A stretch of DNA of 64,000 bases. Source: Bacillus sp. 103mf. Its GTDB lineage: Bacteria; Bacillota; Bacilli; Bacillales; Bacillaceae_G. The stretch covers positions 62,001 through 126,000 of the forward strand of contig NZ_FPAF01000008.1 of the NCBI RefSeq assembly GCF_900116295.1, given 5' to 3'. Below, one piece after another: positions 1-64,000 of the stretch (the stretch's first letter is position 1; the number at the start of each line of letters is the position of its first letter). Under the pieces are notes generated by a model. It was not told the DNA's origin and made no database searches. It saw only the letters and a program-made list of their open reading frames with translations. Both the position numbers and the translations under genes were made by a program.

Positions 1-3000
1 CACCGCAGGACGAGGACGATCCATCGGCAACATTAAGACTGGTAACTCGCCAGATAGCTCTTCCTTCCAATATGCAAGTTGCTGATCAAGTACTTCTTCT
101 TTCATCCATTCCCTTTGCCATTGGGCAAAGTCGGCATATTGAACCGGTAATGGTGCGAGTTCTGCTGGTTTTCCACCAACCGCTTCTTCATAGAATGCCA
201 TCCATTCTTGGAGCAAGATTTCCATCGACCAGCCATCCGAGATAATATGATGCATGGTACAAAGAAGAACCCATTCTTCTTCTGCGATTCGTACGATTTG
301 CCCACGGATCAACGGACCTTGTCCTAAGTCAAATGGCGCTTCGGCTTCGTTTTGGATCCATTTTTCCATTACGCTTTCTCGCTCTTCGGAAGAAAGCGTA
401 GTTAGATCTATTTGGGGAAGGAATCGGAAAGCATACGGTTGAATCTGCTGCACAGGATGACCATCCATTTCATGGAACACCGTTCGCAAAGATTCATGAC
501 GCTCTATCAGCTGATTCCATCCCGTCTCCAATGCTTCGGGTACCCAATTCCCTGTAAGACGGCATACCATCGGTATATTATAAAGTGCGCTATTAGGCGT
601 GAATTGGTCGATGAACCACAGGCGCTGTTGGGCATAAGAGAGCGAAATGGCTTCTCCCCGTTCCATCGGCATAAGCGGTGGAATCTCTCGTTTTTTGTCT
701 CCTTTACGCAATTGATCCAGTCGCTTCGCCAACGCCTCTACTGTTGAATGCTCAAACAGTTCACGTACTAGCAGTTCGATTTGTAATGCCTCTTTTAACC
801 GAGATACAACTTGGGTAGCGAGCAACGAGTGGCCACCTCGATCGAAGAAGGAATCCTGGACACCAATATTTTCTATGCCTAGCACTTGACTCCATACCGA
901 TGCGACGAGCTCTTCCATCGGAGTTCGTGGGTATACAGTATTTTCAGTAGATGGTTCATCAGGTACAGGCAATGCTTTTAAGTCGAGTTTTCCATTCGGT
1001 GTGAGTGGTAAAAATGCCATCTCGACAAAGTGTGCCGGAACCATGTAATTCGGTAAATGTGTTTGCAGATGCTCCCGCCATTCATGAACACTTCCTTCAC
1101 CAACTACATAAGCTACCAATCGTTTGTCTCCTGGATGATCCTCTCTTACCAGTACAACAGCTTCTTTTACAGACAAATGCGCCTGCAAAGTTGCTTCAAC
1201 TTCTCCCAGTTCAATCCGGAAACCACGAATTTTTACTTGGTCATCCGTACGACCATTGAACTGGAGATCACCGTCAGGAAGATAACTTGCTTTGTCCCCA
1301 GTACAATAGAGACGTTTCCCTGACTCAAACGGATGCGGAATAAATTTTTCCTCTGTGAGTTCCGGACGATTGACATAGCCACGAGCAAGGCTCTTTCCTC
1401 CGATATAGAGATCTCCAATCACACCCACTGGCACCGGCTGAAGGTGAGGATCTAATACATATACTTCTGTATTCGCAATCGGTCGACCAATCGACGGAGT
1501 ACCTGTTGTCATTCCTACAGGCACGTAACAATCAGTGGTAACGACGGTATTTTCCGATGGACCATACTGATTAATCACCGCAAAAGGGATTTGTTCAGAT
1601 GGATACTGTGTTAACTGATCTCCTCCCGTAATGATAAAACGGAGATCCGTCTTCTCTGGCCAAGATAATTTCAAGAGTCTTTCCAGAATAGGTGTAGGGG
1701 CAAAGCTAGCCGTGATCCGTGAATCAATGAGCCAATCTCGTAGAGCCTCTGGATTGATTCGCAACTCTTCTGTCGACAAGTATAGTGCTGCACCAGCAGT
1801 GAGATAAGGCCAAATCTCTTGAACGGCTGAGTCAAAGGCAATCCCCGCAATTTGAGTCGCACGATCCTGTTCTGTAATTTGGTATACCGCTTGATGCCAA
1901 TAGACCATATTCATCAATGAACGATATTCGACCATGACACCCTTTGGCTTTCCTGTGGAACCAGAGGTGTAAACGATATAAGCTAAGTGCTCCGGTTTCA
2001 CTTGCCGCTTCGGTGCGATCACACTTTCATCTATTATTTCTTCTAATCTCACCGTTTCGACCTGTTCGGAAAGGCTTTCTTGCGCTGCTGTCGTCACTAC
2101 GATTTGGATCCCTGCATCTTCAATCATGTATTGTAACCGTGATTTCGGATACAACGGATCTAGAACGACATAGGCCCCGCCAGCTTTTAATATGCCAAGT
2201 AAACTTGCCATGAGCTCAGCCGATCTTGGGAGGTAGACACCCACAACTGATTCAGGAACAACCCCTTTTTTCTGCAAAACATGTGCCAACTGATTTGCCC
2301 TCGCATCCAGTTCACCGTAGGTCCACTCTCTCATTTGATCGACCACTGCAATCGCATCGGGACATCGTGCTACTTTGTCCTCAAATCTATCGCAAATAAG
2401 ACCCTCTTGGGACATTTCCATTGCAGTGTCATTCCATGTCTCTAATAACAAATCACGCTCAAATTCGGAGAGCATACTCAAACTATTCAACGGTTTTTGT
2501 GGATGATGAGAAACTTCATGTAGCCAGTTTTCAAAATGTCCTGCCATTCGTTCGATGGTTGTAACATCAAATAAATCCTTATTGTATTCAAAAGAGAAAA
2601 TTAATCCTTCTTCTGCCTCGGCTGCCATTACACTTAAATCAAATTTTGCGATCGAATTATGGCTTTCTATCATTTCGATTCTTCTACCAGACAACACTGG
2701 AAGCTCTTGTTTCATATTTTGTAAGATAAACATCGTCTGGAAGATCGGAGAATGACTTGTACTCCGCTCAGGTTGCACAACTTCTACAATTTTTTCAAAT
2801 GGAATATCTTGATATTCATATGCTTTCAGTGCCTTTTGACGCACCTGAGACAACAACTCTTGGAATGTCGGTGCGCCACTCAGATCAGCCCGATAAACCA
2901 ACGTGTTCACGAAGAAACCGATTAATCCTTCAATCTCTCTGTAATTACGATTCGCAATTGGACTTCCGACGAGAATATCTTCTTGTCCTGTATAACGAGA

Positions 3001-6000
3001 AAGGAAGCTTTGATACGCAGCCAACAGGGTCATAAAGAGCGTCGACCCTTCTTGACGACTGAGTTCGTTCAGTTTGTCGCGTAACGAACGTGACAGCAAC
3101 ACAGTGTGTGTCGATCCGCGATGAGTTTGCACCGCAGGACGCGGGTGATCCGTCGGCAGTTGTAGCACAGGAAGCTCACCAAACAATTCTTCCTGCCAAT
3201 AGTTGAGTTGCTGTTCAAGCACTTCTTCCCTCAACCATCCCTTTTGCCACTGAGCAAAGTCCGCATATTGAACCGGTAATGGTTCAAGCTCTGCTACCTT
3301 CTCATCCGTTGCTTCCTCATAGAAAGCTATCCATTCTTCAAGTAGGACTCCCATCGACCATCCATCCGAAACGATATGATGCAGGGTGCAGAGGAGGATC
3401 CATTCCTCTTCTCCCACTCGCAAGACGATTGTCCGAATCAGTGGGCCCTCTTCTAAGTCAAATGGCACTTCTGTTTCTTGCTGAATTAAACGTTTAACTT
3501 CTGCGTCTCGCTCTTCCGGAGAAAGCACAGTTAAATCCATTTGGGGAAGAGACCGGAAAACATACGGCTGAATCTGCTGCACAGGATGACCATCCACTTC
3601 ATGAAACACCGTCCGCAATGATTCATGACGCTCTATCAGCTGATTCCATCCCGTCTCCAATGCTTCGGGTACCCAATTCCCTGTAAGACGGCATACCATT
3701 GGCATATTATAAAGTGCACTATTGGGCGTGAATTGGTCGATGAACCACAAGCGCTGTTGTGCATAAGAGAGCGGAATGACTTCTCCTCGTTCCATCGGCA
3801 TAAGCGGTGGAATCTCTCGTTTTTTGTCTCCTTTACGCAACTGATCCAGTCGCTTCGCCAGTTCCTCCACCGTTGAATACTCAAACAGTTCACGCACCGG
3901 TAGTTCGATTTGGAAGACTTCTTGTAAACGTGAGACAACTTGAGTAGCGAGTAGCGAGTGGCCACCAAGTTCGAAGAAGGAATCCTGAACACCAATATTT
4001 CCTATACCTAGCACTTGACTCCATACCGAAGCGATGAGCTCTTCCACTGGTGTTCGCGGTGAGACAATATTTACGCTCATGGGCTGTCCATCCAATGCCA
4101 GTAAGGCTTTGCGATCGATTTTGCCATTCGGAGTGAGTGGCATCACTTCCATCTCGACAAAGTATGCCGGAACCATGTAATTTGGTAATTGCGTCTTGAG
4201 GTGCTCGCGCCATTCTCCAGTGTTTCCTTCACCCACCACATAAGCTACTAACCGCTTGTCTCCAGGATGATCTTCCTTCACCAACACTACAGCCTCTTTC
4301 ACAGATGAATGATCGTGTAGGACCGCTTCAATCTCTCCCAGCTCAATCCGGAATCCTCTGATTTTCACTTGGTTATCTATTCTTCCGATATACTCCACGT
4401 TGCGATCATTCAGATACCTCACCAGGTCCCCCGTCCGATAGAGCCGTTCCCCTTCCTTAAATGGATGCGGAATAAAACGTTCGGCAGTTAACTCTGGACG
4501 ATTGAAGTAACCACGTGCCAAACCTATACCACCAAGGTAAAGTTCCCCAGCCACACCTATCGGTACCACCTGTTGGCCTTGATCTAGCACATACAATTCG
4601 GTATTATCAATCGGACGACCAATCGGAATAAGCAACGGTTCTTTTTCTAAATCACAATCATAGTAAGTGACATCTACAGTCGCTTCTGTAGGACCATACA
4701 AGTTGCTTAACTTCGTTTGCTGAAAATCATAAAACACACCCTTAAACCGGCGAACCTGTTCGGTATTTAACGCTTCTCCACTGGTGAAAACCTGACATAA
4801 AGACGATACGTCCTTTTTCGCTTTAGATTGTTCCATATAATCCAAGAAAGTAGATAACATCGACGGAACAAAGTGCATCGTAGTCACGCGATATCGCTCA
4901 ATACACTCCTCAATCATTGCAGGATCCTTCTCGCCACCCGGTGGAAGTAAACAAACACGTGCTCCTACAAATGACCACCAAAATAATTCCCAGACAGAGA
5001 CATCAAACGAAAACGGCGTTTTTTGAAGAATCGTATCCTGTTCAGATAATGGATAGTTTTTTTGCATCCACTGTAAACGGTTGATAACCGAGTGGTGTTC
5101 AATCATCACTCCCTTCGGATTCCCTGTCGAACCCGAAGTGTAAATGATATACGCCAAGTTGTTTGCTGTCACTCCGCTCACTGGCGCCAAGCTACTCTCT
5201 TTAGAAATCGCCGCTTGATCTCGATCCAAACAAATCGCTTGGATGCCTTCAGGCAACCAACCCTGTAACGCTTCCTTTGTTAAAAGCACTTGGATCTGCG
5301 AGTTCTCTAAAATGTATCTCAGGCGATTTTCAGGATAACTCGGATCCAGTGGGACATAAGCCCCACCCGCTTTGAGAATCCCTAAGAGACCAATAATCAT
5401 TTCGGGTGAACGCTCGACACATATACCGACCAATGACTCAGGTCCTATATCCCGTTTCTGTAAATAATGTGCCAATTGGTTCGCTTTCTCGTTGAGTTCT
5501 TGATACGTCAGCTGTCCACCTTCATACACTACCGCCACCGCTTCAGGTGTACGCGCAACCTGCTGCTCAAACATTTCGTGAATCATGCTCTCATGTGAAT
5601 AAACTACGTCAGTGTCATTCCATTCTTCCAAGAGCTGCTTCTGTTCTGTTTCCGATAGCATCGACAGCTTTGTAAATGATTCATCTGGATGATGAACAAT
5701 TTCGTTCAACCAGTTTTCAAAATGCCCTGCCATACGTGCAATGGTTCTACTGTCAAATAAATCTGTATTGTATTCAAAAGAGACAAATAGACCTTCTTCC
5801 ACCTCATAAGCGGTTAAACTCAAATCAAATTTCGCGATAGAAATATTACTTTCTATCATTTCCAAGCTTCTCCCAGACAGCTCTATTCGTTCTTGTTTTA
5901 TATTCTGTAGCGTAAACATGGTCTGGAAGATGGGCGAATGACTCGTGCTCCGTTCAGGTTGTACAGTTTCTACCACTTTTTCAAACGGAATATCTTGATA

Positions 6001-7059
6001 TTCATACGCTTTCAACGCCTTTTTCTTTATCTGAGACAAAATCTCCCGGAACGTCGGATTTCCACTGAGATCCGCCCGATAGACTAACGTATTAACAAAG
6101 AAGCCGATTAATCCCTCTACTCCTTTATGATTCCGATTCGCAATCGGACTTCCGACAAGAATATCTTCTTGCCCCGTATAACGAGCAAGAAAGCTCTGAT
6201 ATGCAGCCATTAAGGTCATGAATAAGGTAGATCCTTCTCGTCGACTTAAATCCTTCAATGAACTGAGTAGTGTGTGAGGAAGCATCACATGATACGTGTC
6301 CCCAGCATACGTTTGCGTAACCGGTCGAGGGCGATCCACTGGCAGTTGTAGTATGGGAAGCTCACCGGACAATTCTTCCTGCCAATACGTAAGTTGTCGA
6401 TCTAGCACTTCACCCTGCAACCACTGCCTTTGCCATTTCGCAAAGTCTGCATATTGAATCGATAGCGAACTTAGTCCAGCAGGCTCCCCACTCATTTCTT
6501 CCTCATAGAAGGCCAGCAATTCATTGATCAATATGCCGATGGACCACGCATCAGAAATAATATGATGCATGGTACATAGCAATAACCATTCCTCTTTCCC
6601 TAATTGAACCAGTTGATTACGAATCAAAGGGCCATTCATTAAATCAAACGGATCCTGCGTTTCCCTAGCAATCAAACTCTCTATCTCTTTTTCCTTTACT
6701 TCCAGAGGAAAGTGAGAATAATCCTCTACAGGTAGTTTTCTAGGAAGGAATTCCACAATATGTTGCACAGGTTGGTCTCCTACTTCCTTAAAAACGGTGC
6801 GTAATGATTCATGACGCTCAATGAGTCGATTTAATCCCTTTTCCAATGCTTCAGGTATCCAATTTCCTTTTAGACGCCATACTGTCGGAATATTATATAA
6901 TGAACTGTTTGGGTTAAATCGATCCATAAACCACAAACGTTGTTGTGCATAGGACAACGGAAGCGCTTCTTTATTCTCCTTTTTCTGCATCTGCTTCTGA
7001 AGCCACGCTCTCTTCTCAGGAGAAAGCGAATTCAACTTTGCAAGTAAATCACTTCTCAT
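1..7059 (-). CDS. krsC: Kurstakin NRPS subunit C, 5' part (C-A(Ser)-T-C-A-T-C...)
   Basis: Multimodular nonribosomal peptide synthetase whose 3' end lies outside the window (about 2350 residues visible). Domains in order: condensation about 30-460, adenylation 480-985, carrier with GGHSLL near 1031, condensation 1090-1540, adenylation 1555-2030, carrier 2043-2116, start of a third condensation domain. The first pocket code reads DVWHFSLVDK, the classic Ser code. The second reads DSQFIGQVVK, which I cannot assign from the code; His is expected if the product is kurstakin (Thr-Gly-Ala-Ser-His-Gln-Gln). The first condensation domain has HHIISDAWS where HHxxxDG is usual. The start codon overlaps the krsB stop as ATGA, so the genes are translationally coupled. 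The short charged N-terminus looks like a docking segment. The krs assignment rests on codes and gene order. Confidence 0.85.
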   Translation of the reverse strand, partial: MRSDLLAKLNSLSPEKRAWLQKQMQKKENKEALPLSYAQQRLWFMDRFNPNSSLYNIPTVWRLKGNWIPEALEKGLNRLIERHESLRTVFKEVGDQPVQHIVEFLPRKLPVEDYSHFPLEVKEKEIESLIARETQDPFDLMNGPLIRNQLVQLGKEEWLLLCTMHHIISDAWSIGILINELLAFYEEEMSGEPAGLSSLSIQYADFAKWQRQWLQGEVLDRQLTYWQEELSGELPILQLPVDRPRPVTQTYAGDTYHVMLPHTLLSSLKDLSRREGSTLFMTLMAAYQSFLARYTGQEDILVGSPIANRNHKGVEGLIGFFVNTLVYRADLSGNPTFREILSQIKKKALKAYEYQDIPFEKVVETVQPERSTSHSPIFQTMFTLQNIKQERIELSGRSLEMIESNISIAKFDLSLTAYEVEEGLFVSFEYNTDLFDSRTIARMAGHFENWLNEIVHHPDESFTKLSMLSETEQKQLLEEWNDTDVVYSHESMIHEMFEQQVARTPEAVAVVYEGGQLTYQELNEKANQLAHYLQKRDIGPESLVGICVERSPEMIIGLLGILKAGGAYVPLDPSYPENRLRYILENSQIQVLLTKEALQGWLPEGIQAICLDRDQAAISKESSLAPVSGVTANNLAYIIYTSGSTGNPKGVMIEHHSVINRLQWMQKNYPLSEQDTILQKTPFSFDVSVWELFWWSFVGARVCLLPPGGEKDPAMIEECIERYRVTTMHFVPSMLSTFLDYMEQSKAKKDVSSLCQVFTSGEALNTEQVRRFKGVFYDFQQTKLSNLYGPTEATVDVTYYDCDLEKEPLLIPIGRPIDNTELYVLDQGQQVVPIGVAGELYLGGIGLARGYFNRPELTAERFIPHPFKEGERLYRTGDLVRYLNDRNVEYIGRIDNQVKIRGFRIELGEIEAVLHDHSSVKEAVVLVKEDHPGDKRLVAYVVGEGNTGEWREHLKTQLPNYMVPAYFVEMEVMPLTPNGKIDRKALLALDGQPMSVNIVSPRTPVEELIASVWSQVLGIGNIGVQDSFFELGGHSLLATQVVSRLQEVFQIELPVRELFEYSTVEELAKRLDQLRKGDKKREIPPLMPMERGEVIPLSYAQQRLWFIDQFTPNSALYNMPMVCRLTGNWVPEALETGWNQLIERHESLRTVFHEVDGHPVQQIQPYVFRSLPQMDLTVLSPEERDAEVKRLIQQETEVPFDLEEGPLIRTIVLRVGEEEWILLCTLHHIVSDGWSMGVLLEEWIAFYEEATDEKVAELEPLPVQYADFAQWQKGWLREEVLEQQLNYWQEELFGELPVLQLPTDHPRPAVQTHRGSTHTVLLSRSLRDKLNELSRQEGSTLFMTLLAAYQSFLSRYTGQEDILVGSPIANRNYREIEGLIGFFVNTLVYRADLSGAPTFQELLSQVRQKALKAYEYQDIPFEKIVEVVQPERSTSHSPIFQTMFILQNMKQELPVLSGRRIEMIESHNSIAKFDLSVMAAEAEEGLIFSFEYNKDLFDVTTIERMAGHFENWLHEVSHHPQKPLNSLSMLSEFERDLLLETWNDTAMEMSQEGLICDRFEDKVARCPDAIAVVDQMREWTYGELDARANQLAHVLQKKGVVPESVVGVYLPRSAELMASLLGILKAGGAYVVLDPLYPKSRLQYMIEDAGIQIVVTTAAQESLSEQVETVRLEEIIDESVIAPKRQVKPEHLAYIVYTSGSTGKPKGVMVEYRSLMNMVYWHQAVYQITEQDRATQIAGIAFDSAVQEIWPYLTAGAALYLSTEELRINPEALRDWLIDSRITASFAPTPILERLLKLSWPEKTDLRFIITGGDQLTQYPSEQIPFAVINQYGPSENTVVTTDCYVPVGMTTGTPSIGRPIANTEVYVLDPHLQPVPVGVIGDLYIGGKSLARGYVNRPELTEEKFIPHPFESGKRLYCTGDKASYLPDGDLQFNGRTDDQVKIRGFRIELGEVEATLQAHLSVKEAVVLVREDHPGDKRLVAYVVGEGSVHEWREHLQTHLPNYMVPAHFVEMAFLPLTPNGKLDLKALPVPDEPSTENTVYPRTPMEELVASVWSQVLGIENIGVQDSFFDRGGHSLLATQVVSRLKEALQIELLVRELFEHSTVEALAKRLDQLRKGDKKREIPPLMPMERGEAISLSYAQQRLWFIDQFTPNSALYNIPMVCRLTGNWVPEALETGWNQLIERHESLRTVFHEMDGHPVQQIQPYAFRFLPQIDLTTLSSEERESVMEKWIQNEAEAPFDLGQGPLIRGQIVRIAEEEWVLLCTMHHIISDGWSMEILLQEWMAFYEEAVGGKPAELAPLPVQYADFAQWQREWMKEEVLDQQLAYWKEELSGELPVLMLPMDRPRPAV

Positions 7060-10000
7060 TTTCTCACACCTTCCTCAACCAAGTTTCTCTCGAATATATC
7101 TTGCGCTTCTTCCTCTGATAACTCTTCCAATTGCTTAAGAAGTTCAAGTAACTCTTCATCATTACTCGCTGCTGCTTCATTTTGAATATAGTCTTGAAAA
7201 CTTACATTCTCCTTACTATCATTCTGCGCTTGCTCATTTCCACTACAGCGCAACTGATTAACCCGTTCTGCCAATTCCTGCACGGTAGTATACGTAAATA
7301 AATCATGCAGTGGTAACTCAATTCCAAAGGTTTCATTCAGATTAGAAACAGCTTGTGTAGCGAGTAATGAATGGCCACCTAGTTCAAAAAACGAATCATG
7401 AATCCCGATATTTTCAGTGCCTAAAATTTGATGCCATATCGAAACAATCGCTTCTTCTGTAGGTGTACGAGGGGCAACATAACCACCCTCTGCTTCCTTG
7501 CGCTCTGGTGCAGGTAAGGCTTTCCGATCGATTTTCCCATTTGTGGTGAGTGGGAATGCTGTCAATTCGACAAAGTGTGCCGGAACCATGTAATTTGGTA
7601 ACTGGGTCTTGAGATAATCACGCCACGCATAAGCATTTCCTTCTCCCACTACATAGGCAACCAAACGCTGATCACCCGGATGATCTTCGCGTACCATCAC
7701 AACGACTTCGTTAACCGATGAATGACTTTGTAACGTCGCTTCAATCTCCCCTAGCTCAATCCGGAATCCACGGATCTTCACTTGATGATCGATCCGACCG
7801 AGATAATCCAAATTCCCGTCCGGTAGATATCTCACAAGATCTCCCGTCCGATATACTCGCTCCCCTTCTTTAAATGGATGCGGGATAAAACGCTCGTTTG
7901 TTAAGTCAGGGCGGTTTAAGTAGCCACGTGCCAAGCCTGATCCCCCAATGTAAAGCTCACCCACTACACCAATCGGGACCATTTGCTGGTTTGCACTGAG
8001 TACATATACTTCTGTGTTAGAGATAGGTCTACCGATCGGTGGTACCTTGTGCATGACGCCCTTTTCTAGCTTCATATACGTTGAATAAGTAGTATCTTCG
8101 GATGGACCGTATAGGTTGTACACCTTTTCAATCGGACTTCTCTCATACAAGTGCTGGACCAGTGACTGTGGCAACGGTTCTCCAGCCAAATTCATCACTT
8201 TTACCGAAGAAGGAATCATCATTGCTCGAACCAATTCCTTCGCTGCTGATGGCACAGTATTGACTAAAGTCACATCCTTCGTAGACAACTTGTCCAGATG
8301 AAGGGCACTTTCAGCGACAATCACCTTACCCCCCCTCGTCAAAGGAACAAATACTTCAAAAACCGATAGATCAAAAGATAGTGAAGTTGATGCCAGCACT
8401 CCCGCTAATTCCTGTCGGGAATAGGTTTGATGTGCCCAATGGATCATCGCCAACGTACTCCGATGCTCAATCATCACTCCCTTAGGATTACCAGTGGACC
8501 CTGAGGTATAAATGATATAAGCTAAATTATCGCTTGTCACTTCACTCGTACATGCTGTCGTTACTTCCTGTTCGATCGCTGCTCGATCACGATCGATACA
8601 AATCATGTCAACCGATTCAGGTAACGTCATTTTTTGCTGCAACTTTTCCTGTGTCACCAGTACTTCGATATGAGCATCCGCTAAAATATACCGTATCCGA
8701 CTCTCAGGATACGCAGGATCAATCGGAACATACGCTCCTCCTGCTTTCATGATTCCTAAGAGACCGACAATCATCTCGGATGAACGTGTAACGCTGATCC
8801 CAACCAATGATTCGCATCCCACACCCCTCTTCTGGAGATAATGGGCCAACTGATTAGAGCGTTCGTTCAGTTCTCGATACGTTAACTCCTCAGCTTCGCA
8901 CACTACCGCGATTGTATCTGGCGTTTTCTCCACTTGTTCCTCAAACAATGTATGAATCGTGCTTTCACGTATGGCCACGACACCTGTGTCATTCCATTCC
9001 TCTAGTAACCTCTTATATTCTGCTTTCGATAACATATTCAGCTTTGATAGTGAATCTATTGGGTGAGTTACAATTTCATATAACCAATGTTCAAAATGGC
9101 CTGCCATTCGTTCAATGGTTGCAGCATTAAACAAATCGGTATTATATTCAAAGGTTAGCAATAACCCTTCTTCCGTCTCCGATGCAAATAAACTCAAATC
9201 AAATTTGGCAACCGAAGTATGACTTTCCATCAGCTCCATGTTTCTTTCAGGTAGCTGAGGTAACTCTTGTTTCGTATTCTGTAAGGTAAACATGGTTTGG
9301 AAAATCGGCGAATGACTGGTATTCCGTTCAGGTTTTACAGCTTCTACCACTTTCTCAAACGGAATGTCCTGATACTCGTATGTTTTTAGTGCTTTTTTTC
9401 GTATCTGCGACAGAAGTTCTTGGAACGTCGGATCTCCACTGAAATCAGCTCGATAAACCAACGTATTTGCAAAGAAACCTATTAATCCTTCAATCTCTTT
9501 AACATTCCGGTTCGCAATCGGGCTTCCAACCAAGATGTCGTCTTGTCCTGTATAACGAGCAAGGAAACTTTGATACGCCGCCATCAAGGTCATAAATAAA
9601 GTGGATCCTTCTTGTAGACTTAATTCCTTGAGCTTTTCCCGTAAGGAATTCGCCACCATCAGAGACTGACTTGCACCACGGTGGGTTTGAACAGCAGGTC
9701 GAGGATGATCCATCGGTAATTGCAAGACCGGTAACTCACCAGCCAATTCTTCCTTCCAATATTGAAGGTGCTGATCAAGATTCTCTTCTTTTTGCCATTC
9801 TTTTTGCCACAGGGCAAAGTCCGCATATTGAACAGGTAACTCCTTCAGTTCAACTGGTTTTCCACTTATCGCTCCTTCATAAAAAGCCATCCATTCTTCG
9901 AGTAAGATTCCCATTGACCACCCATCCGAAATAATATGATGCATCGTACAAAGGAGTACCCATTCCTCTTTGTCCACTTTCAAAATTCGTGTTCGAATCA

Positions 10001-13000
10001 AAGGACCTTGTCCCAAATGAAATGGTTCCTCTGCTTCGTTTTGAATAAGCCGTTTCATCTCTCTTTCTCTGTCTTCTAGAGAGAGATTTGTTAGATCCAT
10101 TTGAGGGAGGGGGTTGAAAACATGCGACTGAACCTGTTGAACGGGTTCACCCTCTCGTTCTTGAATTACTGTCCGCAATGATTCATGACGTTCAATCAAC
10201 TGATTCCATCCCGTCTCCAATGCTTCAAGTGACCATTTCCCTGTCAGTCGACATGCTGCATGAATATTGTACATCGCACTATTTGGCATTAATTGATCAA
10301 TGAACCATAGGCGTTTCTGTGCGTAGGAAAGCGGAATAGATTCTTCCCGCGACATAGGTACAAGTGGTGGAATCTCTCGTTTTTTATCTCCTTTACACAA
10401 CTGATCCAGTCGCTTCGCCAGTGCCTCCACCGTATCGTACTTGAAAAGTTCACGTAGCGGGATTTTGATCTGGAATGCTTCTTGTAATCGAGAGACGATT
10501 TGGGTAGCGAGTAATGAGTGCCCACCACGTTCAAAGAAAGAGTCCTGAATGCCGATATTTTCTATTCCTAACACTTGACTCCAAACTGAGGCGATGAGCT
10601 CTTCCGATGGTGTTCTTGGTAGGACGTTAAACTCTCCCATAGATTGTCCTTCCGGCGCTGGTAAGGCTTTTCGGTCGATTTTTCCATTCGGAGTAAGCGG
10701 GAAATATTCCAACTCTACAAGGTGTGCTGGAACCATGTAATTCGGTAATTGGTTCTGGAGATACTCTCGCCAATTTTGGATATTTCCATCGCTTATCACA
10801 TAAGCTACCAATCGCTGATCGCCTGGGCGATCTTCTCTCACTAACACGACTGCCTCTTTAATAGACGAATGCCTTTCTAAAGTCGCTTCAATTTCTCCAA
10901 GCTCAATCCGAAAGCCACGCACTTTCACCTGATGGTCCATTCTTCCTATAAATTCTAAATTCCCATCAGTTAGATATCTTACTGAATCTCCAGTTCGATA
11001 TAGCCGTTCTCCTAATTGAAACGGATGCGGAACGAATCTTTCAGCAGTAAGATCAGGTCGATTTAAGTAACCACGCGCTAAGCCTGCACCACCAATATAC
11101 AACTCACCCTCTATCCCTATCGATTGCAAACGCTGATTCTGATCTAATACATACAGCTGGATATTTTGTATCGGATTACCAATAGAAACAAATTCTAGAT
11201 GGGGTTGACAGTCAAATGCATTCACGTAAATGGTTGCTTCTGTTGGTCCATAAAAGTTGGTCAATTTAACTTGTCCGCTCTGATCCCAGTGTTGTTGAAA
11301 TCGTCTAACCAACCCTGGACTAAGCTCTTCCCCACCTGAGAACACATGACGCACGGATGAACATTTCAGTTTCCAATCAATATGATTGAAATGATCTAAA
11401 AAAACAGATAGCATCGAAGGAACAAATTGGACAACGGTAACCCGATGCTTCTCTATCACTTCAGCTATTATAGAAGGATCCTTTTCTCCACCTGGAGGCA
11501 GGAAGGATACACATGCTCCTACACTAATACCCCAAAATAACTCCCACACAGATACATCAAATGAGAATGGTGTTTTCTGCAAGACCACATCCTTTTCAGA
11601 GAGTGGATATTGATGTTGCATCCATTCAAGATAATTGATCACCGAATGATGCTCAATCATCACTCCCTTTGGATTACCTGTAGATCCTGAAGTATACATA
11701 ACGTATGCTAAATTTTTTCCTGCTACACTGCTTGTACATGCGATCGGTTCTTCCTGTTCAATCGCAATGCGATCTTGATCCATACAAATTGTTTCGATTT
11801 GTTCGGATATACCTATTTTTTCTAACTTTTCTTGCGTCACTAGTACTTCGATTCTAGCATCTTCTAATATATATCGTAGCCGATTCTCGGGATACGTAGG
11901 ATCAAGTGGAACATAAGCTCCTCCTGACTTTAGAATCCCTAGCAACGCTATCATCATTTTTGGCGATCGTTCCATATATACACCGACTAATGACTCTGGA
12001 CCCACACCACGCTTCTGTAAATAGTGAGCTAGCTGATTAGCACGCTCATTCAGCTCTCTATAGGTAAGTTTCTCATTTTCATAAATAACCGCAATCGCTT
12101 CTGGCGTTTTCTCCACTTGCTGCTCAAATAACGTATGAATCATGCTTTCAGATGAATATTCTACTTGGGTATCATTCCATTTCTCTAGCAGTTGTGTCCG
12201 CTCTTCCATTGTTAAATGGGTAATTTCGGATAGCTTTGAATCTGAGCTTTTTGTCATCTGAATTAATGTTTGCGATAGATGATCCTGAACCCGATGAATT
12301 GTCTCTTCATCAAAATGATGACGGTCATACATCAACTTCAAAGTAAATTCCTTACCTGGCATTGCAATGAGCGTCAAAGGATAATTTGTTTGTTCTGCAC
12401 TTTGGACCTCTAGTAATCTTAAATCAGCATTGCGCTCTCCTTGGATCGGGTAATTTTCGAACACATACAAGGTATGAAATAAAGTACTGCTCCTTGGAAC
12501 TTCACTCCAACCTTGAATATCGACCAACGAATTATACTCGTATTGTCTCCGTTCCATTTCTTTCATCTGTATCTTACGGAGCCAGTCTACTACTGATGTA
12601 TCATTCTTTACATGAATTCGGGTAGGCAATGTGTTAATGAATAGACCAACCATTTGCTCTGCCCCTACTAATTCAGTAGGACGTCCGGAGCTAGTAACAC
12701 CAAATACGATGTCGCTTTCACCGCTATACCGGCTCATCAAGTAAGCCCAGGCTCCTTGTACTAACGTATTTAATGTTAGCTGACTATTTCGCACCCACTC
12801 TTGTAAAGTCTCAGTCAGTTCCTCAGATAGCCGATAAGCGCTCTCTCCATAACCCTTCTCCTGCCCCTGGTCACTTCTTCCCATTGCTAATGGCGTAGGT
12901 GCATGAAATCCTTTTAATTCTTCTGTCCAAAATTTCTCTGCTTTACTTCGATCTTGTTTATTAATCCACTGGATATATTTTTTATAAGGAAGGGACTTAG

Positions 13001-13526
13001 GAAGATCAAACACTTCCTCCTTTATCATCTTGAGATAAACTTCCACCACTTCACTAAAGACTAAGGACACACTCCATCCATCCAACAAAATATGATGATG
13101 TGTCCAAATGATTCTCGTTTCTTCTTCTGCTTCTTTAATCGCGGTGATTCTCATCAACGGTGCTTCGTCTAACAAAAATCCTTCCCTACGATCGGCAGCC
13201 AAAAACTGGTATAATTTCTTTTCCCTCTCTTCACATGAAAGAGCGCTCCAGTCTTCTCGATGAATAGTAAAAGGAAGACGTTGATAAACAGCTTGCAATG
13301 GCTTTTCTACTTCCTCCCACACAAAAACAGAACGTAGAATCTCATGTCGGTGAATGACGTATTCCCAGGCCTTTTCGAAAGTAGCAACATCCAATCGACC
13401 ACCGAGTAAGAAACCTACCTGTACAATGTAGGAAAAAGAATGCTCATCATCTTGATCATATAAAGTATGAAACAGTATCCCTTTTTGCAAAGGTGATAAT
13501 CCGTATATATCGATAACTTCCCCCAT
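7056..13526 (-). CDS. krsB: Kurstakin NRPS subunit B (C-A-T-C-A(Ala)-T)
   Basis: Dimodular NRPS of 2156 residues. Order: condensation 1-440 with HHILLDGWS near 147, adenylation 455-960, carrier GGHSLL near 1000, condensation 1065-1500 with HHIISDGWS, adenylation 1530-2010, carrier near 2049, then an acidic tail rich in Glu/Leu that likely docks to KrsC. The first pocket code reads DVWQFGFIYK, not a textbook match; Gly is expected from the kurstakin sequence. The second reads DLFNNALTYK, the standard Ala code. The N-terminus (IYGLSPLQKGILFH) has the form of a COM acceptor that follows an epimerase-ended protein, so its first condensation domain should take a D-residue donor from KrsA. It starts 2 nt after the krsA stop, with the ribosome site inside the end of krsA. 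There is no thioesterase, as expected for a middle subunit. Confidence 0.87.
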   Translation of the reverse strand: MGEVIDIYGLSPLQKGILFHTLYDQDDEHSFSYIVQVGFLLGGRLDVATFEKAWEYVIHRHEILRSVFVWEEVEKPLQAVYQRLPFTIHREDWSALSCEEREKKLYQFLAADRREGFLLDEAPLMRITAIKEAEEETRIIWTHHHILLDGWSVSLVFSEVVEVYLKMIKEEVFDLPKSLPYKKYIQWINKQDRSKAEKFWTEELKGFHAPTPLAMGRSDQGQEKGYGESAYRLSEELTETLQEWVRNSQLTLNTLVQGAWAYLMSRYSGESDIVFGVTSSGRPTELVGAEQMVGLFINTLPTRIHVKNDTSVVDWLRKIQMKEMERRQYEYNSLVDIQGWSEVPRSSTLFHTLYVFENYPIQGERNADLRLLEVQSAEQTNYPLTLIAMPGKEFTLKLMYDRHHFDEETIHRVQDHLSQTLIQMTKSSDSKLSEITHLTMEERTQLLEKWNDTQVEYSSESMIHTLFEQQVEKTPEAIAVIYENEKLTYRELNERANQLAHYLQKRGVGPESLVGVYMERSPKMMIALLGILKSGGAYVPLDPTYPENRLRYILEDARIEVLVTQEKLEKIGISEQIETICMDQDRIAIEQEEPIACTSSVAGKNLAYVMYTSGSTGNPKGVMIEHHSVINYLEWMQHQYPLSEKDVVLQKTPFSFDVSVWELFWGISVGACVSFLPPGGEKDPSIIAEVIEKHRVTVVQFVPSMLSVFLDHFNHIDWKLKCSSVRHVFSGGEELSPGLVRRFQQHWDQSGQVKLTNFYGPTEATIYVNAFDCQPHLEFVSIGNPIQNIQLYVLDQNQRLQSIGIEGELYIGGAGLARGYLNRPDLTAERFVPHPFQLGERLYRTGDSVRYLTDGNLEFIGRMDHQVKVRGFRIELGEIEATLERHSSIKEAVVLVREDRPGDQRLVAYVISDGNIQNWREYLQNQLPNYMVPAHLVELEYFPLTPNGKIDRKALPAPEGQSMGEFNVLPRTPSEELIASVWSQVLGIENIGIQDSFFERGGHSLLATQIVSRLQEAFQIKIPLRELFKYDTVEALAKRLDQLCKGDKKREIPPLVPMSREESIPLSYAQKRLWFIDQLMPNSAMYNIHAACRLTGKWSLEALETGWNQLIERHESLRTVIQEREGEPVQQVQSHVFNPLPQMDLTNLSLEDREREMKRLIQNEAEEPFHLGQGPLIRTRILKVDKEEWVLLCTMHHIISDGWSMGILLEEWMAFYEGAISGKPVELKELPVQYADFALWQKEWQKEENLDQHLQYWKEELAGELPVLQLPMDHPRPAVQTHRGASQSLMVANSLREKLKELSLQEGSTLFMTLMAAYQSFLARYTGQDDILVGSPIANRNVKEIEGLIGFFANTLVYRADFSGDPTFQELLSQIRKKALKTYEYQDIPFEKVVEAVKPERNTSHSPIFQTMFTLQNTKQELPQLPERNMELMESHTSVAKFDLSLFASETEEGLLLTFEYNTDLFNAATIERMAGHFEHWLYEIVTHPIDSLSKLNMLSKAEYKRLLEEWNDTGVVAIRESTIHTLFEEQVEKTPDTIAVVCEAEELTYRELNERSNQLAHYLQKRGVGCESLVGISVTRSSEMIVGLLGIMKAGGAYVPIDPAYPESRIRYILADAHIEVLVTQEKLQQKMTLPESVDMICIDRDRAAIEQEVTTACTSEVTSDNLAYIIYTSGSTGNPKGVMIEHRSTLAMIHWAHQTYSRQELAGVLASTSLSFDLSVFEVFVPLTRGGKVIVAESALHLDKLSTKDVTLVNTVPSAAKELVRAMMIPSSVKVMNLAGEPLPQSLVQHLYERSPIEKVYNLYGPSEDTTYSTYMKLEKGVMHKVPPIGRPISNTEVYVLSANQQMVPIGVVGELYIGGSGLARGYLNRPDLTNERFIPHPFKEGERVYRTGDLVRYLPDGNLDYLGRIDHQVKIRGFRIELGEIEATLQSHSSVNEVVVMVREDHPGDQRLVAYVVGEGNAYAWRDYLKTQLPNYMVPAHFVELTAFPLTTNGKIDRKALPAPERKEAEGGYVAPRTPTEEAIVSIWHQILGTENIGIHDSFFELGGHSLLATQAVSNLNETFGIELPLHDLFTYTTVQELAERVNQLRCSGNEQAQNDSKENVSFQDYIQNEAAASNDEELLELLKQLEELSEEEAQDIFERNLVEEGVRK

Positions 13527-13528
13527 CG

Positions 13529-16500
13529 TTACACCCTCTTCTTTGTTAATTTAAGTAATACCTTACTCAAGCTTTCTTCCGTAAGTGCCTCTGCATCAGC
13601 AAAGTCAGATACCGTAAAAGCAGACTCTGTCGTTGGTGGATTTATCAGTAGACGAAGTTGATTCAACATGGCATCTGCTATCGCTTTGATCGTCAATCTA
13701 GTAAACTGTTCTCTACTATACATCCAAACAAAATGTAACTTCCCATCTTTCACCATACCAACAACATCAATCATATGAGATGGTTTCGATTCTGGAGCAT
13801 GGTCTAAGCACGTAAACCCTGTCTCCTGCATAAACAAAGATTCTTTAGAAAACACTTGATCAAATTGCCCCAAATAGTTAAAGCTTATTGATGGTTTTTG
13901 CTGTTGATAGAACGGAAGTAATTCTCTGCTCAAGTAGCGTAAAATGCCATAATCAATGCCCTGATTCGGAATTCGACGCAATTGCTCTTTCACAGCCTTT
14001 AATCCCTCAATAGGTGTTGTTGATCCCTGAAGATCAAGGTGAACGGGATAAATACTCGTGAACCAACCCACTGTCCGCGATAGATCAACGCCTTCAATTA
14101 CCTCTTCTCTCCCATGTCCTTCCAAGTAAACAGAAACCTTATGCTGATTTGTACAGTCAGCTATAGCTTGTATTAATGCCGTCAATAGTACCTCGTTAAT
14201 CCTTGTCTTATGAGTCATCGGAACTTCTTGTAACAACGCGTGGGTCTCTTCTGCTCCCAACGTCATCGTCACTTGATCAATCGATGCCTCTGTCGTTTCC
14301 TGTATAGGGTAGTCCATCGGAATCGTCATCACTTGTTTTTCTACCTGTTCATGCCAATAATCTTTTACTTCTTTTGAAAGATCTGACTCACTGTATGCCT
14401 GTAGTCGTTCTGACCATTCTTTAAAGGATGTACTTTTCGCAGGTAACTGAACCTTCTGACCTTGTTTCATCTGGTTGTATACGGCCTGTAAATCTTCCAA
14501 TAGAATTCGCCATGATACCCCATCTACTACTAAATGATGAATCGTCCAGAATAATCGATCGTTCCCATTCGAACCGTCATCAAAGTACACGACTCTCATC
14601 AACGGCCCTGTAAGTAAATTGAAACTGGCTTGAGTGATATCCATCTCTTCTTGTATCACTTGATTCCACGCTTGTTGATCAGCATCGTTCCGCTTCACCA
14701 CACGAAGTACAGACTGTTCATCGATTCCCTCATTTCTCTGCTTCCAGGTTGCATTTGGTAACTGTTCATACCGGAAACGTAAGGCATCATGATGTTTGAG
14801 TAAGGTTAATAGGGCTTCCTCTAGTAACTCCATATCCACTCTCTCTCTTACTCTTAAAAGCATCGATTGATTCCAATGTTGTGGACGCGGATGTTCTTGC
14901 TCGAAGAACCAATACTGAATTGGAGTAAGCGGTACCTCTCCCGTCACAACCCCCTGCTCTGCTTGTACTCCCTGATCTTCTTTGACAACTTGCGCCAACT
15001 CGGCAATCGTTGGGCATTCAAACATTTGCTTGGGTGTAAGTTTTAAACCCAATTGACTCGCTTGTGATATGATCTGAATGCTGAGAATCGAGTCCCCACC
15101 AATTTCAAAGAAGTTATCATGGATTCCCACCTTTTTAATCCCTAATACTTGCTTCCAAATGGTAGCCAGTGTTTCTTCGTTACCATTCCGCGGTGCCACA
15201 CATTCACTTTCGATTTTCCTCTCCTCTGGTACAGGTAAGGCCTTACGATCAACTTTACCGTTAGCAGTGAGTGGAATAACTTCCATCATCACAAATCCGG
15301 AAGGAACCATATGGCTTGGTAGTTCCGCCTTGAGATAATCTCTCCACTCACCTACATTCCCATCACCCACGACATATGCCACCAATCGTTTATCACCCGG
15401 CTGATCTTCTCGAACAATTACAACAGACTCTTTTACGGATGCATGCGCGTTTAAAGCAGATTCAATTTCCCCGAGCTCAATTCGGAAACCACGGATCTTC
15501 ACCTGGTGATCAATCCGTCCAAGATAATCCAGATTTCCATCCGGCAAGTATCTCGCTAAGTCTCCTGTCCGATATAATCGCGCTCCCGGGTCACTACTGA
15601 ATGGATGAGGAATGAAACGTTCTGCAGTCAATTCGGGTCTGTTTAAATACCCACGTGCGAGTCCTTCTCCACCAATATATAGTTCACCCGATACGCCAAT
15701 AGGCACAGGCTGTTGACAAGCGTCTAGCACATACACTTCTAAATCTGGAATCCGCTTTCCGATATTACTTCTTGAAGAATGCTTTACATCATCTTGAATA
15801 ATTGGATAATACGTAACATGAACGGTAGTTTCTGTAATTCCATACATATTAATTAGCTGCGTGTTCTGCTCTCCATACCTTTGAAACCACGGTAGTAAGC
15901 TGGTAGGATCGAGTGCTTCCCCACCAAATATGACGTAGCGCAGATGCAAGTTTTTATTCTCATCTTCTTGTTCACACACCTGTATTAATTGTCGAAATGC
16001 AGATGGTGTCTGATTAAGAACCGTAACCTCTTCCTTTACTAACAGTTGATAGAAATCCTTGGGCGATCGACTGATCCAGTAAGGAACAACAACCAATTTT
16101 CCGCCATAGAGTAATGCTCCCCAAATTTCCCATACTGAGAAATCAAATGCATAAGAATGGAAAAGCGTCCAAGTATCTTTTTCATCAAACTGATACCAAC
16201 ATTCCGTTGATTTAAATAAACGAATCACATTGTGATGCTCTACCATAACTCCCTTCGGATTCCCTGTTGATCCCGAAGTATAGATTACGTAAGCGAGATG
16301 TTGAGAACTTACATCAGAAATCGGTAAAGCAGTACTTTCCTTCTCAATCTCAACTTGATCTCGATCAAGGCAAATCGATTTGATATTCTCTGGTAACCAT
16401 TTCGATCCTTTTAAACTCTCTTGCGTTACGACTAATTGAATGCTAGCATCCTCTAAAATATACTGAAGTCGCTGCTCTGGATATGTTGGATCAAGTGGAA

Positions 16501-18088
16501 CATAAGCTCCACCAGCCTTCAAAATCCCCAAAATACCTACAATCATTTCAAGAGAACGTTCAACACAAAGTCCAACCAATGAATCAGGTCCTACTCCTTT
16601 TTTCTGTAGATAGTGAGCTAACTGATTCGCACGTTCATTAAGCTCCCTATAAGTAATCCTCTCCTTTTCATACATAACTGCAATGGCATTGGGATGAATC
16701 GTCGCTTGCTGCTCAAACAACTCATGGATGGTTGCTTGAGGTGGAAAGTCAAGCTTAGGATTGTTGAACTCTACTAAACTTTTTCTTTTATCTTCTTCTG
16801 AAATGATTTCGATCTCAGCAACCTTTTGCTTCGGATTTTTAAATGTATTTTCCATTAATGCTAGCATGGTGTTAAAAAAGCGAATTATCTCTTCTTTGGA
16901 AAATAGCTCTTCACGATAATCAACATGTACTTGTAAAGAGTCTATATCAGTCAAATTTTCGATATGCACTGCAAAATCTTGCACTTCTTCACGATTTGGA
17001 ATCCAAAGAGAGTCACCACTTTCAGCACGATCTCTATAATCAATCGTAGTTCCAAAAAGTCGAACATTGCTGTTATTCTCTTTATTAATCTGCTTTAATA
17101 ACAAATCAAATGGATATTTCTGATGTCGTAATGATTTACTTTGTTTTCTGGACACTCGACCAATAAATGAGAGTACTTCTTCTTCAGGATCGATATCCAT
17201 TCTTAGAGGAACTGTACTCACCATCATTCCAATTAATTCCCGCTCCATTTTAGTCATCCGATTGCCATAGGCCATTCCTAGGGCAATATCAAGCGATGAG
17301 GTCCATCGATACATCGACAACGAAAGCGCAGCAACAAAAAGAGTATATACACTATATTTGTATTCTTCAGAAAAATCTTCTATCTTTCCCTTAAAATATT
17401 CAGATAATATAAACGTTTTACGTGATGCTCCCGTACTAACTTGGTAAGCATTATAGGCTTTCAATCCCGTCACGGATGGAAGTGTTTTGAATTCCTCTAA
17501 CCAGAAGTTTTGATCCTTTTGAAAACGACTGCTGTTCAAGTATGTCTGTTCATTGACTAGAAACTGAACATATGAGTTCCTAGGTATGCTCAGATCTGTC
17601 TCACTATGAAGCTCATGATAATATTTAGCAATCTGACTAGTAAAAATTTGGATTGATAAACCATCCATGATAATGTGATGGACATTGCCAAAGACGGCAC
17701 ACTCATTATCGCTTAATTTTATTAAAGCGAAATAGTATAAATCAGAATCAAATAATGTAAACGTCTCTTGCGCCTTCTGCTCAATCCATTTTTCCAGCAA
17801 ATCTGAATCTCTCTCGGAACTGAAATCAAAGAAGTCAAATTCTCGTTCTTGATGTTTAACAAAATATTGCTCAGGTTCCTGATGTCCATTTTCTTTCAGC
17901 CTGATACACAAACTATCGTTTTCACTAATAACACGATTCATGGCTTGATTTAATAATGAATAATCCATTTTTCGATGGATCTTGAACAAGAATTTTAGAT
18001 TACATATACCTTTACCTGAATAAATAACTTCTGTATACCATATTCTCCTCTGTGGATGACTTAAAAGATAACGCTCCTCATTGGACAT
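13529..18088 (-). CDS. krsA: Kurstakin NRPS subunit A (C-starter, A(Thr), T, E)
   Basis: Initiating NRPS of about 1519 residues. It opens with a condensation domain (HHIIMDGLS) rather than an adenylation domain, the arrangement of lipopeptide synthetases that N-acylate the first residue. The adenylation domain (about 450-950) has pocket code DFWNIGMVHK, the standard Thr code. The carrier has GGDSIL near residue 1000, the form that precedes epimerases. An epimerisation domain follows (about 1045-1510) with HHLVVDGVS, EGHGRE and VGWFTSIYP motifs, so the loaded Thr should be converted to the D form. The C-terminal LTEESLSKVLLKLTKK stretch is a likely COM donor. I chose the ATG at 18088 (MSNEERY) because GAAGGGAG lies 8-10 nt upstream; a TTG 18 nt earlier overlaps that site. 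It lies 14 nt after krsE in one operon. Confidence 0.88.
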   Translation of the reverse strand: MSNEERYLLSHPQRRIWYTEVIYSGKGICNLKFLFKIHRKMDYSLLNQAMNRVISENDSLCIRLKENGHQEPEQYFVKHQEREFDFFDFSSERDSDLLEKWIEQKAQETFTLFDSDLYYFALIKLSDNECAVFGNVHHIIMDGLSIQIFTSQIAKYYHELHSETDLSIPRNSYVQFLVNEQTYLNSSRFQKDQNFWLEEFKTLPSVTGLKAYNAYQVSTGASRKTFILSEYFKGKIEDFSEEYKYSVYTLFVAALSLSMYRWTSSLDIALGMAYGNRMTKMERELIGMMVSTVPLRMDIDPEEEVLSFIGRVSRKQSKSLRHQKYPFDLLLKQINKENNSNVRLFGTTIDYRDRAESGDSLWIPNREEVQDFAVHIENLTDIDSLQVHVDYREELFSKEEIIRFFNTMLALMENTFKNPKQKVAEIEIISEEDKRKSLVEFNNPKLDFPPQATIHELFEQQATIHPNAIAVMYEKERITYRELNERANQLAHYLQKKGVGPDSLVGLCVERSLEMIVGILGILKAGGAYVPLDPTYPEQRLQYILEDASIQLVVTQESLKGSKWLPENIKSICLDRDQVEIEKESTALPISDVSSQHLAYVIYTSGSTGNPKGVMVEHHNVIRLFKSTECWYQFDEKDTWTLFHSYAFDFSVWEIWGALLYGGKLVVVPYWISRSPKDFYQLLVKEEVTVLNQTPSAFRQLIQVCEQEDENKNLHLRYVIFGGEALDPTSLLPWFQRYGEQNTQLINMYGITETTVHVTYYPIIQDDVKHSSRSNIGKRIPDLEVYVLDACQQPVPIGVSGELYIGGEGLARGYLNRPELTAERFIPHPFSSDPGARLYRTGDLARYLPDGNLDYLGRIDHQVKIRGFRIELGEIESALNAHASVKESVVIVREDQPGDKRLVAYVVGDGNVGEWRDYLKAELPSHMVPSGFVMMEVIPLTANGKVDRKALPVPEERKIESECVAPRNGNEETLATIWKQVLGIKKVGIHDNFFEIGGDSILSIQIISQASQLGLKLTPKQMFECPTIAELAQVVKEDQGVQAEQGVVTGEVPLTPIQYWFFEQEHPRPQHWNQSMLLRVRERVDMELLEEALLTLLKHHDALRFRYEQLPNATWKQRNEGIDEQSVLRVVKRNDADQQAWNQVIQEEMDITQASFNLLTGPLMRVVYFDDGSNGNDRLFWTIHHLVVDGVSWRILLEDLQAVYNQMKQGQKVQLPAKSTSFKEWSERLQAYSESDLSKEVKDYWHEQVEKQVMTIPMDYPIQETTEASIDQVTMTLGAEETHALLQEVPMTHKTRINEVLLTALIQAIADCTNQHKVSVYLEGHGREEVIEGVDLSRTVGWFTSIYPVHLDLQGSTTPIEGLKAVKEQLRRIPNQGIDYGILRYLSRELLPFYQQQKPSISFNYLGQFDQVFSKESLFMQETGFTCLDHAPESKPSHMIDVVGMVKDGKLHFVWMYSREQFTRLTIKAIADAMLNQLRLLINPPTTESAFTVSDFADAEALTEESLSKVLLKLTKKRV

Positions 18089-18102
18089 AAAGAAATCTCC
18101 CT

Positions 18103-19365
18103 TCAAAAATTAGTTACTTTTATGGGTTCGTTTTCATGTTTAACCCAAAAATATTTCTGTAATGAAACCCCAATTACTCCAATGATGATGAGCCCAATAC
18201 CCACATAAAAATAGAGTTGAATTACTCCAAAAAGGTGAACCAGTGGTCCACTCATAGCTGGAGAAATGATGAGGACTGCATTTGCTAAACTGCTTTGAAT
18301 CCCAAATACTCTTCCGACCTGTTCTTGATGAGATTCTATTTGCAGAATGACTTGATTGGATACAAGCATAAGTCCACTTCCAATACCAGCGATAAAACTA
18401 ATCAGATAGCCAAAAATAAGGGATGTACCGGGACTTACCAGACTTATCAGACTAATCCCACCAAAACCAATTCCCATTAACGCAACGCCCCCACATACTA
18501 CCCAACCATATTGAAAATGTTTTAATTTTTGAGTTAAGAATGCACCAAGTATTCCCCCAATACCAATAATAGAAATGATATATCCCATTTTACTCTTATC
18601 ATTTGGGAACAAACTCTTAAATAAAGTAGGGAACTGCGAGTCTACTAATTGTAATACTGCCATAGCTATTGTAAAGAAAATCATGGTTGATAATATCATC
18701 CGATTGGATAATACATAACTCCAACCTTGTAACCAAGCAGTCCAAGTACTTTGCTGTTGCTTTTCTATATATTCTCTTGACAGAGATTCCTTAAACCTTA
18801 TTGTGGGCAATAAAACCAAAGCAGCTAGTAAACAACACATTGCCCTTATTACAAGACAAAACTCTGGCTGAAACCAGCTCAGTAACATTCCCCCTATAAG
18901 CGGACCCACTATCTTGGTTCCTTGCTCAACTATACCGTTGATACTTACCGCTTTGGTAAGCAAATCGGGAGAAACAATTTGTCGTGTTAGTGTTTGCTGT
19001 GCAGGATAATAGAAAACGGTAAAAATGGATCGAATCATTAATGCTAACAAAAGCCAATGAATATTTTGGACAAATAAAAGAACAATTGTTAATAGACCAA
19101 CCATAAGATTACTAAACATCATAATTGGAATTTTTCTAAAGCGATCAGCAATCACACCTGCCCATGAACTAAATAAAATTCCAGGAAGTGCATACGCAAC
19201 AGGAATCAATCCAATCATGGTGGGGTCTACTTCCCATTCAAAACCAACAATAGTCATAATGGCTAACATGTCAATAAATACTCCGAGCATAATCAGTGAA
19301 TACGCAGAGAAAACTTGTAAATAAATTGTATTTCCCCATAGACTTTTTGAGTCGGTAGTTTTCAT
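18103..19365 (-). CDS. krsE: MFS exporter, first gene of the kurstakin operon
   Basis: Integral membrane protein of 420 residues with about 12 hydrophobic segments, of the major facilitator superfamily. It has the loop GVIADRFRKIP between helices 2 and 3, a variant of the MFS signature. It resembles drug and macrolide-type exporters and is positioned as the first gene of the NRPS operon, so export of the lipopeptide or self-protection is the likely role. The ribosome site AAGGAG is 9 nt before ATG. The name krsE follows the described krs locus, where an efflux gene precedes krsA. Composition is more AT-rich than the NRPS genes that follow, so its origin could differ from theirs. Confidence 0.82.
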   Translation of the reverse strand: MKTTDSKSLWGNTIYLQVFSAYSLIMLGVFIDMLAIMTIVGFEWEVDPTMIGLIPVAYALPGILFSSWAGVIADRFRKIPIMMFSNLMVGLLTIVLLFVQNIHWLLLALMIRSIFTVFYYPAQQTLTRQIVSPDLLTKAVSINGIVEQGTKIVGPLIGGMLLSWFQPEFCLVIRAMCCLLAALVLLPTIRFKESLSREYIEKQQQSTWTAWLQGWSYVLSNRMILSTMIFFTIAMAVLQLVDSQFPTLFKSLFPNDKSKMGYIISIIGIGGILGAFLTQKLKHFQYGWVVCGGVALMGIGFGGISLISLVSPGTSLIFGYLISFIAGIGSGLMLVSNQVILQIESHQEQVGRVFGIQSSLANAVLIISPAMSGPLVHLFGVIQLYFYVGIGLIIIGVIGVSLQKYFWVKHENEPIKVTNF

Positions 19366-19778
19366 AAAAACGAGCTCCTTAAGTTTACTAAAATGGATAC
19401 TTTTGCGTACATGGGACCCTTTTATTGGACATAATTAGTCACTCTAAATATTTTTATCTAAACTTTAATATAATTCTCTTTGATTTTCATATGCCACAAG
19501 ATACACCTTTACTCAATGAAAATAATGATTTAATAGTTCTATAATTTTATATTTACAGTAGTTTGAAGATCCAATCCACACCCCCTTTTCAGAATTATCT
19601 ATATTTTACACCTAACATACTATCACACAAAATTTCCTCCTACTATCTTCATAAAGTTGAAATAATAAAATTAGAAAATTTAGACAAAAAACACCTACAA
19701 AATTTTTGATAATAACTATTTATCAATGTTTTTCCATAGGATTTTAGTTTAGAGATTCATATCTTTCTACAAAAAAAT
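19366..19778. other. Intergenic region between krsE and the his leader
   Basis: About 410 nt of AT-rich DNA that should contain the krs operon promoter (minus strand). I see no convincing sigma-A box pair for krsE. The segment around 19586-19598 has TTTTCAGAA, the core of a CodY-type site, but outer positions do not match well. Published work places krs under NprR-NprX and stationary-phase control; I could not identify an NprR box by eye. No ORF with a ribosome site was seen. Confidence 0.5.
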
Positions 19779-19811
19779 TTGATAATTCAAACATCAAGTA
19801 GTATACTACTT
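19779..19811 (+). promoter_or_regulatory. Sigma-A promoter of the his leader/hisS2, with palindrome over the -10
   Basis: TTGATA (19779-19784), a 17-nt spacer and TATACT (19802-19807) form a near-consensus sigma-A promoter. Transcription should start near 19814, about 22 nt before the leader ORF. The -10 sits inside the perfect 16-nt palindrome AAGTAGTATACTACTT (19796-19811), so a dimeric regulator could also act here; that part is inference. Confidence 0.7.
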
Positions 19812-19835
19812 AAAAAGCTATAGGAGAGATTGCTT

Positions 19836-19880
19836 ATGTTTAGAATAGATTGTTCTTTCCAACTTCATCATCATACATAA
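19836..19880 (+). CDS. His-rich attenuator leader peptide
   Basis: A 14-codon ORF encoding MFRIDCSFQLHHHT, with three consecutive His codons just before the stop. The ribosome site GGAGAG lies 9 nt upstream of ATG. Its position between a strong promoter and a set of alternative hairpins ending in an intrinsic terminator before a histidyl-tRNA synthetase gene marks it as a sensor of charged tRNA-His. The peptide itself probably has no function after translation. Confidence 0.82.
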   Translation: MFRIDCSFQLHHHT

Positions 19881-19891
19881 AGCCTTGTATC

Positions 19892-19989
19892 CGAAGAATT
19901 TTTTCTTCGTGGGTACAGGGTTATTCCTGTTTACCCACGAAGCGACTATAAAGCTATGTGGGTATTTTCATACCCGCATAGCTTTTTTT
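19892..19989 (+). promoter_or_regulatory. Ribosome-mediated attenuator of hisS2 (alternative hairpins plus terminator)
   Basis: Five segments can pair in exclusive ways. S0 CGAAGAA (19892-19898) pairs with TTCTTCG (19903-19909). S1 (19905-19919) pairs over 15 bp with S2 (19926-19942). S2 TACCCAC (19932-19938) pairs with GTGGGTA in S3 (19958-19964). S3 (19950-19965) pairs over 16 bp with S4 (19970-19985), followed by a T run: an intrinsic terminator. A ribosome at the leader stop codon would cover up to S0, favouring S1:S2 and the terminator. A ribosome stalled at His codons leaves S0 free to capture S1, releasing S2 to form the antiterminator with S3. The pairings are seen; the switching logic is inference. 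Confidence 0.75.
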
Positions 19990-20011
19990 ATTTCAAAAAG
20001 GAGTGATAAAC

Positions 20012-21310
20012 ATGAACTTGCAAAATGTAAAAGGAACAAAAGACTATTTACCGGAAGAACAAACACTGCGTAATACAATTAAACGGATTTGTGAAGAAAC
20101 ATTCGAAGCTTATGGCTGCAAACCATTAGAAACACCTATTTTGAACATGTATGATTTGATGGCTTATAAATACGGAGGAGGATCTGAAATTTTAAAGGAG
20201 ATGTACACGCTTCAAGATCAAGGGAATCGTGAGCTTGCACTGCGTTATGATTTAACTATTCCCTTTGCAAAGGTTGTTGCTATGAATCCAGAAATCCGCC
20301 TTCCTTTTAAACGTTATGAAATTGGGAAAGTATTTCGAAACGGCCCAATTAAGCAAGGGAGATTTCGAGAATTCGTACAGTGTGATGTAGATATTGTTGG
20401 CGTTGAATCCGTCTTAGCAGAAGCAGAATTAATGGTAATGGCTCTTGATATTTTTAACAAATTGAACTTAGACGTAACCATTCAATATAATAATCGAAAA
20501 CTATTAATAGGATTGTTACAAGCGATTCAAATCCCTGAATCACAGGTACAAGATGTTATTTTATCTGTAGATAAACTTGAGAAAATCGGCATTGACGGTG
20601 TAAGAAATGATTTAATAAATCGAGAGATACAAAGTGAAACGATTGATATATTATGTAAGACGTTAGAAACATGTATATCTATGCCACTTTCTGAATTTAA
20701 TAAAGCGTTCCCTAATCCTCTTGTTAAAGAAGGAGTTACTGAACTTCAAGAACTTAGGCAATACTTAATTGCACTTGGAATACAATCTAATACAATGTTT
20801 TCTCCTTTTCTTGCACGAGGGCTCACAATGTATACCGGAACGATTTATGAAATTTTTTTAACCGATGGCAGTATTACTTCTAGCATTGGTAGTGGTGGGC
20901 GCTACGATCACATTATTGGCGCATTTCGAAATGATAATAAATCTTATCCGACAGTTGGAATCTCATTTGGTTTAGACGTCATTTATACTGCTCTTATCCA
21001 AAAAGAATGTGCCTCCTCTTCTGTCGATATCTTTATCATTCCACTCGGAACACAGGCAAAGTGTTTAAAAATCGCTCACACATTGCGAACAAATGAAAAT
21101 TTAAAGATAGAGCTTGAACTAGCAAATCGTAAACTAAAACGAGCTCTTAACTATGCAAACAAAGAAAACATTCCATATGTACTTATTATTGGTGAAGAAG
21201 AAATAAATAACGATGTAGCTGTTTTACGAAATATGAAGGAAGGAACAGAACAAACGATTCCTCTTGCTTGTATTGAAAATGGAACTTTCAAACAATATTT
21301 ATGTCGTTAA
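20012..21310 (+). CDS. hisS2: Histidyl-tRNA synthetase, second copy type
   Basis: Class II aminoacyl-tRNA synthetase of 432 residues that charges tRNA-His. Seen: N-terminal NVKGTKDYLP; a motif 2 region with KVFRNGPIKQGRFREF; the His-specific RGLTMYTGTIYE; motif 3 GISFGLDVI; and a C-terminal anticodon-binding fold from about 330. I start at ATG 20012 with AAAAAGGAGTG 6-8 nt upstream; a GTG 9 nt earlier overlaps that site. It stands alone, divergent from the krs operon, and is controlled by the leader attenuator rather than a T-box. Sequence is clearly HisRS but divergent from the usual housekeeping form (for example the motif 2 loop), so a paralogue induced on histidine shortage is the likely role. 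HisZ-like function is unlikely because the anticodon domain is present. Confidence 0.88.
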   Translation: MNLQNVKGTKDYLPEEQTLRNTIKRICEETFEAYGCKPLETPILNMYDLMAYKYGGGSEILKEMYTLQDQGNRELALRYDLTIPFAKVVAMNPEIRLPFKRYEIGKVFRNGPIKQGRFREFVQCDVDIVGVESVLAEAELMVMALDIFNKLNLDVTIQYNNRKLLIGLLQAIQIPESQVQDVILSVDKLEKIGIDGVRNDLINREIQSETIDILCKTLETCISMPLSEFNKAFPNPLVKEGVTELQELRQYLIALGIQSNTMFSPFLARGLTMYTGTIYEIFLTDGSITSSIGSGGRYDHIIGAFRNDNKSYPTVGISFGLDVIYTALIQKECASSSVDIFIIPLGTQAKCLKIAHTLRTNENLKIELELANRKLKRALNYANKENIPYVLIIGEEEINNDVAVLRNMKEGTEQTIPLACIENGTFKQYLCR

Positions 21311-21361
21311 TTGAATCCTCCCGCACATACTTGATTTTTTTATGTATTTGTTGCAACTAAT

Positions 21362-21406
21362 AATAAAAGGAGAAACGTACACATCTGCTACGTTTCTCCT
21401 TTTATT
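21362..21406. terminator. Bidirectional terminator between hisS2 and the lipoprotein gene
   Basis: A perfect 18-bp stem (AATAAAAGGAGAAACGTA and its complement) with a 9-nt loop and A/T runs on both sides. It lies between the ends of two convergent genes. Confidence 0.9.
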
Positions 21407-21455
21407 ACATAGGGGCTATATATAAGATAAAATTTAATTTTGCATTCATTTTTTA

Positions 21456-22052
21456 TTAAAGCTTATTCAAAAATTGATTTAAATCTTGCTTTGTTTTCGT
21501 CGTTAACGTCTTTAGCTTCTTTAAATCTTGTTTTTGTTTTCCCATTTCAACAAGGAGTGGATATAAATTTTGCTCAATTGTTTTATAATCGGTTGCATGC
21601 TGCGCCTCAACTTCTTTCTCAACTACATCCCATTTATCAGTAAGTTGCTTGCCAAGTTTATTTACAGCTTCTTGTTTTGGAGTTGCTTTCAATTGCTTAT
21701 CCACTTCTTCTATTAACTGTACAACTTCTTTTACTCCACTCTTCATACTAGCATTTTGCTTTGCATTTGTTGATTTTGTTTCAGTTGTTCCGTTTTTCTC
21801 ATTTTTTGTTTGTTCTGCATTCGTTGATTTCGTTTCAGTTTTCCCATCTGCGCTTGTTGTTTTTGAATCCTTTTCCTCATTTTTACCCGTATTTGTCTGT
21901 TCTGCACTTGTTGTTTTCGCTTCTTCTTGATTGTTTGTTTGTTCCTTTTTACTTTGATTTGCTTGTTCTTTTTCTGTTGAGGTACCGCAAGCTGTAATGG
22001 AGAGCATCGCTCCAATTGCCAAAGAAGCAATCGATATTTTTTTCAATTTCAT
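21456..22052 (-). CDS. Lipoprotein with low-complexity Thr/Lys/Glu linker
   Basis: Secreted lipoprotein of 198 residues. Residues 1-22 form a signal peptide with lipobox ITAC at the cleavage site, so Cys22 should be lipidated and the protein anchored outside the membrane. Residues 25-105 are low complexity, with repeated units of the TETKSTNAEQTKN type (two clear copies, one weaker). The last 90 residues are predicted helical and charged, with a spacing suggestive of a coiled coil. TAGGAGG precedes the ATG. I recognise no enzymatic motif. The long hydrophilic linker suggests it reaches through the cell wall. Confidence 0.8.
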   Translation of the reverse strand: MKLKKISIASLAIGAMLSITACGTSTEKEQANQSKKEQTNNQEEAKTTSAEQTNTGKNEEKDSKTTSADGKTETKSTNAEQTKNEKNGTTETKSTNAKQNASMKSGVKEVVQLIEEVDKQLKATPKQEAVNKLGKQLTDKWDVVEKEVEAQHATDYKTIEQNLYPLLVEMGKQKQDLKKLKTLTTKTKQDLNQFLNKL

Positions 22053-22146
22053 AATAAGCCTCCTAATATTACAATTTCACCTCCCAAATAGTTTTCTATA
22101 TACTTCCAAAAATCCCTTTTTATTATTTATTGAAAATACAAATTTC

Positions 22147-22905
22147 TCAATAAAATCCTCCAGTCGAATGAATAACCTGTCCCGTCACCCATGCCGCTTC
22201 TTCACTTGCTAAAAAAGCAATTAACTGAGCTGCATCCTTTGGCTCACCAATTCTTCCTGCTGGAAATCTTGTTACAAGATGCTGTTTCACCTCTTCATTC
22301 ATTGCCCCTGTATTCGTTGGTCCTGGATTAACCGCATTTACTGTGATTCCTTTTTTGGCAGCAGCTGGTGCAATCGAAGTCGTAAATGTTTCGATTGCAC
22401 CTTTTGTTACGGCATATGCAAGTTCATCTGGCATCGGCCTTAATGATTGTCCCGACGTAAGGTTAATAATTCTTCCGCCTTTTTCTTTTGTAAAGTGCTT
22501 CATAAATAGTGCACTTAACAAAATCGGTGCTCTTACATTCACCGTATAATGCGAATCTAACTCTTCCACATCGATTGACTCATAATTTGTATTTATAGAA
22601 TATGCAGCATTATTTACTAAAATTGTTGGCTCTCCGAAACGTTCTGATACCATATATAACAAACGGTTCGGTGCATAAGACTGCGCCAAATTAATCTCAG
22701 CCATATCACAACGTACGCCAAAACTTTCAACTTCTTCTTTTAATAAAAACGGCTCATCTCTTTTCATTCCCCAAGACATCGCTTTATCATAGCGAGGCCA
22801 ATAAGTAAAAAAGATATCTATTCCTTTCTGAGCCAATTCTTTGCAAACTGTTGCTCCAATACCATGTAACCTTGTTGCACCTGTGACTATTGCAATTTTC
22901 CCCAT
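22147..22905 (-). CDS. SDR-family oxidoreductase
   Basis: Short-chain dehydrogenase/reductase of 252 residues, NAD(P)-dependent, cytosolic. The Rossmann nucleotide site TGATRLHGIG is at 9-18, NNAA near 96-99, and the catalytic Ser and Tyr-xxx-Lys appear as SGQS and YAVTK. The C-terminal region has the PGPTNTG cofactor motif. Annotation pipelines often call such proteins 3-oxoacyl-ACP reductases, but the substrate cannot be told from sequence. AAGGGGAG precedes the ATG. It is 57 nt from the ABC permease gene, and could be co-transcribed with it. Confidence 0.85.
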   Translation of the reverse strand: MGKIAIVTGATRLHGIGATVCKELAQKGIDIFFTYWPRYDKAMSWGMKRDEPFLLKEEVESFGVRCDMAEINLAQSYAPNRLLYMVSERFGEPTILVNNAAYSINTNYESIDVEELDSHYTVNVRAPILLSALFMKHFTKEKGGRIINLTSGQSLRPMPDELAYAVTKGAIETFTTSIAPAAAKKGITVNAVNPGPTNTGAMNEEVKQHLVTRFPAGRIGEPKDAAQLIAFLASEEAAWVTGQVIHSTGGFY

Positions 22906-22962
22906 AGCGACTTCTCCCCTTCATACAATAAATCCTCTGTATAGTAACAGAGGATTTACGAT

Positions 22963-24618
22963 TTATTTAATATTTGCTAGGATACGTTCAGCACCAAGTT
23001 GTAAACTACGAGACACGATAACATTTACAATAGTAAAAATAACTAGGATACTTAAAAACATACCCCACATTCCAACTCCTAATGAGAAAAATAATGCACA
23101 TACTCCGCCTACAGTAATACCAACTAACAATATATTCGCAAGAAAATTCCAAAGTGTAGTATAACGACCTTTAAACATTTTTTGTTCAGAATCCCAATGA
23201 ATATCAGCTGTTTGCGCATCCCAGCGTGTGCCAATTAAATTGTTTAACCATAACCCATTTGCACAAAGCAAGAACCAAAGTAAAGTAAATACTGGTGACA
23301 CACCGCCTACAATGATAAGCACAAGACCAAAGATCGCTAAAATAGTGGTATTAATGAGCCAAGCTGTAAATACTTTCGCAAAGAAAATGCCTTCTGCCTT
23401 AACAGGCAAATAGCGATTGATAAACCAAGTCCGACCTTCTCTCGAAAAAGATGTTGTCGCAATAACATTGGATCCCATTAAAAACATACCTGCACAAAAA
23501 GCAAGACCAAGCGCAAGAGCTGTTGTTTCACTATCTTTTATAAATTTATTTAACCAAGCTAAATTCCCGTCTTGTACAAAAATAATAAAGAAAAACATAA
23601 TTGGCATCACAAAAGTATGCACAATACAATTAATGAAAAATTGTGGCGTGCGAGTTAAAATACGAAACTCTTTTTTCACATATGCTTTCCAATGTGAATT
23701 TTGCACAGTAGCTTTATTAAAATTCTCGGCAGAAATCACTTCTTTTTTCGCAGTACTATTTGAAATTCCAATAACCCCTTTTAAATATGTACGCTCTGCA
23801 ACATAGAAAAACAATACATAAAATGCAAACGAAATCGCAGCGAAAAGAAGTAAATATAAAAATCCTTTCCACGAAGCACTTTCTGTTAACGCCATTGCCC
23901 CAAAGTATGTCGTCGGAAAATAGTTTGTCATTTCTACTAGAAATGAAGATTGATTATTTGTAAGAAAGTCTGCTGCTGTTTTCCCAGAAGCAGCACTTCT
24001 ATTTTTCCATTGGATAAATATATTAATGCCGACAATTAGCAATAAAGTAAATAAACCCATTAGCATATTACTTCGATCTTTATTTTTTGCGATATTTGTA
24101 TAACGCATAATGATTGTCATAAGAAGCGAAGCGAGAACTAACGGAATAATCGGGAAAAATAAGTAAACAATTAAAAAGTAAACATAATATGTAATAAAAG
24201 CACCACTTTGTAATCCATACACAATGAAGATTGGAAATAAGATAAACGAAGCCATCACATATTGTGTAATTAAAACAGTAATAAACTTCGCTGTAATAAT
24301 GTGGGCTGGCTTAAGTGGTAGTGGTAATAACATTTCAACGTCATCGCTATAATAAAAGACTGTTAAAATTGTCGTAATACTAAACAAAAATACCCATATA
24401 CTTCCAATCGCTAATCCCATACCAATTAGTAAGTTTTCCTGGTCAACTTGTTTTAATACGCCATACATACCATTCGCAAGTGGACCTATAAATAAAAATC
24501 CAACAAACAAAAGACCCAATAATGAAAGTAAAGATACAACACGCTTCTTCTTATCAGTTAACATATCAGCATAGTTCATTCTTAATAATATTTTTGTTAA
24601 CATCCAGATTTTATTCAT
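22963..24618 (-). CDS. ABC transporter permease (YthQ-like)
   Basis: Membrane protein of 551 residues with roughly 12 hydrophobic segments and a large central soluble loop, of the kind annotated as putative ABC exporter permease. It overlaps the ATPase gene by 8 nt, with its ribosome site inside the end of that gene, so the two form one transporter. The pair resembles B. subtilis YthP/YthQ. Substrate unknown. Direction of transport as export is inferred from the single-ATPase, no-binding-protein arrangement. Confidence 0.82.
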   Translation of the reverse strand: MNKIWMLTKILLRMNYADMLTDKKKRVVSLLSLLGLLFVGFLFIGPLANGMYGVLKQVDQENLLIGMGLAIGSIWVFLFSITTILTVFYYSDDVEMLLPLPLKPAHIITAKFITVLITQYVMASFILFPIFIVYGLQSGAFITYYVYFLIVYLFFPIIPLVLASLLMTIIMRYTNIAKNKDRSNMLMGLFTLLLIVGINIFIQWKNRSAASGKTAADFLTNNQSSFLVEMTNYFPTTYFGAMALTESASWKGFLYLLLFAAISFAFYVLFFYVAERTYLKGVIGISNSTAKKEVISAENFNKATVQNSHWKAYVKKEFRILTRTPQFFINCIVHTFVMPIMFFFIIFVQDGNLAWLNKFIKDSETTALALGLAFCAGMFLMGSNVIATTSFSREGRTWFINRYLPVKAEGIFFAKVFTAWLINTTILAIFGLVLIIVGGVSPVFTLLWFLLCANGLWLNNLIGTRWDAQTADIHWDSEQKMFKGRYTTLWNFLANILLVGITVGGVCALFFSLGVGMWGMFLSILVIFTIVNVIVSRSLQLGAERILANIK

Positions 24619-25336
24619 TTTCTGTCATCTCCAAGAACATTTTTTCAAGAGATTCATTTGATTCAAAATGTTCTCGTATTTCTGCTAAATTCCCTTGAAA
24701 TTGAAGTGTTCCTTTATTAATAATCGCAACTCGATCACATAATTTTTCAGCAACTTCTAACACATGCGTCGAAAAGAACACCGTTTTCCCTTTATCAGCA
24801 TGTTCACGCATCATCTGTTTTAATATAAATGCCGATTTTGGATCTAATCCGGTCATTGGCTCGTCTAAAATCCAGACATCTGGATCATGCAAAAGAACTC
24901 CAATAATAATAATTTTTTGGCGCATTCCATGTGAATAACTTTGAATTTGATCAGACAATGCTTCGTACAAACTAAAACGTTCTGCTAGTGTTCGGATCTT
25001 TTCCTGACGCACGTCTTTCGGAACATCATACATATCCGCCATAAAATTTAAATATTCAATCCCTTTTAAGCGTAAAAACATATCAGGACTGTCAGGAACA
25101 TACCCAAATAACTTTTTCGCTTCAAGCGGCTCTTTCGTAATATCTTTTCCATTTACAGAAATCGTCCCGCTATCAACAGAGTGAATACCTGTTATCATCT
25201 TAATTGTCGTTGATTTCCCTGCACCATTTGGACCTAAAAAACCAAATATCTCTCCGCTCGCGACTGTTAAATTCAAATCTTTTACCGCAAATTTGCTACC
25301 ATTATAGCTCTTTGACACATTAACAATTTCAATCAT
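24611..25336 (-). CDS. ABC transporter ATP-binding protein (YthP-like)
   Basis: ATPase subunit of 241 residues. Walker A GPNGAGKS at 35-42, Q-loop region before 80, signature SYSHGMR at 133-139, Walker B VWILDEP at 154-160 and switch His at 191. It should energise the overlapping permease. AAGGG precedes the ATG with adequate spacing. Motifs are complete, so it is probably active. Confidence 0.9.
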   Translation of the reverse strand: MIEIVNVSKSYNGSKFAVKDLNLTVASGEIFGFLGPNGAGKSTTIKMITGIHSVDSGTISVNGKDITKEPLEAKKLFGYVPDSPDMFLRLKGIEYLNFMADMYDVPKDVRQEKIRTLAERFSLYEALSDQIQSYSHGMRQKIIIIGVLLHDPDVWILDEPMTGLDPKSAFILKQMMREHADKGKTVFFSTHVLEVAEKLCDRVAIINKGTLQFQGNLAEIREHFESNESLEKMFLEMTENE

Positions 25337-25521
25337 CCATATCCAGCCCTTCTCTTATTTTCCAATAATTACATTTTAATTATAACATAGTACGTTTCTG
25401 TATTTTATAATCTTTTAGAATTATCAAACACAAAAGAATCTTCTTTGTGACTTAACCTATAAATTTGCATAAAAGCACATACTTGAAGTTCAAATGCTGT
25501 ACCAAAATAATCAATAACTTA

Positions 25522-26100
25522 ATGAAAAAAATTAGATATACCGATTGAATACTGGAATGCAATCATAGAAAATGATTCCTCTTATGATGTATATTCTTTT
25601 ATGGTGTAAAAACAACTAAAATATTTTGCCGTCCATCTTGCAAATCCAGAATTCCCAACATAGAAAACGTATATATTTTTCATAATATTAAACAAGCTCA
25701 ATTCAAAACTTTCCGTCCGCGTAAAAGATGCAAGCCAGATAGTTTATGTTTACCTAATGAAGAGTGGACCCAGCAAATCGTTGAATATATTAATCTAAAC
25801 TATCACGAACAACTTACCTTAAATAAGCTAGCAAATATATACCACGGAAGTCCCTACCATTTGCAACGTACACTTAAAAAAGTAAAAGGAATTAGTCCAC
25901 TTGCATACATTCAACAAGTACGTATTACTAAAGCCATGTTTTACCTTGTAACCTCAAACAAAAATATAATAGATATCGGAATAGACATAGGGATACCAAA
26001 TCCAACTTATTTCATAACATTTTTTAAAAAGAAAACAGGTTTAACACCAACTGATTATCGAAAAAAAACAACTGATGAAGAAATCCAAACATTAGATTAA
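25522..26100 (+). pseudogene. Broken adaA-like methylphosphotriester regulator
   Basis: Reading with two frame corrections gives a protein aligned to the intact AdaA at 54841. An extra A in the run after ATG 25522 and a missing base near 25599 break the frame. The zinc/methyl-acceptor region reads FCRPSCKSR and then FRPRKRC, so the third metal Cys (FRPCKRC in the intact copy) has become Arg. The AraC-type DNA-binding half (from about 25755) is open and well kept: HGSPYHLQRTLKK, YIQQVRITKA and FKKKTGLTP. The remaining ORF from 25861 could still make a bare HTH fragment, but no ribosome site supports that. A decayed paralogue is the simplest reading. Confidence 0.82.
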
Positions 26101-26140
26101 ACTCAAAACAATTTTAAGAAAGCAGCTCCTTATATAATCT

Positions 26141-26190
26141 AAAAGGAAGCATAAGTTTGCATTTTATGCAATGTTATGCTTCTTTTCACA
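26141..26190 (+). terminator. Terminator after the adaA-like pseudogene
   Basis: AAAAGGAAGCATAA (26141-26154) pairs with TTATGCTTCTTTT (26174-26186), with a small inner GCAT/ATGC hairpin and T-rich flank. It probably served the broken gene upstream. Confidence 0.75.
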
Positions 26191-26256
26191 TTCTTTTTCT
26201 TTATCCCACATTATCAAATAGTAATACCTCTTCACTTTCTACTATCCTATGTTTCC

Positions 26257-26451
26257 TTATCCATAAAAATATATATACGAAGCTACCCCAACTGCTAAAA
26301 CAACCCCTAAAAGAAGATAAATGATTGAAAGTCTTGCAATATTTCCTTTCGTTGAAGTTCCATAATTTTCTTCTTCACTTTTTCCTACCATTATTGTCAC
26401 GATAACTGTCACTACTACTATGATTAATACCCCTAATATCCATGCTAACAT
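26257..26451 (-). CDS. Small two-helix membrane protein
   Basis: Protein of 64 residues starting MLAWILGV, with two hydrophobic helices (about 3-24 and 42-62) joined by a short polar loop containing KSEEENYG. GGGAGGAGAGG lies just before ATG 26451, which is why the longer upstream start is rejected. I do not recognise the family; it is membrane-bound and stands alone. Confidence 0.7.
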   Translation of the reverse strand: MLAWILGVLIIVVVTVIVTIMVGKSEEENYGTSTKGNIARLSIIYLLLGVVLAVGVASYIYFYG

Positions 26452-26620
26452 TTCTACCTCTCCTCCCTTCATTTCCAATTTTACGTTATTTATACTATTT
26501 ATAACGTGGATATCTTTGTAATTATTTTAACAATTTTCAAACTAATTTTAAAATAAAGAAAAGCACTCAAAAAAAAGGACAATTCCCTCCAGCCGAAAAG
26601 TAACCGTATATAATCTAAAC

Positions 26621-26655
26621 AAAGGTCCAGTGCATATCCCAAGCACTGGACCTTT
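26621..26655 (-). terminator. Terminator of the MBL-fold gene
   Basis: AAAGGTCCAGTGC (26621-26633) and its exact complement (26643-26655) form a 13-bp stem with T-rich flank on the minus strand. It lies just downstream of the minus-strand gene at 26750. Confidence 0.85.
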
Positions 26656-26666
26656 GTTTAATATTA

Positions 26667-26716
26667 GAATTAAAGAAAGACGGTTTTATGTCGATTTTTT
26701 AATTTGTATTTATACA
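26667..26716 (-). repeat. Partial copy of dispersed repeat family R2
   Basis: The segment matches the end of the copies at 41.5, 47.5 and 49.7 kb: AAAGAAAG, then a G-rich step, TTTATGTCGATTTTTTAAT and a TTTGTATTTATA tail. Only the tail part of the element is present. Confidence 0.6.
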
Positions 26717-26749
26717 GTGTCGTTCTTCGGATAATGGAAGATTAAAAAA

Positions 26750-27616
26750 TTACAAGTTAACCATTTCATAACCATTTACAAAGTACTCTATTGTTTCTAA
26801 CTCATATTCGTTTAATTCTCTATCAAGTTCTTGTTTATACGCTGTTTTTATTTTTTCTGTATCGCCTTTATGTGTTTCCGTGTAGGTACCTACTGTTTTC
26901 AGCAAACGAATCTCTTGCAAAAATTCATTTCTATCAATTGCTTTCCCGTGTGAAAGAATATAAGTCTCAGCATCAAATTTCTCTAATTCTTGTATTAATT
27001 CAAACGTTCGTTTCGTTGTATAGTTCCACTTCGAAGAAAAAATATCTGCATAGATACAATCTCCTAAAAACAATATCTTTTCTTCTTTAATATAAATGAC
27101 AACGGAGTCATGTGAATGGTTCCCTCCTACATGCTTTAACACACATGTCACATCACCAAGGTCTAATTCAAGTTGTTTCTGAAACGTTAATGACGGTAAG
27201 ACAATTTGAATATTTCTTGGCTGTTCACTGAATTCTTTTTTTATACAAGTAGCACAAAATTCAATTTCTGTACCTTCTTTTACTCGTGCATCCAAGGCCT
27301 CATCTGTCCATTCATAAGAAACGAGTGTATTCATCTCTTTTTTTGTTTCACTATGTGCGATAGACAAAGCATTTTTTAATACAGGTAATCCAAAAATATG
27401 ATCCCAATGCCAGTGTGTTAATGCAACGAAATCAGGATTTGAGATGTTCTGTTCGTTTAGCATTTCTAAAAACAAATGTGCATGTGCTTCTGAATTACCT
27501 GCATCTATCATCAAAGTCTTTTCTTTTCCAACTACCATTCCTAAGATAGGTCTATCTGTTTCAGAAACAGGTGTCATATACCAAAATGAATCTCCTATTT
27601 TTTTTATTTGCTGCAT
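26750..27616 (-). CDS. MBL-fold metallo-hydrolase
   Basis: Metallo-beta-lactamase superfamily hydrolase of 288 residues, cytosolic. The metal motif THWHWDH is present near residue 72, followed by HVGGNHSHDS (third-site His), GDCIY (bridging Asp) and SHGK. GGAGG sits 8 nt before ATG 27616 (MQQIKKIG), so the upstream in-frame start is not used. Substrate is unknown; general thioesterase, lactonase or beta-lactamase-like roles are all possible in this family. A strong terminator follows. Confidence 0.85.
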   Translation of the reverse strand: MQQIKKIGDSFWYMTPVSETDRPILGMVVGKEKTLMIDAGNSEAHAHLFLEMLNEQNISNPDFVALTHWHWDHIFGLPVLKNALSIAHSETKKEMNTLVSYEWTDEALDARVKEGTEIEFCATCIKKEFSEQPRNIQIVLPSLTFQKQLELDLGDVTCVLKHVGGNHSHDSVVIYIKEEKILFLGDCIYADIFSSKWNYTTKRTFELIQELEKFDAETYILSHGKAIDRNEFLQEIRLLKTVGTYTETHKGDTEKIKTAYKQELDRELNEYELETIEYFVNGYEMVNL

Positions 27617-27721
27617 AACTATTGCCTCCATTTATAACTGTATAAGAATTGCCAGCCAAGAAATTTCTTGGCCTTGTATTTTGATTACTAGTAAACGAAT
27701 ACATCAAAAATAAAGTGAAAC

Positions 27722-28112
27722 TTCCATCCGTGGGGGTTTTCTTCATCCCCCACGGATGGAAAGCCCGCCCAATTGGGCGGGCTTTTACGGGCAGTTATCC
27801 CCACCTATCTTCTTTAGAAAAGCGAAAGCGGCTCGCTCAGAAGCGCAGGACATTGGAGTCCCTGACAAAGAGGCATTTTTTGCCTGGTCGGAGGGGCGAA
27901 ACGACCGGAGATTCTAGCCGCTAGAGCTGGACAATGAAGAAAAGTGGAAGTGGCTCGTCCAGAATGTGAGGGGGATGGAGCTTCTGACGTAGAGGTGTAT
28001 TTTGCCTCGTAGGAAGAAGCGAAGCCACCGAACATTCTAGCCACTGGAACTGGACAATATTCTCTCTAAATCTTGAGGTGGGGGTCTTACTGCCCACGAA
28101 TAGCGGGATAAA
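27722..28112. repeat. Dispersed B. cereus-type repeat R1, with internal duplication
   Basis: A structured non-coding element. It begins with a 15-bp hairpin (27722-27736 with 27747-27761) and a perfect 22-nt palindrome AGCCCGCCCAA/TTGGGCGGGCT (27762-27783). Two related units of about 115 nt follow (27821-27935 and 27940-28057), each running from an AGCGGCTCG-like start to CTGGACAA. The tail CTTGAGGTGGGGG...TAGCGGGATAAAA ends near 28112. A second, single-unit copy is at 63.2 kb. It resembles the bcr repeats of the B. cereus group; I do not assign a number. Small ORFs inside it on either strand look non-coding. Confidence 0.8.
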
Positions 28113-28259
28113 ATCATTCTTCATATTTTTTTATCTATTGCAATACAAATACTAATGATAATTTTGCCGTTGGACAAAATTTGACGCTTACAAAGAAAAT
28201 AAAAAAATAGAGATTCTAAAAAATAATCGTATGACTCTTTAAACTCTCTACCTTCTATT

Positions 28260-29288
28260 TTATTTTTCTTCTAACAATAAAGCACGCAAAGCGTCTAACT
28301 GTTCTTTCGTAAGTCCAATTCCTTTTTCAGCATATTGCTCCGCAGAACCATATACGTTGTGAATTTCATCAAATGCCGCTTGTAAATATTCAACCTTCGC
28401 TTCAAACATTGCACTTAAAATTGCAATACTTGCTTCATCTTTAAGCCGCGCTCCTAAAAAAGCCATCATTTTCTCATTCAACTGTTCACGAAATCCATTA
28501 CTCAGTAAATAATCTTGCATGACTGTCTCTTCTGGCACACCTAGTAACAGTAATAATAAAGCGGATGCAAAGCCAGTTCGATCTTTTCCTGCTGTACAAT
28601 GGTTCAAAAGCGGTAAGTTGTTTGCGTCTTGTATAAGTTCTAAAAATGTCACAAATGCCTCATTACCAGTTACAAAATCCCTGTTCATCTTCACTAAATA
28701 TTCTCCTGGCTTGCCAAGCATTGATAAATCTCCTAAATGGAAAAATTCATTGATATTTAAGTCTTTTGCTAAATCTTGCATAACTGGTAAAGAAACTTGA
28801 CGAACATCTTGTATTTCTGGATTTGGTTTATGTTGCACTTCGAAATCTGTACGATAATCGCAAACAACTTTCAAGCCTAAATTATGTATATAACGAATAT
28901 CTTCTTCTGTTAATCCTGCTAATTCTTCAGAGCGGTACAATTTCCCCCATTTCACCACACGGCCATCTTTTGTTGCATACCCACCTAAATCACGAAAGTT
29001 AAATGCACCTTGCAGCGGTAAGCGGCGCTCTGCTACTGTAATACGCTCTCCTTCGTTCGTAACTAATCGAAAATAAACTCGCATAGCTGGATTCGGATCT
29101 TCGATTGTAATGGAAGAAGCATCTGTTACAACCGTTAATAATTGTCCATTTTCTTCAATATTCTCTGAGGATGTACTCCAATAAACACGCACTGATTCTT
29201 CTGCACTGCCCCAGTTTATAGATAAAGTGTTAGCGTTTTCTCGCTCTACTGTCACATCTAAGCCTGTTCGTTTCATGTTCGTTTTCAT
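28260..29288 (-). CDS. Tyrosine-protein phosphatase with N-terminal beta domain
   Basis: Protein of about 342 residues. The catalytic loop HCTAGKDRTG (HCxxxxxR) near residue 235 and the upstream FRDLGGY motif identify the bacterial Tyr/Ser phosphatase family related to IphP and Y_phosphatase3. Residues 1-90 look like a fibronectin-like beta sandwich (WGSAEESVRVYWS...). No signal peptide is seen, so it is probably cytosolic. I start at ATG 29288 (MKTNMKRTG), with AGGTG about 6 nt upstream; the GTG 15 nt earlier overlaps the ribosome site. It could act on phosphotyrosine proteins or phosphoinositides; the sequence does not decide. Confidence 0.87.
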   Translation of the reverse strand: MKTNMKRTGLDVTVERENANTLSINWGSAEESVRVYWSTSSENIEENGQLLTVVTDASSITIEDPNPAMRVYFRLVTNEGERITVAERRLPLQGAFNFRDLGGYATKDGRVVKWGKLYRSEELAGLTEEDIRYIHNLGLKVVCDYRTDFEVQHKPNPEIQDVRQVSLPVMQDLAKDLNINEFFHLGDLSMLGKPGEYLVKMNRDFVTGNEAFVTFLELIQDANNLPLLNHCTAGKDRTGFASALLLLLLGVPEETVMQDYLLSNGFREQLNEKMMAFLGARLKDEASIAILSAMFEAKVEYLQAAFDEIHNVYGSAEQYAEKGIGLTKEQLDALRALLLEEK

Positions 29289-29383
29289 TTTTTCACCTAT
29301 CACTTTCTCTATCGTTTCTACCCCCTATTGTATACCACATTATGTAACGCGTCTTACATATTTCATGACATTTTGCAATCAAT

Positions 29384-30229
29384 TTATAAATACAGAGAAA
29401 ATATTTCTTGTATATCTGTAAAAGATGTACAAGGTATTCCTCGAAATACATAGGCAATTTGTTCATTCCCCAAATCTTGATATACAACTGTACCTCTTTG
29501 CGGGTGCACATAGTATTCACAGTTTCCAATCTTTTGTGGGGAACTATAATTTCTTATCCATGAGGATACAGGGTGATAGCTATAATTAGTATGCCGACAT
29601 GCCCATAGTGTATATAACTGCTCTTTTGCATCCCAATATACATACTGCGTTTCGTTGTCACCAAAACCAACAGACTCTAATTCCCATGAACAGGGAACTA
29701 GAAGCGGTAATGATACAAACTCCTTTTCTTTAGGAGAACTCCATGCAAAGCAACGACTGATTTCGCCTCCGCCCTTTTCTATATGAGCCTGAAAACTTAA
29801 ACGATGAAATGGTAATTTCATTTGTTGTTTTGCTTTCTCTAATTCAAGTGGCTGTAAACCATATAAAAATTCCTCCATCTGATGCTGCTCAATAACTCCA
29901 TCATCAATAGAAATTTCAATTTGTGTTTTCCACTTAGAAGTGACGTAACTATCGCACCCTTTATAATTTATACCACGCCAATATGTAAGTTTATTATATT
30001 GAAAACACTCGCCCTGTGCGTGAGACAAACAACTGTCTGGAAAAGTCGGTTCCATAATATCCAGAAAAAACTGTTTCACGCGAAACATTCCTGTAGGAGT
30101 AATCACCTGAAACCAAAGCGTTTCCCACTTTTCACTCTCCTGCCGCTGTGATATGTGCTCTACATGCCAGTCTGGAAATAAAACTTCCGGATATAACGGA
30201 ACCATTCTTTTAAATACTTGTTTTATCAT
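29384..30229 (-). CDS. Hypothetical protein, 281 residues
   Basis: I do not recognise this protein. It is soluble, rich in aromatic residues, with no signal peptide or membrane helix. AAGGGGGA is 4-9 nt before ATG 30229. It lies 49 nt downstream of an acetyltransferase gene on the same strand, so the two are probably co-transcribed. The sequence has no obvious catalytic motif. Confidence 0.7.
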   Translation of the reverse strand: MIKQVFKRMVPLYPEVLFPDWHVEHISQRQESEKWETLWFQVITPTGMFRVKQFFLDIMEPTFPDSCLSHAQGECFQYNKLTYWRGINYKGCDSYVTSKWKTQIEISIDDGVIEQHQMEEFLYGLQPLELEKAKQQMKLPFHRLSFQAHIEKGGGEISRCFAWSSPKEKEFVSLPLLVPCSWELESVGFGDNETQYVYWDAKEQLYTLWACRHTNYSYHPVSSWIRNYSSPQKIGNCEYYVHPQRGTVVYQDLGNEQIAYVFRGIPCTSFTDIQEIFSLYL

Positions 30230-30278
30230 CAAATTCCCCCTTGAGTTATTTCTTCAATAATTCGAGAGGGATCTTCAT

Positions 30279-31031
30279 TTACCCTTTTCTGATCACTCTT
30301 GTGTATTTCTCTATCTTCCCTAACTGTATACAGTTGTTGTTAGAAAACACTCGTTTCATGGCATCGTTCATTTCGTCAGTACTCCCCACATAATATGAAG
30401 CACCGATTTCTTTTAAAATGTATAACGCTTTTTCATGAAGCATTGTCCCGTATCGTTTTCCACGCATATTCGGGACAATACCAAGATAAAACAATCTCCC
30501 TTCTTCTACCGTACCTGGCTCAATATGGGGCAAAATAACCCCTACTGGATTTTCTCCTTGAAAAGCGACTAAGCAATGTTCGTTCCATCTGCCGCCAATT
30601 TCTGTTTGAAAAGCATATAATAATTGGTCTATAGATAATGTTTCTTTCGTATTTAAAGAATCCTGCATAGATTCCAGCCAAATTGTTTTAAATGCGTCTT
30701 CGCCTACTTCATCTATTGTTTTCAGCGTAAACGGAACTTCCACCTCTGTAACATCAGATAAATCTTTCAGTACCATCACACAACTTTTTTGATGCTGAAA
30801 TTGTAAATACTGAAACATCTCTTCATAATGTGTATAATTTGGACTTTTGGGTGAAACAACAAAATGTAAATGTAAAACTCCTTTATCCGTTGCTTTTTCT
30901 ATCCAATATTGCACTACCTCTGTCACTTGTTCCTTTGTATAGGAAACTGAATTATTTTCTTCAATGGTAATATAATGAGGCTCTCCCACTAATATTTTAA
31001 AATCCCGTTCCATATTAACAAATTGATTCAT
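30279..31031 (-). CDS. GNAT-family N-acetyltransferase
   Basis: Acetyl-CoA-dependent acetyltransferase of 250 residues. The C-terminal half has the acetyl-CoA loop GIVPNMRGKRYGTML (motif A, R/Q-x-x-G-x-G/A form) after a beta strand RLFYLGIV, and motif B up to YVGSTDEMN. The N-terminal half may be a degenerate second GNAT-like fold. AGAGG precedes the ATG. Substrate unknown. Confidence 0.82.
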   Translation of the reverse strand: MNQFVNMERDFKILVGEPHYITIEENNSVSYTKEQVTEVVQYWIEKATDKGVLHLHFVVSPKSPNYTHYEEMFQYLQFQHQKSCVMVLKDLSDVTEVEVPFTLKTIDEVGEDAFKTIWLESMQDSLNTKETLSIDQLLYAFQTEIGGRWNEHCLVAFQGENPVGVILPHIEPGTVEEGRLFYLGIVPNMRGKRYGTMLHEKALYILKEIGASYYVGSTDEMNDAMKRVFSNNNCIQLGKIEKYTRVIRKG

Positions 31032-31193
31032 TCTTTAACCTCTTTCTACACAATTTTTAAAATAACATGTTTTCTATCGCATGAGCAGGAGTTCTTACAT
31101 ATATGTAGAATACTATGAAGTTAGGATTTACTCCATACGAAACATACTTACAATTTGTACGTATGAAATATAAATAAAGAAACAGGTGTCTAT

Positions 31194-31646
31194 ATGGGAT
31201 ATATCGAAGAAATGCGTAGTTTAGTTGGAAATCGGCCACTCATTTTAGTAGGTTCACATGTGATTCTATTAAACAAAAATAATGAAGTACTCCTTCAACT
31301 TCGCAGTGATTACAATTGCTGGGGCATAATTGGAGGTGCGCTTGAATGTGGTGAAACGTTAGAAGAGGCTGCTAAACGAGAAGTCTATGAAGAAACAGGG
31401 TTAATCGTGAAACATTTAGAACCACTTCAAACCTTTTCTGGGAAAGAATTTTTTAATATTTATCCAAATGGAGATCAAGTATACGGTGTTCTCGTTACAT
31501 ACATTTGTCGTGATTTTGAAGGAACATTACGTATCGATCACGTTGAATCAAAAGATTTGCGATTCTTTCCCATCCACGATCTCCCTCCAAATATTGGATC
31601 AGTACATAAATTAGTTTTAGACACATTCCTAGAAAAATTTTGTTAA
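31194..31646 (+). CDS. NUDIX hydrolase
   Basis: Protein of 150 residues that should hydrolyse a nucleoside diphosphate-linked substrate, with Mg2+ bound by the Nudix box. The box is complete at about 50-72: G(x5)E(x7)REVYEETGL, including the REUxEExGU core. Upstream is a weak AGGTG ribosome site 5-6 nt before the ATG. It stands alone between divergent and decayed sequences, with its own terminator. The exact substrate cannot be predicted. Confidence 0.88.
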   Translation: MGYIEEMRSLVGNRPLILVGSHVILLNKNNEVLLQLRSDYNCWGIIGGALECGETLEEAAKREVYEETGLIVKHLEPLQTFSGKEFFNIYPNGDQVYGVLVTYICRDFEGTLRIDHVESKDLRFFPIHDLPPNIGSVHKLVLDTFLEKFC

Positions 31647-31667
31647 ATACTATTGTTGATTTGAGCT

Positions 31668-31712
31668 ATAAAACAAGGGAATCCCTATTTACGGAGTTCC
31701 CTTGTTTTATTA
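31668..31712 (+). terminator. Terminator after the Nudix gene
   Basis: ATAAAACAAGGGAA (31668-31681) pairs fully with TTCCCTTGTTTTAT (31697-31710), giving a 14-bp stem with a T run. Confidence 0.88.
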
Positions 31713-31783
31713 AAGCCCACTTTAGTTATTAGATTAACTCTTTTAACCGTTTTATTGCAGAGTGAACTGTAAGTCTATGATAG

Positions 31784-31950
31784 GAAACTAATCAATTGGT
31801 TGTTTTTCACATTAACACTCAATCCGTTTTTTTATTTCCGCTAAATTCACCTTAGCAATTTCCCTTGCCCGCTCTGCTCCTTTTTCTATTGCTTCTTGAA
31901 GTAAATGCGGTTCATTCATATACATTTCATATTTCTTCCTTGGCTCTTCT
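31784..31950 (-). pseudogene. 3' fragment of a duplicated trpS
   Basis: This stretch is nearly identical to the 3' end of the intact trpS (35447-35607), covering the last 46 codons (from EEPRKKYEMYMNEPHL to the stop) and the flank AATCAATTGG. Homology stops sharply at 31950, inside the codons for the Glu-Glu-Pro motif. It is the distal half of a second trpS copy whose proximal end remains at 35.1 kb. Confidence 0.88.
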
Positions 31951-32321
31951 CATATGAGAGGGCTTTTTACTTTATTCATTAAGTCTCGTGAAAAAGCTTC
32001 TTCTAAGTATCTAAATGCAGCAACCTCTTCTTTTTTCATTTCTCTTACATAAATTGATTCCTCACGTGTCAATGGTTCTAATAATACCAATCCTGACATG
32101 TTTCTATACTCTCTTCTAAAATTCATTTTATCTTTCTCGCTAGGAAGTTTACGAAATAGTCCAACAGGAACAGGTGTTAAAAATTTATTATTTTCATCAA
32201 TAAAATTAATATCTATGTTGTCATCAATTTCCCGAATGTGAAACAAGAAATTTTTATCTTGCTGAGATACTTGCACTAAATACGATGTTATCTTTTGCTC
32301 ATCAATTAGTGTCCATTCCAA
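31950..32321 (-). CDS. Hypothetical protein whose stop lies at the trpS-fragment junction
   Basis: Soluble protein of 123 residues (MEWTLIDEQKITSYL...), charged, no recognised motif. AAGAGG is about 15 nt before the ATG, a long spacing. Its stop codon falls exactly where homology to trpS begins, so the native 3' end may have been replaced by the junction. The phrase VRQMKK-like VREMKKEEVAAFRYLEEAF suggests a helical end. Function unknown. Confidence 0.6.
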   Translation of the reverse strand: MEWTLIDEQKITSYLVQVSQQDKNFLFHIREIDDNIDINFIDENNKFLTPVPVGLFRKLPSEKDKMNFRREYRNMSGLVLLEPLTREESIYVREMKKEEVAAFRYLEEAFSRDLMNKVKSPLI

Positions 32322-32425
32322 TAAAATCAGCCTCTTAAGTTGATGGGCATGGGGGATACCCCTACCTTTAGAATTCTTTTCTGCTATACTTAATCAAAGA
32401 TGGAAAAAAATGAAGGAGAGATGTA

Positions 32426-32506
32426 ATGAAGCAACTTATCATTTTTGTCATATGTTCTGTATGCTTAATTTTAACCTACATACCCTTTAAAAATAAAAAA
32501 CGTTAA
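32426..32506 (+). CDS. 26-residue single-helix membrane peptide
   Basis: ATG at 32426 is preceded by AAGGAGAG with 5 nt spacing, and the ORF encodes MKQLIIFVICSVCLILTYIP then a basic FKNKKR tail. One hydrophobic helix plus a positively charged end is typical of small membrane peptides, including type I toxin-like ones, but no antisense RNA was identified. A TATACT box lies about 40 nt upstream (around 32385), and a strong terminator follows at 32553, so a short transcript is plausible. Confidence 0.6.
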   Translation: MKQLIIFVICSVCLILTYIPFKNKKR

Positions 32507-32552
32507 ACATTTACTTACATAGTATCTTGTATCAAAAATCGAACTATTTTAA

Positions 32553-32581
32553 AAAAAGAGTCTAGATCCAGACTCTTTTTT
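32553..32581 (+). terminator. Terminator after the 26-residue peptide
   Basis: AAAAAGAGTCT (32553-32563) pairs with AGACTCTTTTT (32570-32580) with a 6-nt loop and T run. Confidence 0.85.
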
Positions 32582-32671
32582 CGTGCTTACTTATGGTAAA
32601 TTAGTCATTTTCACTATGTTTTAAATTGTGTTGTATTAAATCTCTTAGCGTTGTTAAAATCACTTATTTCC

Positions 32672-32860
32672 ATGTCGAAAATTTCTGCTATACAACGAAA
32701 ACGAAGAAGAATTGAGGGCTATGATACTGATATACGCTATGAATTTAATGTAAGCTATAAGGAAATGATTGAGGCAGGAGTTGATCAAAAAATTGCAAGA
32801 AAGGTATTAGTGGATGCTTATAAATATTTTGATAGTTTAGGAGGTTTTATAAAAGAATGA
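32672..32860 (+). CDS. Orphan small protein coupled to the SMI1 gene (possible toxin remnant)
   Basis: 62 codons from ATG 32672, very basic at the start (KISAIQRKRRR) then YDTDIRYEFNVSYKEM and a helical end. No ribosome site is seen before the ATG, and the frame is open upstream to a TTG at 32651. The ORF overlaps the SMI1 gene start as ATGA, the arrangement of toxin-immunity pairs. It could be the last part of a larger polymorphic toxin whose front has been lost. That is inference; no known toxin fold is recognised. Confidence 0.5.
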   Translation: MSKISAIQRKRRRIEGYDTDIRYEFNVSYKEMIEAGVDQKIARKVLVDAYKYFDSLGGFIKE

Positions 32861-33510
32861 TAGACTTATCTAAAATTCCTGATTTAATAAAAAATAACCC
32901 AGCAAGTGATATTGAAATTCAAGAATTAGAAGATCTGATGAAAATGGAATTTCCTAATGCATATAAGGATTTATTGAGATACACGAATGGTTTTTCAATT
33001 GGTGGAGGTTTAACTATTTATGGTACTGAGGATATTCTAGAACGAAATGAGACTTGGGAAGTAACTGAATATGCAAGTGGGTATGTTTCTATCGGTGATG
33101 ATGGTAGTGGTAATGTTTTTTTAATGTTGCAAAGTGCAGATGTAAAAGAATTATTGGTTGTTGATTCTGATGATATGGATCCCAATCACGCTACTGTAAT
33201 TACCTTAGATTTTAGTGATTGGGTAAATGCAGGGTGTTTAAATGGAAAAATGCAGAAGATAGCAGTGGAATTTCCTGATACGTGTAATATAGTGTTAGTA
33301 GAAACTCCTAATGGAGGATTAAAAAACTTAGTAAAAATAAAAAGTGTATTAGCACTTGACATTTCAACAGGGGATTTATTAAAAGGTTCGAAAAATCTTC
33401 CTTTTATATTAGTGAAGGAATTCCCATATGGTAAGGCAAAAAAATTAATTGAAAAATTAGGACCTGTTGATGTAGCCCTAAGTGCAGTACCTACTGATAT
33501 AAATAATTAG
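32857..33510 (+). CDS. SMI1/KNR4-family protein, putative immunity protein
   Basis: Protein of 217 residues. Residues 1-125 match the SMI1/KNR4 fold: IQELEDLMKMEFPNAYKDLL, a Gly-rich turn YTNGFSIGGG, then YVSIGDDGSGNVF. This superfamily is best known as immunity proteins for contact-dependent and polymorphic toxins. Residues 130-215 are extra, with a hydrophobic strand, LVKIKSVLALD, and GKAKKLIEKLGPVDV, a layout that resembles the C-terminal domain of ribosomal protein bL12. The start overlaps the preceding ORF stop. The surroundings are decayed island DNA, so the toxin partner may be lost. Confidence 0.75.
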   Translation: MIDLSKIPDLIKNNPASDIEIQELEDLMKMEFPNAYKDLLRYTNGFSIGGGLTIYGTEDILERNETWEVTEYASGYVSIGDDGSGNVFLMLQSADVKELLVVDSDDMDPNHATVITLDFSDWVNAGCLNGKMQKIAVEFPDTCNIVLVETPNGGLKNLVKIKSVLALDISTGDLLKGSKNLPFILVKEFPYGKAKKLIEKLGPVDVALSAVPTDINN

Positions 33511-33696
33511 TATTAAATATAAGGTAACACTGGCGGTATTGTAAGTAATGAAGGTGAAGTGGATCTTCCTCGTAACATTTTAATAGATTTAAAAAACAAG
33601 CCGTCCACCTAAAAATGAGCGGTTTCTTTATTATCTAATCCAACTTACGTGCCACTCATCAAGATACCATATTTAATAAAGATATAGCATCTAATT
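33511..33696. other. Island DNA with possible coding remnant
   Basis: A frame at about 33525-33585 reads like protein (GNTGGIVSNEGEVDLPRN) without start or ribosome site, suggesting a gene remnant. A weak hairpin around 33596-33632 (AAGCCGTC/GAGCGGTT region) with a T-rich end could be a terminator. Nothing else was supported. Confidence 0.35.
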
Positions 33697-33896
33697 TTAT
33701 TTAGATTCTAGTATTTTTACGAGTCTAATAAACCAATATAGAAATATAAGTGGAACGATATAAAATATAGTATCCCTTATAAAACTTATTATCACCATAG
33801 TCCAGTCAATTCCAAAAAAATAATGTTTATACCAAAGGACTTTAACCAAAATACAAACATAATAACTCCCAAAATACTACTCACTATCTTTTTCAA
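33697..33896 (-). pseudogene. Frameshifted small membrane protein
   Basis: AAAGGAGG is placed correctly for a TTG start at 33896 (MKKIVSSILGVIMFVFW). After about 17 codons the protein-like frame switches: the continuation is ILVKVLWYKHYFFGIDWT, then hydrophobic segments to ILESK and a stop at 33697. A single base change near 33845 would restore it. The product would be a membrane protein of about 66 residues with two or three hydrophobic helices. Confidence 0.55.
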
Positions 33897-34014
33897 AATT
33901 CTTCCTCCTTTATTCTTATACTATAATACAAGAAAAGTTAAATTAAATTAACAAAATTTACCTTTTAAAAAATACATTTTATTTCACTTCAAAATCTAAG
34001 GGGATGACGTTACT

Positions 34015-34068
34015 ATGAAAAAGTTTGCTATGTTAAGTGCAGCGTGTGTATTGGCAACAAGTTTTTAG
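34015..34068 (+). pseudogene. Truncated signal-peptide remnant
   Basis: GGGGATGACGTTACT precedes an ATG encoding MKKFAMLSAACVLATSF, then a stop. This is a typical secretion signal cut off after 17 codons, exactly where the phage-like remnant begins on the other strand. It is probably the left end of a gene lost at a junction. Confidence 0.6.
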
Positions 34069-34238
34069 CTAGTTCTTGAATCCATCTTTCCTCGCCTTTA
34101 CTTCCCATTCAAGACCTAATCCTTTCATTCACATCATTAGAGTATCTCTCTACCGCACCAGAGAGTGGCACACAAGTCCCCTCCTATTAAACTAGCAAAT
34201 TCACGTCTTGTACCTTTATCTCGTTGACTCTTTCCCAT
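34069..34238 (-). pseudogene. Remnant of a phage-type endonuclease (Holliday-junction resolvase-like)
   Basis: With frame corrections the minus strand reads MGKSQRDKGTRREFASLI, then VPLSGAVERYSNDVN, then GLEWEVKARKDGFKN and a stop. The order KG-RRE, RVPLSGA and WEVKAR matches small phage proteins of the resolvase or PD-(D/E)xK nuclease type, where the V-K motif holds catalytic residues. Two frameshifts and loss of about half the usual length make it non-functional. Family assignment is from memory of the motif pattern. Confidence 0.6.
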
Positions 34239-34365
34239 ACTTAAATCTCCATTCTATAAAAGGATTATTTTGTTGACTTTTAATCATGCATACAACCAAA
34301 GGTAAACCATGATACAATGTTTTAAATTACATAAATTTACTTTTATCCCAAAAGGAGGGTGAAAA

Positions 34366-34656
34366 ATAAATAAATGGATCATCGCTATCATATATGCTTC
34401 TCTTTTAACAACATTGTGTTATTTATCAATTAAAACTTTACTTTCACTTGTCTTGGATGCCACTACATTCCCAATTCTTCAGATTTTTGTTGGTATATTA
34501 GGATTAATATTTGGTGTGTGGATATTAACATCTGGAATAAAAAAACATATTTCTTTTGCTACCGAAGATGAAAAGGAGCGCCGAAAACTCAAAAACTTGT
34601 TTTCTATAATCTCAGTTTTATCTTGCTATACTACAATTATGTTATTTTTTATCTAA
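34366..34656 (+). pseudogene. Three-helix membrane protein with ATA in place of ATG start
   Basis: AAGGAGGGTG (34352-34361) is followed at ideal distance by ATA AAT AAA TGG, opening a frame of 96 codons: three hydrophobic helices and a charged loop (ATEDEKERRKLKN). The expected ATG has apparently mutated to ATA at 34366. The next usable start in frame is TTG at 34414, without a ribosome site, which would remove the first helix. Either ATA is used weakly or the gene is recently dead. I treat it as a start-lost gene. Confidence 0.6.
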
Positions 34657-34758
34657 TTCATCTTACAATTTATACATATACTAATTCTGTTTCATTTGAA
34701 TAAACCTCAATGTTCCGTTAACACTGTAGATACCTTAGTCTCCACTTCCCTTGAGGCT

Positions 34759-34790
34759 GAGCAGATAGCGAAGGTTATCTGCTCTTTTTT
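34759..34790 (+). terminator. Terminator after the start-lost membrane protein
   Basis: GAGCAGATA (34759-34767) pairs with TATCTGCTC (34776-34784), followed by six T. Confidence 0.8.
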
Positions 34791-35111
34791 CAAAACAAAT
34801 TAGCTATATTTACTAATGCTATTTCTCGAAAAATCATGTTAAAGTTGCATAGCATAGGTTTTTACATGTCAGCATTGCATTTTAGGTCTCATATATTAAC
34901 GAGACGTCTTTTTTAGCGCAAATACGCACCTTTAAATTAGACAAATTTACCAATATATTTTTTTGAAAATTCATGTTAAATTTACTCAGTCGAGCACGCC
35001 ATTACTTGACACATTACCCGTAGAAGTCCCGTATACCCCAGGACTTCTTTTTTTAAACATTCCTGAGTTAATCAACAAAAAATTATGTTTCCTTCAAAGG
35101 TATAGCATTTT
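34791..35111. other. Non-coding island edge with extra terminators
   Basis: No gene seen. Two further terminator-like hairpins on the plus strand: a weak GTCTC/GAGAC one near 34882-34914, and AGAAGTCC/GGACTTCT (35022-35029 with 35041-35048) with a run of seven T. Three terminators in 300 nt without genes suggest that intervening genes were deleted. Confidence 0.55.
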
Positions 35112-35195
35112 ACTGGTTTAATTTCCCCAATATAAGTTTTCAAGATGCGGATGTCCAATTGGTTTAATTCCTGTTAACATAACTTTTTTATTCAC
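35112..35195 (-). pseudogene. 5' fragment of a duplicated trpS
   Basis: Minus strand reads (GTG)NKKVMLTGIKPIGHPHL and continues into frameshifted sequence matching the first 28 codons of the intact trpS. The ATG is now GTG and the Asn-Tyr after the HPHL signature is lost. It sits directly behind a copy of the T-box leader. With the fragment at 31784 it brackets the island. Confidence 0.85.
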
Positions 35196-35218
35196 AACTA
35201 TTCCTCCTTTTACATATA

Positions 35219-35385
35219 AAAAAGCCCCTCAATCCTAAAAAAGACGAGGGACTCCCGGGGTACCACCTTTATTAGCTACAATTACATAGCTCTCTTTATG
35301 ATTTGAATAACGTCGAAACAACCGTCAAAGCCTACTCAATTCAGCTTGCATCTCCAGAGCCCATTCCATATTTTTCCCTTTTGTT
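35219..35385 (-). promoter_or_regulatory. Decayed copy of the trpS T-box leader
   Basis: This aligns closely to the leader of the intact trpS, including terminator arms, the GACGGTTG region and the CTCTGGAG segment. The conserved T-box sequence has changed from TGGTACCGCGG to TGGTACCCCGG, hitting the bases that pair with the tRNA acceptor end region, so it is probably inactive. There is no intact gene behind it. Confidence 0.8.
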
Positions 35386-35467
35386 TTAACCTATAATGCT
35401 CACTTTTGTACAGGTCATAAACGCCCTCCACACATAAATGAAACAAATCAATTGGCTGTTTTTTACA

Positions 35468-36454
35468 TTAACACCCAATCCGTTTTTTTATTTCCGCTAA
35501 ATTCACCTTAGCAATTTCCCTTGCCCGCTCTGCTCCTTTTTCTATTGCTTCTTGAAGTAAATGCGGTTCATTCATATACATTTCATATTTCTTCCTTGGC
35601 TCTTCTAACTCACGATTAATGACACAAAATAGCTCTTTTTTTACATCCCCCCAGCCAATTCCTGTTGCATATTTCTCTTTCATTATTGCGACTTCCTCAG
35701 CTGTCGCAAATTCTTTATACAACATAAATAATGTTTCAAGTTCTTTCGGTTCACTTGGTAAGGAAGAATCTGTTTTCATTTTGAAAATAAGTTTTTTCAG
35801 CTTTTCTGGTTCTTCAAATAATGGAATGACATTTCCATAGCTTTTACTCATTTTTCGTCCATCGAGACCTGGTACAATTGCTCCTTCTTCTTGAATGATA
35901 TACTCTGGCAATATAAAGATTTCCCCAAATGCGTTATTAAAATACGAAGCAATATCTCTCGCAATTTCTACATGCTGAATTTGATCTTTCCCAACTGGAA
36001 CATAGTTTGATTGAAATAATAGAATATCGGCAGCCATTAAAATAGGATACGTATATAGTCCCATGTTTACACCAGTATCTACATCTACTCCTGCTTCTAT
36101 ATTTTGATCAACCTTTGCTTTGTAAGCATGAGCGCGGTTCATTAATCCTTTCGGAGTAAGGCAAGCTAAAATCCAGTATAATTCTAAAATTTCTGGTACA
36201 TCTGATTGACGATAAAAGATTACATGCTCATCTAAGCCTAATGATAACCATGTTGCGGCTACTTCTTTCGTATATTCACGAAACTTCTTGGGATCTTGCA
36301 GCGCATTCAATGCGTGATAATCGGCAATAAAATATAATGCCTCTCCTTCTTTTTGTTTAGAAAGCTGCAGGGCTGGTTTAATTGCCCCAATATAGTTTCC
36401 AAGATGTGGATGTCCAGTTGGTTTAATTCCTGTTAACATAACTTTTTTATTCAT
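35468..36454 (-). CDS. trpS: Tryptophanyl-tRNA synthetase
   Basis: Class I aminoacyl-tRNA synthetase of 328 residues charging tRNA-Trp in the cytosol. The HIGH-type motif is GHPHLGNY at 14-21, and the KMSKS loop GRKMSKSYGN is near 200. Also seen: the Trp pocket region DTGVNMGLYTYPILMAADILLF. A T-box leader lies directly upstream. The gene has GGAGGAG before the ATG. The sequence departs from the common Bacillus housekeeping form in the first motif, so it may be an accessory TrpRS; some second TrpRS genes give resistance to Trp analogues, but nothing here proves that. A decayed second copy of gene plus leader lies immediately downstream. Confidence 0.9.
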   Translation of the reverse strand: MNKKVMLTGIKPTGHPHLGNYIGAIKPALQLSKQKEGEALYFIADYHALNALQDPKKFREYTKEVAATWLSLGLDEHVIFYRQSDVPEILELYWILACLTPKGLMNRAHAYKAKVDQNIEAGVDVDTGVNMGLYTYPILMAADILLFQSNYVPVGKDQIQHVEIARDIASYFNNAFGEIFILPEYIIQEEGAIVPGLDGRKMSKSYGNVIPLFEEPEKLKKLIFKMKTDSSLPSEPKELETLFMLYKEFATAEEVAIMKEKYATGIGWGDVKKELFCVINRELEEPRKKYEMYMNEPHLLQEAIEKGAERAREIAKVNLAEIKKRIGC

Positions 36455-36478
36455 AACTTCTCCTCCTTTACCATATAA

Positions 36479-36715
36479 AAAAGCCCCTCAATCCTAAAAA
36501 GGACGAGGGACTCCCGCGGTACCACCTTTATTAGCTACAATTTCATAGCTCTCTTTATAATTCGAATAACGTCGAAACAACCGTCAAAGCCTACTCAGTT
36601 CGGCTTGCAGCTCCAGAGCCCATTCTATATTTTTCCCTTACTGATTTTCACCAACCATCAGCTCTCTATGAAGTTCCAAATATGTACTCTTCTCTATCAT
36701 CGCTTTTTCTTTTAT
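36479..36715 (-). promoter_or_regulatory. T-box riboswitch (Trp) of trpS
   Basis: On the minus strand the leader contains the conserved AAGGTGGTACCGCGGG T-box (around 36513-36530), followed by a terminator whose arms are AGTCCCTCGTCC and GGATTGAGGGGCT with a T run (down to 36479). Upstream is a Stem I region with GAATGGGCTCTGGAGC; TGG there is the likely Trp specifier. Uncharged tRNA-Trp should stabilise the antiterminator and switch trpS on. Confidence 0.92.
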
Positions 36716-36849
36716 TTTCCCCTCATTATACCACAATATTTTTTTAGATAAAAGGGAACTTTCTGTCTTATTAAGCAGGAATTTTCCTTTTTTTAGCTAA
36801 TTATATATAAGTTCACGGAAAAGATTCATTCAACTACGGAGGATTTATT

Positions 36850-38004
36850 ATGGTAAAATACATTTCAATTCTGGGATCAACTGGTTCGATTGGGACGTCA
36901 GCTCTAGATGTAGTTTCTGCTCACCCAGAACATTTTCAAATTATTGGTTTAACTGCAAATGAAAATATTGATATGCTAGAACAACAAATCCAAACATTTC
37001 AGCCGCGTATTGTAAGCGTAAGTACGAAAGAATTAGCAGATACACTACGCTCACGAATTTCTACTAGAGTAAAGGTTGTATACGGAGAAGATGGCTTGAT
37101 TGAAGTTGCTACACACCCCGATAGTAATCTTGTCTTAACTTCCGTCGTTGGTGTAGCAGGACTGCTTCCAACAATTGAGGCCTTAAAAGCGAAAAAAGAC
37201 ATTGCGATTGCGAATAAAGAAACATTAGTGGCAGCAGGTCATATTGTTACAGAATTAGCAAAGAAAAATGATTGTCGCCTTATTCCAGTAGATAGTGAGC
37301 ATTCTGCTATTTTCCAATGCTTAAATGGTGAAAACAATAAAGAAATTGAAAAGTTAATTGTAACAGCGTCTGGCGGTGCATTTAGAGATAAAACACGTGA
37401 AGAAATGAAACTTCTCAAAGCGAAAGATGCACTAAAACATCCAAACTGGCTCATGGGAGCAAAATTAACAATTGACTCTGCAACATTACTAAATAAAGGA
37501 TTTGAAGTAATGGAAGCACGTTGGTTATTTGACGTTCCCTATGAAAAAATTGATGTTATGATTCATAAAGAAAGCATTATTCACTCTCTTGTAGAGTTTG
37601 TAGATGGCTCTATTATGGCCCAGCTTGGGGCACCTGATATGCGTATGCCGATTCAATATGCATTCCACTATCCATCGCGTTTAGCATCTTCTTTTAAAAA
37701 ATTAAATTTATTAGAAATTGGCAGCTTGCATTTTGAAAAACCTAATTTAGAGAAATTCCCTTGCCTTCACTATGCTTATGAATCTGGGAAAATTGGTGGG
37801 ACAACTCCGGCTGTATTAAATGCTGCTAATGAAATTGCGAATGCTTTATATTTACAAGATAAAATTTCATTTTTTGACATTGAAAAAACAATCTATTCTG
37901 CATTAGAAGCTCATCATAATGTTGCGAATCCTTCATTAGAAGAAGTATTAGCAGCTGATCAATGGGCACGTCAATATGCTAATCAATTACTTGTAAAAAT
38001 GTAA
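36850..38004 (+). CDS. dxr: 1-deoxy-D-xylulose 5-phosphate reductoisomerase
   Basis: Converts DXP to MEP with NADPH, the committed step of non-mevalonate isoprenoid synthesis. 384 residues, the usual length. Seen: nucleotide loop LGSTGSIG (8-15), [10 protein letters not shown], the metal/substrate residues in [16 protein letters not shown], and the [23 protein letters not shown] block. ACGGAGG precedes ATG. The gene is apart from the usual uppS-cdsA-dxr-rseP cluster (none of those is next to it), so this may be a second dxr copy; the window cannot show whether another exists. A GNAT gene follows at 64 nt and is probably co-transcribed. Confidence 0.92.
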
Positions 38005-38068
38005 AAATACTGATACGAAAGAAGGAGAATATAAAATTCTCCCTCTTTTCATAAAAGGAGACCTTCAC

Positions 38069-38521
38069 TTGATTCGAAAATTATCTCCTTCTTCTATTGA
38101 AGAAGCTGCGGAAATTTTAGAAGTTCAAATTCCCGCATATAAAATTGAAGCACAGTACATTCAAAACGATTCAATTCCTCGATTATATGACACGATTGTT
38201 GATATTCAAAATTGTAATGAAATCTTTTATGGATACTTCATTGATAATACGTTAGCTGGATTTATTTCGTTTCTATATGAGGATGCTGTTGTTGATATTC
38301 ATCGTCTCGTTGTTTCCCCTACATATTTTCATAGAGGAATTGCAACAGCACTATTGCAACACCTATTTCAACTACATGAAGAAACAACAAACTATATTGT
38401 ACAAACCGGTAAGAAAAATACGCCTGCACTTTCTTTATATAAGAAACATAATTTTATAGAAACAAAAGAAATTACATTACCAGACGGTCTCGTTCTTGTG
38501 CAGTTAACAAAGCTAAAATAA
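38069..38521 (+). CDS. GNAT-family N-acetyltransferase
   Basis: 150 residues with the acetyl-CoA-binding strand-loop DIHRLVVSPTYFHRGIATAL (motif A with H-R-G-I-A) near 88-107 and motif B NTPALSLYKKHNF. It uses a TTG start at 38069, with AAAAGGAG about 8 nt before. It lies 64 nt behind dxr. Substrate unknown. Confidence 0.85.
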   Translation: MIRKLSPSSIEEAAEILEVQIPAYKIEAQYIQNDSIPRLYDTIVDIQNCNEIFYGYFIDNTLAGFISFLYEDAVVDIHRLVVSPTYFHRGIATALLQHLFQLHEETTNYIVQTGKKNTPALSLYKKHNFIETKEITLPDGLVLVQLTKLK

Positions 38522-38562
38522 ATTGATTAACTTGGATAAATATGTTAATTTAATTTATATAA

Positions 38563-38700
38563 CCTTTCGCTTAATCCAAATTTCGGAACGGGGAAACCAC
38601 TTCTGTGGCATTTGCCACTTGGGGCGAATCTTTTTTTTAGTAGGGATACTCTCACATTCCGAGTCCGACAGCTAACCTCGTAAGCGTATTGAGAGAGGAA
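38563..38700 (+). promoter_or_regulatory. ydaO-type (c-di-AMP) riboswitch
   Basis: Conserved ydaO blocks appear in order: TCGCTTAATCC, GGAACGGGGAAACCA, TTGGGGCGAATC, TAGGGATACTCTCAC, then CCGACAGCTAACCTCGTAAGCG. This is the c-di-AMP-sensing class, which lowers expression of potassium-uptake or wall-hydrolase genes when c-di-AMP is high. Here the following segment has only an imperfect terminator (AGAGGAAGG / GTTCCTCCTT), and the next gene is a 47-codon ORF of unknown function. Confidence 0.85.
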
Positions 38701-38799
38701 GGTGCTTTTTACTTATGCTACAAAGCGTTCCTCCTTAACTCTAACAATATGTTTTTTATTTACTACAAGTATATTGTTAGATAAAAGGAGATGATTTTC

Positions 38800-38943
38800 A
38801 TGTTACGTATATCTGACCATGAAAAGAAAACAATGGAGCAAAGAGAAAAATTAGAACAACACCGTCCGTATTATACAATAAAAACAGCAAGTTGCATTCA
38901 ACATAAATATTTTATGCAACATATTGTTCAGTATAGAAAGTAA
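38800..38943 (+). CDS. 47-residue hypothetical protein downstream of the riboswitch
   Basis: ATG at 38800 has AAAAGGAG 9 nt upstream. The product MLRISDHEKKTMEQREKLEQ... is hydrophilic, basic, with a charged helix and a C-terminal aromatic/His part, no membrane helix. An 11-bp hairpin (TCTAACAATAT and complement, 38742-38782) lies just before the ribosome site. A 20-bp terminator follows directly. Function unknown. If the riboswitch is functional, this is its only target. Confidence 0.65.
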   Translation: MLRISDHEKKTMEQREKLEQHRPYYTIKTASCIQHKYFMQHIVQYRK

Positions 38944-38944
38944 G

Positions 38945-38988
38945 AAAATAGCGGAAGCATTGCATTACTGCAATGCTTCCGCTATTTT
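38945..38988. terminator. Bidirectional 20-bp terminator
   Basis: AAAATAGCGGAAGCATTGCA and its exact complement around a TTAC loop. It separates convergent genes, and the minus-strand gene's stop codon lies inside it. Confidence 0.92.
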
Positions 38989-39584
38989 ATATAACTTGAA
39001 CTCGCTTTTTTCTTCGCTCGATGCCTTTTTACTTTTGCAATTGTTCCGCAAGCTCGTCCCCCTTCTCCTTCAGCGTACATACCGCACCAACGTTTACTAC
39101 TGTTACGAGATTGATCGTAAAACACCCATTTACAATCTGGACAAGCTTTTAATCTCCCCCACTGTTTGCTTGTAATGGCAGAGATAATAATCTGCAATAT
39201 AAATGTATATAAATTTTCCTCACCAATTGCTTGATATGTAATGCCGTTTGATTCATCGTCAATCATTACTTGCAATGGATATTTTTCAAACAACGGCTGT
39301 AACGGCTTCTGTTGCTCCACCGCCTCACGAATCGTATCTCGGAAATTTTGCACTTCTTTCACTGAATCAAAAAGAAGCTTTTCATTCCACTGCTCAATCA
39401 TAAACTGATGTATATCTTCTTCCGATTCAAAAAAATCAATTGGTTCTCTCGTCTCATTTGGTATTCTCCATGTATTTAAAAGCGCCCTTATACTTTCTAA
39501 CATCTCTGGTGCAGTTTGGTTGTTACTCAAAATCACCACCAACTTTCCATAGTTTACTTTATCTCTTATTTTCAGTATAATCAT
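38982..39584 (-). CDS. CGNR zinc-finger (ABATE-type) regulator
   Basis: Probable transcription regulator of up to 200 residues. The C-terminal zinc finger starts CPDCKWVFYDQSRN and WCGMY, as in the CGNR family, then has EGEGGRACGT where MxxCGNR is usual, before the basic KVKRHRAKKK. The middle is the ligand-binding ABATE-like region. Start is uncertain: the first ATG lacks a ribosome site, while a TTG around 39528 (SNNQTAPEML) has GGTGGTGA before it. It is divergent from an MFS exporter gene, and an inverted repeat lies between, so it probably controls that gene. Confidence 0.8.
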   Translation of the reverse strand: MIILKIRDKVNYGKLVVILSNNQTAPEMLESIRALLNTWRIPNETREPIDFFESEEDIHQFMIEQWNEKLLFDSVKEVQNFRDTIREAVEQQKPLQPLFEKYPLQVMIDDESNGITYQAIGEENLYTFILQIIISAITSKQWGRLKACPDCKWVFYDQSRNSSKRWCGMYAEGEGGRACGTIAKVKRHRAKKKASSSYIK

Positions 39585-39595
39585 AACATAAAAAT

Positions 39596-39625
39596 GTTAA
39601 CCGTTATAATTTTTAGATGGTTAAC
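39596..39625 (+). promoter_or_regulatory. Operator-like inverted repeat around the MFS gene -10
   Basis: GTTAACC (39596-39602) and GGTTAAC (39619-39625) are perfect inverted arms 16 nt apart, flanking TATAAT (39605-39610). No good -35 is seen at 17 nt. A regulator bound here would cover the -10 of the MFS gene; the CGNR protein is the obvious candidate. Confidence 0.65.
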
Positions 39626-39642
39626 AAAAAGGAGTGAATACT

Positions 39643-40830
39643 TTGAGATCTTTTTCATTACCTATTCGTTTTGTATTATTTTCTTCTTTTTTTATGACGC
39701 TCGGTCATTTTGCTGTGATGGCTTTTTTAGCTATCTATTTATCTAATTTTTTACATTTTTCCGCTATGCAAGTTGGTACAATTTTAACCGCCCTTACGAT
39801 TACCTCTCGAATATTCCCATTACTTACGGGAATACTTGCAGATCGGATTGGCTATATTACCATGATGATAACCGGAATGACTTTACGAGGTATTGGTTTT
39901 CTTTCTTTAGGAATATTTTCTGGATTTCACCCCATTATACTTGCAACAATATTCATTGGATTTGGAACAGCTTTCTATGAACCTTCTGCACGCGCTGTCT
40001 TTGGCTCTCAACCAGCTCATATAAGAAAAGATACCTTTACATACCTAAATCTCTTTTTAAACGGCGGAGCAATTATTGGGCCGATTGCAGGGAGTATACT
40101 ACTTCAATGGAATCCTATGTATCCATTTATATTTACCGGATCACTCATGTTCGTTCTAGCATTCCTGTTCTTTCTTCTTAGATCTCACTTTCATGTTACT
40201 GTGCATAAAACGCAACTTTTAACAGGAATAAAAGCAGCCGGACAAAACAAACACTTTCTATCTTTTTCACTCATCATGGTGTTTTTTTATACGATGTTTA
40301 CACAACTTACAGTTGCACTACCACTTCATATGAATAATATAAGCCACGATCAAAACTTAGTAGGACTCGTCATTACAACAAACGCCATTACAGGTTTTTT
40401 ATTTATGATTGCATTTAAATATCTTTTCAAAAAATATCATGCACTTTCTCTTGTAAAGTATGGTGTATTACTAATGGGGTTATCTTTTCTTCTTATCCCA
40501 TTTTCTTTTCATCCAAATTGGCTACTAGTGTGTGTCATTTTATTTACGATTGGAGAAACGCTTGTATTACCTAATGCCGATATTGCTGTAGCAAACTTTA
40601 GCAACGAACAATACACAGCAACCTATTTTGGTTTCTTCCAGCTATCACTAGCGCTTGGATTTACTATCGGAAACTATACAGGAACTTTCTTTACGAAGTA
40701 TTGGCAAAATATGAGTTTTCCTTGGATTATTTTTGGTCTTTTAGGCATTGCTGGATTTTCACTTCTTCATTTTTTAAATCGAACTGTTAAAACAGATGAA
40801 AATCTATTGCATATAAACCAGAGTATGTAA
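39643..40830 (+). CDS. MFS transporter, putative drug exporter
   Basis: Membrane protein of about 395 residues with 12 hydrophobic helices; the helix 2-3 loop LLTGILADRIGYI carries the MFS signature. I use TTG 39643, because AAAGGAG is 7 nt before it, rather than GTG 39634, which touches that site. It resembles multidrug exporters of the YfkF/YttB type. It is divergent from a CGNR regulator. Its stop codon is part of the terminator stem. Confidence 0.85.
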   Translation: MRSFSLPIRFVLFSSFFMTLGHFAVMAFLAIYLSNFLHFSAMQVGTILTALTITSRIFPLLTGILADRIGYITMMITGMTLRGIGFLSLGIFSGFHPIILATIFIGFGTAFYEPSARAVFGSQPAHIRKDTFTYLNLFLNGGAIIGPIAGSILLQWNPMYPFIFTGSLMFVLAFLFFLLRSHFHVTVHKTQLLTGIKAAGQNKHFLSFSLIMVFFYTMFTQLTVALPLHMNNISHDQNLVGLVITTNAITGFLFMIAFKYLFKKYHALSLVKYGVLLMGLSFLLIPFSFHPNWLLVCVILFTIGETLVLPNADIAVANFSNEQYTATYFGFFQLSLALGFTIGNYTGTFFTKYWQNMSFPWIIFGLLGIAGFSLLHFLNRTVKTDENLLHINQSM

Positions 40831-40856
40831 CATTTTTACATACTCTGGTTTTACTT
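40815..40856 (+). terminator. Terminator overlapping the MFS stop codon
   Basis: AAACCAGAGTATGTAA (40815-40830, containing the last codons and TAA) pairs over 16 bp with TTACATACTCTGGTTT (40837-40852), followed by T. Confidence 0.88.
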
Positions 40857-40952
40857 TCACATATGTTAAGTTAATCTACACAACAACCAAAAATACCCTT
40901 TTATTTATATATTTGTTACAATATAAAGGGGCAATAAATTACTTCGAAAGGA

Positions 40953-41375
40953 ATGAAACATGTCATGACAAAAGAAACAAACAAATCCCGTATTATTTTC
41001 ATGACTTTAGTTTCCGCGTTATTCTTCTGTTCTTTATTGGTTGCGGCTTCACTTTCTCCACTTGCTGATTCCGGGCCTAACGCCAATAAGTTTGGTACTT
41101 TTAATATGTGGGTAAGTATAGGTATGGTTCTTGCGTTTTATATTCTGCCTTTAATTTTATATATAGTCGGAGTGCACATCATGAAGCTCGTTATGGCCGT
41201 ATTTTGTGGATTTGGACTTCTTATGTGCCTGACTACACTCGTAGTCATTTTAACGATGGAGATATCCCCTACTTTACTAGTACTTTGCATAGCTACTTTA
41301 ATCGTGAATGTTATGTGGTATTTCATAGCTTTTCGTTCCTCATCAAAGCCGAATCATCAAAAACGCTTTATCTAA
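40953..41375 (+). CDS. Membrane protein, DUF5391-like
   Basis: 140 residues with four hydrophobic helices and a basic C-terminus. The pattern SLSPLADSGPNANKFGTFNMW between helices 1 and 2 is characteristic of the small DUF5391 membrane family of Bacillus. Start is either ATG 40953, which is too close to AAAGGA, or the ATG four codons on (TKETNKSR), a better fit to that family. Function unknown. Confidence 0.75.
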   Translation: MKHVMTKETNKSRIIFMTLVSALFFCSLLVAASLSPLADSGPNANKFGTFNMWVSIGMVLAFYILPLILYIVGVHIMKLVMAVFCGFGLLMCLTTLVVILTMEISPTLLVLCIATLIVNVMWYFIAFRSSSKPNHQKRFI

Positions 41376-41421
41376 TATAACAAGTTATTTACAATACAAC
41401 CTGTTTTAAGGAGCTACTAAA

Positions 41422-41463
41422 ATGAAAATTACATTTGTAAAAGTTGAGGTGTTAAGACTCTGA
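41422..41463 (+). pseudogene. 13-codon ORF cut by repeat R2
   Basis: AAGGAG is 9 nt before an ATG encoding MKITFVKVEVLRL, and the stop is formed by the first bases of an R2 repeat. The good ribosome site and abrupt end suggest a gene truncated when the repeat arrived. Confidence 0.45.
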
Positions 41464-41550
41464 CCGTTTCTATGCATGGCCAGATGCTCTCGTCCGCCTA
41501 AAAAGAAAGAGTGTTTTTATCTCGATTCTTTAATTTGTATTTATATAGGA
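41455..41550 (-). repeat. Dispersed repeat R2, copy 1
   Basis: Contains the family core CTGACCGTTTCTATGCATGG CCAGATGCTCTCGT, then CTAAAAAGAAAG, a TTTATCTCGATTCTT step and the TTTGTATTTATATAGG end. It sits at the 3' side of the minus-strand methyltransferase gene. Confidence 0.75.
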
Positions 41551-41603
41551 TTTAACTTCGCTAAAACTTACACAGCGGTAGATGTTGCTAATTTCTTGTA
41601 TTC

Positions 41604-42320
41604 TTAGAATCTCTTTTTCTTTGCCTTTATAATTAAAAAACTTGGTTGTTTTAAGAGCTTTTCATAAGATGATGGGTAATTTCTTCTAAATTCTTCCGTA
41701 GGGATCGGTTCAATCATTTTTTCAATTTCAAAATGATGAAGTGTATCATTGATAATGTCTTGCAGTGGTCGGCGGTAAAAATACATGTCAACATATTTAC
41801 CGCTTTTCTTCCATCTATCATGAAGAAATTCACGCTTAAAGTATTCTTTATTCTCTGAAAGATGAATATCCATTGTTGGATGATGAACGGAGAACAAAAA
41901 TGTTCCACCTGGCTTTAATAGCCTCACAAATTCAGCAAATGTTCGTTTCCAATCTGCAATATAGTGAAGAGCTAACGAGCTGACAATACAATCATATGTA
42001 CTGTCTGCAAAAGGTAACGCATTTTCAAAATCTAGTTGATAAACCTCTACCTTCTCCCCTATTCTTCTTTTTGTAGCCGCAACCATCTCGCTACTAACAT
42101 CAATCGCGGTTACATTTGCTCCCCTATTTAGAAACTGTTCTGTATACCATCCTGCTGCACACCCAGCATCGAGTACATGTATTCCTTTTATACTGCTAGG
42201 CAACTGACTCATCATAGCCGGACGTTCATAATCTGTATTATACGGACTCTCAAAATCGACTCTATGTTCATAATGACTAGCTAATATATCGTATGCATCA
42301 ATAATTTGCTGTTTATTCAT
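41604..42320 (-). CDS. SAM-dependent class I methyltransferase
   Basis: 238 residues. Motif I VLDAGCAAGWYTE (SAM binding), acidic Asp at the end of strand 2 (AIDVSSEM), and post-motifs DCIVSSLALHYI and LKPGGTFLFSVHHP place it in the Methyltransf_11/ubiE-like group. GAGGGGGATG precedes ATG 42320 (MNKQQIID), which beats the longer start. Substrate is not predictable. Confidence 0.86.
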   Translation of the reverse strand: MNKQQIIDAYDILASHYEHRVDFESPYNTDYERPAMMSQLPSSIKGIHVLDAGCAAGWYTEQFLNRGANVTAIDVSSEMVAATKRRIGEKVEVYQLDFENALPFADSTYDCIVSSLALHYIADWKRTFAEFVRLLKPGGTFLFSVHHPTMDIHLSENKEYFKREFLHDRWKKSGKYVDMYFYRRPLQDIINDTLHHFEIEKMIEPIPTEEFRRNYPSSYEKLLKQPSFLIIKAKKKRF

Positions 42321-42407
42321 ATTCCATCCCCCTCTCGTTCTAAAAGACGTAATTTTCATTTTTATTATATTTTTAAATAATTAGGAATATTTACCATAAA
42401 CATTAAA

Positions 42408-42447
42408 AAGAATCCATTTTGAAAAAAATTGTTCAAAATGGATTCTT
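42408..42447 (-). terminator. Terminator of the VOC-family gene
   Basis: AAGAATCCATTTTGAA pairs with TTCAAAATGGATTCTT over 16 bp with an 8-nt loop. Confidence 0.82.
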
Positions 42448-42584
42448 ATCCAACAGATTTAAGATTGATCATTTTCTACTTGTATTGCTTCATAATTGTA
42501 CCCTTTAGTTCATTGAACTACCCACACCTACCGTTTCGCGCTTGAGGTGAGGGTCTTCTCGCTAGGCATGATTAAAAATGGTAG

Positions 42585-42968
42585 TTATTCACTCTTTTCC
42601 ATGACTGCAAAGTAATTTTCTTCACTATCTGCAAAGTTAAATACTCTACCAGAAGGCATATTTACAATTTCTCCGACTGTAACATTTTTATTTGATAAGT
42701 CGTTATGTAATTTATCGAGATTTTTTGAGAAAAACATTAAAGAAGGTGTACCAAGGTTTAATTTAGGTTCCATTTTGGAGATTAATTCCTTATCGTGGAG
42801 TATAATACTTGTTTCTGCATCATTTGTTGGGGCGATTTCAATCCATCTCATTCCTTGACCGTTATCTTCTTCAGAAATTACACTAAACCCTACTTTTTCA
42901 GTCCAAAAATTCACTGCCTCATCTTGATTATTTACATACAACATAATTTGACCGACTTTATTAATCAT
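42585..42968 (-). CDS. VOC-family (glyoxalase/bleomycin resistance-like) protein
   Basis: 127 residues, a single beta-alpha-beta-beta-beta repeat pair. MLYVNNQDEAVNFWTEKVGF and FNFADSEENYFAVMEK are the typical start and metal-side end of the fold. It may be an isomerase, dioxygenase-like enzyme or drug-binding protein. Short upstream ribosome site AGGGGG. No neighbour clarifies the role. Confidence 0.83.
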   Translation of the reverse strand: MINKVGQIMLYVNNQDEAVNFWTEKVGFSVISEEDNGQGMRWIEIAPTNDAETSIILHDKELISKMEPKLNLGTPSLMFFSKNLDKLHNDLSNKNVTVGEIVNMPSGRVFNFADSEENYFAVMEKSE

Positions 42969-43338
42969 TAATTTCCCCCTAAATGTTTTGGCGTTCTTAA
43001 TTTAATTTCTACAATCACCACAAATAATCCTTTTTATCTAAACTTCTCCAAACTCTACACCAATTTTATTAAAAAGCCTTATTCTATTAAATGGCCCGTT
43101 TGTGGAACCAAAAACCTGCATACCAATACAGGTTTTTTAATCAAACCTTATTATAAATTATCCATCTTTTTCGTTCTTTTTGTTCTGAGGAATAAAAGAA
43201 TATGAACTAAAACTTTGTTTAGCACCTTCTAGGAATAGTACCCACAATGTAGAAGGAATTTAATGTTATTTCTTAACCCTCAAGGTAGTATCAGCTTAAA
43301 ACACGTAGATATTTGCGGATATACCTTTTTTCGAACTA
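42969..43338. other. Non-coding gap
   Basis: One terminator-like hairpin, AAAACCTG/CAGGTTTT (43111-43118 with 43129-43136, T run after). No supported ORF in the remainder. Confidence 0.6.
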
Positions 43339-44226
43339 TTACGTCATGATTGTCAGATGTCCAATTTGATTACACTCTTCAGCGAACCAAATATCACCAT
43401 CCGGACAAATCGCGATACCATGCGGCTCTGCATTCTTTGTAGGTATCACATATTCTGTAATAACTCCTTCAATTGTAATTCGGCTGATTTGGTTACCGCC
43501 CCATTCCGTGAACCAGAGATCCCCATTCTTCCCGGATATGATGGCATGAGGGCGAGCGTCCGGCGTTGGTATAACAAATTCACTGACCTCGCCTAAGGGC
43601 GTAATTCTACCGATTTTATTACCCATGATTTGCACAAACCATAATGCTCCGTCGGTTCCGCTTGTAATACCAACTGGCCCAGAGTTAGGTGTTGGGAGCG
43701 GATATTCCGTCACCTCACCTTTGGTGGTTATTTTCCCAATCGTATTGTTCTGATTCTGTGTAAACCATAATGCCCCGTCTGATCCCGAAGTAATAAAAGA
43801 GGGAAATGATTTTGGATTAGGCAATTCAAATTCGGTGATTTCCCCTGAATTTGTGATTCTTCCGATCCTACCGCTATTCATTTCTGTAAACCATATTGCT
43901 CCATCAGGACCTTCCGTTATGCCAAAAGGTGCAGCTTTCGCCGTAGGGAGTTCATATTCTGCAAAAAGACCGTTCATCGACATTTTCCCGATCTTACTCG
44001 CGTTATATTCTGTAAACCATAATTCGCCAGTCCTGTCCGAAATGATTGACATAACTCCTGCATTCGGTGTCGGAATGGAAAAAGAATTTATTTCACCTTT
44101 AGCATTTATTCGTCCGATTCGATTCCCCTTCTGTTCCGTAAACCACAATGCCCCGTCTTTTCCAGCGGTTATTCCGTATGGTCCTGAATCTTTATTAACC
44201 GGATATTCTTGTATCGTGATTCTCAT
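43339..44226 (-). CDS. vgb: Virginiamycin B lyase (streptogramin B resistance)
   Basis: 295-residue seven-bladed beta propeller, with repeated blades of the form [10 protein letters not shown]...NxIGRI. Vgb lyases linearise streptogramin B by cleaving the ester ring at the threonyl-phenylglycine bond, with Mg2+. The late [17 protein letters not shown] and [17 protein letters not shown] segments hold the His and Glu positions used in catalysis by known Vgb proteins. GGGAGG precedes ATG 44226. It lies 23 nt behind vat on the same strand, so the pair should protect against both streptogramin components. Confidence 0.9.
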
Positions 44227-44249
44227 ATCATTTACCTCCCAATAAAGCA

Positions 44250-44885
44250 TCATAACTGCTGTTTCATTTTTCTCAGTGTATCCAAATCTCCACTTACGAT
44301 GGCGCCAATATACTGGTTAATAAGTTCGATATCGTAATCCCACCATTTTATGTCCAATAATTCTTGAATGACCTCTGGTGCGAAACGCTTTCGTATTTCC
44401 CTGGCAGGATTTCCACCAACTATAGTATAGGGTGCAACATCCTTTACGACTACGGCTTCAGCGCTTATAATTGCCCCGTCACTGATGCGCACACCCGGCA
44501 TAATAGTTGCACGTCTGCCGATCCAGACGTCGTTACCAACAATCGTATCCCCTTTAATCGGCAATTGTTTTAAAGATGGCGTGTGTCTTTCCCAGCCGTT
44601 GCCAAAAATGTTGAATGGAAAGGTTGATCCATCCATTCTGTGGTTACCGCCATCCATCATAAACCTGACTTCGGGGGCAATTGAACAAAACTTGCCGATT
44701 ATCAATTTTGTCCCAATGACTTCATAATGGTACAAGACTTGATCCTCGAACAATTCTCCGTTCAATGCATCGTAGTAGGAGTAATCTCCAGCTATGATAT
44801 TAGGCTTTGTTATTGTGTTTCTAATGAACTGTACATTTGTATTTCCGGGTATTGGATACTTATCATTTGAGTTTGGTCCCATCAT
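44250..44885 (-). CDS. vat: Streptogramin A O-acetyltransferase
   Basis: Xenobiotic acetyltransferase of 212 residues, a left-handed beta helix of hexapeptide repeats ([35 protein letters not shown]). [12 protein letters not shown] at the start, [19 protein letters not shown] with the catalytic His, and the C-terminal [11 protein letters not shown] match the Vat proteins. Acetylates the free hydroxyl of group A streptogramins. I start at ATG 44885 with AAGGA 9 nt before; the longer ORF start overlaps no ribosome site. Operon with vgb. Confidence 0.9.
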
Positions 44886-45054
44886 TAACATCATTCCTTC
44901 AACAGAATTCAATTCATCATTCAACTGTCATGCGAAATTCGGAGGAACGCCAAGATTATACACATTTAATCGTTCTCTCTTTATTTTCAAACATTTTTGT
45001 CATCTTTATTATATCAGGAAAATACACCCAGAAGAACATAAATATCCCACGCAA

Positions 45055-45385
45055 TCATAACCACCATAATATCCCAGATATGAAACGACGTGCATCTTTT
45101 ACATTTCGCCTGCCAGTAACCATATCATGCATCAAATTTAAAGCCATAAAATCTGCTGCTTCTTGATCACATTTAGCCGTAGCTTCACCAGCAGTTCGAT
45201 CTATATATAAACTTGCCATCAAACTGTGCCAAATAATCAAGATGGAGAGTCGGAAAATTATGAGGTACCGTATCAAGATGAACAACCGTACGCTTCCAAG
45301 GGCCATTGTTATGTCAAATAATTCTTCTAGAACTTGCTTCATTAGGTAAACCATATTTATTGATTAAAATCGGACGTTTTTTCTA
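45055..45385 (-). pseudogene. Frameshifted gene remnant (KYGLPNEASSRR...)
   Basis: The protein-like reading needs several frame changes: INKYGLPNEASSRRII, a stop, then in the same frame WKRTVVHLDTVPHNFPTLHL, a shift near 45190, then TAGEATAKCDQEAADFM and HDMVTGRRNVKDARRFISG to a stop at 45055. The 5' end is also damaged (stops before RPILINKYG). Family not recognised. The 99-codon ORF over this region mixes real and shifted frames and is not a genuine protein. Confidence 0.7.
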
Positions 45386-45403
45386 TTTTTACATAAAAAA
45401 CCA

Positions 45404-45435
45404 AAGAAGCAGCAACTATACAGTTGCTGCTTCTT
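45404..45435 (-). terminator. Terminator built from the last codons of the CNNM gene
   Basis: The codons for EEAATV plus the stop form one side of a 14-bp stem AAGAAGCAGCAACT/AGTTGCTGCTTCTT, followed by a T-rich run on the minus strand. Confidence 0.85.
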
Positions 45436-46735
45436 CTTGTAAATCCATTTTACGAATTTCGATACGTTTAATTTGATGTACGTCTTTTTCTAAAACTTTA
45501 AATTCATATCCTTCTGTTTCAACAAATTGTCCTTCTTGAATTTCGTGATTTTGTGTCATCACCCAGCCGCCAATTGTATCAACTTCTACTTCATCAATGT
45601 GTAATCCAAATAAATCTTGAATCTCACTAATCAATACTTTGCCGTCAACGATTTTATGATGCTCGTCAACATGATGAATTGGGGGATGCTCATCTTCATC
45701 ATATTCATCACGAATTTCACCAACAATTTCTTCTAATATATCTTCAAGCGTCACAATTCCCGCTGTCCCGCCATATTCATCATATAACACAGCCATTGGA
45801 ATCCTCTTCTTTTGCATTTGCAGAAGCAAATCATGGATTGGAATTGTCTCCATTACTTCAATAATAGGACGCATAAATGTTTTGATAGATTGTAGGTCTT
45901 CTTTGTCGTTTTTCATATAACGAATAAAGAAATCTTTTACGTTCACCATACCGATAATATCATCTTTATCTTCTCCAAAGATCGGGTAACGTGTATACTT
46001 TTCACTTCGGATAACTTTCATATGATCTTCTACTGAATCTTCAAGATAGAAACCAACGATTTCTGTGCGCGGCACCATAATCTCTTTTGCAATGCGATTA
46101 TCAAATTCAAAAATATTGTTTACATATTTATACTCCGCCTGATTAATTTCCCCATTTTCATAGCTCTCTGAAAGAATTAAACGTAATTCTTCTTCCGAGT
46201 GTGCTACCTCATGCTCAGAAGCTGGTTTTAATCCGAATAAACCAGTTACAAGACGCGCCGATTTATTTAACATCCAAATAAACGGGAACATGATTTTGTA
46301 AAACATAATAAGCGGTGCTGCAAACAACATTGTAATTGTCTCTGCCTTTTGAATTGCTACTGTTTTCGGTGCTAGCTCACCAACAACAACATGTAAAAAG
46401 GTAACCGTTGCAAATGCAAGAATATACGATACTGAATTCGCAGCTGCTTCTGGAAAATGTAAATCTTGAAATAACGGTTGTAATAATCGATGAACCGTAG
46501 GCTCTCCAAGCGATCCGAGCGCAAGAGCTGTGATAGTAATCCCTAACTGACATGCCGATAAATATTCATCTAAATTTGCTGTTACCTTTTTGGCTGCTAA
46601 TGCGCCTCGTTTTCCTTCTGCAACAAGTTGGTCAATACGGCTTGAACGCACCTTAACCATAGCAAACTCTGCTGCCACGAAAAATCCAGTAAATGCGATT
46701 AAAATCGCAATCATAACTAAATTAAATATTTCCAA
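45416..46735 (-). CDS. CNNM/CorC-type transporter (hemolysin C family)
   Basis: Membrane protein of 439 residues. Residues 1-190 are the DUF21 domain with four hydrophobic stretches (FFVAAEFAMVKVR, ITITALALGSLGEP). Residues 205-345 are two CBS domains (MVPRTEIVGF, DEYGGTAGIVTLEDILEEIVGEI). The C-terminal CorC_HlyC domain follows. Members include MpfA and CNNM proteins that export Mg2+; older annotation as hemolysin is misleading. TTG start with GGGGGA 5 nt upstream. The MerR gene 123 nt upstream may be its regulator. Confidence 0.88.
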   Translation of the reverse strand: MEIFNLVMIAILIAFTGFFVAAEFAMVKVRSSRIDQLVAEGKRGALAAKKVTANLDEYLSACQLGITITALALGSLGEPTVHRLLQPLFQDLHFPEAAANSVSYILAFATVTFLHVVVGELAPKTVAIQKAETITMLFAAPLIMFYKIMFPFIWMLNKSARLVTGLFGLKPASEHEVAHSEEELRLILSESYENGEINQAEYKYVNNIFEFDNRIAKEIMVPRTEIVGFYLEDSVEDHMKVIRSEKYTRYPIFGEDKDDIIGMVNVKDFFIRYMKNDKEDLQSIKTFMRPIIEVMETIPIHDLLLQMQKKRIPMAVLYDEYGGTAGIVTLEDILEEIVGEIRDEYDEDEHPPIHHVDEHHKIVDGKVLISEIQDLFGLHIDEVEVDTIGGWVMTQNHEIQEGQFVETEGYEFKVLEKDVHQIKRIEIRKMDLQEEAATV

Positions 46736-46858
46736 AGAATTCCCCCTAGTTCGAAAACTAAGGTGTCCACCTCCTGTATGAATAGTTGCTTTTTTTACTC
46801 TCTACATTTAGAAAATAAAACGCTATACAGAAATTAAAAGGGTGGATAGCTCTATCTA

Positions 46859-47266
46859 CTATAAAAGTAAGATAAGAGATTGTATTAAAGCTGTCGTCTG
46901 AGTTGATAAATGTTTCGTTAGTTTTTCGCGCTGTGAATCTGTTAACCCATCTAATAACGGTTTTAATTCTACTAATTCCGTCTCCAAACGGTGGATACGC
47001 TCTGTTACATCATTTACTTGTTCCGAAACGTCTTTATTAACACCGAGCAGCTTTTTTTTCTCCTCGATCCTATCCTTAATTTCAGAAAGCGGTATATGCA
47101 TTTCTTTACATCTCTCAATAAAACGTAATGTTTCAATTGCTGTTTCGTCGTAGTAGCGATAATTAGATTGAGATCGCTCCGCTTTCAAAATACCTAGATT
47201 CGTATAATAATCAATCGTTCGTTTCGAAACATGAGCCATGTGAGCCAACTGTCCGATTCGGTACAC
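46859..47266 (-). CDS. MerR-family transcriptional regulator
   Basis: 135 residues. N-terminal winged HTH with IGQLAHMAHVSKRTIDYYTNLGIL, then a long coiled-coil helix (KKLLGVNKDVSEQVND...LETELVEL) and a short C-terminal end. GTG start, with GGGAGGGAAGG upstream. No Cys pair for metal sensing is seen, so a non-metal signal is likely. Upstream of the CNNM gene on the same strand. Confidence 0.87.
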   Translation of the reverse strand: MYRIGQLAHMAHVSKRTIDYYTNLGILKAERSQSNYRYYDETAIETLRFIERCKEMHIPLSEIKDRIEEKKKLLGVNKDVSEQVNDVTERIHRLETELVELKPLLDGLTDSQREKLTKHLSTQTTALIQSLILLL

Positions 47267-47391
47267 CTTCCCAACGACCTTCCCTCCCCATATTTGTTAC
47301 AAACATCATACAATACATAAACTGTACAGTCAAACGTTATGGTTGGGAATAATAGTTTATAAAAATATTAAGATTCATTTTCTTCTGTACA

Positions 47392-47431
47392 AAAGAAGCA
47401 GCTACAAATATGCTGTAGAATAGCTTCTTTT
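47392..47431 (-). terminator. Hairpin terminator downstream of repeat R2 copy 2
   Basis: AAAGAAGC arms (47393-47399 with 47423-47430) and an inner CTACA/TGTAG pair form a bulged stem with A/T runs. It may end transcripts of the isochorismatase-like gene. Confidence 0.6.
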
Positions 47432-47439
47432 TCTTAATA

Positions 47440-47595
47440 AATTGCGCTATGCAAAATACAACAGGACCGCTACTTGCTTTCTCCCTTTGTTCTAATGGCA
47501 GAAAAAGGCCCTGACCGCTTCTATGCACGGCCAGATTCCCTCGTCCTCCCCTAAAAAGAAAGGGTTTTTATGTCGTTTTTTCAACTTGTATATAC
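47440..47595 (-). repeat. Dispersed repeat R2, copy 2
   Basis: Shares with the 49.6-kb copy the blocks ACCGCTACTTGC, GGCAGAAAAAGGCCCTGACC, CTTCTATGCACGGCCAGA, CCTAAAAAGAAAG and TTTATGTCG. The end overlaps the 3' codons of the isochorismatase-like gene. Confidence 0.78.
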
Positions 47596-48143
47596 ATTTC
47601 ATTTGATAAAAATTCTGTTGTTTTTATTACTTTCGCAAACATATTATTTAAGGCACTCATGAATGCCACATGAACATGTTTAGCCTGAATCGTTTCATTA
47701 TTAAATACAAGATCTTTTGTCGTGCAAGCGTCTTCAATTACTGTGCATTCGAACTCTAAATCGCTGGCAGCTCTAACTGTTGTATCAATACACATATGTG
47801 TCATCATTCCACATATCACCAAGTGTTCAATCCCCTCTCGCTGCAGTAACTGTAATAAATTAGTTTTTCGAAAACTATTGGGATAATTTTTTTGTACAAC
47901 ATATTCATTTTTACGAGGCGCTACATGAGGATGAATTTTTACACCTTCTGTATTCGGAAGAAAAAAAGTAGCCCCTTCTTTTACTGAAATATGTTGCACA
48001 TGAAATACAGATAGGTTCGCTTTTCTAAAGAAATCTAATACCTTTTCTGCATTTTCTACCGCTTTTAATGGCTCATGTAATTCACATCTGCCACCTGGAA
48101 AGTAATCATTTTGAATATCAATTAATACAAGTCCTGTTTTCAT
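47568..48143 (-). CDS. Isochorismatase-family cysteine hydrolase
   Basis: 191 residues with the Asp-Lys-Cys triad of the family: LIDIQNDYF (Asp), QKNYPNSF (Lys near 85) and MMTHMCIDTTVRAA (Cys near 118). Likely an amidase-like hydrolase, for example nicotinamidase-related; substrate unknown. TTGGAGGG precedes the ATG. Its last codons (VEKTT, stop) are supplied by an R2 repeat, so the native C-terminus may have been replaced. It is divergent from an Lrp-type regulator that probably controls it. Confidence 0.87.
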   Translation of the reverse strand: MKTGLVLIDIQNDYFPGGRCELHEPLKAVENAEKVLDFFRKANLSVFHVQHISVKEGATFFLPNTEGVKIHPHVAPRKNEYVVQKNYPNSFRKTNLLQLLQREGIEHLVICGMMTHMCIDTTVRAASDLEFECTVIEDACTTKDLVFNNETIQAKHVHVAFMSALNNMFAKVIKTTEFLSNEMYIQVEKTT

Positions 48144-48268
48144 TATTAGCCCTCCAATATTTTGAAAATTAAGTTATAATCTAATTATAGAGCTTTATCA
48201 AGTTAGCTGTAACATTCCCATGAAAGACTTTAACGTCATATGATTTCACCATGAAAGGGTTTAGAAAT

Positions 48269-48694
48269 ATGATTGATTCAACAGATTTGCAAATTCTTGA
48301 TTTACTTAAGAACAATTCACGAATGCAGTGGAAAGATATTGGTAAAAACGTTCATATGACAGGTCAAGCTGTTGGAAACCGTATTCGAAAAATGGAGGAT
48401 GAAGGAATAATAAAAGCGTATACCATTTTAGTAGATCATTTGAAATTAGGTATGCAGTATACTGCTTTCATCACAGTTTTTATGAAGACAAATGAACACT
48501 CTACATTCACATCATTTATAACAAAAGAAGATTCCATCGTAGAAGCTCATAAAATTAGCGGTGAAGGATGTTATTTCCTCAAAGTACAAATAGACTCCCA
48601 AGAAAGCTTACATAACTTATTAAACGAAATTTTAAGATTTGGTAACTACCGGTTAAACTTATCCATTCATCACATAAAAGAAAATTCTTTATGA
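48269..48694 (+). CDS. Lrp/AsnC-family regulator 1
   Basis: 141 residues. N-terminal HTH (STDLQILDLLKNNSRMQWKDIG...VGNRIRKMEDEGII) and C-terminal RAM ligand-binding domain. I use ATG 48269 because AAAGGG is 9-10 nt before it. It is divergent from the isochorismatase-like gene, suggesting control of that gene. A convergent second Lrp gene follows. Confidence 0.88.
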   Translation: MIDSTDLQILDLLKNNSRMQWKDIGKNVHMTGQAVGNRIRKMEDEGIIKAYTILVDHLKLGMQYTAFITVFMKTNEHSTFTSFITKEDSIVEAHKISGEGCYFLKVQIDSQESLHNLLNEILRFGNYRLNLSIHHIKENSL

Positions 48695-48707
48695 ATGATA
48701 AATAAAG

Positions 48708-48745
48708 AAAACAAGGGTGGTTTAAATGCCATCCTTGTTTTTTCA
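48708..48745. terminator. Terminator between convergent Lrp genes
   Basis: AAAACAAGGGTGG (48708-48720) pairs with CCATCCTTGTTTT (48729-48741) with one mismatch-type pair and T run. Confidence 0.85.
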
Positions 48746-48761
48746 TAGCTTATTTTATTCG

Positions 48762-49220
48762 TTACATTTCATCTGGACTATAATAATCTAACACATTATT
48801 GCCTATTCCTACTTCTGAAAAAATAACATGTGTAACTGTTTCAGCAAATTTTGAAACATCATCAATAAACATTTCTATTTCTTGAAAGCTTCGAACAGAA
48901 ATTTTCACTACATAACTAGCAGGCCCTGCTACGCGATAACAAAAAACAGCTCTTGGATAAGCTTTCATGTATGCTCTAAATCTTTCACACTGTCCATTTT
49001 TTGTTTTCACTTCTAATACAGCATGAATATGAAAACCTAACTTATCATAATTAATTTTTGTCGTATACCCTTCAATAATCCCCTCATCCTCTAACTTCCG
49101 AACTCTTTCAGCCACAGAAGGCGCAGACAAATTAACTTTTTTAGATAGTTCACGAATAGAAAGACGAGAATTTTGAGTTAAACATTGTAAAATTTGTGCG
49201 TCAATTACATCTACTTTCAT
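48762..49220 (-). CDS. Lrp/AsnC-family regulator 2
   Basis: 152 residues, with HTH VIDAQILQCLTQNSRLSIRE...VAERVRKLEDEGIIEGY and the RAM domain to the end. ATG 49220 follows AGAGGA; the longer start overlaps that site. Amino-acid-responsive by family. Could regulate the divergent DUF1272 gene or the Lrp neighbour; targets unknown. Confidence 0.88.
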   Translation of the reverse strand: MKVDVIDAQILQCLTQNSRLSIRELSKKVNLSAPSVAERVRKLEDEGIIEGYTTKINYDKLGFHIHAVLEVKTKNGQCERFRAYMKAYPRAVFCYRVAGPASYVVKISVRSFQEIEMFIDDVSKFAETVTHVIFSEVGIGNNVLDYYSPDEM

Positions 49221-49358
49221 TTGTAATATTCCTCTCATAAATTCGTTTTAAACACAAAGAAAAATCTTAAAATACATTATGAACAGAAAGGAAACTAATT
49301 CCATCCTATATTATCATATAATTATAAAATTTATTTCCCTATGTAAGGAGGAAACCCC

Positions 49359-49532
49359 ATGGCACTAGAAATGAAAAAAAATTGTCAAACTTGTAATACT
49401 GCCCTTCAAGGAGATTCAGAAGCATACATATGTGTATATGAATGTACCTTTTGCTCACCTTGTACAGAAAACACAAATCACGTCTGTCCAAATTGTGGTG
49501 GTGAATTAGTCCGAAGACCGAAAAAGAAATAA
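49359..49532 (+). CDS. DUF1272 zinc-ribbon-like small protein
   Basis: 57 residues. Cys pairs are CQTC, then CVYECTFCSPC, then CPNCGGELVRRP, the pattern of the DUF1272 family that probably binds zinc. AAGGAGG is 7 nt upstream of the ATG. Cytosolic; function unknown. It has its own terminator and no operon partner. Confidence 0.88.
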   Translation: MALEMKKNCQTCNTALQGDSEAYICVYECTFCSPCTENTNHVCPNCGGELVRRPKKK

Positions 49533-49543
49533 CGGTTTTACGT

Positions 49544-49584
49544 AACAAAAGCGCAAAAATCCATAAGATTTTGCGCTTTTGTTT
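49544..49584 (+). terminator. Terminator after DUF1272 gene
   Basis: AACAAAAGCGCAAAA and complement form a 15-bp stem followed by T. Confidence 0.9.
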
Positions 49585-49626
49585 TTTCAAAACTTGATTT
49601 ATATATCCATTTTAATTTTCCGACAT

Positions 49627-49800
49627 ATAAGTCGCTGCTATGAAGAATACAACATGACCGCTACTTACTTGCTCCTTTTGTTTTAACCTTGCCTGTGGCA
49701 GAAAAAGGCCCTGACCGCTTCTATGCACGGCCAGATGCTCTCGTACACCTAAAAAGAAAGAGGAGTTTTATGTCGATTTTTTAATATATATTTATATAGA
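49627..49800 (-). repeat. Dispersed repeat R2, copy 3 (longest)
   Basis: Most complete copy: from AAGTCGCTGCTATG through the shared core CCCTGACCGCTTCTATGCAC and CCAGATGCTCTCGT to TTTATGTCGATTTTTTAAT and the TTTATATAGA end. It lies just downstream of the minus-strand MBL gene at 49816. Confidence 0.78.
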
Positions 49801-49815
49801 TCATTTAAAAGTTTT

Positions 49816-50640
49816 TTATTTATGTAATAACTTTCCTTCAAGCGCCTCAATATACCTTTTCGCTGATTTTTGAACAGCTTCATTTGCTTTTTCCTTCACA
49901 ATTCCATGAAATGCATTATACAATCGATTAAACTTCAATTCTTTTACTTTCTCAGCCATTTCTTTCACTTTCCATGCTGGCAATGGAATGAGATTCGGAT
50001 AACTGTACATAAAGCTTACCCATCTTGAATCAGCGACAACTTGAATAATATCTCCAGTTAATAGAACTCCTCTTCCCTCATCCCCATTTTTCCAATGTAA
50101 AACAGAACCACCGCTAAAATGCCCACCTAGACGGTATAATGTTAAACCCTCTGAAATTTCCATAGATTCTCCAGACCAAAATATGATACGCTCACTTGGA
50201 CGTATTACCCATTCCTTATCATCTTCATGAATATAAATCGGAACATCAAATCGTTCTGCCCATTCTACTTGTGTTGAATAATAATGCGGGTGTGATAAAG
50301 CAATTCCATGAATTCCCCCTAGTTCATTTATTCTTTCTACAGTCTCTTCATCAATATATGTAACACAATCCCATAACAAATTATATGAATCCGTTTGGAC
50401 TAAATAAGCATTTTGACCAATCGCAAACTTCGGTTTTGTTGTGATGCTATATAAACTTTCTTCTTCTTTTACAATCTCATTCTTATATGTTTTGCTTTGC
50501 TGTAGACTGTCTAACGTTGTCCATGATTGTCCCATTGGATTTACATATTGACGTTCTTCATTACAAATTACACAATTTACAGGTGGTTCATCGTAAAGCG
50601 GATATTGTACACCGCATGTGCTACAAACATAATGCTTCAT
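49816..50640 (-). CDS. MBL-fold protein with N-terminal zinc ribbon
   Basis: 274 residues. Residues 5-28 have CSTCGVQY...CVIC, a rubredoxin-like zinc site. The MBL body follows, with LSHPHYYS in place of HxHxDH, then GGHFSGGS, TGDIIQV and a late FHG. The first metal motif keeps two His but loses the Asp-His, so catalysis is uncertain and one metal may be missing. GAAGTGAAATAAAG precedes the ATG. Substrate unknown. Confidence 0.82.
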   Translation of the reverse strand: MKHYVCSTCGVQYPLYDEPPVNCVICNEERQYVNPMGQSWTTLDSLQQSKTYKNEIVKEEESLYSITTKPKFAIGQNAYLVQTDSYNLLWDCVTYIDEETVERINELGGIHGIALSHPHYYSTQVEWAERFDVPIYIHEDDKEWVIRPSERIIFWSGESMEISEGLTLYRLGGHFSGGSVLHWKNGDEGRGVLLTGDIIQVVADSRWVSFMYSYPNLIPLPAWKVKEMAEKVKELKFNRLYNAFHGIVKEKANEAVQKSAKRYIEALEGKLLHK

Positions 50641-51012
50641 CTTTATTTCACTTCCCCTTCTACAAACGTTCGTTCTTTTTACAGAATATCACAAAATAAA
50701 CTTTCAAACCAACGTTTTTTTGACAATTTTAAAATGATAGAATATTTTAATTATTATTTTGTTTGTTATATAAAAATAATAATTATCATAAAATATCATG
50801 TGATACACTACAGAAAGAAAGCGCTTAACAAACAAAATTAATTAAATTTTCTATATAATAAAAATGATAGAGAAAATAAATTTACGAAAAATTCATTTTT
50901 GTCTTGCATAATAATTTATTTTTGTTATTATCGTAGTAATTCGACAAAAAGTGACTTTGTATCATAATTGTTGTGCAAAAGATTCAAAATATTTAAATTT
51001 GGAGGTTTTTTC
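50641..51012 (+). promoter_or_regulatory. Intergenic region with candidate brnQ promoter
   Basis: Very AT-rich. TTGCAT (50904-50909), 16 nt, TATTAT (50926-50931) is the best sigma-A pair for brnQ, leaving an 80-nt leader. Branched-chain transport genes in this group are often CodY targets, but no full CodY site is obvious. No ORF or other structure supported. Confidence 0.5.
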
Positions 51013-52380
51013 GTGTCAAAAAATGTGCAGACATCACATATTTTTGTGATTGGGCTTATGCTCTTTGCCCTTTTCTTTGGAGCAGGTAATTTAATTTTCC
51101 CTGCTATGTTAGGACAAACAGCAGGAAGTAACGTATGGGTTGCTACCGCTGGATTTTTAATTACAGGAGTTGGCGTACCACTACTTGGTGTAATAGCATT
51201 CGGTGTTTCTGGTAGTGATGACTTACAAGCAATGGCAAGTCGCGTACATCCATTGTTTGCGAGTATATATACATTTATTCTGTATTTAGCAATTGGCCCT
51301 CTTTTCGCTTTACCAAGAGCAGGAAGCGTGTCATTTGAAATAGGTGTAAAACCATTCGTAGGAGAAAATAGCGGTCATTTACCTTTAGTTATTTTCACTA
51401 TTCTGTTTTTCGGCATTACTTGTTTACTCTCTTTAAATCCAACAAAGATTGTTGATGTTGTCGGAAAGTTTTTAACTCCGATTAAATTATCATTTATCGG
51501 TATTTTAGTTGTTACAGCTGTTATAAAACCAATCGGTGACATTGAAGCGCCAACACAAGAATTTGTTACAAATTCCTTCTTCAAAGGCTTTCAGCAAGGC
51601 TATTTAACAATGGATACTCTCGCAGCATTCGTATTTGGTATTATCATTATTAATGCGATTAAAGCGAAAGGTGTAAGTGACAAAAAAGTGGTTATCAATG
51701 TTTGTATAAAAGCATCGCTTATTGCCGCTGTCGTATTAATTTCTGTTTACACTGCACTTGCATTTATGGGCGCTTCTAGTGTTTCTAAATTAGGACATTT
51801 AGAAAATGGCGGAGAAGTTTTATCAAAAGTTGCAAATTACTACTTCGGTTCTTTAGGAAATTTATTATTAGGAATGATGATCACTGTAGCTTGTTTAACG
51901 ACAAGCGTTGGGCTTACTACAGCGTGTTCATCCTATTTCCATAAAGTATTTCCACAAATATCATACAAAACATTTGCTGTTATTTTAGCTATTTTCAGTG
52001 CTTTCATTGCAAACCTTGGCTTAACAGAGCTGATTACCATATCTGTACCTGTATTAACAGCGATTTATCCTTTAGCGATTGTGCTAATCTTCTTAACGTT
52101 TTTACACCGAGTGTTTAAAGGAAGATCAGAAGTATATCAAGTAAGCCTACTGTTCACTTTTATTGTAAGTCTCTTCGATGGACTAAATACGGCGAATCTA
52201 AAAGTTGAAGCAATCAATTCTTTATTCTCTCACCTATTACCTTTATATGATGCTGGATTAGGATGGATTATGCCAGCACTTATTGGAGCGGTATTAGGCT
52301 ATGGAATTAGTTTATTACGAGCGAAGAATACTTCTGATGTAGATACTTCTCATGATCTTGCACATAAAAAAACATCCTAA
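51013..52380 (+). CDS. brnQ: Branched-chain amino acid transporter BrnQ
   Basis: 455-residue LIVCS-family symporter importing Leu, Ile and Val with Na+. About 12 hydrophobic helices; MLFALFFGAGNLIFPAMLG near residue 15 is the family signature. GTG start at 51013 with TTTGGAGG upstream; the earlier in-frame ATG has no ribosome site. Length is normal and no gene breaks are seen. Confidence 0.9.
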   Translation: MSKNVQTSHIFVIGLMLFALFFGAGNLIFPAMLGQTAGSNVWVATAGFLITGVGVPLLGVIAFGVSGSDDLQAMASRVHPLFASIYTFILYLAIGPLFALPRAGSVSFEIGVKPFVGENSGHLPLVIFTILFFGITCLLSLNPTKIVDVVGKFLTPIKLSFIGILVVTAVIKPIGDIEAPTQEFVTNSFFKGFQQGYLTMDTLAAFVFGIIIINAIKAKGVSDKKVVINVCIKASLIAAVVLISVYTALAFMGASSVSKLGHLENGGEVLSKVANYYFGSLGNLLLGMMITVACLTTSVGLTTACSSYFHKVFPQISYKTFAVILAIFSAFIANLGLTELITISVPVLTAIYPLAIVLIFLTFLHRVFKGRSEVYQVSLLFTFIVSLFDGLNTANLKVEAINSLFSHLLPLYDAGLGWIMPALIGAVLGYGISLLRAKNTSDVDTSHDLAHKKTS

Positions 52381-52477
52381 ACTTGTTAATTTTATTTAGA
52401 TTCAAGAAATTTGCATCAATATTTGTTTCAACAAGAATAAATATATAATGTTACACATTATATAAGAATAAAAGAAG

Positions 52478-52523
52478 AGGATAGATACAAGCAGAATAAT
52501 TCTGTATGTTCTATCCTTTTTTT
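52478..52523 (+). terminator. Terminator after brnQ
   Basis: AGGATAGA (52478-52485) and TCTATCCT (52510-52517), with further inner pairing and seven T. Confidence 0.82.
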
Positions 52524-52918
52524 GTACCACAAATGACCTCATTAATAATAGAAAAATCTATCTTCATTACGACAATCCTTATAATAACTGTTAAGTGACA
52601 AAAAAGTTGTTTAGTTTACAATAAAGTCGTTTAAAAAATAATAAAGTTGTTAAATAAATGCGGGTCATTCTATTTAACAATCGGGCCATAATTTGGAAGA
52701 GTCAAGGCTTCCAGATAGGCTAGGGGCTCTCTAATCTAGGAGTTAAAGCCAATCCCCCCTATTAAGAAGGCAAACAGCACCTTTTGAAAAGTTTGTCTTA
52801 TACTTGTCGTCCCTAAACAAGGTGCTTGTATATTTATATAGGATTAATTAATAAAGGGATTAGGTTTTAAAGTTCATTCTCTTTTTATTGAGTACATTCC
52901 GGTTTAAGTTGTAATTAT
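52524..52918. repeat. Gene-free segment with 20-bp-periodic repeats
   Basis: The motif AAAGTTGTT (one copy AAAGTCGTT) occurs at 52603, 52623 and 52643, exactly 20 bp apart. The third copy also faces an inverted TATTTAACAA (52672-52681). Further on is GGAAGAGTC-like pairing and AGCACCTT/AAGGTGCT arms 36 nt apart (52776-52783 and 52819-52826). No gene. Ordered direct repeats like these occur at ends of elements moved by DDE transposases or as operators; neither is proved. Confidence 0.55.
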
Positions 52919-53830
52919 TCAGTAAAGGACACGCCATAAATAAAAGGTAGCGTATGATTCCCAGTTTTTCCATGGAAACGATATTTCTAAGATTTCAGCT
53001 TTCGTAGGCTTTCGGTCCATATTACGTAATATTTTTATCGAATTAATAAGACCCACATCATCGATTGGAAAAGCTGTCTGGAACCTGAGGCAGCGCATTA
53101 GAACATAATTGGCTGTCCAAGGACCGATGCCTCGTATTTTAATTAAGTTTTTTTCAGCATCTTTAAAGTTCATTTTCATTAATTTCTCCTTCGATAATTC
53201 TCCACTTGCCATTAACCTGGCAATTCCAATGATATATTCACTTTTTTTTACCGTCATTTTAATATCTGCTAGGTCAGTAGGTGTTAACAGTGCAATTCGT
53301 TCGTACGGTGGGAACACCCAATACTTTTTACCATTCCATTCGATGGAATCGCCAAATCCTTCTACAAATTGCTTCTTTAAGGAGTACGCGAACGCTAAGT
53401 TAATTTGTTGCCCTAAAACTCCCCAACATAAAGCTTCAAATAAGTCGGGAATGCCGACGACTCGCAAACCATAGAATTTTCGGGCAGGCATTTTAAGTAA
53501 TGGATCTGCTTTTGCCATTTCATAAAATGGGGTTAAATCGTTATCAAGATCAAACCATTCACGAATATATTTTACAATCTCTTCCCGTTGCCACTTTTCA
53601 ATAGGCCTAGAATCATTTAAGAACTGAATAATCATTTGTTTATTATCGATTACTCTTACCTGTACCAAGGACCGAATTCCCCCAATGGCTATGACTCTTG
53701 TAATGATACCATTCTCGATTTCATACATGCATTCATTTTTTTCCCTTGTTAGATAGCCTAGGTTAGCATTCATGTCAAACTCTTCAGGTAATGTAATAAT
53801 AATATCATCATTGACTTCATGCCATTTCAC
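52919..53830 (-). CDS. alkA: DNA-3-methyladenine glycosylase II
   Basis: 303 residues, the length of Bacillus AlkA. HhH-GPD domain with LCWGVLGQQINLAFAYSLKK and IRGIGPWTANYVLMRCL, then catalytic Asp in FPIDDVGL. It removes 3-methyladenine and other alkylated bases. GTG start at 53830 with AGGGGGATG 6 nt upstream. Divergent from the oxygenase-adaA-adaB genes, sharing a 208-nt region. Confidence 0.9.
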   Translation of the reverse strand: MKWHEVNDDIIITLPEEFDMNANLGYLTREKNECMYEIENGIITRVIAIGGIRSLVQVRVIDNKQMIIQFLNDSRPIEKWQREEIVKYIREWFDLDNDLTPFYEMAKADPLLKMPARKFYGLRVVGIPDLFEALCWGVLGQQINLAFAYSLKKQFVEGFGDSIEWNGKKYWVFPPYERIALLTPTDLADIKMTVKKSEYIIGIARLMASGELSKEKLMKMNFKDAEKNLIKIRGIGPWTANYVLMRCLRFQTAFPIDDVGLINSIKILRNMDRKPTKAEILEISFPWKNWESYATFYLWRVLY

Positions 53831-53940
53831 TTTTTCATCCCCCTCATCTTAATACTATCTCCTATAATATTCACAAAATAATTAGAAGGAAAACTCACAC
53901 TGATTGAAGTTTTACTTTATCACATAATAATCTTGATTAA

Positions 53941-53964
53941 TTTCGTTATCTTGCTATTACATTC
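53941..53964. promoter_or_regulatory. Candidate AdaA operator, site 1
   Basis: TTTCGTTATCTTGCTATTAC plus ATTC matches the site at 54761-54784 at 21 of 24 positions. It lies between alkA and the oxygenase gene, about 75 nt before the oxygenase ATG. Repetition upstream of two repair transcription units suggests a common activator, AdaA being the natural candidate. Confidence 0.55.
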
Positions 53965-54038
53965 TAAATACCTTACTTTTTCCTATTTATGAGGTTATAG
54001 TGTTAGTTATCAAGAATGCTAAATAGGAAGGGATAAAA

Positions 54039-54752
54039 ATGGTTCAAGATATAAAAACACGTGTTAAAAGCTTAAATTGGGATTCAATTCAAAACGAATT
54101 AGATGAGCAAGGATTTGCAAAGCTTCCAGCAATATTAACAAAAGATGAATGTGACTTCTTCATAGAACTTTATAGTGAAGAAGGATCATACAGAACGACA
54201 ATCAATATGACGAGATATCGTTTTGGGAATGGGGAGTACAAATACTTTTCCTATCCATTACCCAAAATCATCCAAAGTTTAAGAGAATCCTTTTATCCAG
54301 AGTTGGCTAAAACAGCAAATCGATGGTTGAGTTATTTAAAGAAACCAGAACAGTTTCCAGATCATCTTCAAGATTTTTTGAAAACATGTGAAGAATATGA
54401 ACAAACTAGACCAACACCCTTAATTTTAAAGTATGAAAAAGGCGGGTTTAATTGCTTGCACCAAGATTTATATGGAGACGTATTTTTCCCATTTCAAGTA
54501 GTGTTTGTATTAAATCAACGAGATAAAGACTTTTGCGGTGGAGAATCCCTATTAGTGGAACAAATTCCTCGTGCTCAGAGTAGGGGGCATGTGATTACTT
54601 TGGAACAAGGTGGTGCGCTGATCTTTCCTACTAACCATAGACCTGCTCTAGGTAAAAAAGGATATTACAAAAATACGGTTCGTCACGGAGTAAGTACGGT
54701 TACTTCTGGAGAACGATACGGTCTTGGAATCATTTTTCATGATTCCAAGTAA
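54039..54752 (+). CDS. 2-oxoglutarate/Fe(II)-dependent oxygenase
   Basis: 237 residues, cytosolic. The iron triad appears as CLHQDLYGD (HxD near 146) and VRHGVSTV (distal His), with an Arg about ten residues on for 2-oxoglutarate (GERYGLG). It belongs to the COG3826-like group, not the classic AlkB family. In an ada-alkA setting, oxidative removal of alkyl groups is a reasonable inference. AGGAAGGG precedes the ATG. adaA follows after 88 nt. Confidence 0.82.
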   Translation: MVQDIKTRVKSLNWDSIQNELDEQGFAKLPAILTKDECDFFIELYSEEGSYRTTINMTRYRFGNGEYKYFSYPLPKIIQSLRESFYPELAKTANRWLSYLKKPEQFPDHLQDFLKTCEEYEQTRPTPLILKYEKGGFNCLHQDLYGDVFFPFQVVFVLNQRDKDFCGGESLLVEQIPRAQSRGHVITLEQGGALIFPTNHRPALGKKGYYKNTVRHGVSTVTSGERYGLGIIFHDSK

Positions 54753-54760
54753 ATATTAAA

Positions 54761-54784
54761 TTTCAATATCTTGCTATTTCATTC
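54761..54784 (+). promoter_or_regulatory. Candidate AdaA operator, site 2
   Basis: TTTCAATATCTTGCTATTTC plus ATTC, 57 nt before the adaA ATG. See site 1 at 53941 for the match. Position is typical for an activator bound just upstream of a promoter. Confidence 0.55.
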
Positions 54785-54840
54785 CTAGAATTGTACATTC
54801 TGAATTTATAGGGAGTATATTGTAAGGAGAGGTGAGATAA

Positions 54841-55461
54841 ATGCCGGATAGTATCAATAATGAATTACAAGAGAGCCATGATCATAGAATTTTGAATGAC
54901 GTGGACATGATGACAAATGAAAAGTGGCAAGCAATTATAGACAATGATGCTTCGTACAATAATCAATTTTTCTATGCTGTAAAGACCACAGGGATCTTCT
55001 GTAAACCGTCATGCAAATCTCGCGTTCCGAAAAAAGAAAATGTACGTATTTTCCCAAACGCAGAACAAGCTCTCCGTGCAAATTTTCGCCCTTGTAAACG
55101 TTGTAAGCCTACTAATGTGAGATTGCCTGATAATGAATGGGTGATACTTATCACAGAATACATTGATAAAAATTTTACAGAAAAATTAACTCTAGAAACG
55201 CTATCAGATATTGCTCACGGGAGTCCCTATCATTTGCATCGAACGTTTAAAAAGATTAAAGGCATCACGCCAGTTGAGTATATACAACAGGTTAGATTAA
55301 ACGCGGCTAAAGAGTATTTGATTCAGACAAATAAAGCGATTGCGGATATCGCCATATGTGTGGGTATGGCTAACACGCCCTATTTTATTACCTTATTTAA
55401 AAAGAAAACCGGACAGACGCCAGCACAATTTCGTCAAATGAGCAAAATGGAGGAAATGTAA
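54841..55461 (+). CDS. adaA: AdaA: methylphosphotriester acceptor and transcriptional activator
   Basis: 206 residues. The N-terminal zinc domain keeps all four Cys: FCKPSCKSR and FRPCKRCKP. The first takes methyl from phosphotriesters, which turns the protein into an activator. The C-terminal AraC-type double HTH (HGSPYHLHRTFKK, YIQQVRLNAA, FKKKTGQTP) binds DNA. GGAGAGG precedes the ATG. One nt before adaB, so an adaAB operon. It probably controls the whole island via the two shared sites. Confidence 0.93.
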   Translation: MPDSINNELQESHDHRILNDVDMMTNEKWQAIIDNDASYNNQFFYAVKTTGIFCKPSCKSRVPKKENVRIFPNAEQALRANFRPCKRCKPTNVRLPDNEWVILITEYIDKNFTEKLTLETLSDIAHGSPYHLHRTFKKIKGITPVEYIQQVRLNAAKEYLIQTNKAIADIAICVGMANTPYFITLFKKKTGQTPAQFRQMSKMEEM

Positions 55462-55462
55462 A

Positions 55463-55996
55463 ATGGAAACAAAGAATAAACCAACCGTTTATTGGTCTTT
55501 ACTAAAGTTTAAGGATTGGAAATTTTATATTGCTTCAACCTCTAAGGGTCTATGCTATGTAGGTTCACAGAACAAACCATTCGAAGAATTGTGCGAATGG
55601 GCTAAGAAACGCTTTCCAGGAAGTCCTCTTATTGAAGATGGTGAAAAGCTTGAACCTTATGCGGTTGAAATCACCCAGTATCTAGAAAGAAAAAGGAAAA
55701 CCTTTACTGTTCCATTTGATTATAATGGGACAGCATTCCAGCTTGCAGTCTGGAACGCACTTTGTGAGATTCCATACGGACAGACGAAGTCCTATTCCGA
55801 CATTGCAAATTATATAAATAAACCAGCAGCTGTTCGTGCTGTAGGGGCAGCCATCGGAGCTAATCCAGTATTAATCACCGTACCGTGTCATCGTGTAGTA
55901 GGAAAGAATGGATCATTAACTGGCTATCGTGGCGGATTAGAAATGAAGACACTGCTTTTGGATCTGGAAAGACAAGCTTCTTCCAGCAATGAGTGA
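55463..55996 (+). CDS. adaB: Methylated-DNA--protein-cysteine methyltransferase
   Basis: 177 residues. Suicidal O6-methylguanine repair: acceptor motif PCHRVVG near 144, with helix-turn DIANYINKPAAVRAVGAAIG and GYRGG after. GGAGG in the end of adaA serves as ribosome site. Would also be called ogt. Operon partner of adaA. Confidence 0.93.
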   Translation: METKNKPTVYWSLLKFKDWKFYIASTSKGLCYVGSQNKPFEELCEWAKKRFPGSPLIEDGEKLEPYAVEITQYLERKRKTFTVPFDYNGTAFQLAVWNALCEIPYGQTKSYSDIANYINKPAAVRAVGAAIGANPVLITVPCHRVVGKNGSLTGYRGGLEMKTLLLDLERQASSSNE

Positions 55997-56032
55997 TTAT
56001 TGCCGTACAATGAAGGAAAAGGAGGTTCCGTC

Positions 56033-56851
56033 ATGAAAAGTGAATTGTTCTATAAAAACCCGAAAACCATTCTTAATAAAGGTACAGGCTTTCTTTCTGG
56101 ATATACTCATTCACTAAATCCTTATACAGGCTGTTCATTTGGGTGTTCATATTGTTATGTACGCCAAATGCCTGTATCCCTTTTTCGAGAAGGGGAATGG
56201 GGAAATTGGGTCGATGTTAAAAATGGAGCTGCGAATTTACTAAGCAAGGAGCTTCATCGTGCCAAAGCCAAAGGGAATGTAACCATTTTTATGTCATCAA
56301 GCACAGACCCGTATCAACCAGTAGAGTATAAGGAAAAAGTAACGCAATCTCTACTAAAGGTTATGGTAGAAGATCCCCCTGACTTCTTATTAGTACAGAC
56401 GAGGAGCCCGCTTGTAAGTCGAGATATCGATTTGCTGCAGCATTTAAAAGATAGAGTCCGGGTAAGTATGACAATTGAAACGGATTCGGAAACGATACGT
56501 AAACATTTTACTCCAGAGGCACCTCCTATTCAGGCACGCTTTAAGACATTGGAAAAATTAGTGGATGCGGGAATACCGACCCAAGTGGCGATAGCACCCA
56601 TATTACCGAGTGGGGAATATTTTCCTGAGAAATTGAAGCCATTCGTCGATCGGATATGTATTGATGACTACTTTATGGGCGATGGCAGTGGAGGAAAACG
56701 GACGAGAAAACTTGGAATTGAAAAAAAATACGCCCAACTTGGTTTAGAAGAATGGTATGGACCGCAAGTTATTAAAAAAGTATATAACAGATTTATAGAA
56801 ACCTTTCCGGAAAATCAGGTTTATGTGAGCCAGACAGGGTTCGAACCGTAA
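56033..56851 (+). CDS. SPL-family radical SAM protein
   Basis: 272 residues. The cluster motif CSFGCSYCY (CxxxCxxC) is near residue 39, after GTGFLSGYTHSLNPYTG. Matches the COG1533 family related to spore photoproduct lyase, which repairs UV dimers. True SPL is longer and has an extra C-terminal Cys; none is seen here at the expected place, so the reaction may differ. ATG 56033 follows AAGGAGG; the longer start is not used. Gap of 36 nt to adaB. Confidence 0.84.
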   Translation: MKSELFYKNPKTILNKGTGFLSGYTHSLNPYTGCSFGCSYCYVRQMPVSLFREGEWGNWVDVKNGAANLLSKELHRAKAKGNVTIFMSSSTDPYQPVEYKEKVTQSLLKVMVEDPPDFLLVQTRSPLVSRDIDLLQHLKDRVRVSMTIETDSETIRKHFTPEAPPIQARFKTLEKLVDAGIPTQVAIAPILPSGEYFPEKLKPFVDRICIDDYFMGDGSGGKRTRKLGIEKKYAQLGLEEWYGPQVIKKVYNRFIETFPENQVYVSQTGFEP

Positions 56852-56870
56852 AAAAATAGGAAGTAATTGC

Positions 56871-57164
56871 ATGTATAAAGATAATGAGAAAAGTGCTGAA
56901 AATAGAAAAAAGACATTCACCCTGTTGGGTGCCGATATGCATCCATATCAAAGTGATACACCGGGTATTTTTGGTGGGTATCGACTGAGTAAATTATATG
57001 GAAGATTAGATTGTCCCTCAGCGCTTAGAGCTATAGCAAAAGGTGGATACGTTAAACATCGCGTGTTTTTTGCCGATGAACAGACGGCTATATCGGCAGG
57101 TTTTAGACCATGTGCAGTTTGCATGTCTGAAAAATATGCACGATGGAAGAAAAAGAAAAGATAA
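56871..57164 (+). CDS. Ada-type metal-binding domain protein
   Basis: 97 residues. RLDCPSALRAIAKGG, KHRVFFADEQTAI and FRPCAVCM are the zinc-domain pattern of Ada N-termini without HTH or methyltransferase domains. Ligands may be three Cys and one His rather than four Cys. It could be a stand-alone phosphotriester acceptor or sensor. 19 nt after the radical SAM gene, so co-transcribed. Confidence 0.8.
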   Translation: MYKDNEKSAENRKKTFTLLGADMHPYQSDTPGIFGGYRLSKLYGRLDCPSALRAIAKGGYVKHRVFFADEQTAISAGFRPCAVCMSEKYARWKKKKR

Positions 57165-57169
57165 GAGGT

Positions 57170-57471
57170 GCTGTATTTCTTTTCTCTACTTCACTATCCG
57201 CTTGTTCAATCGACTCCCCTCCACCTTTTTTGCTTTTCGATTTTGTTTGTATCCGTTTTGCCTTCTCCCAAGGAGGTACCTCTTCTTTCTTCGTAGGAGT
57301 TTCAGGAACCTCCCATCCATCCGTAATATGCGGCCGCTCTTATTTCAATAATTCTTTCAATATAGTTTGCGTATATAGCGCACCGCTTGCTATAAACACA
57401 GCAAGTAATAAACAAATACTAACTAAAAGCATCTGAAATACAAAACGCTTTCGTTTATATATCATACTCAT
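57170..57471 (-). pseudogene. Broken third gene of the MoxR-DUF58 operon
   Basis: ATG 57471 begins MSMIYKRKRFVFQM and a single membrane helix, then a stop at 57340 after 43 codons. The same frame continues as protein-like sequence (ERPHITDGWEVPETPTKKEE, PPWEKAKRIQ) to about 57170, where the repair island starts. Position after moxR and DUF58 suggests a transglutaminase or DUF4129-type protein whose rest was lost on island insertion. The shorter 43-codon membrane protein might still be made. Confidence 0.55.
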
Positions 57472-57515
57472 GTAGGATCAATAACAATAAAAACTATTGA
57501 TTATCCCCCTCTACT

Positions 57516-58616
57516 TTATTTCACCACTTGCAGCCATCCCCCATGTTTTTCAGGTGGATTCCCTATAATAATCGGAATTGCTCCAGCCTCTTGCTGGCGG
57601 AAACCTGTTTGATAAAAAAAGGAAGAAGATAACGGAACATCTCGATCTGTTAAGGACGATAATAATTGTAATGTTTTGTGCAATTGTTTTCGGTATTTAC
57701 CAGCCGTTATATGGACAATTCCGTTTTCACACATACTATTCACCCATAGTTCAAAGGAACAATCTTGCGCTATTAGTTCCCGGCAAACGCCCGCTGTTAC
57801 TTCGATTAAATACTCTATATCAGTACGCAGTGTATAACCCGTTGAACCTAATACATTTAAATAGACCGCATACCGATCACCTTGCGTATATTCATACTTT
57901 TTTGCACTTAATACACCTGTTTTGGCAGTGGCTCCCCAATGAATGGCACGAAATGACTCCTGTTCGTATGCCTTTACTCCAATGATTTTCGTTTCATCAT
58001 AAAGAGGCGAAACAGCTGCAGTGCGAAATCCGTGCTTCCAGCTGTTTGTTTCCGGAATATTTACTTTGACAATGCGAGGATATATACGAAAGCACGGCAT
58101 ATTCTCTTTCCTTATTGGGATGTGAATGGTAATAAGATGAAATGGATCAGACAGAATGATTTCGGCTTCTTGCCAGCTATGTAGTCCTCTTTGCTGTGCT
58201 GATACATGTAAATCTATGTCTAACGTTTCCTGTTTTTTCAGCTGCAAAGGAATACGATAAGAATGAACAGATTGCTCTAATTCTCCTTCTAACCATTCCC
58301 ATTTCATCTGTTCATCTGAGCGAAACCGAAAGGCAACTTCAAAAATCGGCAGTTTTGTTGGATTTACAATACGTACACGGCAATACCCGGTCTCATCAAT
58401 AAAGAGACGTTCATGTTGTTGTGTTATTTCACAATATATTTGTGAAGCTTTCCGAACATACCAATGAGCAAAACTAACCATAAGCAAATAGAAAAAAGCA
58501 AGTACAAACAGAAAGAAATGTTGTACAAAGAGCCACATTAGTATTGTAATAAAGACGCCGATCCCTGCAACATACGTTTCTACAAACGGACGTTTCATTA
58601 TTAATTTCTCTTTCAT
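57516..58616 (-). CDS. DUF58-domain protein
   Basis: 366 residues. Two hydrophobic helices at 13-55, then a beta-rich region and the DUF58 motif SFRAIHWGATAKTGVLSAKK. The family acts with MoxR ATPases in wall- or envelope-linked complexes; the exact role is unknown. It starts at 58616, overlapping the moxR stop as ATGA. Confidence 0.86.
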   Translation of the reverse strand: MKEKLIMKRPFVETYVAGIGVFITILMWLFVQHFFLFVLAFFYLLMVSFAHWYVRKASQIYCEITQQHERLFIDETGYCRVRIVNPTKLPIFEVAFRFRSDEQMKWEWLEGELEQSVHSYRIPLQLKKQETLDIDLHVSAQQRGLHSWQEAEIILSDPFHLITIHIPIRKENMPCFRIYPRIVKVNIPETNSWKHGFRTAAVSPLYDETKIIGVKAYEQESFRAIHWGATAKTGVLSAKKYEYTQGDRYAVYLNVLGSTGYTLRTDIEYLIEVTAGVCRELIAQDCSFELWVNSMCENGIVHITAGKYRKQLHKTLQLLSSLTDRDVPLSSSFFYQTGFRQQEAGAIPIIIGNPPEKHGGWLQVVK

Positions 58617-59542
58617 ACATTCTCCACTGGAACAGCTACTTGCTCCAAAATCTCTTTCATTACATATGCTTTCGTCGTTTTCATATCTCCTTCAATACTA
58701 AGAGTTAATCGGTGAGCACAAACCGGCTCTGCTAGCGTATAAAAATCATCAGGTGTACAAAATTCTCTTCCCTTTAATAGCGCACGGGCTTGTGCTGCTT
58801 TCATAAAAGCTAATGAACCACGCGGGCTCACCCCGATTTCAACGAGTTCATGCTGACGTGTCTTTTGCACAATATCCAATAAATAATCTTCCACTTCTTC
58901 ATGAATTTCCACCTGCTTTGCTTTTTCTTGTAGAGAAAGAATATCCGCAAGAGACACAACACTTTGTAAGCTGCGCAGCGGGTCTTGCTGGCGGAAACGC
59001 CGTAACATCTCCTTTTCGTGCACTCGACTTGGGTATCCTTGCCTGATCGTTAATAAAAAGCGATCTAACTGCGCATCGGGAAGCGGAAAAGTACCGGCAG
59101 ACTCTAGCGGATTTTGCGTAGCAAGTACAATAAACGGCTGCGGCAATACATGCGTCTCCCCAGCAATCGTAACGGTACGCTCCTCCATTACTTCTAATAA
59201 AGCAGACTGTGTACGCGGAACGGCACGATTAATTTCATCGACTAACACGATATTAGCGAAAATCGGCCCCATCCTCGTTTTAAAATCAGATTCTTTCATG
59301 TCGAAATACTCTAAACCTACTACATCTCCTGGCAATGTATCTGATGTAAACTGTACACGCTGAAATTTTCCATCTATACTTTTCGCAAGACTTTTCGCTA
59401 ATGACGTCTTCCCCGTTCCTGGAACATCTTCTAATAAAACATGTCCATTTGCTATTAATGCAATCATCGCTAAATCAATAACCTCTTCTTTTCCTACAAT
59501 CACTTGCGAGACATTTTTTCGAATTCTTTCTAAAATTGACAT
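58613..59542 (-). CDS. MoxR-family AAA+ ATPase
   Basis: 309 residues. Walker A DVPGTGKTSLA near 38-48, Walker B ILVDEINRA near 105, sensor 1 ATQNP, sensor 2 GVSPRGSLAFMKAA. It is a chaperone-like ATPase that partners the DUF58 protein. GAGGG precedes the ATG. Upstream lies the thrS leader, in divergent orientation. Confidence 0.9.
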   Translation of the reverse strand: MSILERIRKNVSQVIVGKEEVIDLAMIALIANGHVLLEDVPGTGKTSLAKSLAKSIDGKFQRVQFTSDTLPGDVVGLEYFDMKESDFKTRMGPIFANIVLVDEINRAVPRTQSALLEVMEERTVTIAGETHVLPQPFIVLATQNPLESAGTFPLPDAQLDRFLLTIRQGYPSRVHEKEMLRRFRQQDPLRSLQSVVSLADILSLQEKAKQVEIHEEVEDYLLDIVQKTRQHELVEIGVSPRGSLAFMKAAQARALLKGREFCTPDDFYTLAEPVCAHRLTLSIEGDMKTTKAYVMKEILEQVAVPVENV

Positions 59543-59714
59543 ACCCTCTTCATCCTTTCTCTTCCTATAGATAATTTTCTGTTTTTTCTGATATTTATTT
59601 GTAGTATAGCAAAATTCATGTACTAACTCCTTATTTTTTTGAGATTTTTTGTAAAATAAGTTTTCTTCTTACATATACTGAATTATAAAAAATACAATTC
59701 ATTCCAAAAAAACA

Positions 59715-59744
59715 TTTGCAAAAATAATTTAAATACTGTATATT
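59715..59744 (+). promoter_or_regulatory. Candidate thrS promoter
   Basis: TTGCAA (59715-59720), 18 nt, TATATT (59739-59744), with TG in extended -10 position nearby. Just upstream of the first T-box. Confidence 0.55.
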
Positions 59745-59778
59745 ATGAATCAACATACTAATGCTATAAAAAAGCAAC

Positions 59779-60019
59779 GAAAAGGACACGAGATATTCTT
59801 ACGGTTTTACAGAGAAGGAAGAATTGCTGAGATCTTCCTAAACGCAGGAGAATATACTTACCACCTTGGAGCTGTATTGGGGAAACAGAGTATCCAATGC
59901 CGTAGACGCTACGTTACAGCGAATGGAGCCATCGACGCTTTTTTAAGTACGATGGGAATCTGGGTGGAACCACGGGTTTTAACGCACTCGTCCCTGTTTT
60001 AGGGATGAGTGCGTTTTTT
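59779..60019 (+). promoter_or_regulatory. T-box riboswitch (Thr), copy 1 of 3
   Basis: Contains GGACACGAGATATTC, the Stem I region with ACC in AATATACTTACCACCTTGG as likely Thr specifier, the T-box GGGTGGAACCACGGG, and terminator AACGCACTCGTCCC/GGGATGAGTGCGTTTTTT. Together the three copies give stepwise control of thrS by uncharged tRNA-Thr. Confidence 0.92.
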
Positions 60020-60050
60020 ATTTTCTTAATTCCATATAACAATTAGCTAT

Positions 60051-60292
60051 GAAAAGGACACGAGATATTCTTACGGTTTTACAGAGAAGGAAGAGTTGCT
60101 GAGATCTTCCTAAACGCAGGAGAATACACTTACCACCTTGGAGCTGTATTGGGGAAACAGAGTATCCAATACCGTAGACGCTACGTTACAGCGAATGGAG
60201 CCATCGATGCTTTTTTAAAGTACGATGGGAATCTGGGTGGAACCACGGGTTTTAACGCACTCGTCCCTATTTTAGGGATGAGTGCGTTTTTT
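60051..60292 (+). promoter_or_regulatory. T-box riboswitch (Thr), copy 2 of 3
   Basis: Starts 272 nt after copy 1 and differs at only a few bases (GAGTTGCTGAG, an extra A before GTACGATGG, CCCTATTTT in the terminator loop). Motifs otherwise identical. Confidence 0.92.
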
Positions 60293-60323
60293 ATTTTCTT
60301 AATTCCATATAACAATTAGCTAT

Positions 60324-60565
60324 GAAAAGGACACGAGATATTCTTACGGTTTTACAGAGAAGGAAGAATTGCTGAGATCTTCCTAAACGCAGGAGAATAC
60401 ACTTACCACCTTGGAGCTGTACTGGGGAAACAGAGTATCCAATACCGTAGACGCTACGTTACAGCGAATGGAGCCATCGATGCTTTTTTAAGTACGATGG
60501 GAATCTGGGTGGAACCACGGGTTTTAACGCACTCGTCCCTGTTTTAGGGATGAGTGCGTTTTTTT
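60324..60565 (+). promoter_or_regulatory. T-box riboswitch (Thr), copy 3 of 3
   Basis: 273 nt after copy 2, again nearly identical, with the terminator ending 24 nt before the thrS start. The near-identity of copies points to recent or gene-converted duplication. Confidence 0.92.
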
Positions 60566-60589
60566 ATATTATGAAATGGAGTGATAATG

Positions 60590-62512
60590 ATGAGTAACAA
60601 AATGATTCAAATTCGTTTTCCAAATGGTCGTGAACAGGAGTATATGAAAGGAACTACATTAGAGGCAATTGCAGAATCAATTAGCCCTGGATTAAAAAAG
60701 AAAGCTATTGCCGGAAAAGTGAATCAGCAACTATTTGATTTACGCAGAAGCATACAAGAAGATGCAGAAATTGAGATTTTAACTTTAGAATCAAAAGAAG
60801 GCTTAAACGTAATGCGACATACAGCAGCCCATATATTAGCACAAGCCGTTAAAAGAATACACGGCCACATCAACTTAGGCGTTGGCCCTGTTATTGAAAA
60901 TGGATTTTATTATGATACGGATCTTCCAAATAGTATTGCAGTTGAAGAGTTAGTTCATATTGAACAAGAAATGCAAAAAATTATTGATGAAAATTTGGAA
61001 ATTCAACGAATTGAAGTAAGCCGCGATGAAGCAAAGCAAATATTTGAAGAGCTCGGTGACCATTTAAAACTAGAGCTATTACAAGATATCCCTGCTGATC
61101 AAAACATAACTCTTTACAAACAAGGTGAATTTTTAGACTTATGCCGCGGACCACATTTACCATCTACTGGTTTTATGAAAGCTTTTAAATTAACAAATGT
61201 TTCAGGAGCATATTGGCGCGGTGACAGTAATAACCAAGTCCTTCAAAGAATATATGGGGTTGCCTTCCCTTCTAAAAAGGAACTAGATGAGTATGTAATC
61301 TTTTTAGAAGAAGCCGCAAAACGCAATCATCGTAAATTAGGTAATGAATTGGAATTATTTATGTTCTCTGAAGAAGCGCCAGGAATGCCATTTTATTTAC
61401 CAAAAGGACAAATTATCCGAAATGAAATGGAAGCTTTTTTAAGAGGGATTCAACAAAAGCGTAATTATCAAGAAGTTCGTACTCCTTTTATGATGAATCA
61501 AAAACTATGGGAAAACTCCGGTCACTGGGACCATTATAAAGAGAATATGTATTTCACAGAAGTGGATCATGGAAAATTTGCCTTAAAGCCAATGAACTGC
61601 CCTGGCCACATGCTAATGTTTAGAAATAAACTGCACTCTTATCGTGATTTACCCGTTCGAATGGCTGAATTTGGGCAAGTCCATCGTCATGAATTTAGCG
61701 GTGCTCTAAATGGACTTCTTAGAGTTCGTACATTCTGTCAAGATGATGCCCATATTTTTGTAACACCTGAACAAATTGAAAATGAAATAAAAGAAGTGAT
61801 TGATTTAATCGATTATGTATATCGTACATTCGGTTTTGAATATGAAGTTGAGCTCTCTACAAGACCGGAAAATTCAATGGGAGACGACGAGTTATGGAAC
61901 AAGGCGGAAGGCGCCCTGCAAAATGTACTAGAACAACTAAATTTCCGCTATAAAATTAATGAAGGTGACGGAGCGTTTTACGGTCCAAAGATTGACTTTC
62001 ACATTAAAGATGCTTTAAATAGAAGCCATCAATGTGCAACTGTACAGCTCGATTTCCAAATGCCGGAGAAATTTAACTTAAGCTATATTAATGAAAAAAA
62101 TGAAAAGCAACGTCCTGTTGTTATTCACCGTGCTGTATTCGGTTCACTTGACCGTTTCTTCGGAATCTTAATCGAACATTTTGCCGGAGCATTCCCAACA
62201 TGGTTAGCTCCCGTTCAAGCGAAAATCATTCCTGTATCTGCCGAAGTACATGAACAATACGCAAAAGAAATAGAAGAAAAGTTAAAAGATGCTGGAGTGC
62301 GAGTAGAACTTGATCTTCGCAACGAAAAACTTGGTTATAAAATGCGAGAAGCGCAAGTTCAAAAAATCCCATATGTCCTTGTTGTTGGCGATCAAGAAGC
62401 CGAGCGTAACGAAGTAAACATTCGAAAATACGGAGAACAACAATCTAAAGCTGTACGATTTGACGAATTCTTTGCAAATATTCAGCAGGAAATTCAAAAT
62501 AGAAGGTTATAA
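60590..62512 (+). CDS. thrS: Threonyl-tRNA synthetase
   Basis: 640 residues. N-terminal TGS domain (MIQIRFPNGREQEYMKGTT), editing domain with HTAAHILAQAV (HxxxH) and the late CRGPHLPSTG, class II core with MNCPGHMLMF, RMAEFGQVHRHE (motif 2), and C-terminal anticodon domain. GGAG with 8 nt to ATG 60590 decides the start; two earlier starts are too close. Controlled by three T-boxes, as described for thrZ of B. subtilis, so it may be the inducible paralogue of that type. Confidence 0.93.
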   Translation: MSNKMIQIRFPNGREQEYMKGTTLEAIAESISPGLKKKAIAGKVNQQLFDLRRSIQEDAEIEILTLESKEGLNVMRHTAAHILAQAVKRIHGHINLGVGPVIENGFYYDTDLPNSIAVEELVHIEQEMQKIIDENLEIQRIEVSRDEAKQIFEELGDHLKLELLQDIPADQNITLYKQGEFLDLCRGPHLPSTGFMKAFKLTNVSGAYWRGDSNNQVLQRIYGVAFPSKKELDEYVIFLEEAAKRNHRKLGNELELFMFSEEAPGMPFYLPKGQIIRNEMEAFLRGIQQKRNYQEVRTPFMMNQKLWENSGHWDHYKENMYFTEVDHGKFALKPMNCPGHMLMFRNKLHSYRDLPVRMAEFGQVHRHEFSGALNGLLRVRTFCQDDAHIFVTPEQIENEIKEVIDLIDYVYRTFGFEYEVELSTRPENSMGDDELWNKAEGALQNVLEQLNFRYKINEGDGAFYGPKIDFHIKDALNRSHQCATVQLDFQMPEKFNLSYINEKNEKQRPVVIHRAVFGSLDRFFGILIEHFAGAFPTWLAPVQAKIIPVSAEVHEQYAKEIEEKLKDAGVRVELDLRNEKLGYKMREAQVQKIPYVLVVGDQEAERNEVNIRKYGEQQSKAVRFDEFFANIQQEIQNRRL

Positions 62513-62518
62513 TACAAA

Positions 62519-62575
62519 AAGAAACCGCAAGAAGGCCAAGAGATATAATTTGAACCTTTTTGCGGTTTCTTCTAT
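62519..62575 (+). terminator. Terminator after thrS
   Basis: AAGAAACCGCAA (62519-62530) pairs with TTGCGGTTTCTT (62560-62571), a 12-bp stem with a 29-nt loop. Confidence 0.8.
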
Positions 62576-62641
62576 TTGCTAAGATTGTTTCATATTTTTG
62601 ATGCTCCTTATTCCACTAAAGCGCCTGTTAGTTCAAGAAGA

Positions 62642-63151
62642 TTAATTGTTATTTTTATAGTAGAAGATGGTAGCAGCTAATTCACCATTTTTAGATTTCG
62701 CATAGTTAGGAATCCGTCCAGCTTGAATATAACCTAATGAAGTATATAGTTTATTGGAAGGGTCTCCTTCTCTTGTATCAAGAACTAATAATGACCTATC
62801 CTTCTGTTTTGCTATTTCTTCAGCCCTTTGCATAAGTAAACGACCAATACCATTACGTCGATAATTAGGGTGTGTCATTAATTTTGCGATTTCAGCTCTA
62901 TGGCTTCCATTCTGCTTCGTCGATAATTGTAACTGTACACTTCCAACAATTTGATTGTTTAATTTAGCAACAAATAAAATCACTTCGGGGCTAAGAACGG
63001 TTTCCCAGTACTTCTCTGCATCTACTTTTCCTATTGGTGGTAAAAATCCAATCGAAGCCCCATCTTCTACGACCTTTATTAAAAGTTCCGAAAGCTCATT
63101 AAGATGTTCTTCAATTAAAAATAATTGTTCAATTTTCACATCAATATCCAA
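62642..63151 (-). CDS. GNAT-family N-acetyltransferase
   Basis: 169 residues. Motif A AKLMTHPNYRRNGIGRLLMQ (R-x-x-G-I-G) near 100-119, then LLVLDTREGDPSNKLYTSLGY. A TTG start at 63151 has AGAGGTG 6 nt upstream; the GTG 9 nt earlier is part of that site. Substrate unknown. Confidence 0.84.
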   Translation of the reverse strand: MDIDVKIEQLFLIEEHLNELSELLIKVVEDGASIGFLPPIGKVDAEKYWETVLSPEVILFVAKLNNQIVGSVQLQLSTKQNGSHRAEIAKLMTHPNYRRNGIGRLLMQRAEEIAKQKDRSLLVLDTREGDPSNKLYTSLGYIQAGRIPNYAKSKNGELAATIFYYKNNN

Positions 63152-63207
63152 GACAATCACCTCTATTTTAAATTAGCAGTTAAATAAAGTAAAACTTCCA
63201 TCAGCCC

Positions 63208-63431
63208 TCACCAATCGGGCTTTTACGGGCAGTTATCCCCCACCTATCTTCTTTAGAAAAGCGGAAGCGGCTCGCTCAGAAGCGCAGGACGTTGGAGTCC
63301 CCGACAAAGAGGCGCTTTTCGCCTCGTCGGAAGGGGCAAAACAACCGGAGATTCTAGCCGCTAGAGCTGGACAACGCTTCTCTCTCAATCTTGAGGTGGG
63401 GGGCTTACTGCCCACAAATAGCCGGATAAAA
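63208..63431. repeat. Dispersed repeat R1, single-unit copy
   Basis: Strong match to 27780-28112: TTTTACGGGCAGTTATCCCC, CACCTATCTTCTTTAGAAAA, one unit from AGCGGAAGCGGCTCG to CTGGACAA (63260-63375), and the tail CTTGAGGTGGGGGGC...GATAAAA. The second unit present at 28 kb is missing here. ORFs within it are not genes. Confidence 0.82.
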
Positions 63432-63681
63432 ATTAGGTGTATCTGTGTTGCCTATCTAATTTCATAAAATAACCATTCGGATATGTGACCATTTTCCATT
63501 TAAACTAGAAACATTTCACACAACTATCCTGCACCTTTAGTGAAATAACAGAGTGTAGTTAATTTTAGTACATCTTTTTTATAAACATTAAACTTTTTTC
63601 AAAACAGTACAACTTTGTTTTAATTCAATAAAAACATAATTTGAGCTTCCTTGCGCTTTCTTTTATTTGCACCATTTATTT
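63432..63681. other. AT-rich intergenic segment
   Basis: About 250 nt downstream of the R1 repeat and of the partial gene at the edge. No ORF, terminator or promoter that I can support. Confidence 0.5.
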
Positions 63682-64000
63682 TTAACTATTAATATATGTA
63701 ACCACTTCATTTATATAACAATCTAAAGGTTGTCCAGAATCAACAATCAAATAATGAGAATCAGATGGTTTTTTACTATTTTCAACCCATTCCTTAAATA
63801 ATTCTTCTGATTCTACATACTGAATTTGACTAATCATTTGCTTCCGATTTTTTAATCGATTATCAATTTCTTGCATATCATTCAAATAACATTCCACATA
63901 TTTGTATTTTGCATGATGTTTCTTAGCCACAGCTGTCCCCTTCTCCACCATTTCTACATACAAACAAGGACTATCAAGTATCACATCATGCCCTTGTGAC
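63682..64000 (-). CDS. Partial AAA-type P-loop kinase-like protein (C-terminal part)
   Basis: The frame is open to the right edge: SQGHDVILDSPCLYVEMVEK..., then KYKYVECYLNDMQEIDNRLKNR. This is the pattern of AAA_33-type nucleoside/aminoglycoside kinase-like proteins (strand with VILDSP, then CYLND and RxxxR lid). The Walker A region is outside the window. GTG at 63984 within the visible part is not the likely start. Confidence 0.7.
   Translation of the reverse strand, partial: SQGHDVILDSPCLYVEMVEKGTAVAKKHHAKYKYVECYLNDMQEIDNRLKNRKQMISQIQYVESEELFKEWVENSKKPSDSHYLIVDSGQPLDCYINEVVTYINS

Follow-up and report, generated by a model that had tools for sequence, protein, structure and literature searches.

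In Gram-positive bacteria the regulatory task considered here usually falls to T-boxes. The his attenuator of enterobacteria is built on strands A to F, in which B:C and D:E pair for readthrough and C:D and E:F for termination, and its strand A overlaps the His codons. In the bacilli, a His leader preceding hisS* and hisZ was predicted by Naville & Gautheret (2010; PMC2965389), whose account also describes the 5' UTRs of the two genes as similar. RNA attenuators of his operons have been described in the B. cereus group, in Peptostreptococcaceae/Lutispora and in Erysipelotrichales (Ashniev 2022, PMC9413887), and his-tRNA-dependent regulation upstream of hisZ has been presented, in terms of RNA triplexes, for B. 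cereus and its relatives (PMC4833913).

Here we analyze the leader of hisS2 in a 64,000-nt stretch of DNA from Bacillus sp. 103mf (the window). This leader is of a kind already predicted, which we test by comparison and provide with a concrete mechanism. To the earlier picture the analysis adds a wider distribution, counts of base pairs, a geometry that places strand S1 at the stop codon of the leader ORF and the conservation of Gln-Leu just ahead of the His codons.

Architecture of the hisS2 leader

The initial annotation had reported a leader ORF with three tandem His codons before hisS2, and this ORF is confirmed (Table 1); its codons are ATG TTT AGA ATA GAT TGT TCT TTC CAA CTT CAT CAT CAT ACA TAA. 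A scan of both strands of the window for ATG-started ORFs of 8-30 codons with a ribosome site (5 of 6 letters) returned 25 short ORFs, only one of which, the leader ORF, combines a run of three identical residues with a terminator within 150 nt. The arrangement of leader ORF and terminator upstream of hisS2 is real and not a product of chance. The promoter stands as a prediction only, since the scan behind it found 10 promoter-like sites against the 11.0 expected from shuffles. A perfect 16-nt palindrome, AAGTAGTATACTACTT, overlaps the -10 element at 19796-19811 and is possibly an operator, or else a chance occurrence. The predicted start of the transcript (19812-19821) also shows a 10-nt complement to the 3' arm of the terminator (19978-19987), which is probably due to chance because nine relatives checked lack the pairing, with a longest match of 5 nt in each.

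Table 1. Features of the hisS2 leader region, in window coordinates
Feature	Position	Strand	Basis and remarks
Sigma-70-type promoter, TTGATA-17-TATACT	19779-19807	+	consensus scan, 10/12 matches; predicted only
Predicted transcription start	~19813-19815	+	from promoter-like site
Shine-Dalgarno of leader ORF, AGGAGAG	19822-19828	+	sequence; 7 nt before ATG
Leader ORF, MFRIDCSFQLHHHT*, 14 codons	19836-19880	+	sequence; tandem-His kin before Firmicute hisS2 loci
Three tandem His codons, CAT CAT CAT, putative sensor	19866-19874	+	sequence
Strand S1	19883-19898	+	partner S2; pairing can reach 19881
Strand S2	19903-19920	+	partner S1 or S3
Strand S3	19926-19942	+	partner S2 or S4
Strand S4	19950-19964	+	partner S3 (antiterminator) or S5 (terminator)
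Strand S5 and T run, intrinsic terminator	19971-19989	+	S5 19971-19985, T run 19983-19989
hisS2, histidine--tRNA ligase, NF009085/PRK12420 type, 432 aa	20012-21310	+	732 bits against a cutoff of 540

Two nucleotides separate the leader stop codon from S1, the first of the five strands that we call S1 to S5 (S0, 1, 2, 3 and 4 in the initial annotation). The two alternative sets of pairings proposed there, one for a terminator and one for an antiterminator, are borne out, as all four complementarities, S1:S2, S2:S3, S3:S4 and S4:S5, are found in the window leader. S2:S3 has an 11-nt perfect core (19905-19915/19932-19942), the core of S3:S4 reads UACCCAC:GUGGGUA, and S4:S5 forms a terminator of 16 bp (hairpin 19950-19985); the antiterminator and the terminator have S4 in common and are mutually exclusive. 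The folding z-score of the leader is -6.66. We looked in 23 leaders of the window's type for an upstream partner of S1, equivalent to the enterobacterial strand A, and found no complement that exceeds shuffles: the longest upstream complement to S1 in the window measures 6 nt and is equalled in 74/100 shuffles, the lowest row standing at 15/100. In the untranslated fold, the end of the His run makes a weak AUACA:UGUAU pairing with S1.

As the initial annotation had stated, the leader holds no recognizable T-box. Neither the T-box (RF00230) nor any riboswitch matches it at Rfam gathering scores, and neither RF00230 nor the enterobacterial His_leader (RF00514) is one of the 12 matches that positions 19700-20100 give at E<=10. 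We disregarded a weak, sub-threshold match to RF04312, the 'trpB ncRNA motif' (31.6 bits, cutoff 59, E 0.012), for which a literature search found no paper. Elsewhere in the window there are three T-boxes, two of them a tandem pair on the + strand (59768-59998 and 60040-60271, spanning 59768-60271) and one on the - strand (36496-36709), as well as a c-di-AMP riboswitch at 38558-38702 (+).

Gene, leader and pairings across genomes

The hisS2 product carries the Pfam domains tRNA-synt_His (catalytic) and HGTP_anticodon (anticodon-binding), and the searches of the genome collections returned neither a hisS2 relative above about 61% identity nor any leader from the B. cereus group. Three orders were sampled via Bacillus, Brevibacillus and Paenibacillus loci, and hisS2 was found in 61/397 genomes of the order of G006 and 21/39 of the order of G001 (E limit 1e-90 in both), in 105/392 of the order of G016 (E limit 1e-80; one of the 105, G534, was left out) and in 10/398 genomes of a phylum sample that overlaps the three orders (E limit 1e-80). 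In Lysinibacillus fusiformis and Planococcus versutus, plasmid records also include hisS2 preceded by a tandem-His leader. A tree was built from 53 rows picked by likeness to hisS2, with long branches and unlike composition flagged, the window protein included; it places hisS2 in a Firmicute clade beside archaeal HisRS (Woesearchaeota, Micrarchaeota) and far from the HisS1 of hisS2-bearing genomes; the place of L097, a 46-residue fragment from a broken hisS2 frame, is meaningless. The section of PMC2965389 on this gene regards hisS* as a recent duplication in bacilli. Our tree, although it does not fix the wider rooting, does not agree with a recent duplication confined to bacilli. A T-box is present at seven of eight HisS1-clade loci, sampled from genomes that also have hisS2.

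A tandem-His ORF with a ribosome site occurs in 180/245 distinct regions (up to 600 nt) upstream of hisS2. By the same loose test, it is found at 176/207 Firmicute loci and at 4/38 non-Firmicute ones, and among these four leaders three His codons occur only in L033, which is without a terminator. The view of the initial annotation that such a leader is unusual for a Firmicute has to be given up, both on this count and because the leader had been predicted in 2010 (PMC2965389). The 31 Firmicute loci without a leader by this test include G219, which has one further upstream. A terminator-like hairpin with a T run is found in 176/177 Firmicute leaders, the window included, by a permissive search that chose a larger overlapping hairpin in a few rows. 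Codons were counted in 177 leaders, 160 of them distinct, after dropping the non-Firmicute L033, L034, L047 and L060 and four rows not linked to hisS2. The selection rule demands two His codons; 145/160 leaders have a third, and the stop codon is TAG in 144/160.

Around the His run, which is retained, the RNA sequence diverges widely between leader groups. In those groups inspected by eye, the first stem has the stop codon at, or within, its 5' edge, and leaders of the Paenibacillus type (75 leaders, judged by eye from the part printed) keep the strand order of the window with a different sequence. Most Bacillaceae leaders belong to a type B (66/93 leaders, sorted by exclusion), whose stop-codon stem sets UAG/UAA opposite CUA/UUA and is 100% paired, after rounding, over 7 columns and 66 rows. 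In type B leaders, which have this stem and a terminator, no convincing antiterminator was found. A candidate pairing of AAUCGNA:UGCGGUU with the 3' arm of the terminator gave a mean longest match of 8.68 (63 leaders) against 8.29 for shuffled partners, with a maximum of 8.62 in 200 shuffles; it is weak and would give the wrong sign of control. In type B leaders, for example L090 and L128, the stop codon belongs to a conserved stem of UAGNCUU with AAGGCUA, which adjoins a purine-rich GGAAGG.

Pairing was counted in an alignment of 19 leaders of the window's type, many of them close relatives, from which four Brevibacillus-type rows of the 23 had been dropped. The share of paired cells is 98.5% for S3:S4, where two of seven pairs have changes on both sides, 98.0% for S4:S5, 90.1% for S2:S3 and 87.6% for S1:S2, a figure lowered by a register that is off by one in the window-type rows; with partners slid by 1-3 columns, pairing is at most 54%. 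For S2:S3 and S4:S5 together, compensatory changes go beyond shuffles: 17 cells are changed on both sides (3.3 in shuffles, 0/500 as high), as are 7 pairs (0/500), and there are 20 further pair types (19/500). For S1:S2 and S3:S4, changed cells number 18 (5.6 in shuffles, 0/500 as high), the 4 pairs changed on both sides are equalled by 252/500 shuffles and so do not exceed them, and the 13 further pair types lie below the shuffle mean of 18.0. The S3:S4 core of the window is replaced by UACCUAC:GUAGGUA in L181, by UACCUGC:GCAGGUA in L097 and by UGCCUGC:GCGGGCA in the Brevibacillus type, but, as S2 resembles S4, these changes are tied to those in S2:S3 and S4:S5.

A covariance model (R1) built from the 19 leaders was used to search 397 genomes of one order; at E<=0.001 it picked up 33 rows, spread over 27 genomes. 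Nineteen rows reach E<=2.5e-10; five are model rows or identical to them, and all 14 further ones have a tandem-His leader, with three His in 12 and two in 2. Eleven of these (L311-L321; 11/397 genomes), in seemingly related genomes and with near-identical leaders, precede hisZ-like genes, for which hisZ is the best NCBIfam match at 155-195 bits, in every case under the cutoff of 271.65. The remaining three precede hisD (above cutoff), a basic amino-acid antiporter-like gene (below cutoff) and, in G219, hisS2 itself at a distance of about 590 nt with two ORFs between. The weaker rows number 14: 3 are antisense to strong matches, and the stretch searched showed no credible His leader for the remaining 11. 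Among the model rows themselves, two (L225 and L231, from G144 and G081) place a His leader and five-strand attenuator before a permease of the Na+/H+ antiporter family, which we take to be YuiF-like, and two others (L305 and L306, at the same places as L226 and L230) have a leader MLRLLI(V/I)AQLHHHT before a 163-aa ORF, without a Pfam or NCBIfam match in the case of L305.

Ribosome position and the proposed choice of fold

The make-up and conservation of the leader, the counts of pairs and the histidine-related genes that carry the element argue for a ribosome-mediated transcription attenuator, a reading to which we assign a probability of about 0.8. Events in cells, from translation and stalling through the sequence of pairings to termination or readthrough, would then run as follows. 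RNA polymerase would transcribe the leader with its five alternately pairing strands while a ribosome translates MFRIDCSFQLHHHT. With charged His-tRNA scarce, the ribosome would stall on the His codons, its leading edge at about 19879-19882 and S1 free, S1:S2 would form as S2 emerges, S3 would be available for S4, and S3:S4 would pre-empt the terminator S4:S5, allowing hisS2 to be transcribed. With His-tRNA charged, the ribosome would reach the stop codon, its edge at about 19891 covering about half of S1, S2:S3 would pair, and S4 would be free to form the terminator S4:S5. In essence, this is the model put forward in the initial annotation. The edges follow from known ribosome footprint sizes, ~19879 when the A site holds the first His codon and ~19891 at the stop codon. 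Since S1 begins right after the stop codon, a strand would be blocked by the ribosome at that codon and not by the stalled one. What stands of the initial description 'E. coli style' is attenuation by a leader with His codons; as to the layout it implied, the His codons lie in no pairing strand found, and S1 comes just after the stop codon.

Folding computations bear out a switch in part of the settings only. Before S3 is made, the free RNA has -22.9 kcal/mol, with S1:S2 formed, for a stall at the first His codon, and -7.7 at the stop codon. At equilibrium, S2:S3 is favoured at every ribosome position once S3 but not S4 is made, and S3:S4 with S1:S2 or its remnant is favoured everywhere, stop codon included, once S4 but not S5 is made. 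As equilibrium folding gives no position-dependent outcome, a switch must rest on kinetics. We also ran a toy co-transcriptional folding, a barrier-limited script of our own with a static ribosome and barriers of 5, 7, 9 and 11 kcal/mol. At 5 kcal/mol, stalls at the first and second His codons yield S1:S2 and S3:S4, a stall at the third yields S2:S3, and a ribosome at the Thr or stop codon yields S2:S3 and the full terminator; at 7, 9 and 11 kcal/mol, S3:S4 forms at all His, Thr and stop positions, so that the switch appears at 5 only. The earlier claim that ribosome position gives the right sign of control finds support in the geometry and at 5 kcal/mol, and none at equilibrium or at 7, 9 and 11. 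In terms of these models, the sign of control seems right by geometry, and the switch would depend on speeds.

The untranslated leader bears on the first of the alternatives, namely that the element follows the enterobacterial his geometry, with a stalled ribosome masking a pairing strand and an untranslated leader terminating. In the toy folding such a leader forms S2:S3, together with a terminator that is partial at 5 kcal/mol and complete at 7, as this alternative would have it, and S3:S4 at 9 and 11, as it would not. The alternating series of strands with His codons just upstream is also in its favour, together with the weak AUACA:UGUAU pairing, but a distance of 9-17 nt separates S1 from the His codons upstream, the 23 leaders lack an S1-complementary upstream stretch beyond shuffles and His_leader is missing from the Rfam matches at E<=10, all of which makes this geometry unlikely here.

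The codons just before the His run bear on two further alternatives. Gln stands at position -2 in 140/160 distinct leaders (CAA 130, CAG 10) and Leu at -1 in 110/160 (CTT 78, CTA 17, CTG 6, TTA 5), and the first His codon is CAT in 159/160. His sensing alone does not account for the conservation of this Gln-Leu. One could suppose that the leader is a riboswitch or a protein-binding attenuator for histidine, with the ORF merely coupling translation, and both its high degree of structure and the retention of Gln and Leu beyond the needs of His sensing would agree with this; yet the His run is kept while the RNA around it differs widely between groups, and no Rfam riboswitch or T-box matches the leader at the thresholds used, so that we consider such a receptor very improbable. 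The notion that a nascent QLHHH peptide arrests the ribosome, the His run being part of the signal, draws on the same two residues and on a Leu written with several codons, but is hardly credible given that Gln is mostly CAA and the first His almost always CAT, which fits selection on RNA as well, and that leaders without QL occur (WVHHH in L224, LQHHH before hisZ).

A broader proposal, to which we would give somewhat less than even odds, is that the window leader represents a widespread class of Firmicute His attenuators whose member in the window has no above-threshold match in Rfam 15. This class would govern a dispersed set of genes (hisS2, hisZ, hisD, the 163-aa gene and two families of permeases) and would be inverted in design, a terminating ribosome masking S1 and an untranslated leader being ON rather than super-attenuated. 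In this proposal the conserved Gln-Leu may serve to tune the stall. Its odds are reduced by the toy folding, in which only the barriers of 9 and 11 kcal/mol leave the untranslated leader ON.

Comparison with described attenuators

The leader described by Naville & Gautheret (2010) agrees with the present one in gene family, in a short ORF with His codons and in a premature terminator; unlike the present analysis, the section devoted to it maps no strands, counts no pairs and sets out no logic of ribosome position (PMC2965389). The attenuators of Ashniev 2022 likewise combine a terminator and an antiterminator with a leader peptide that has three to five His codons, but they belong to his biosynthetic operons, and 'hisS' is absent from the main text of that work (PMC9413887). 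The leader treated in PMC4833913 comes from the same species group, but it precedes hisZ and not hisS2. Ribosome-mediated attenuation in Bacillus is also represented by the bmrB leader of B. subtilis (PMC4191407), and the rli60 ilv-leu attenuator of Listeria provides an experimentally tested case of ribosome-mediated amino-acid attenuation in a Firmicute. As described, rli60 differs from the hisS2 leader in its branched-chain codons, in its four-segment design and in being super-attenuated, with less expression, when the leader is not translated (PMC5864092). For the hisS2 leader itself, we found no experimental test in the open-licence papers searched.

The hisS2 leader offers Gram-positive bacteria a candidate case, and a well-supported one, of classical leader-peptide attenuation. 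One cell would then sense histidine supply through two different RNA mechanisms, each with a HisRS gene of its own lineage, which makes for a natural comparison. With respect to the enterobacterial his attenuator, S1-S5 would match strands B-F, and strand A has no counterpart that we could find in the hisS2 leader; because this counterpart was not found, the untranslated hisS2 leader may read through. The state of the untranslated leader, ON or OFF, would tell the hisS2 design from the enterobacterial one.
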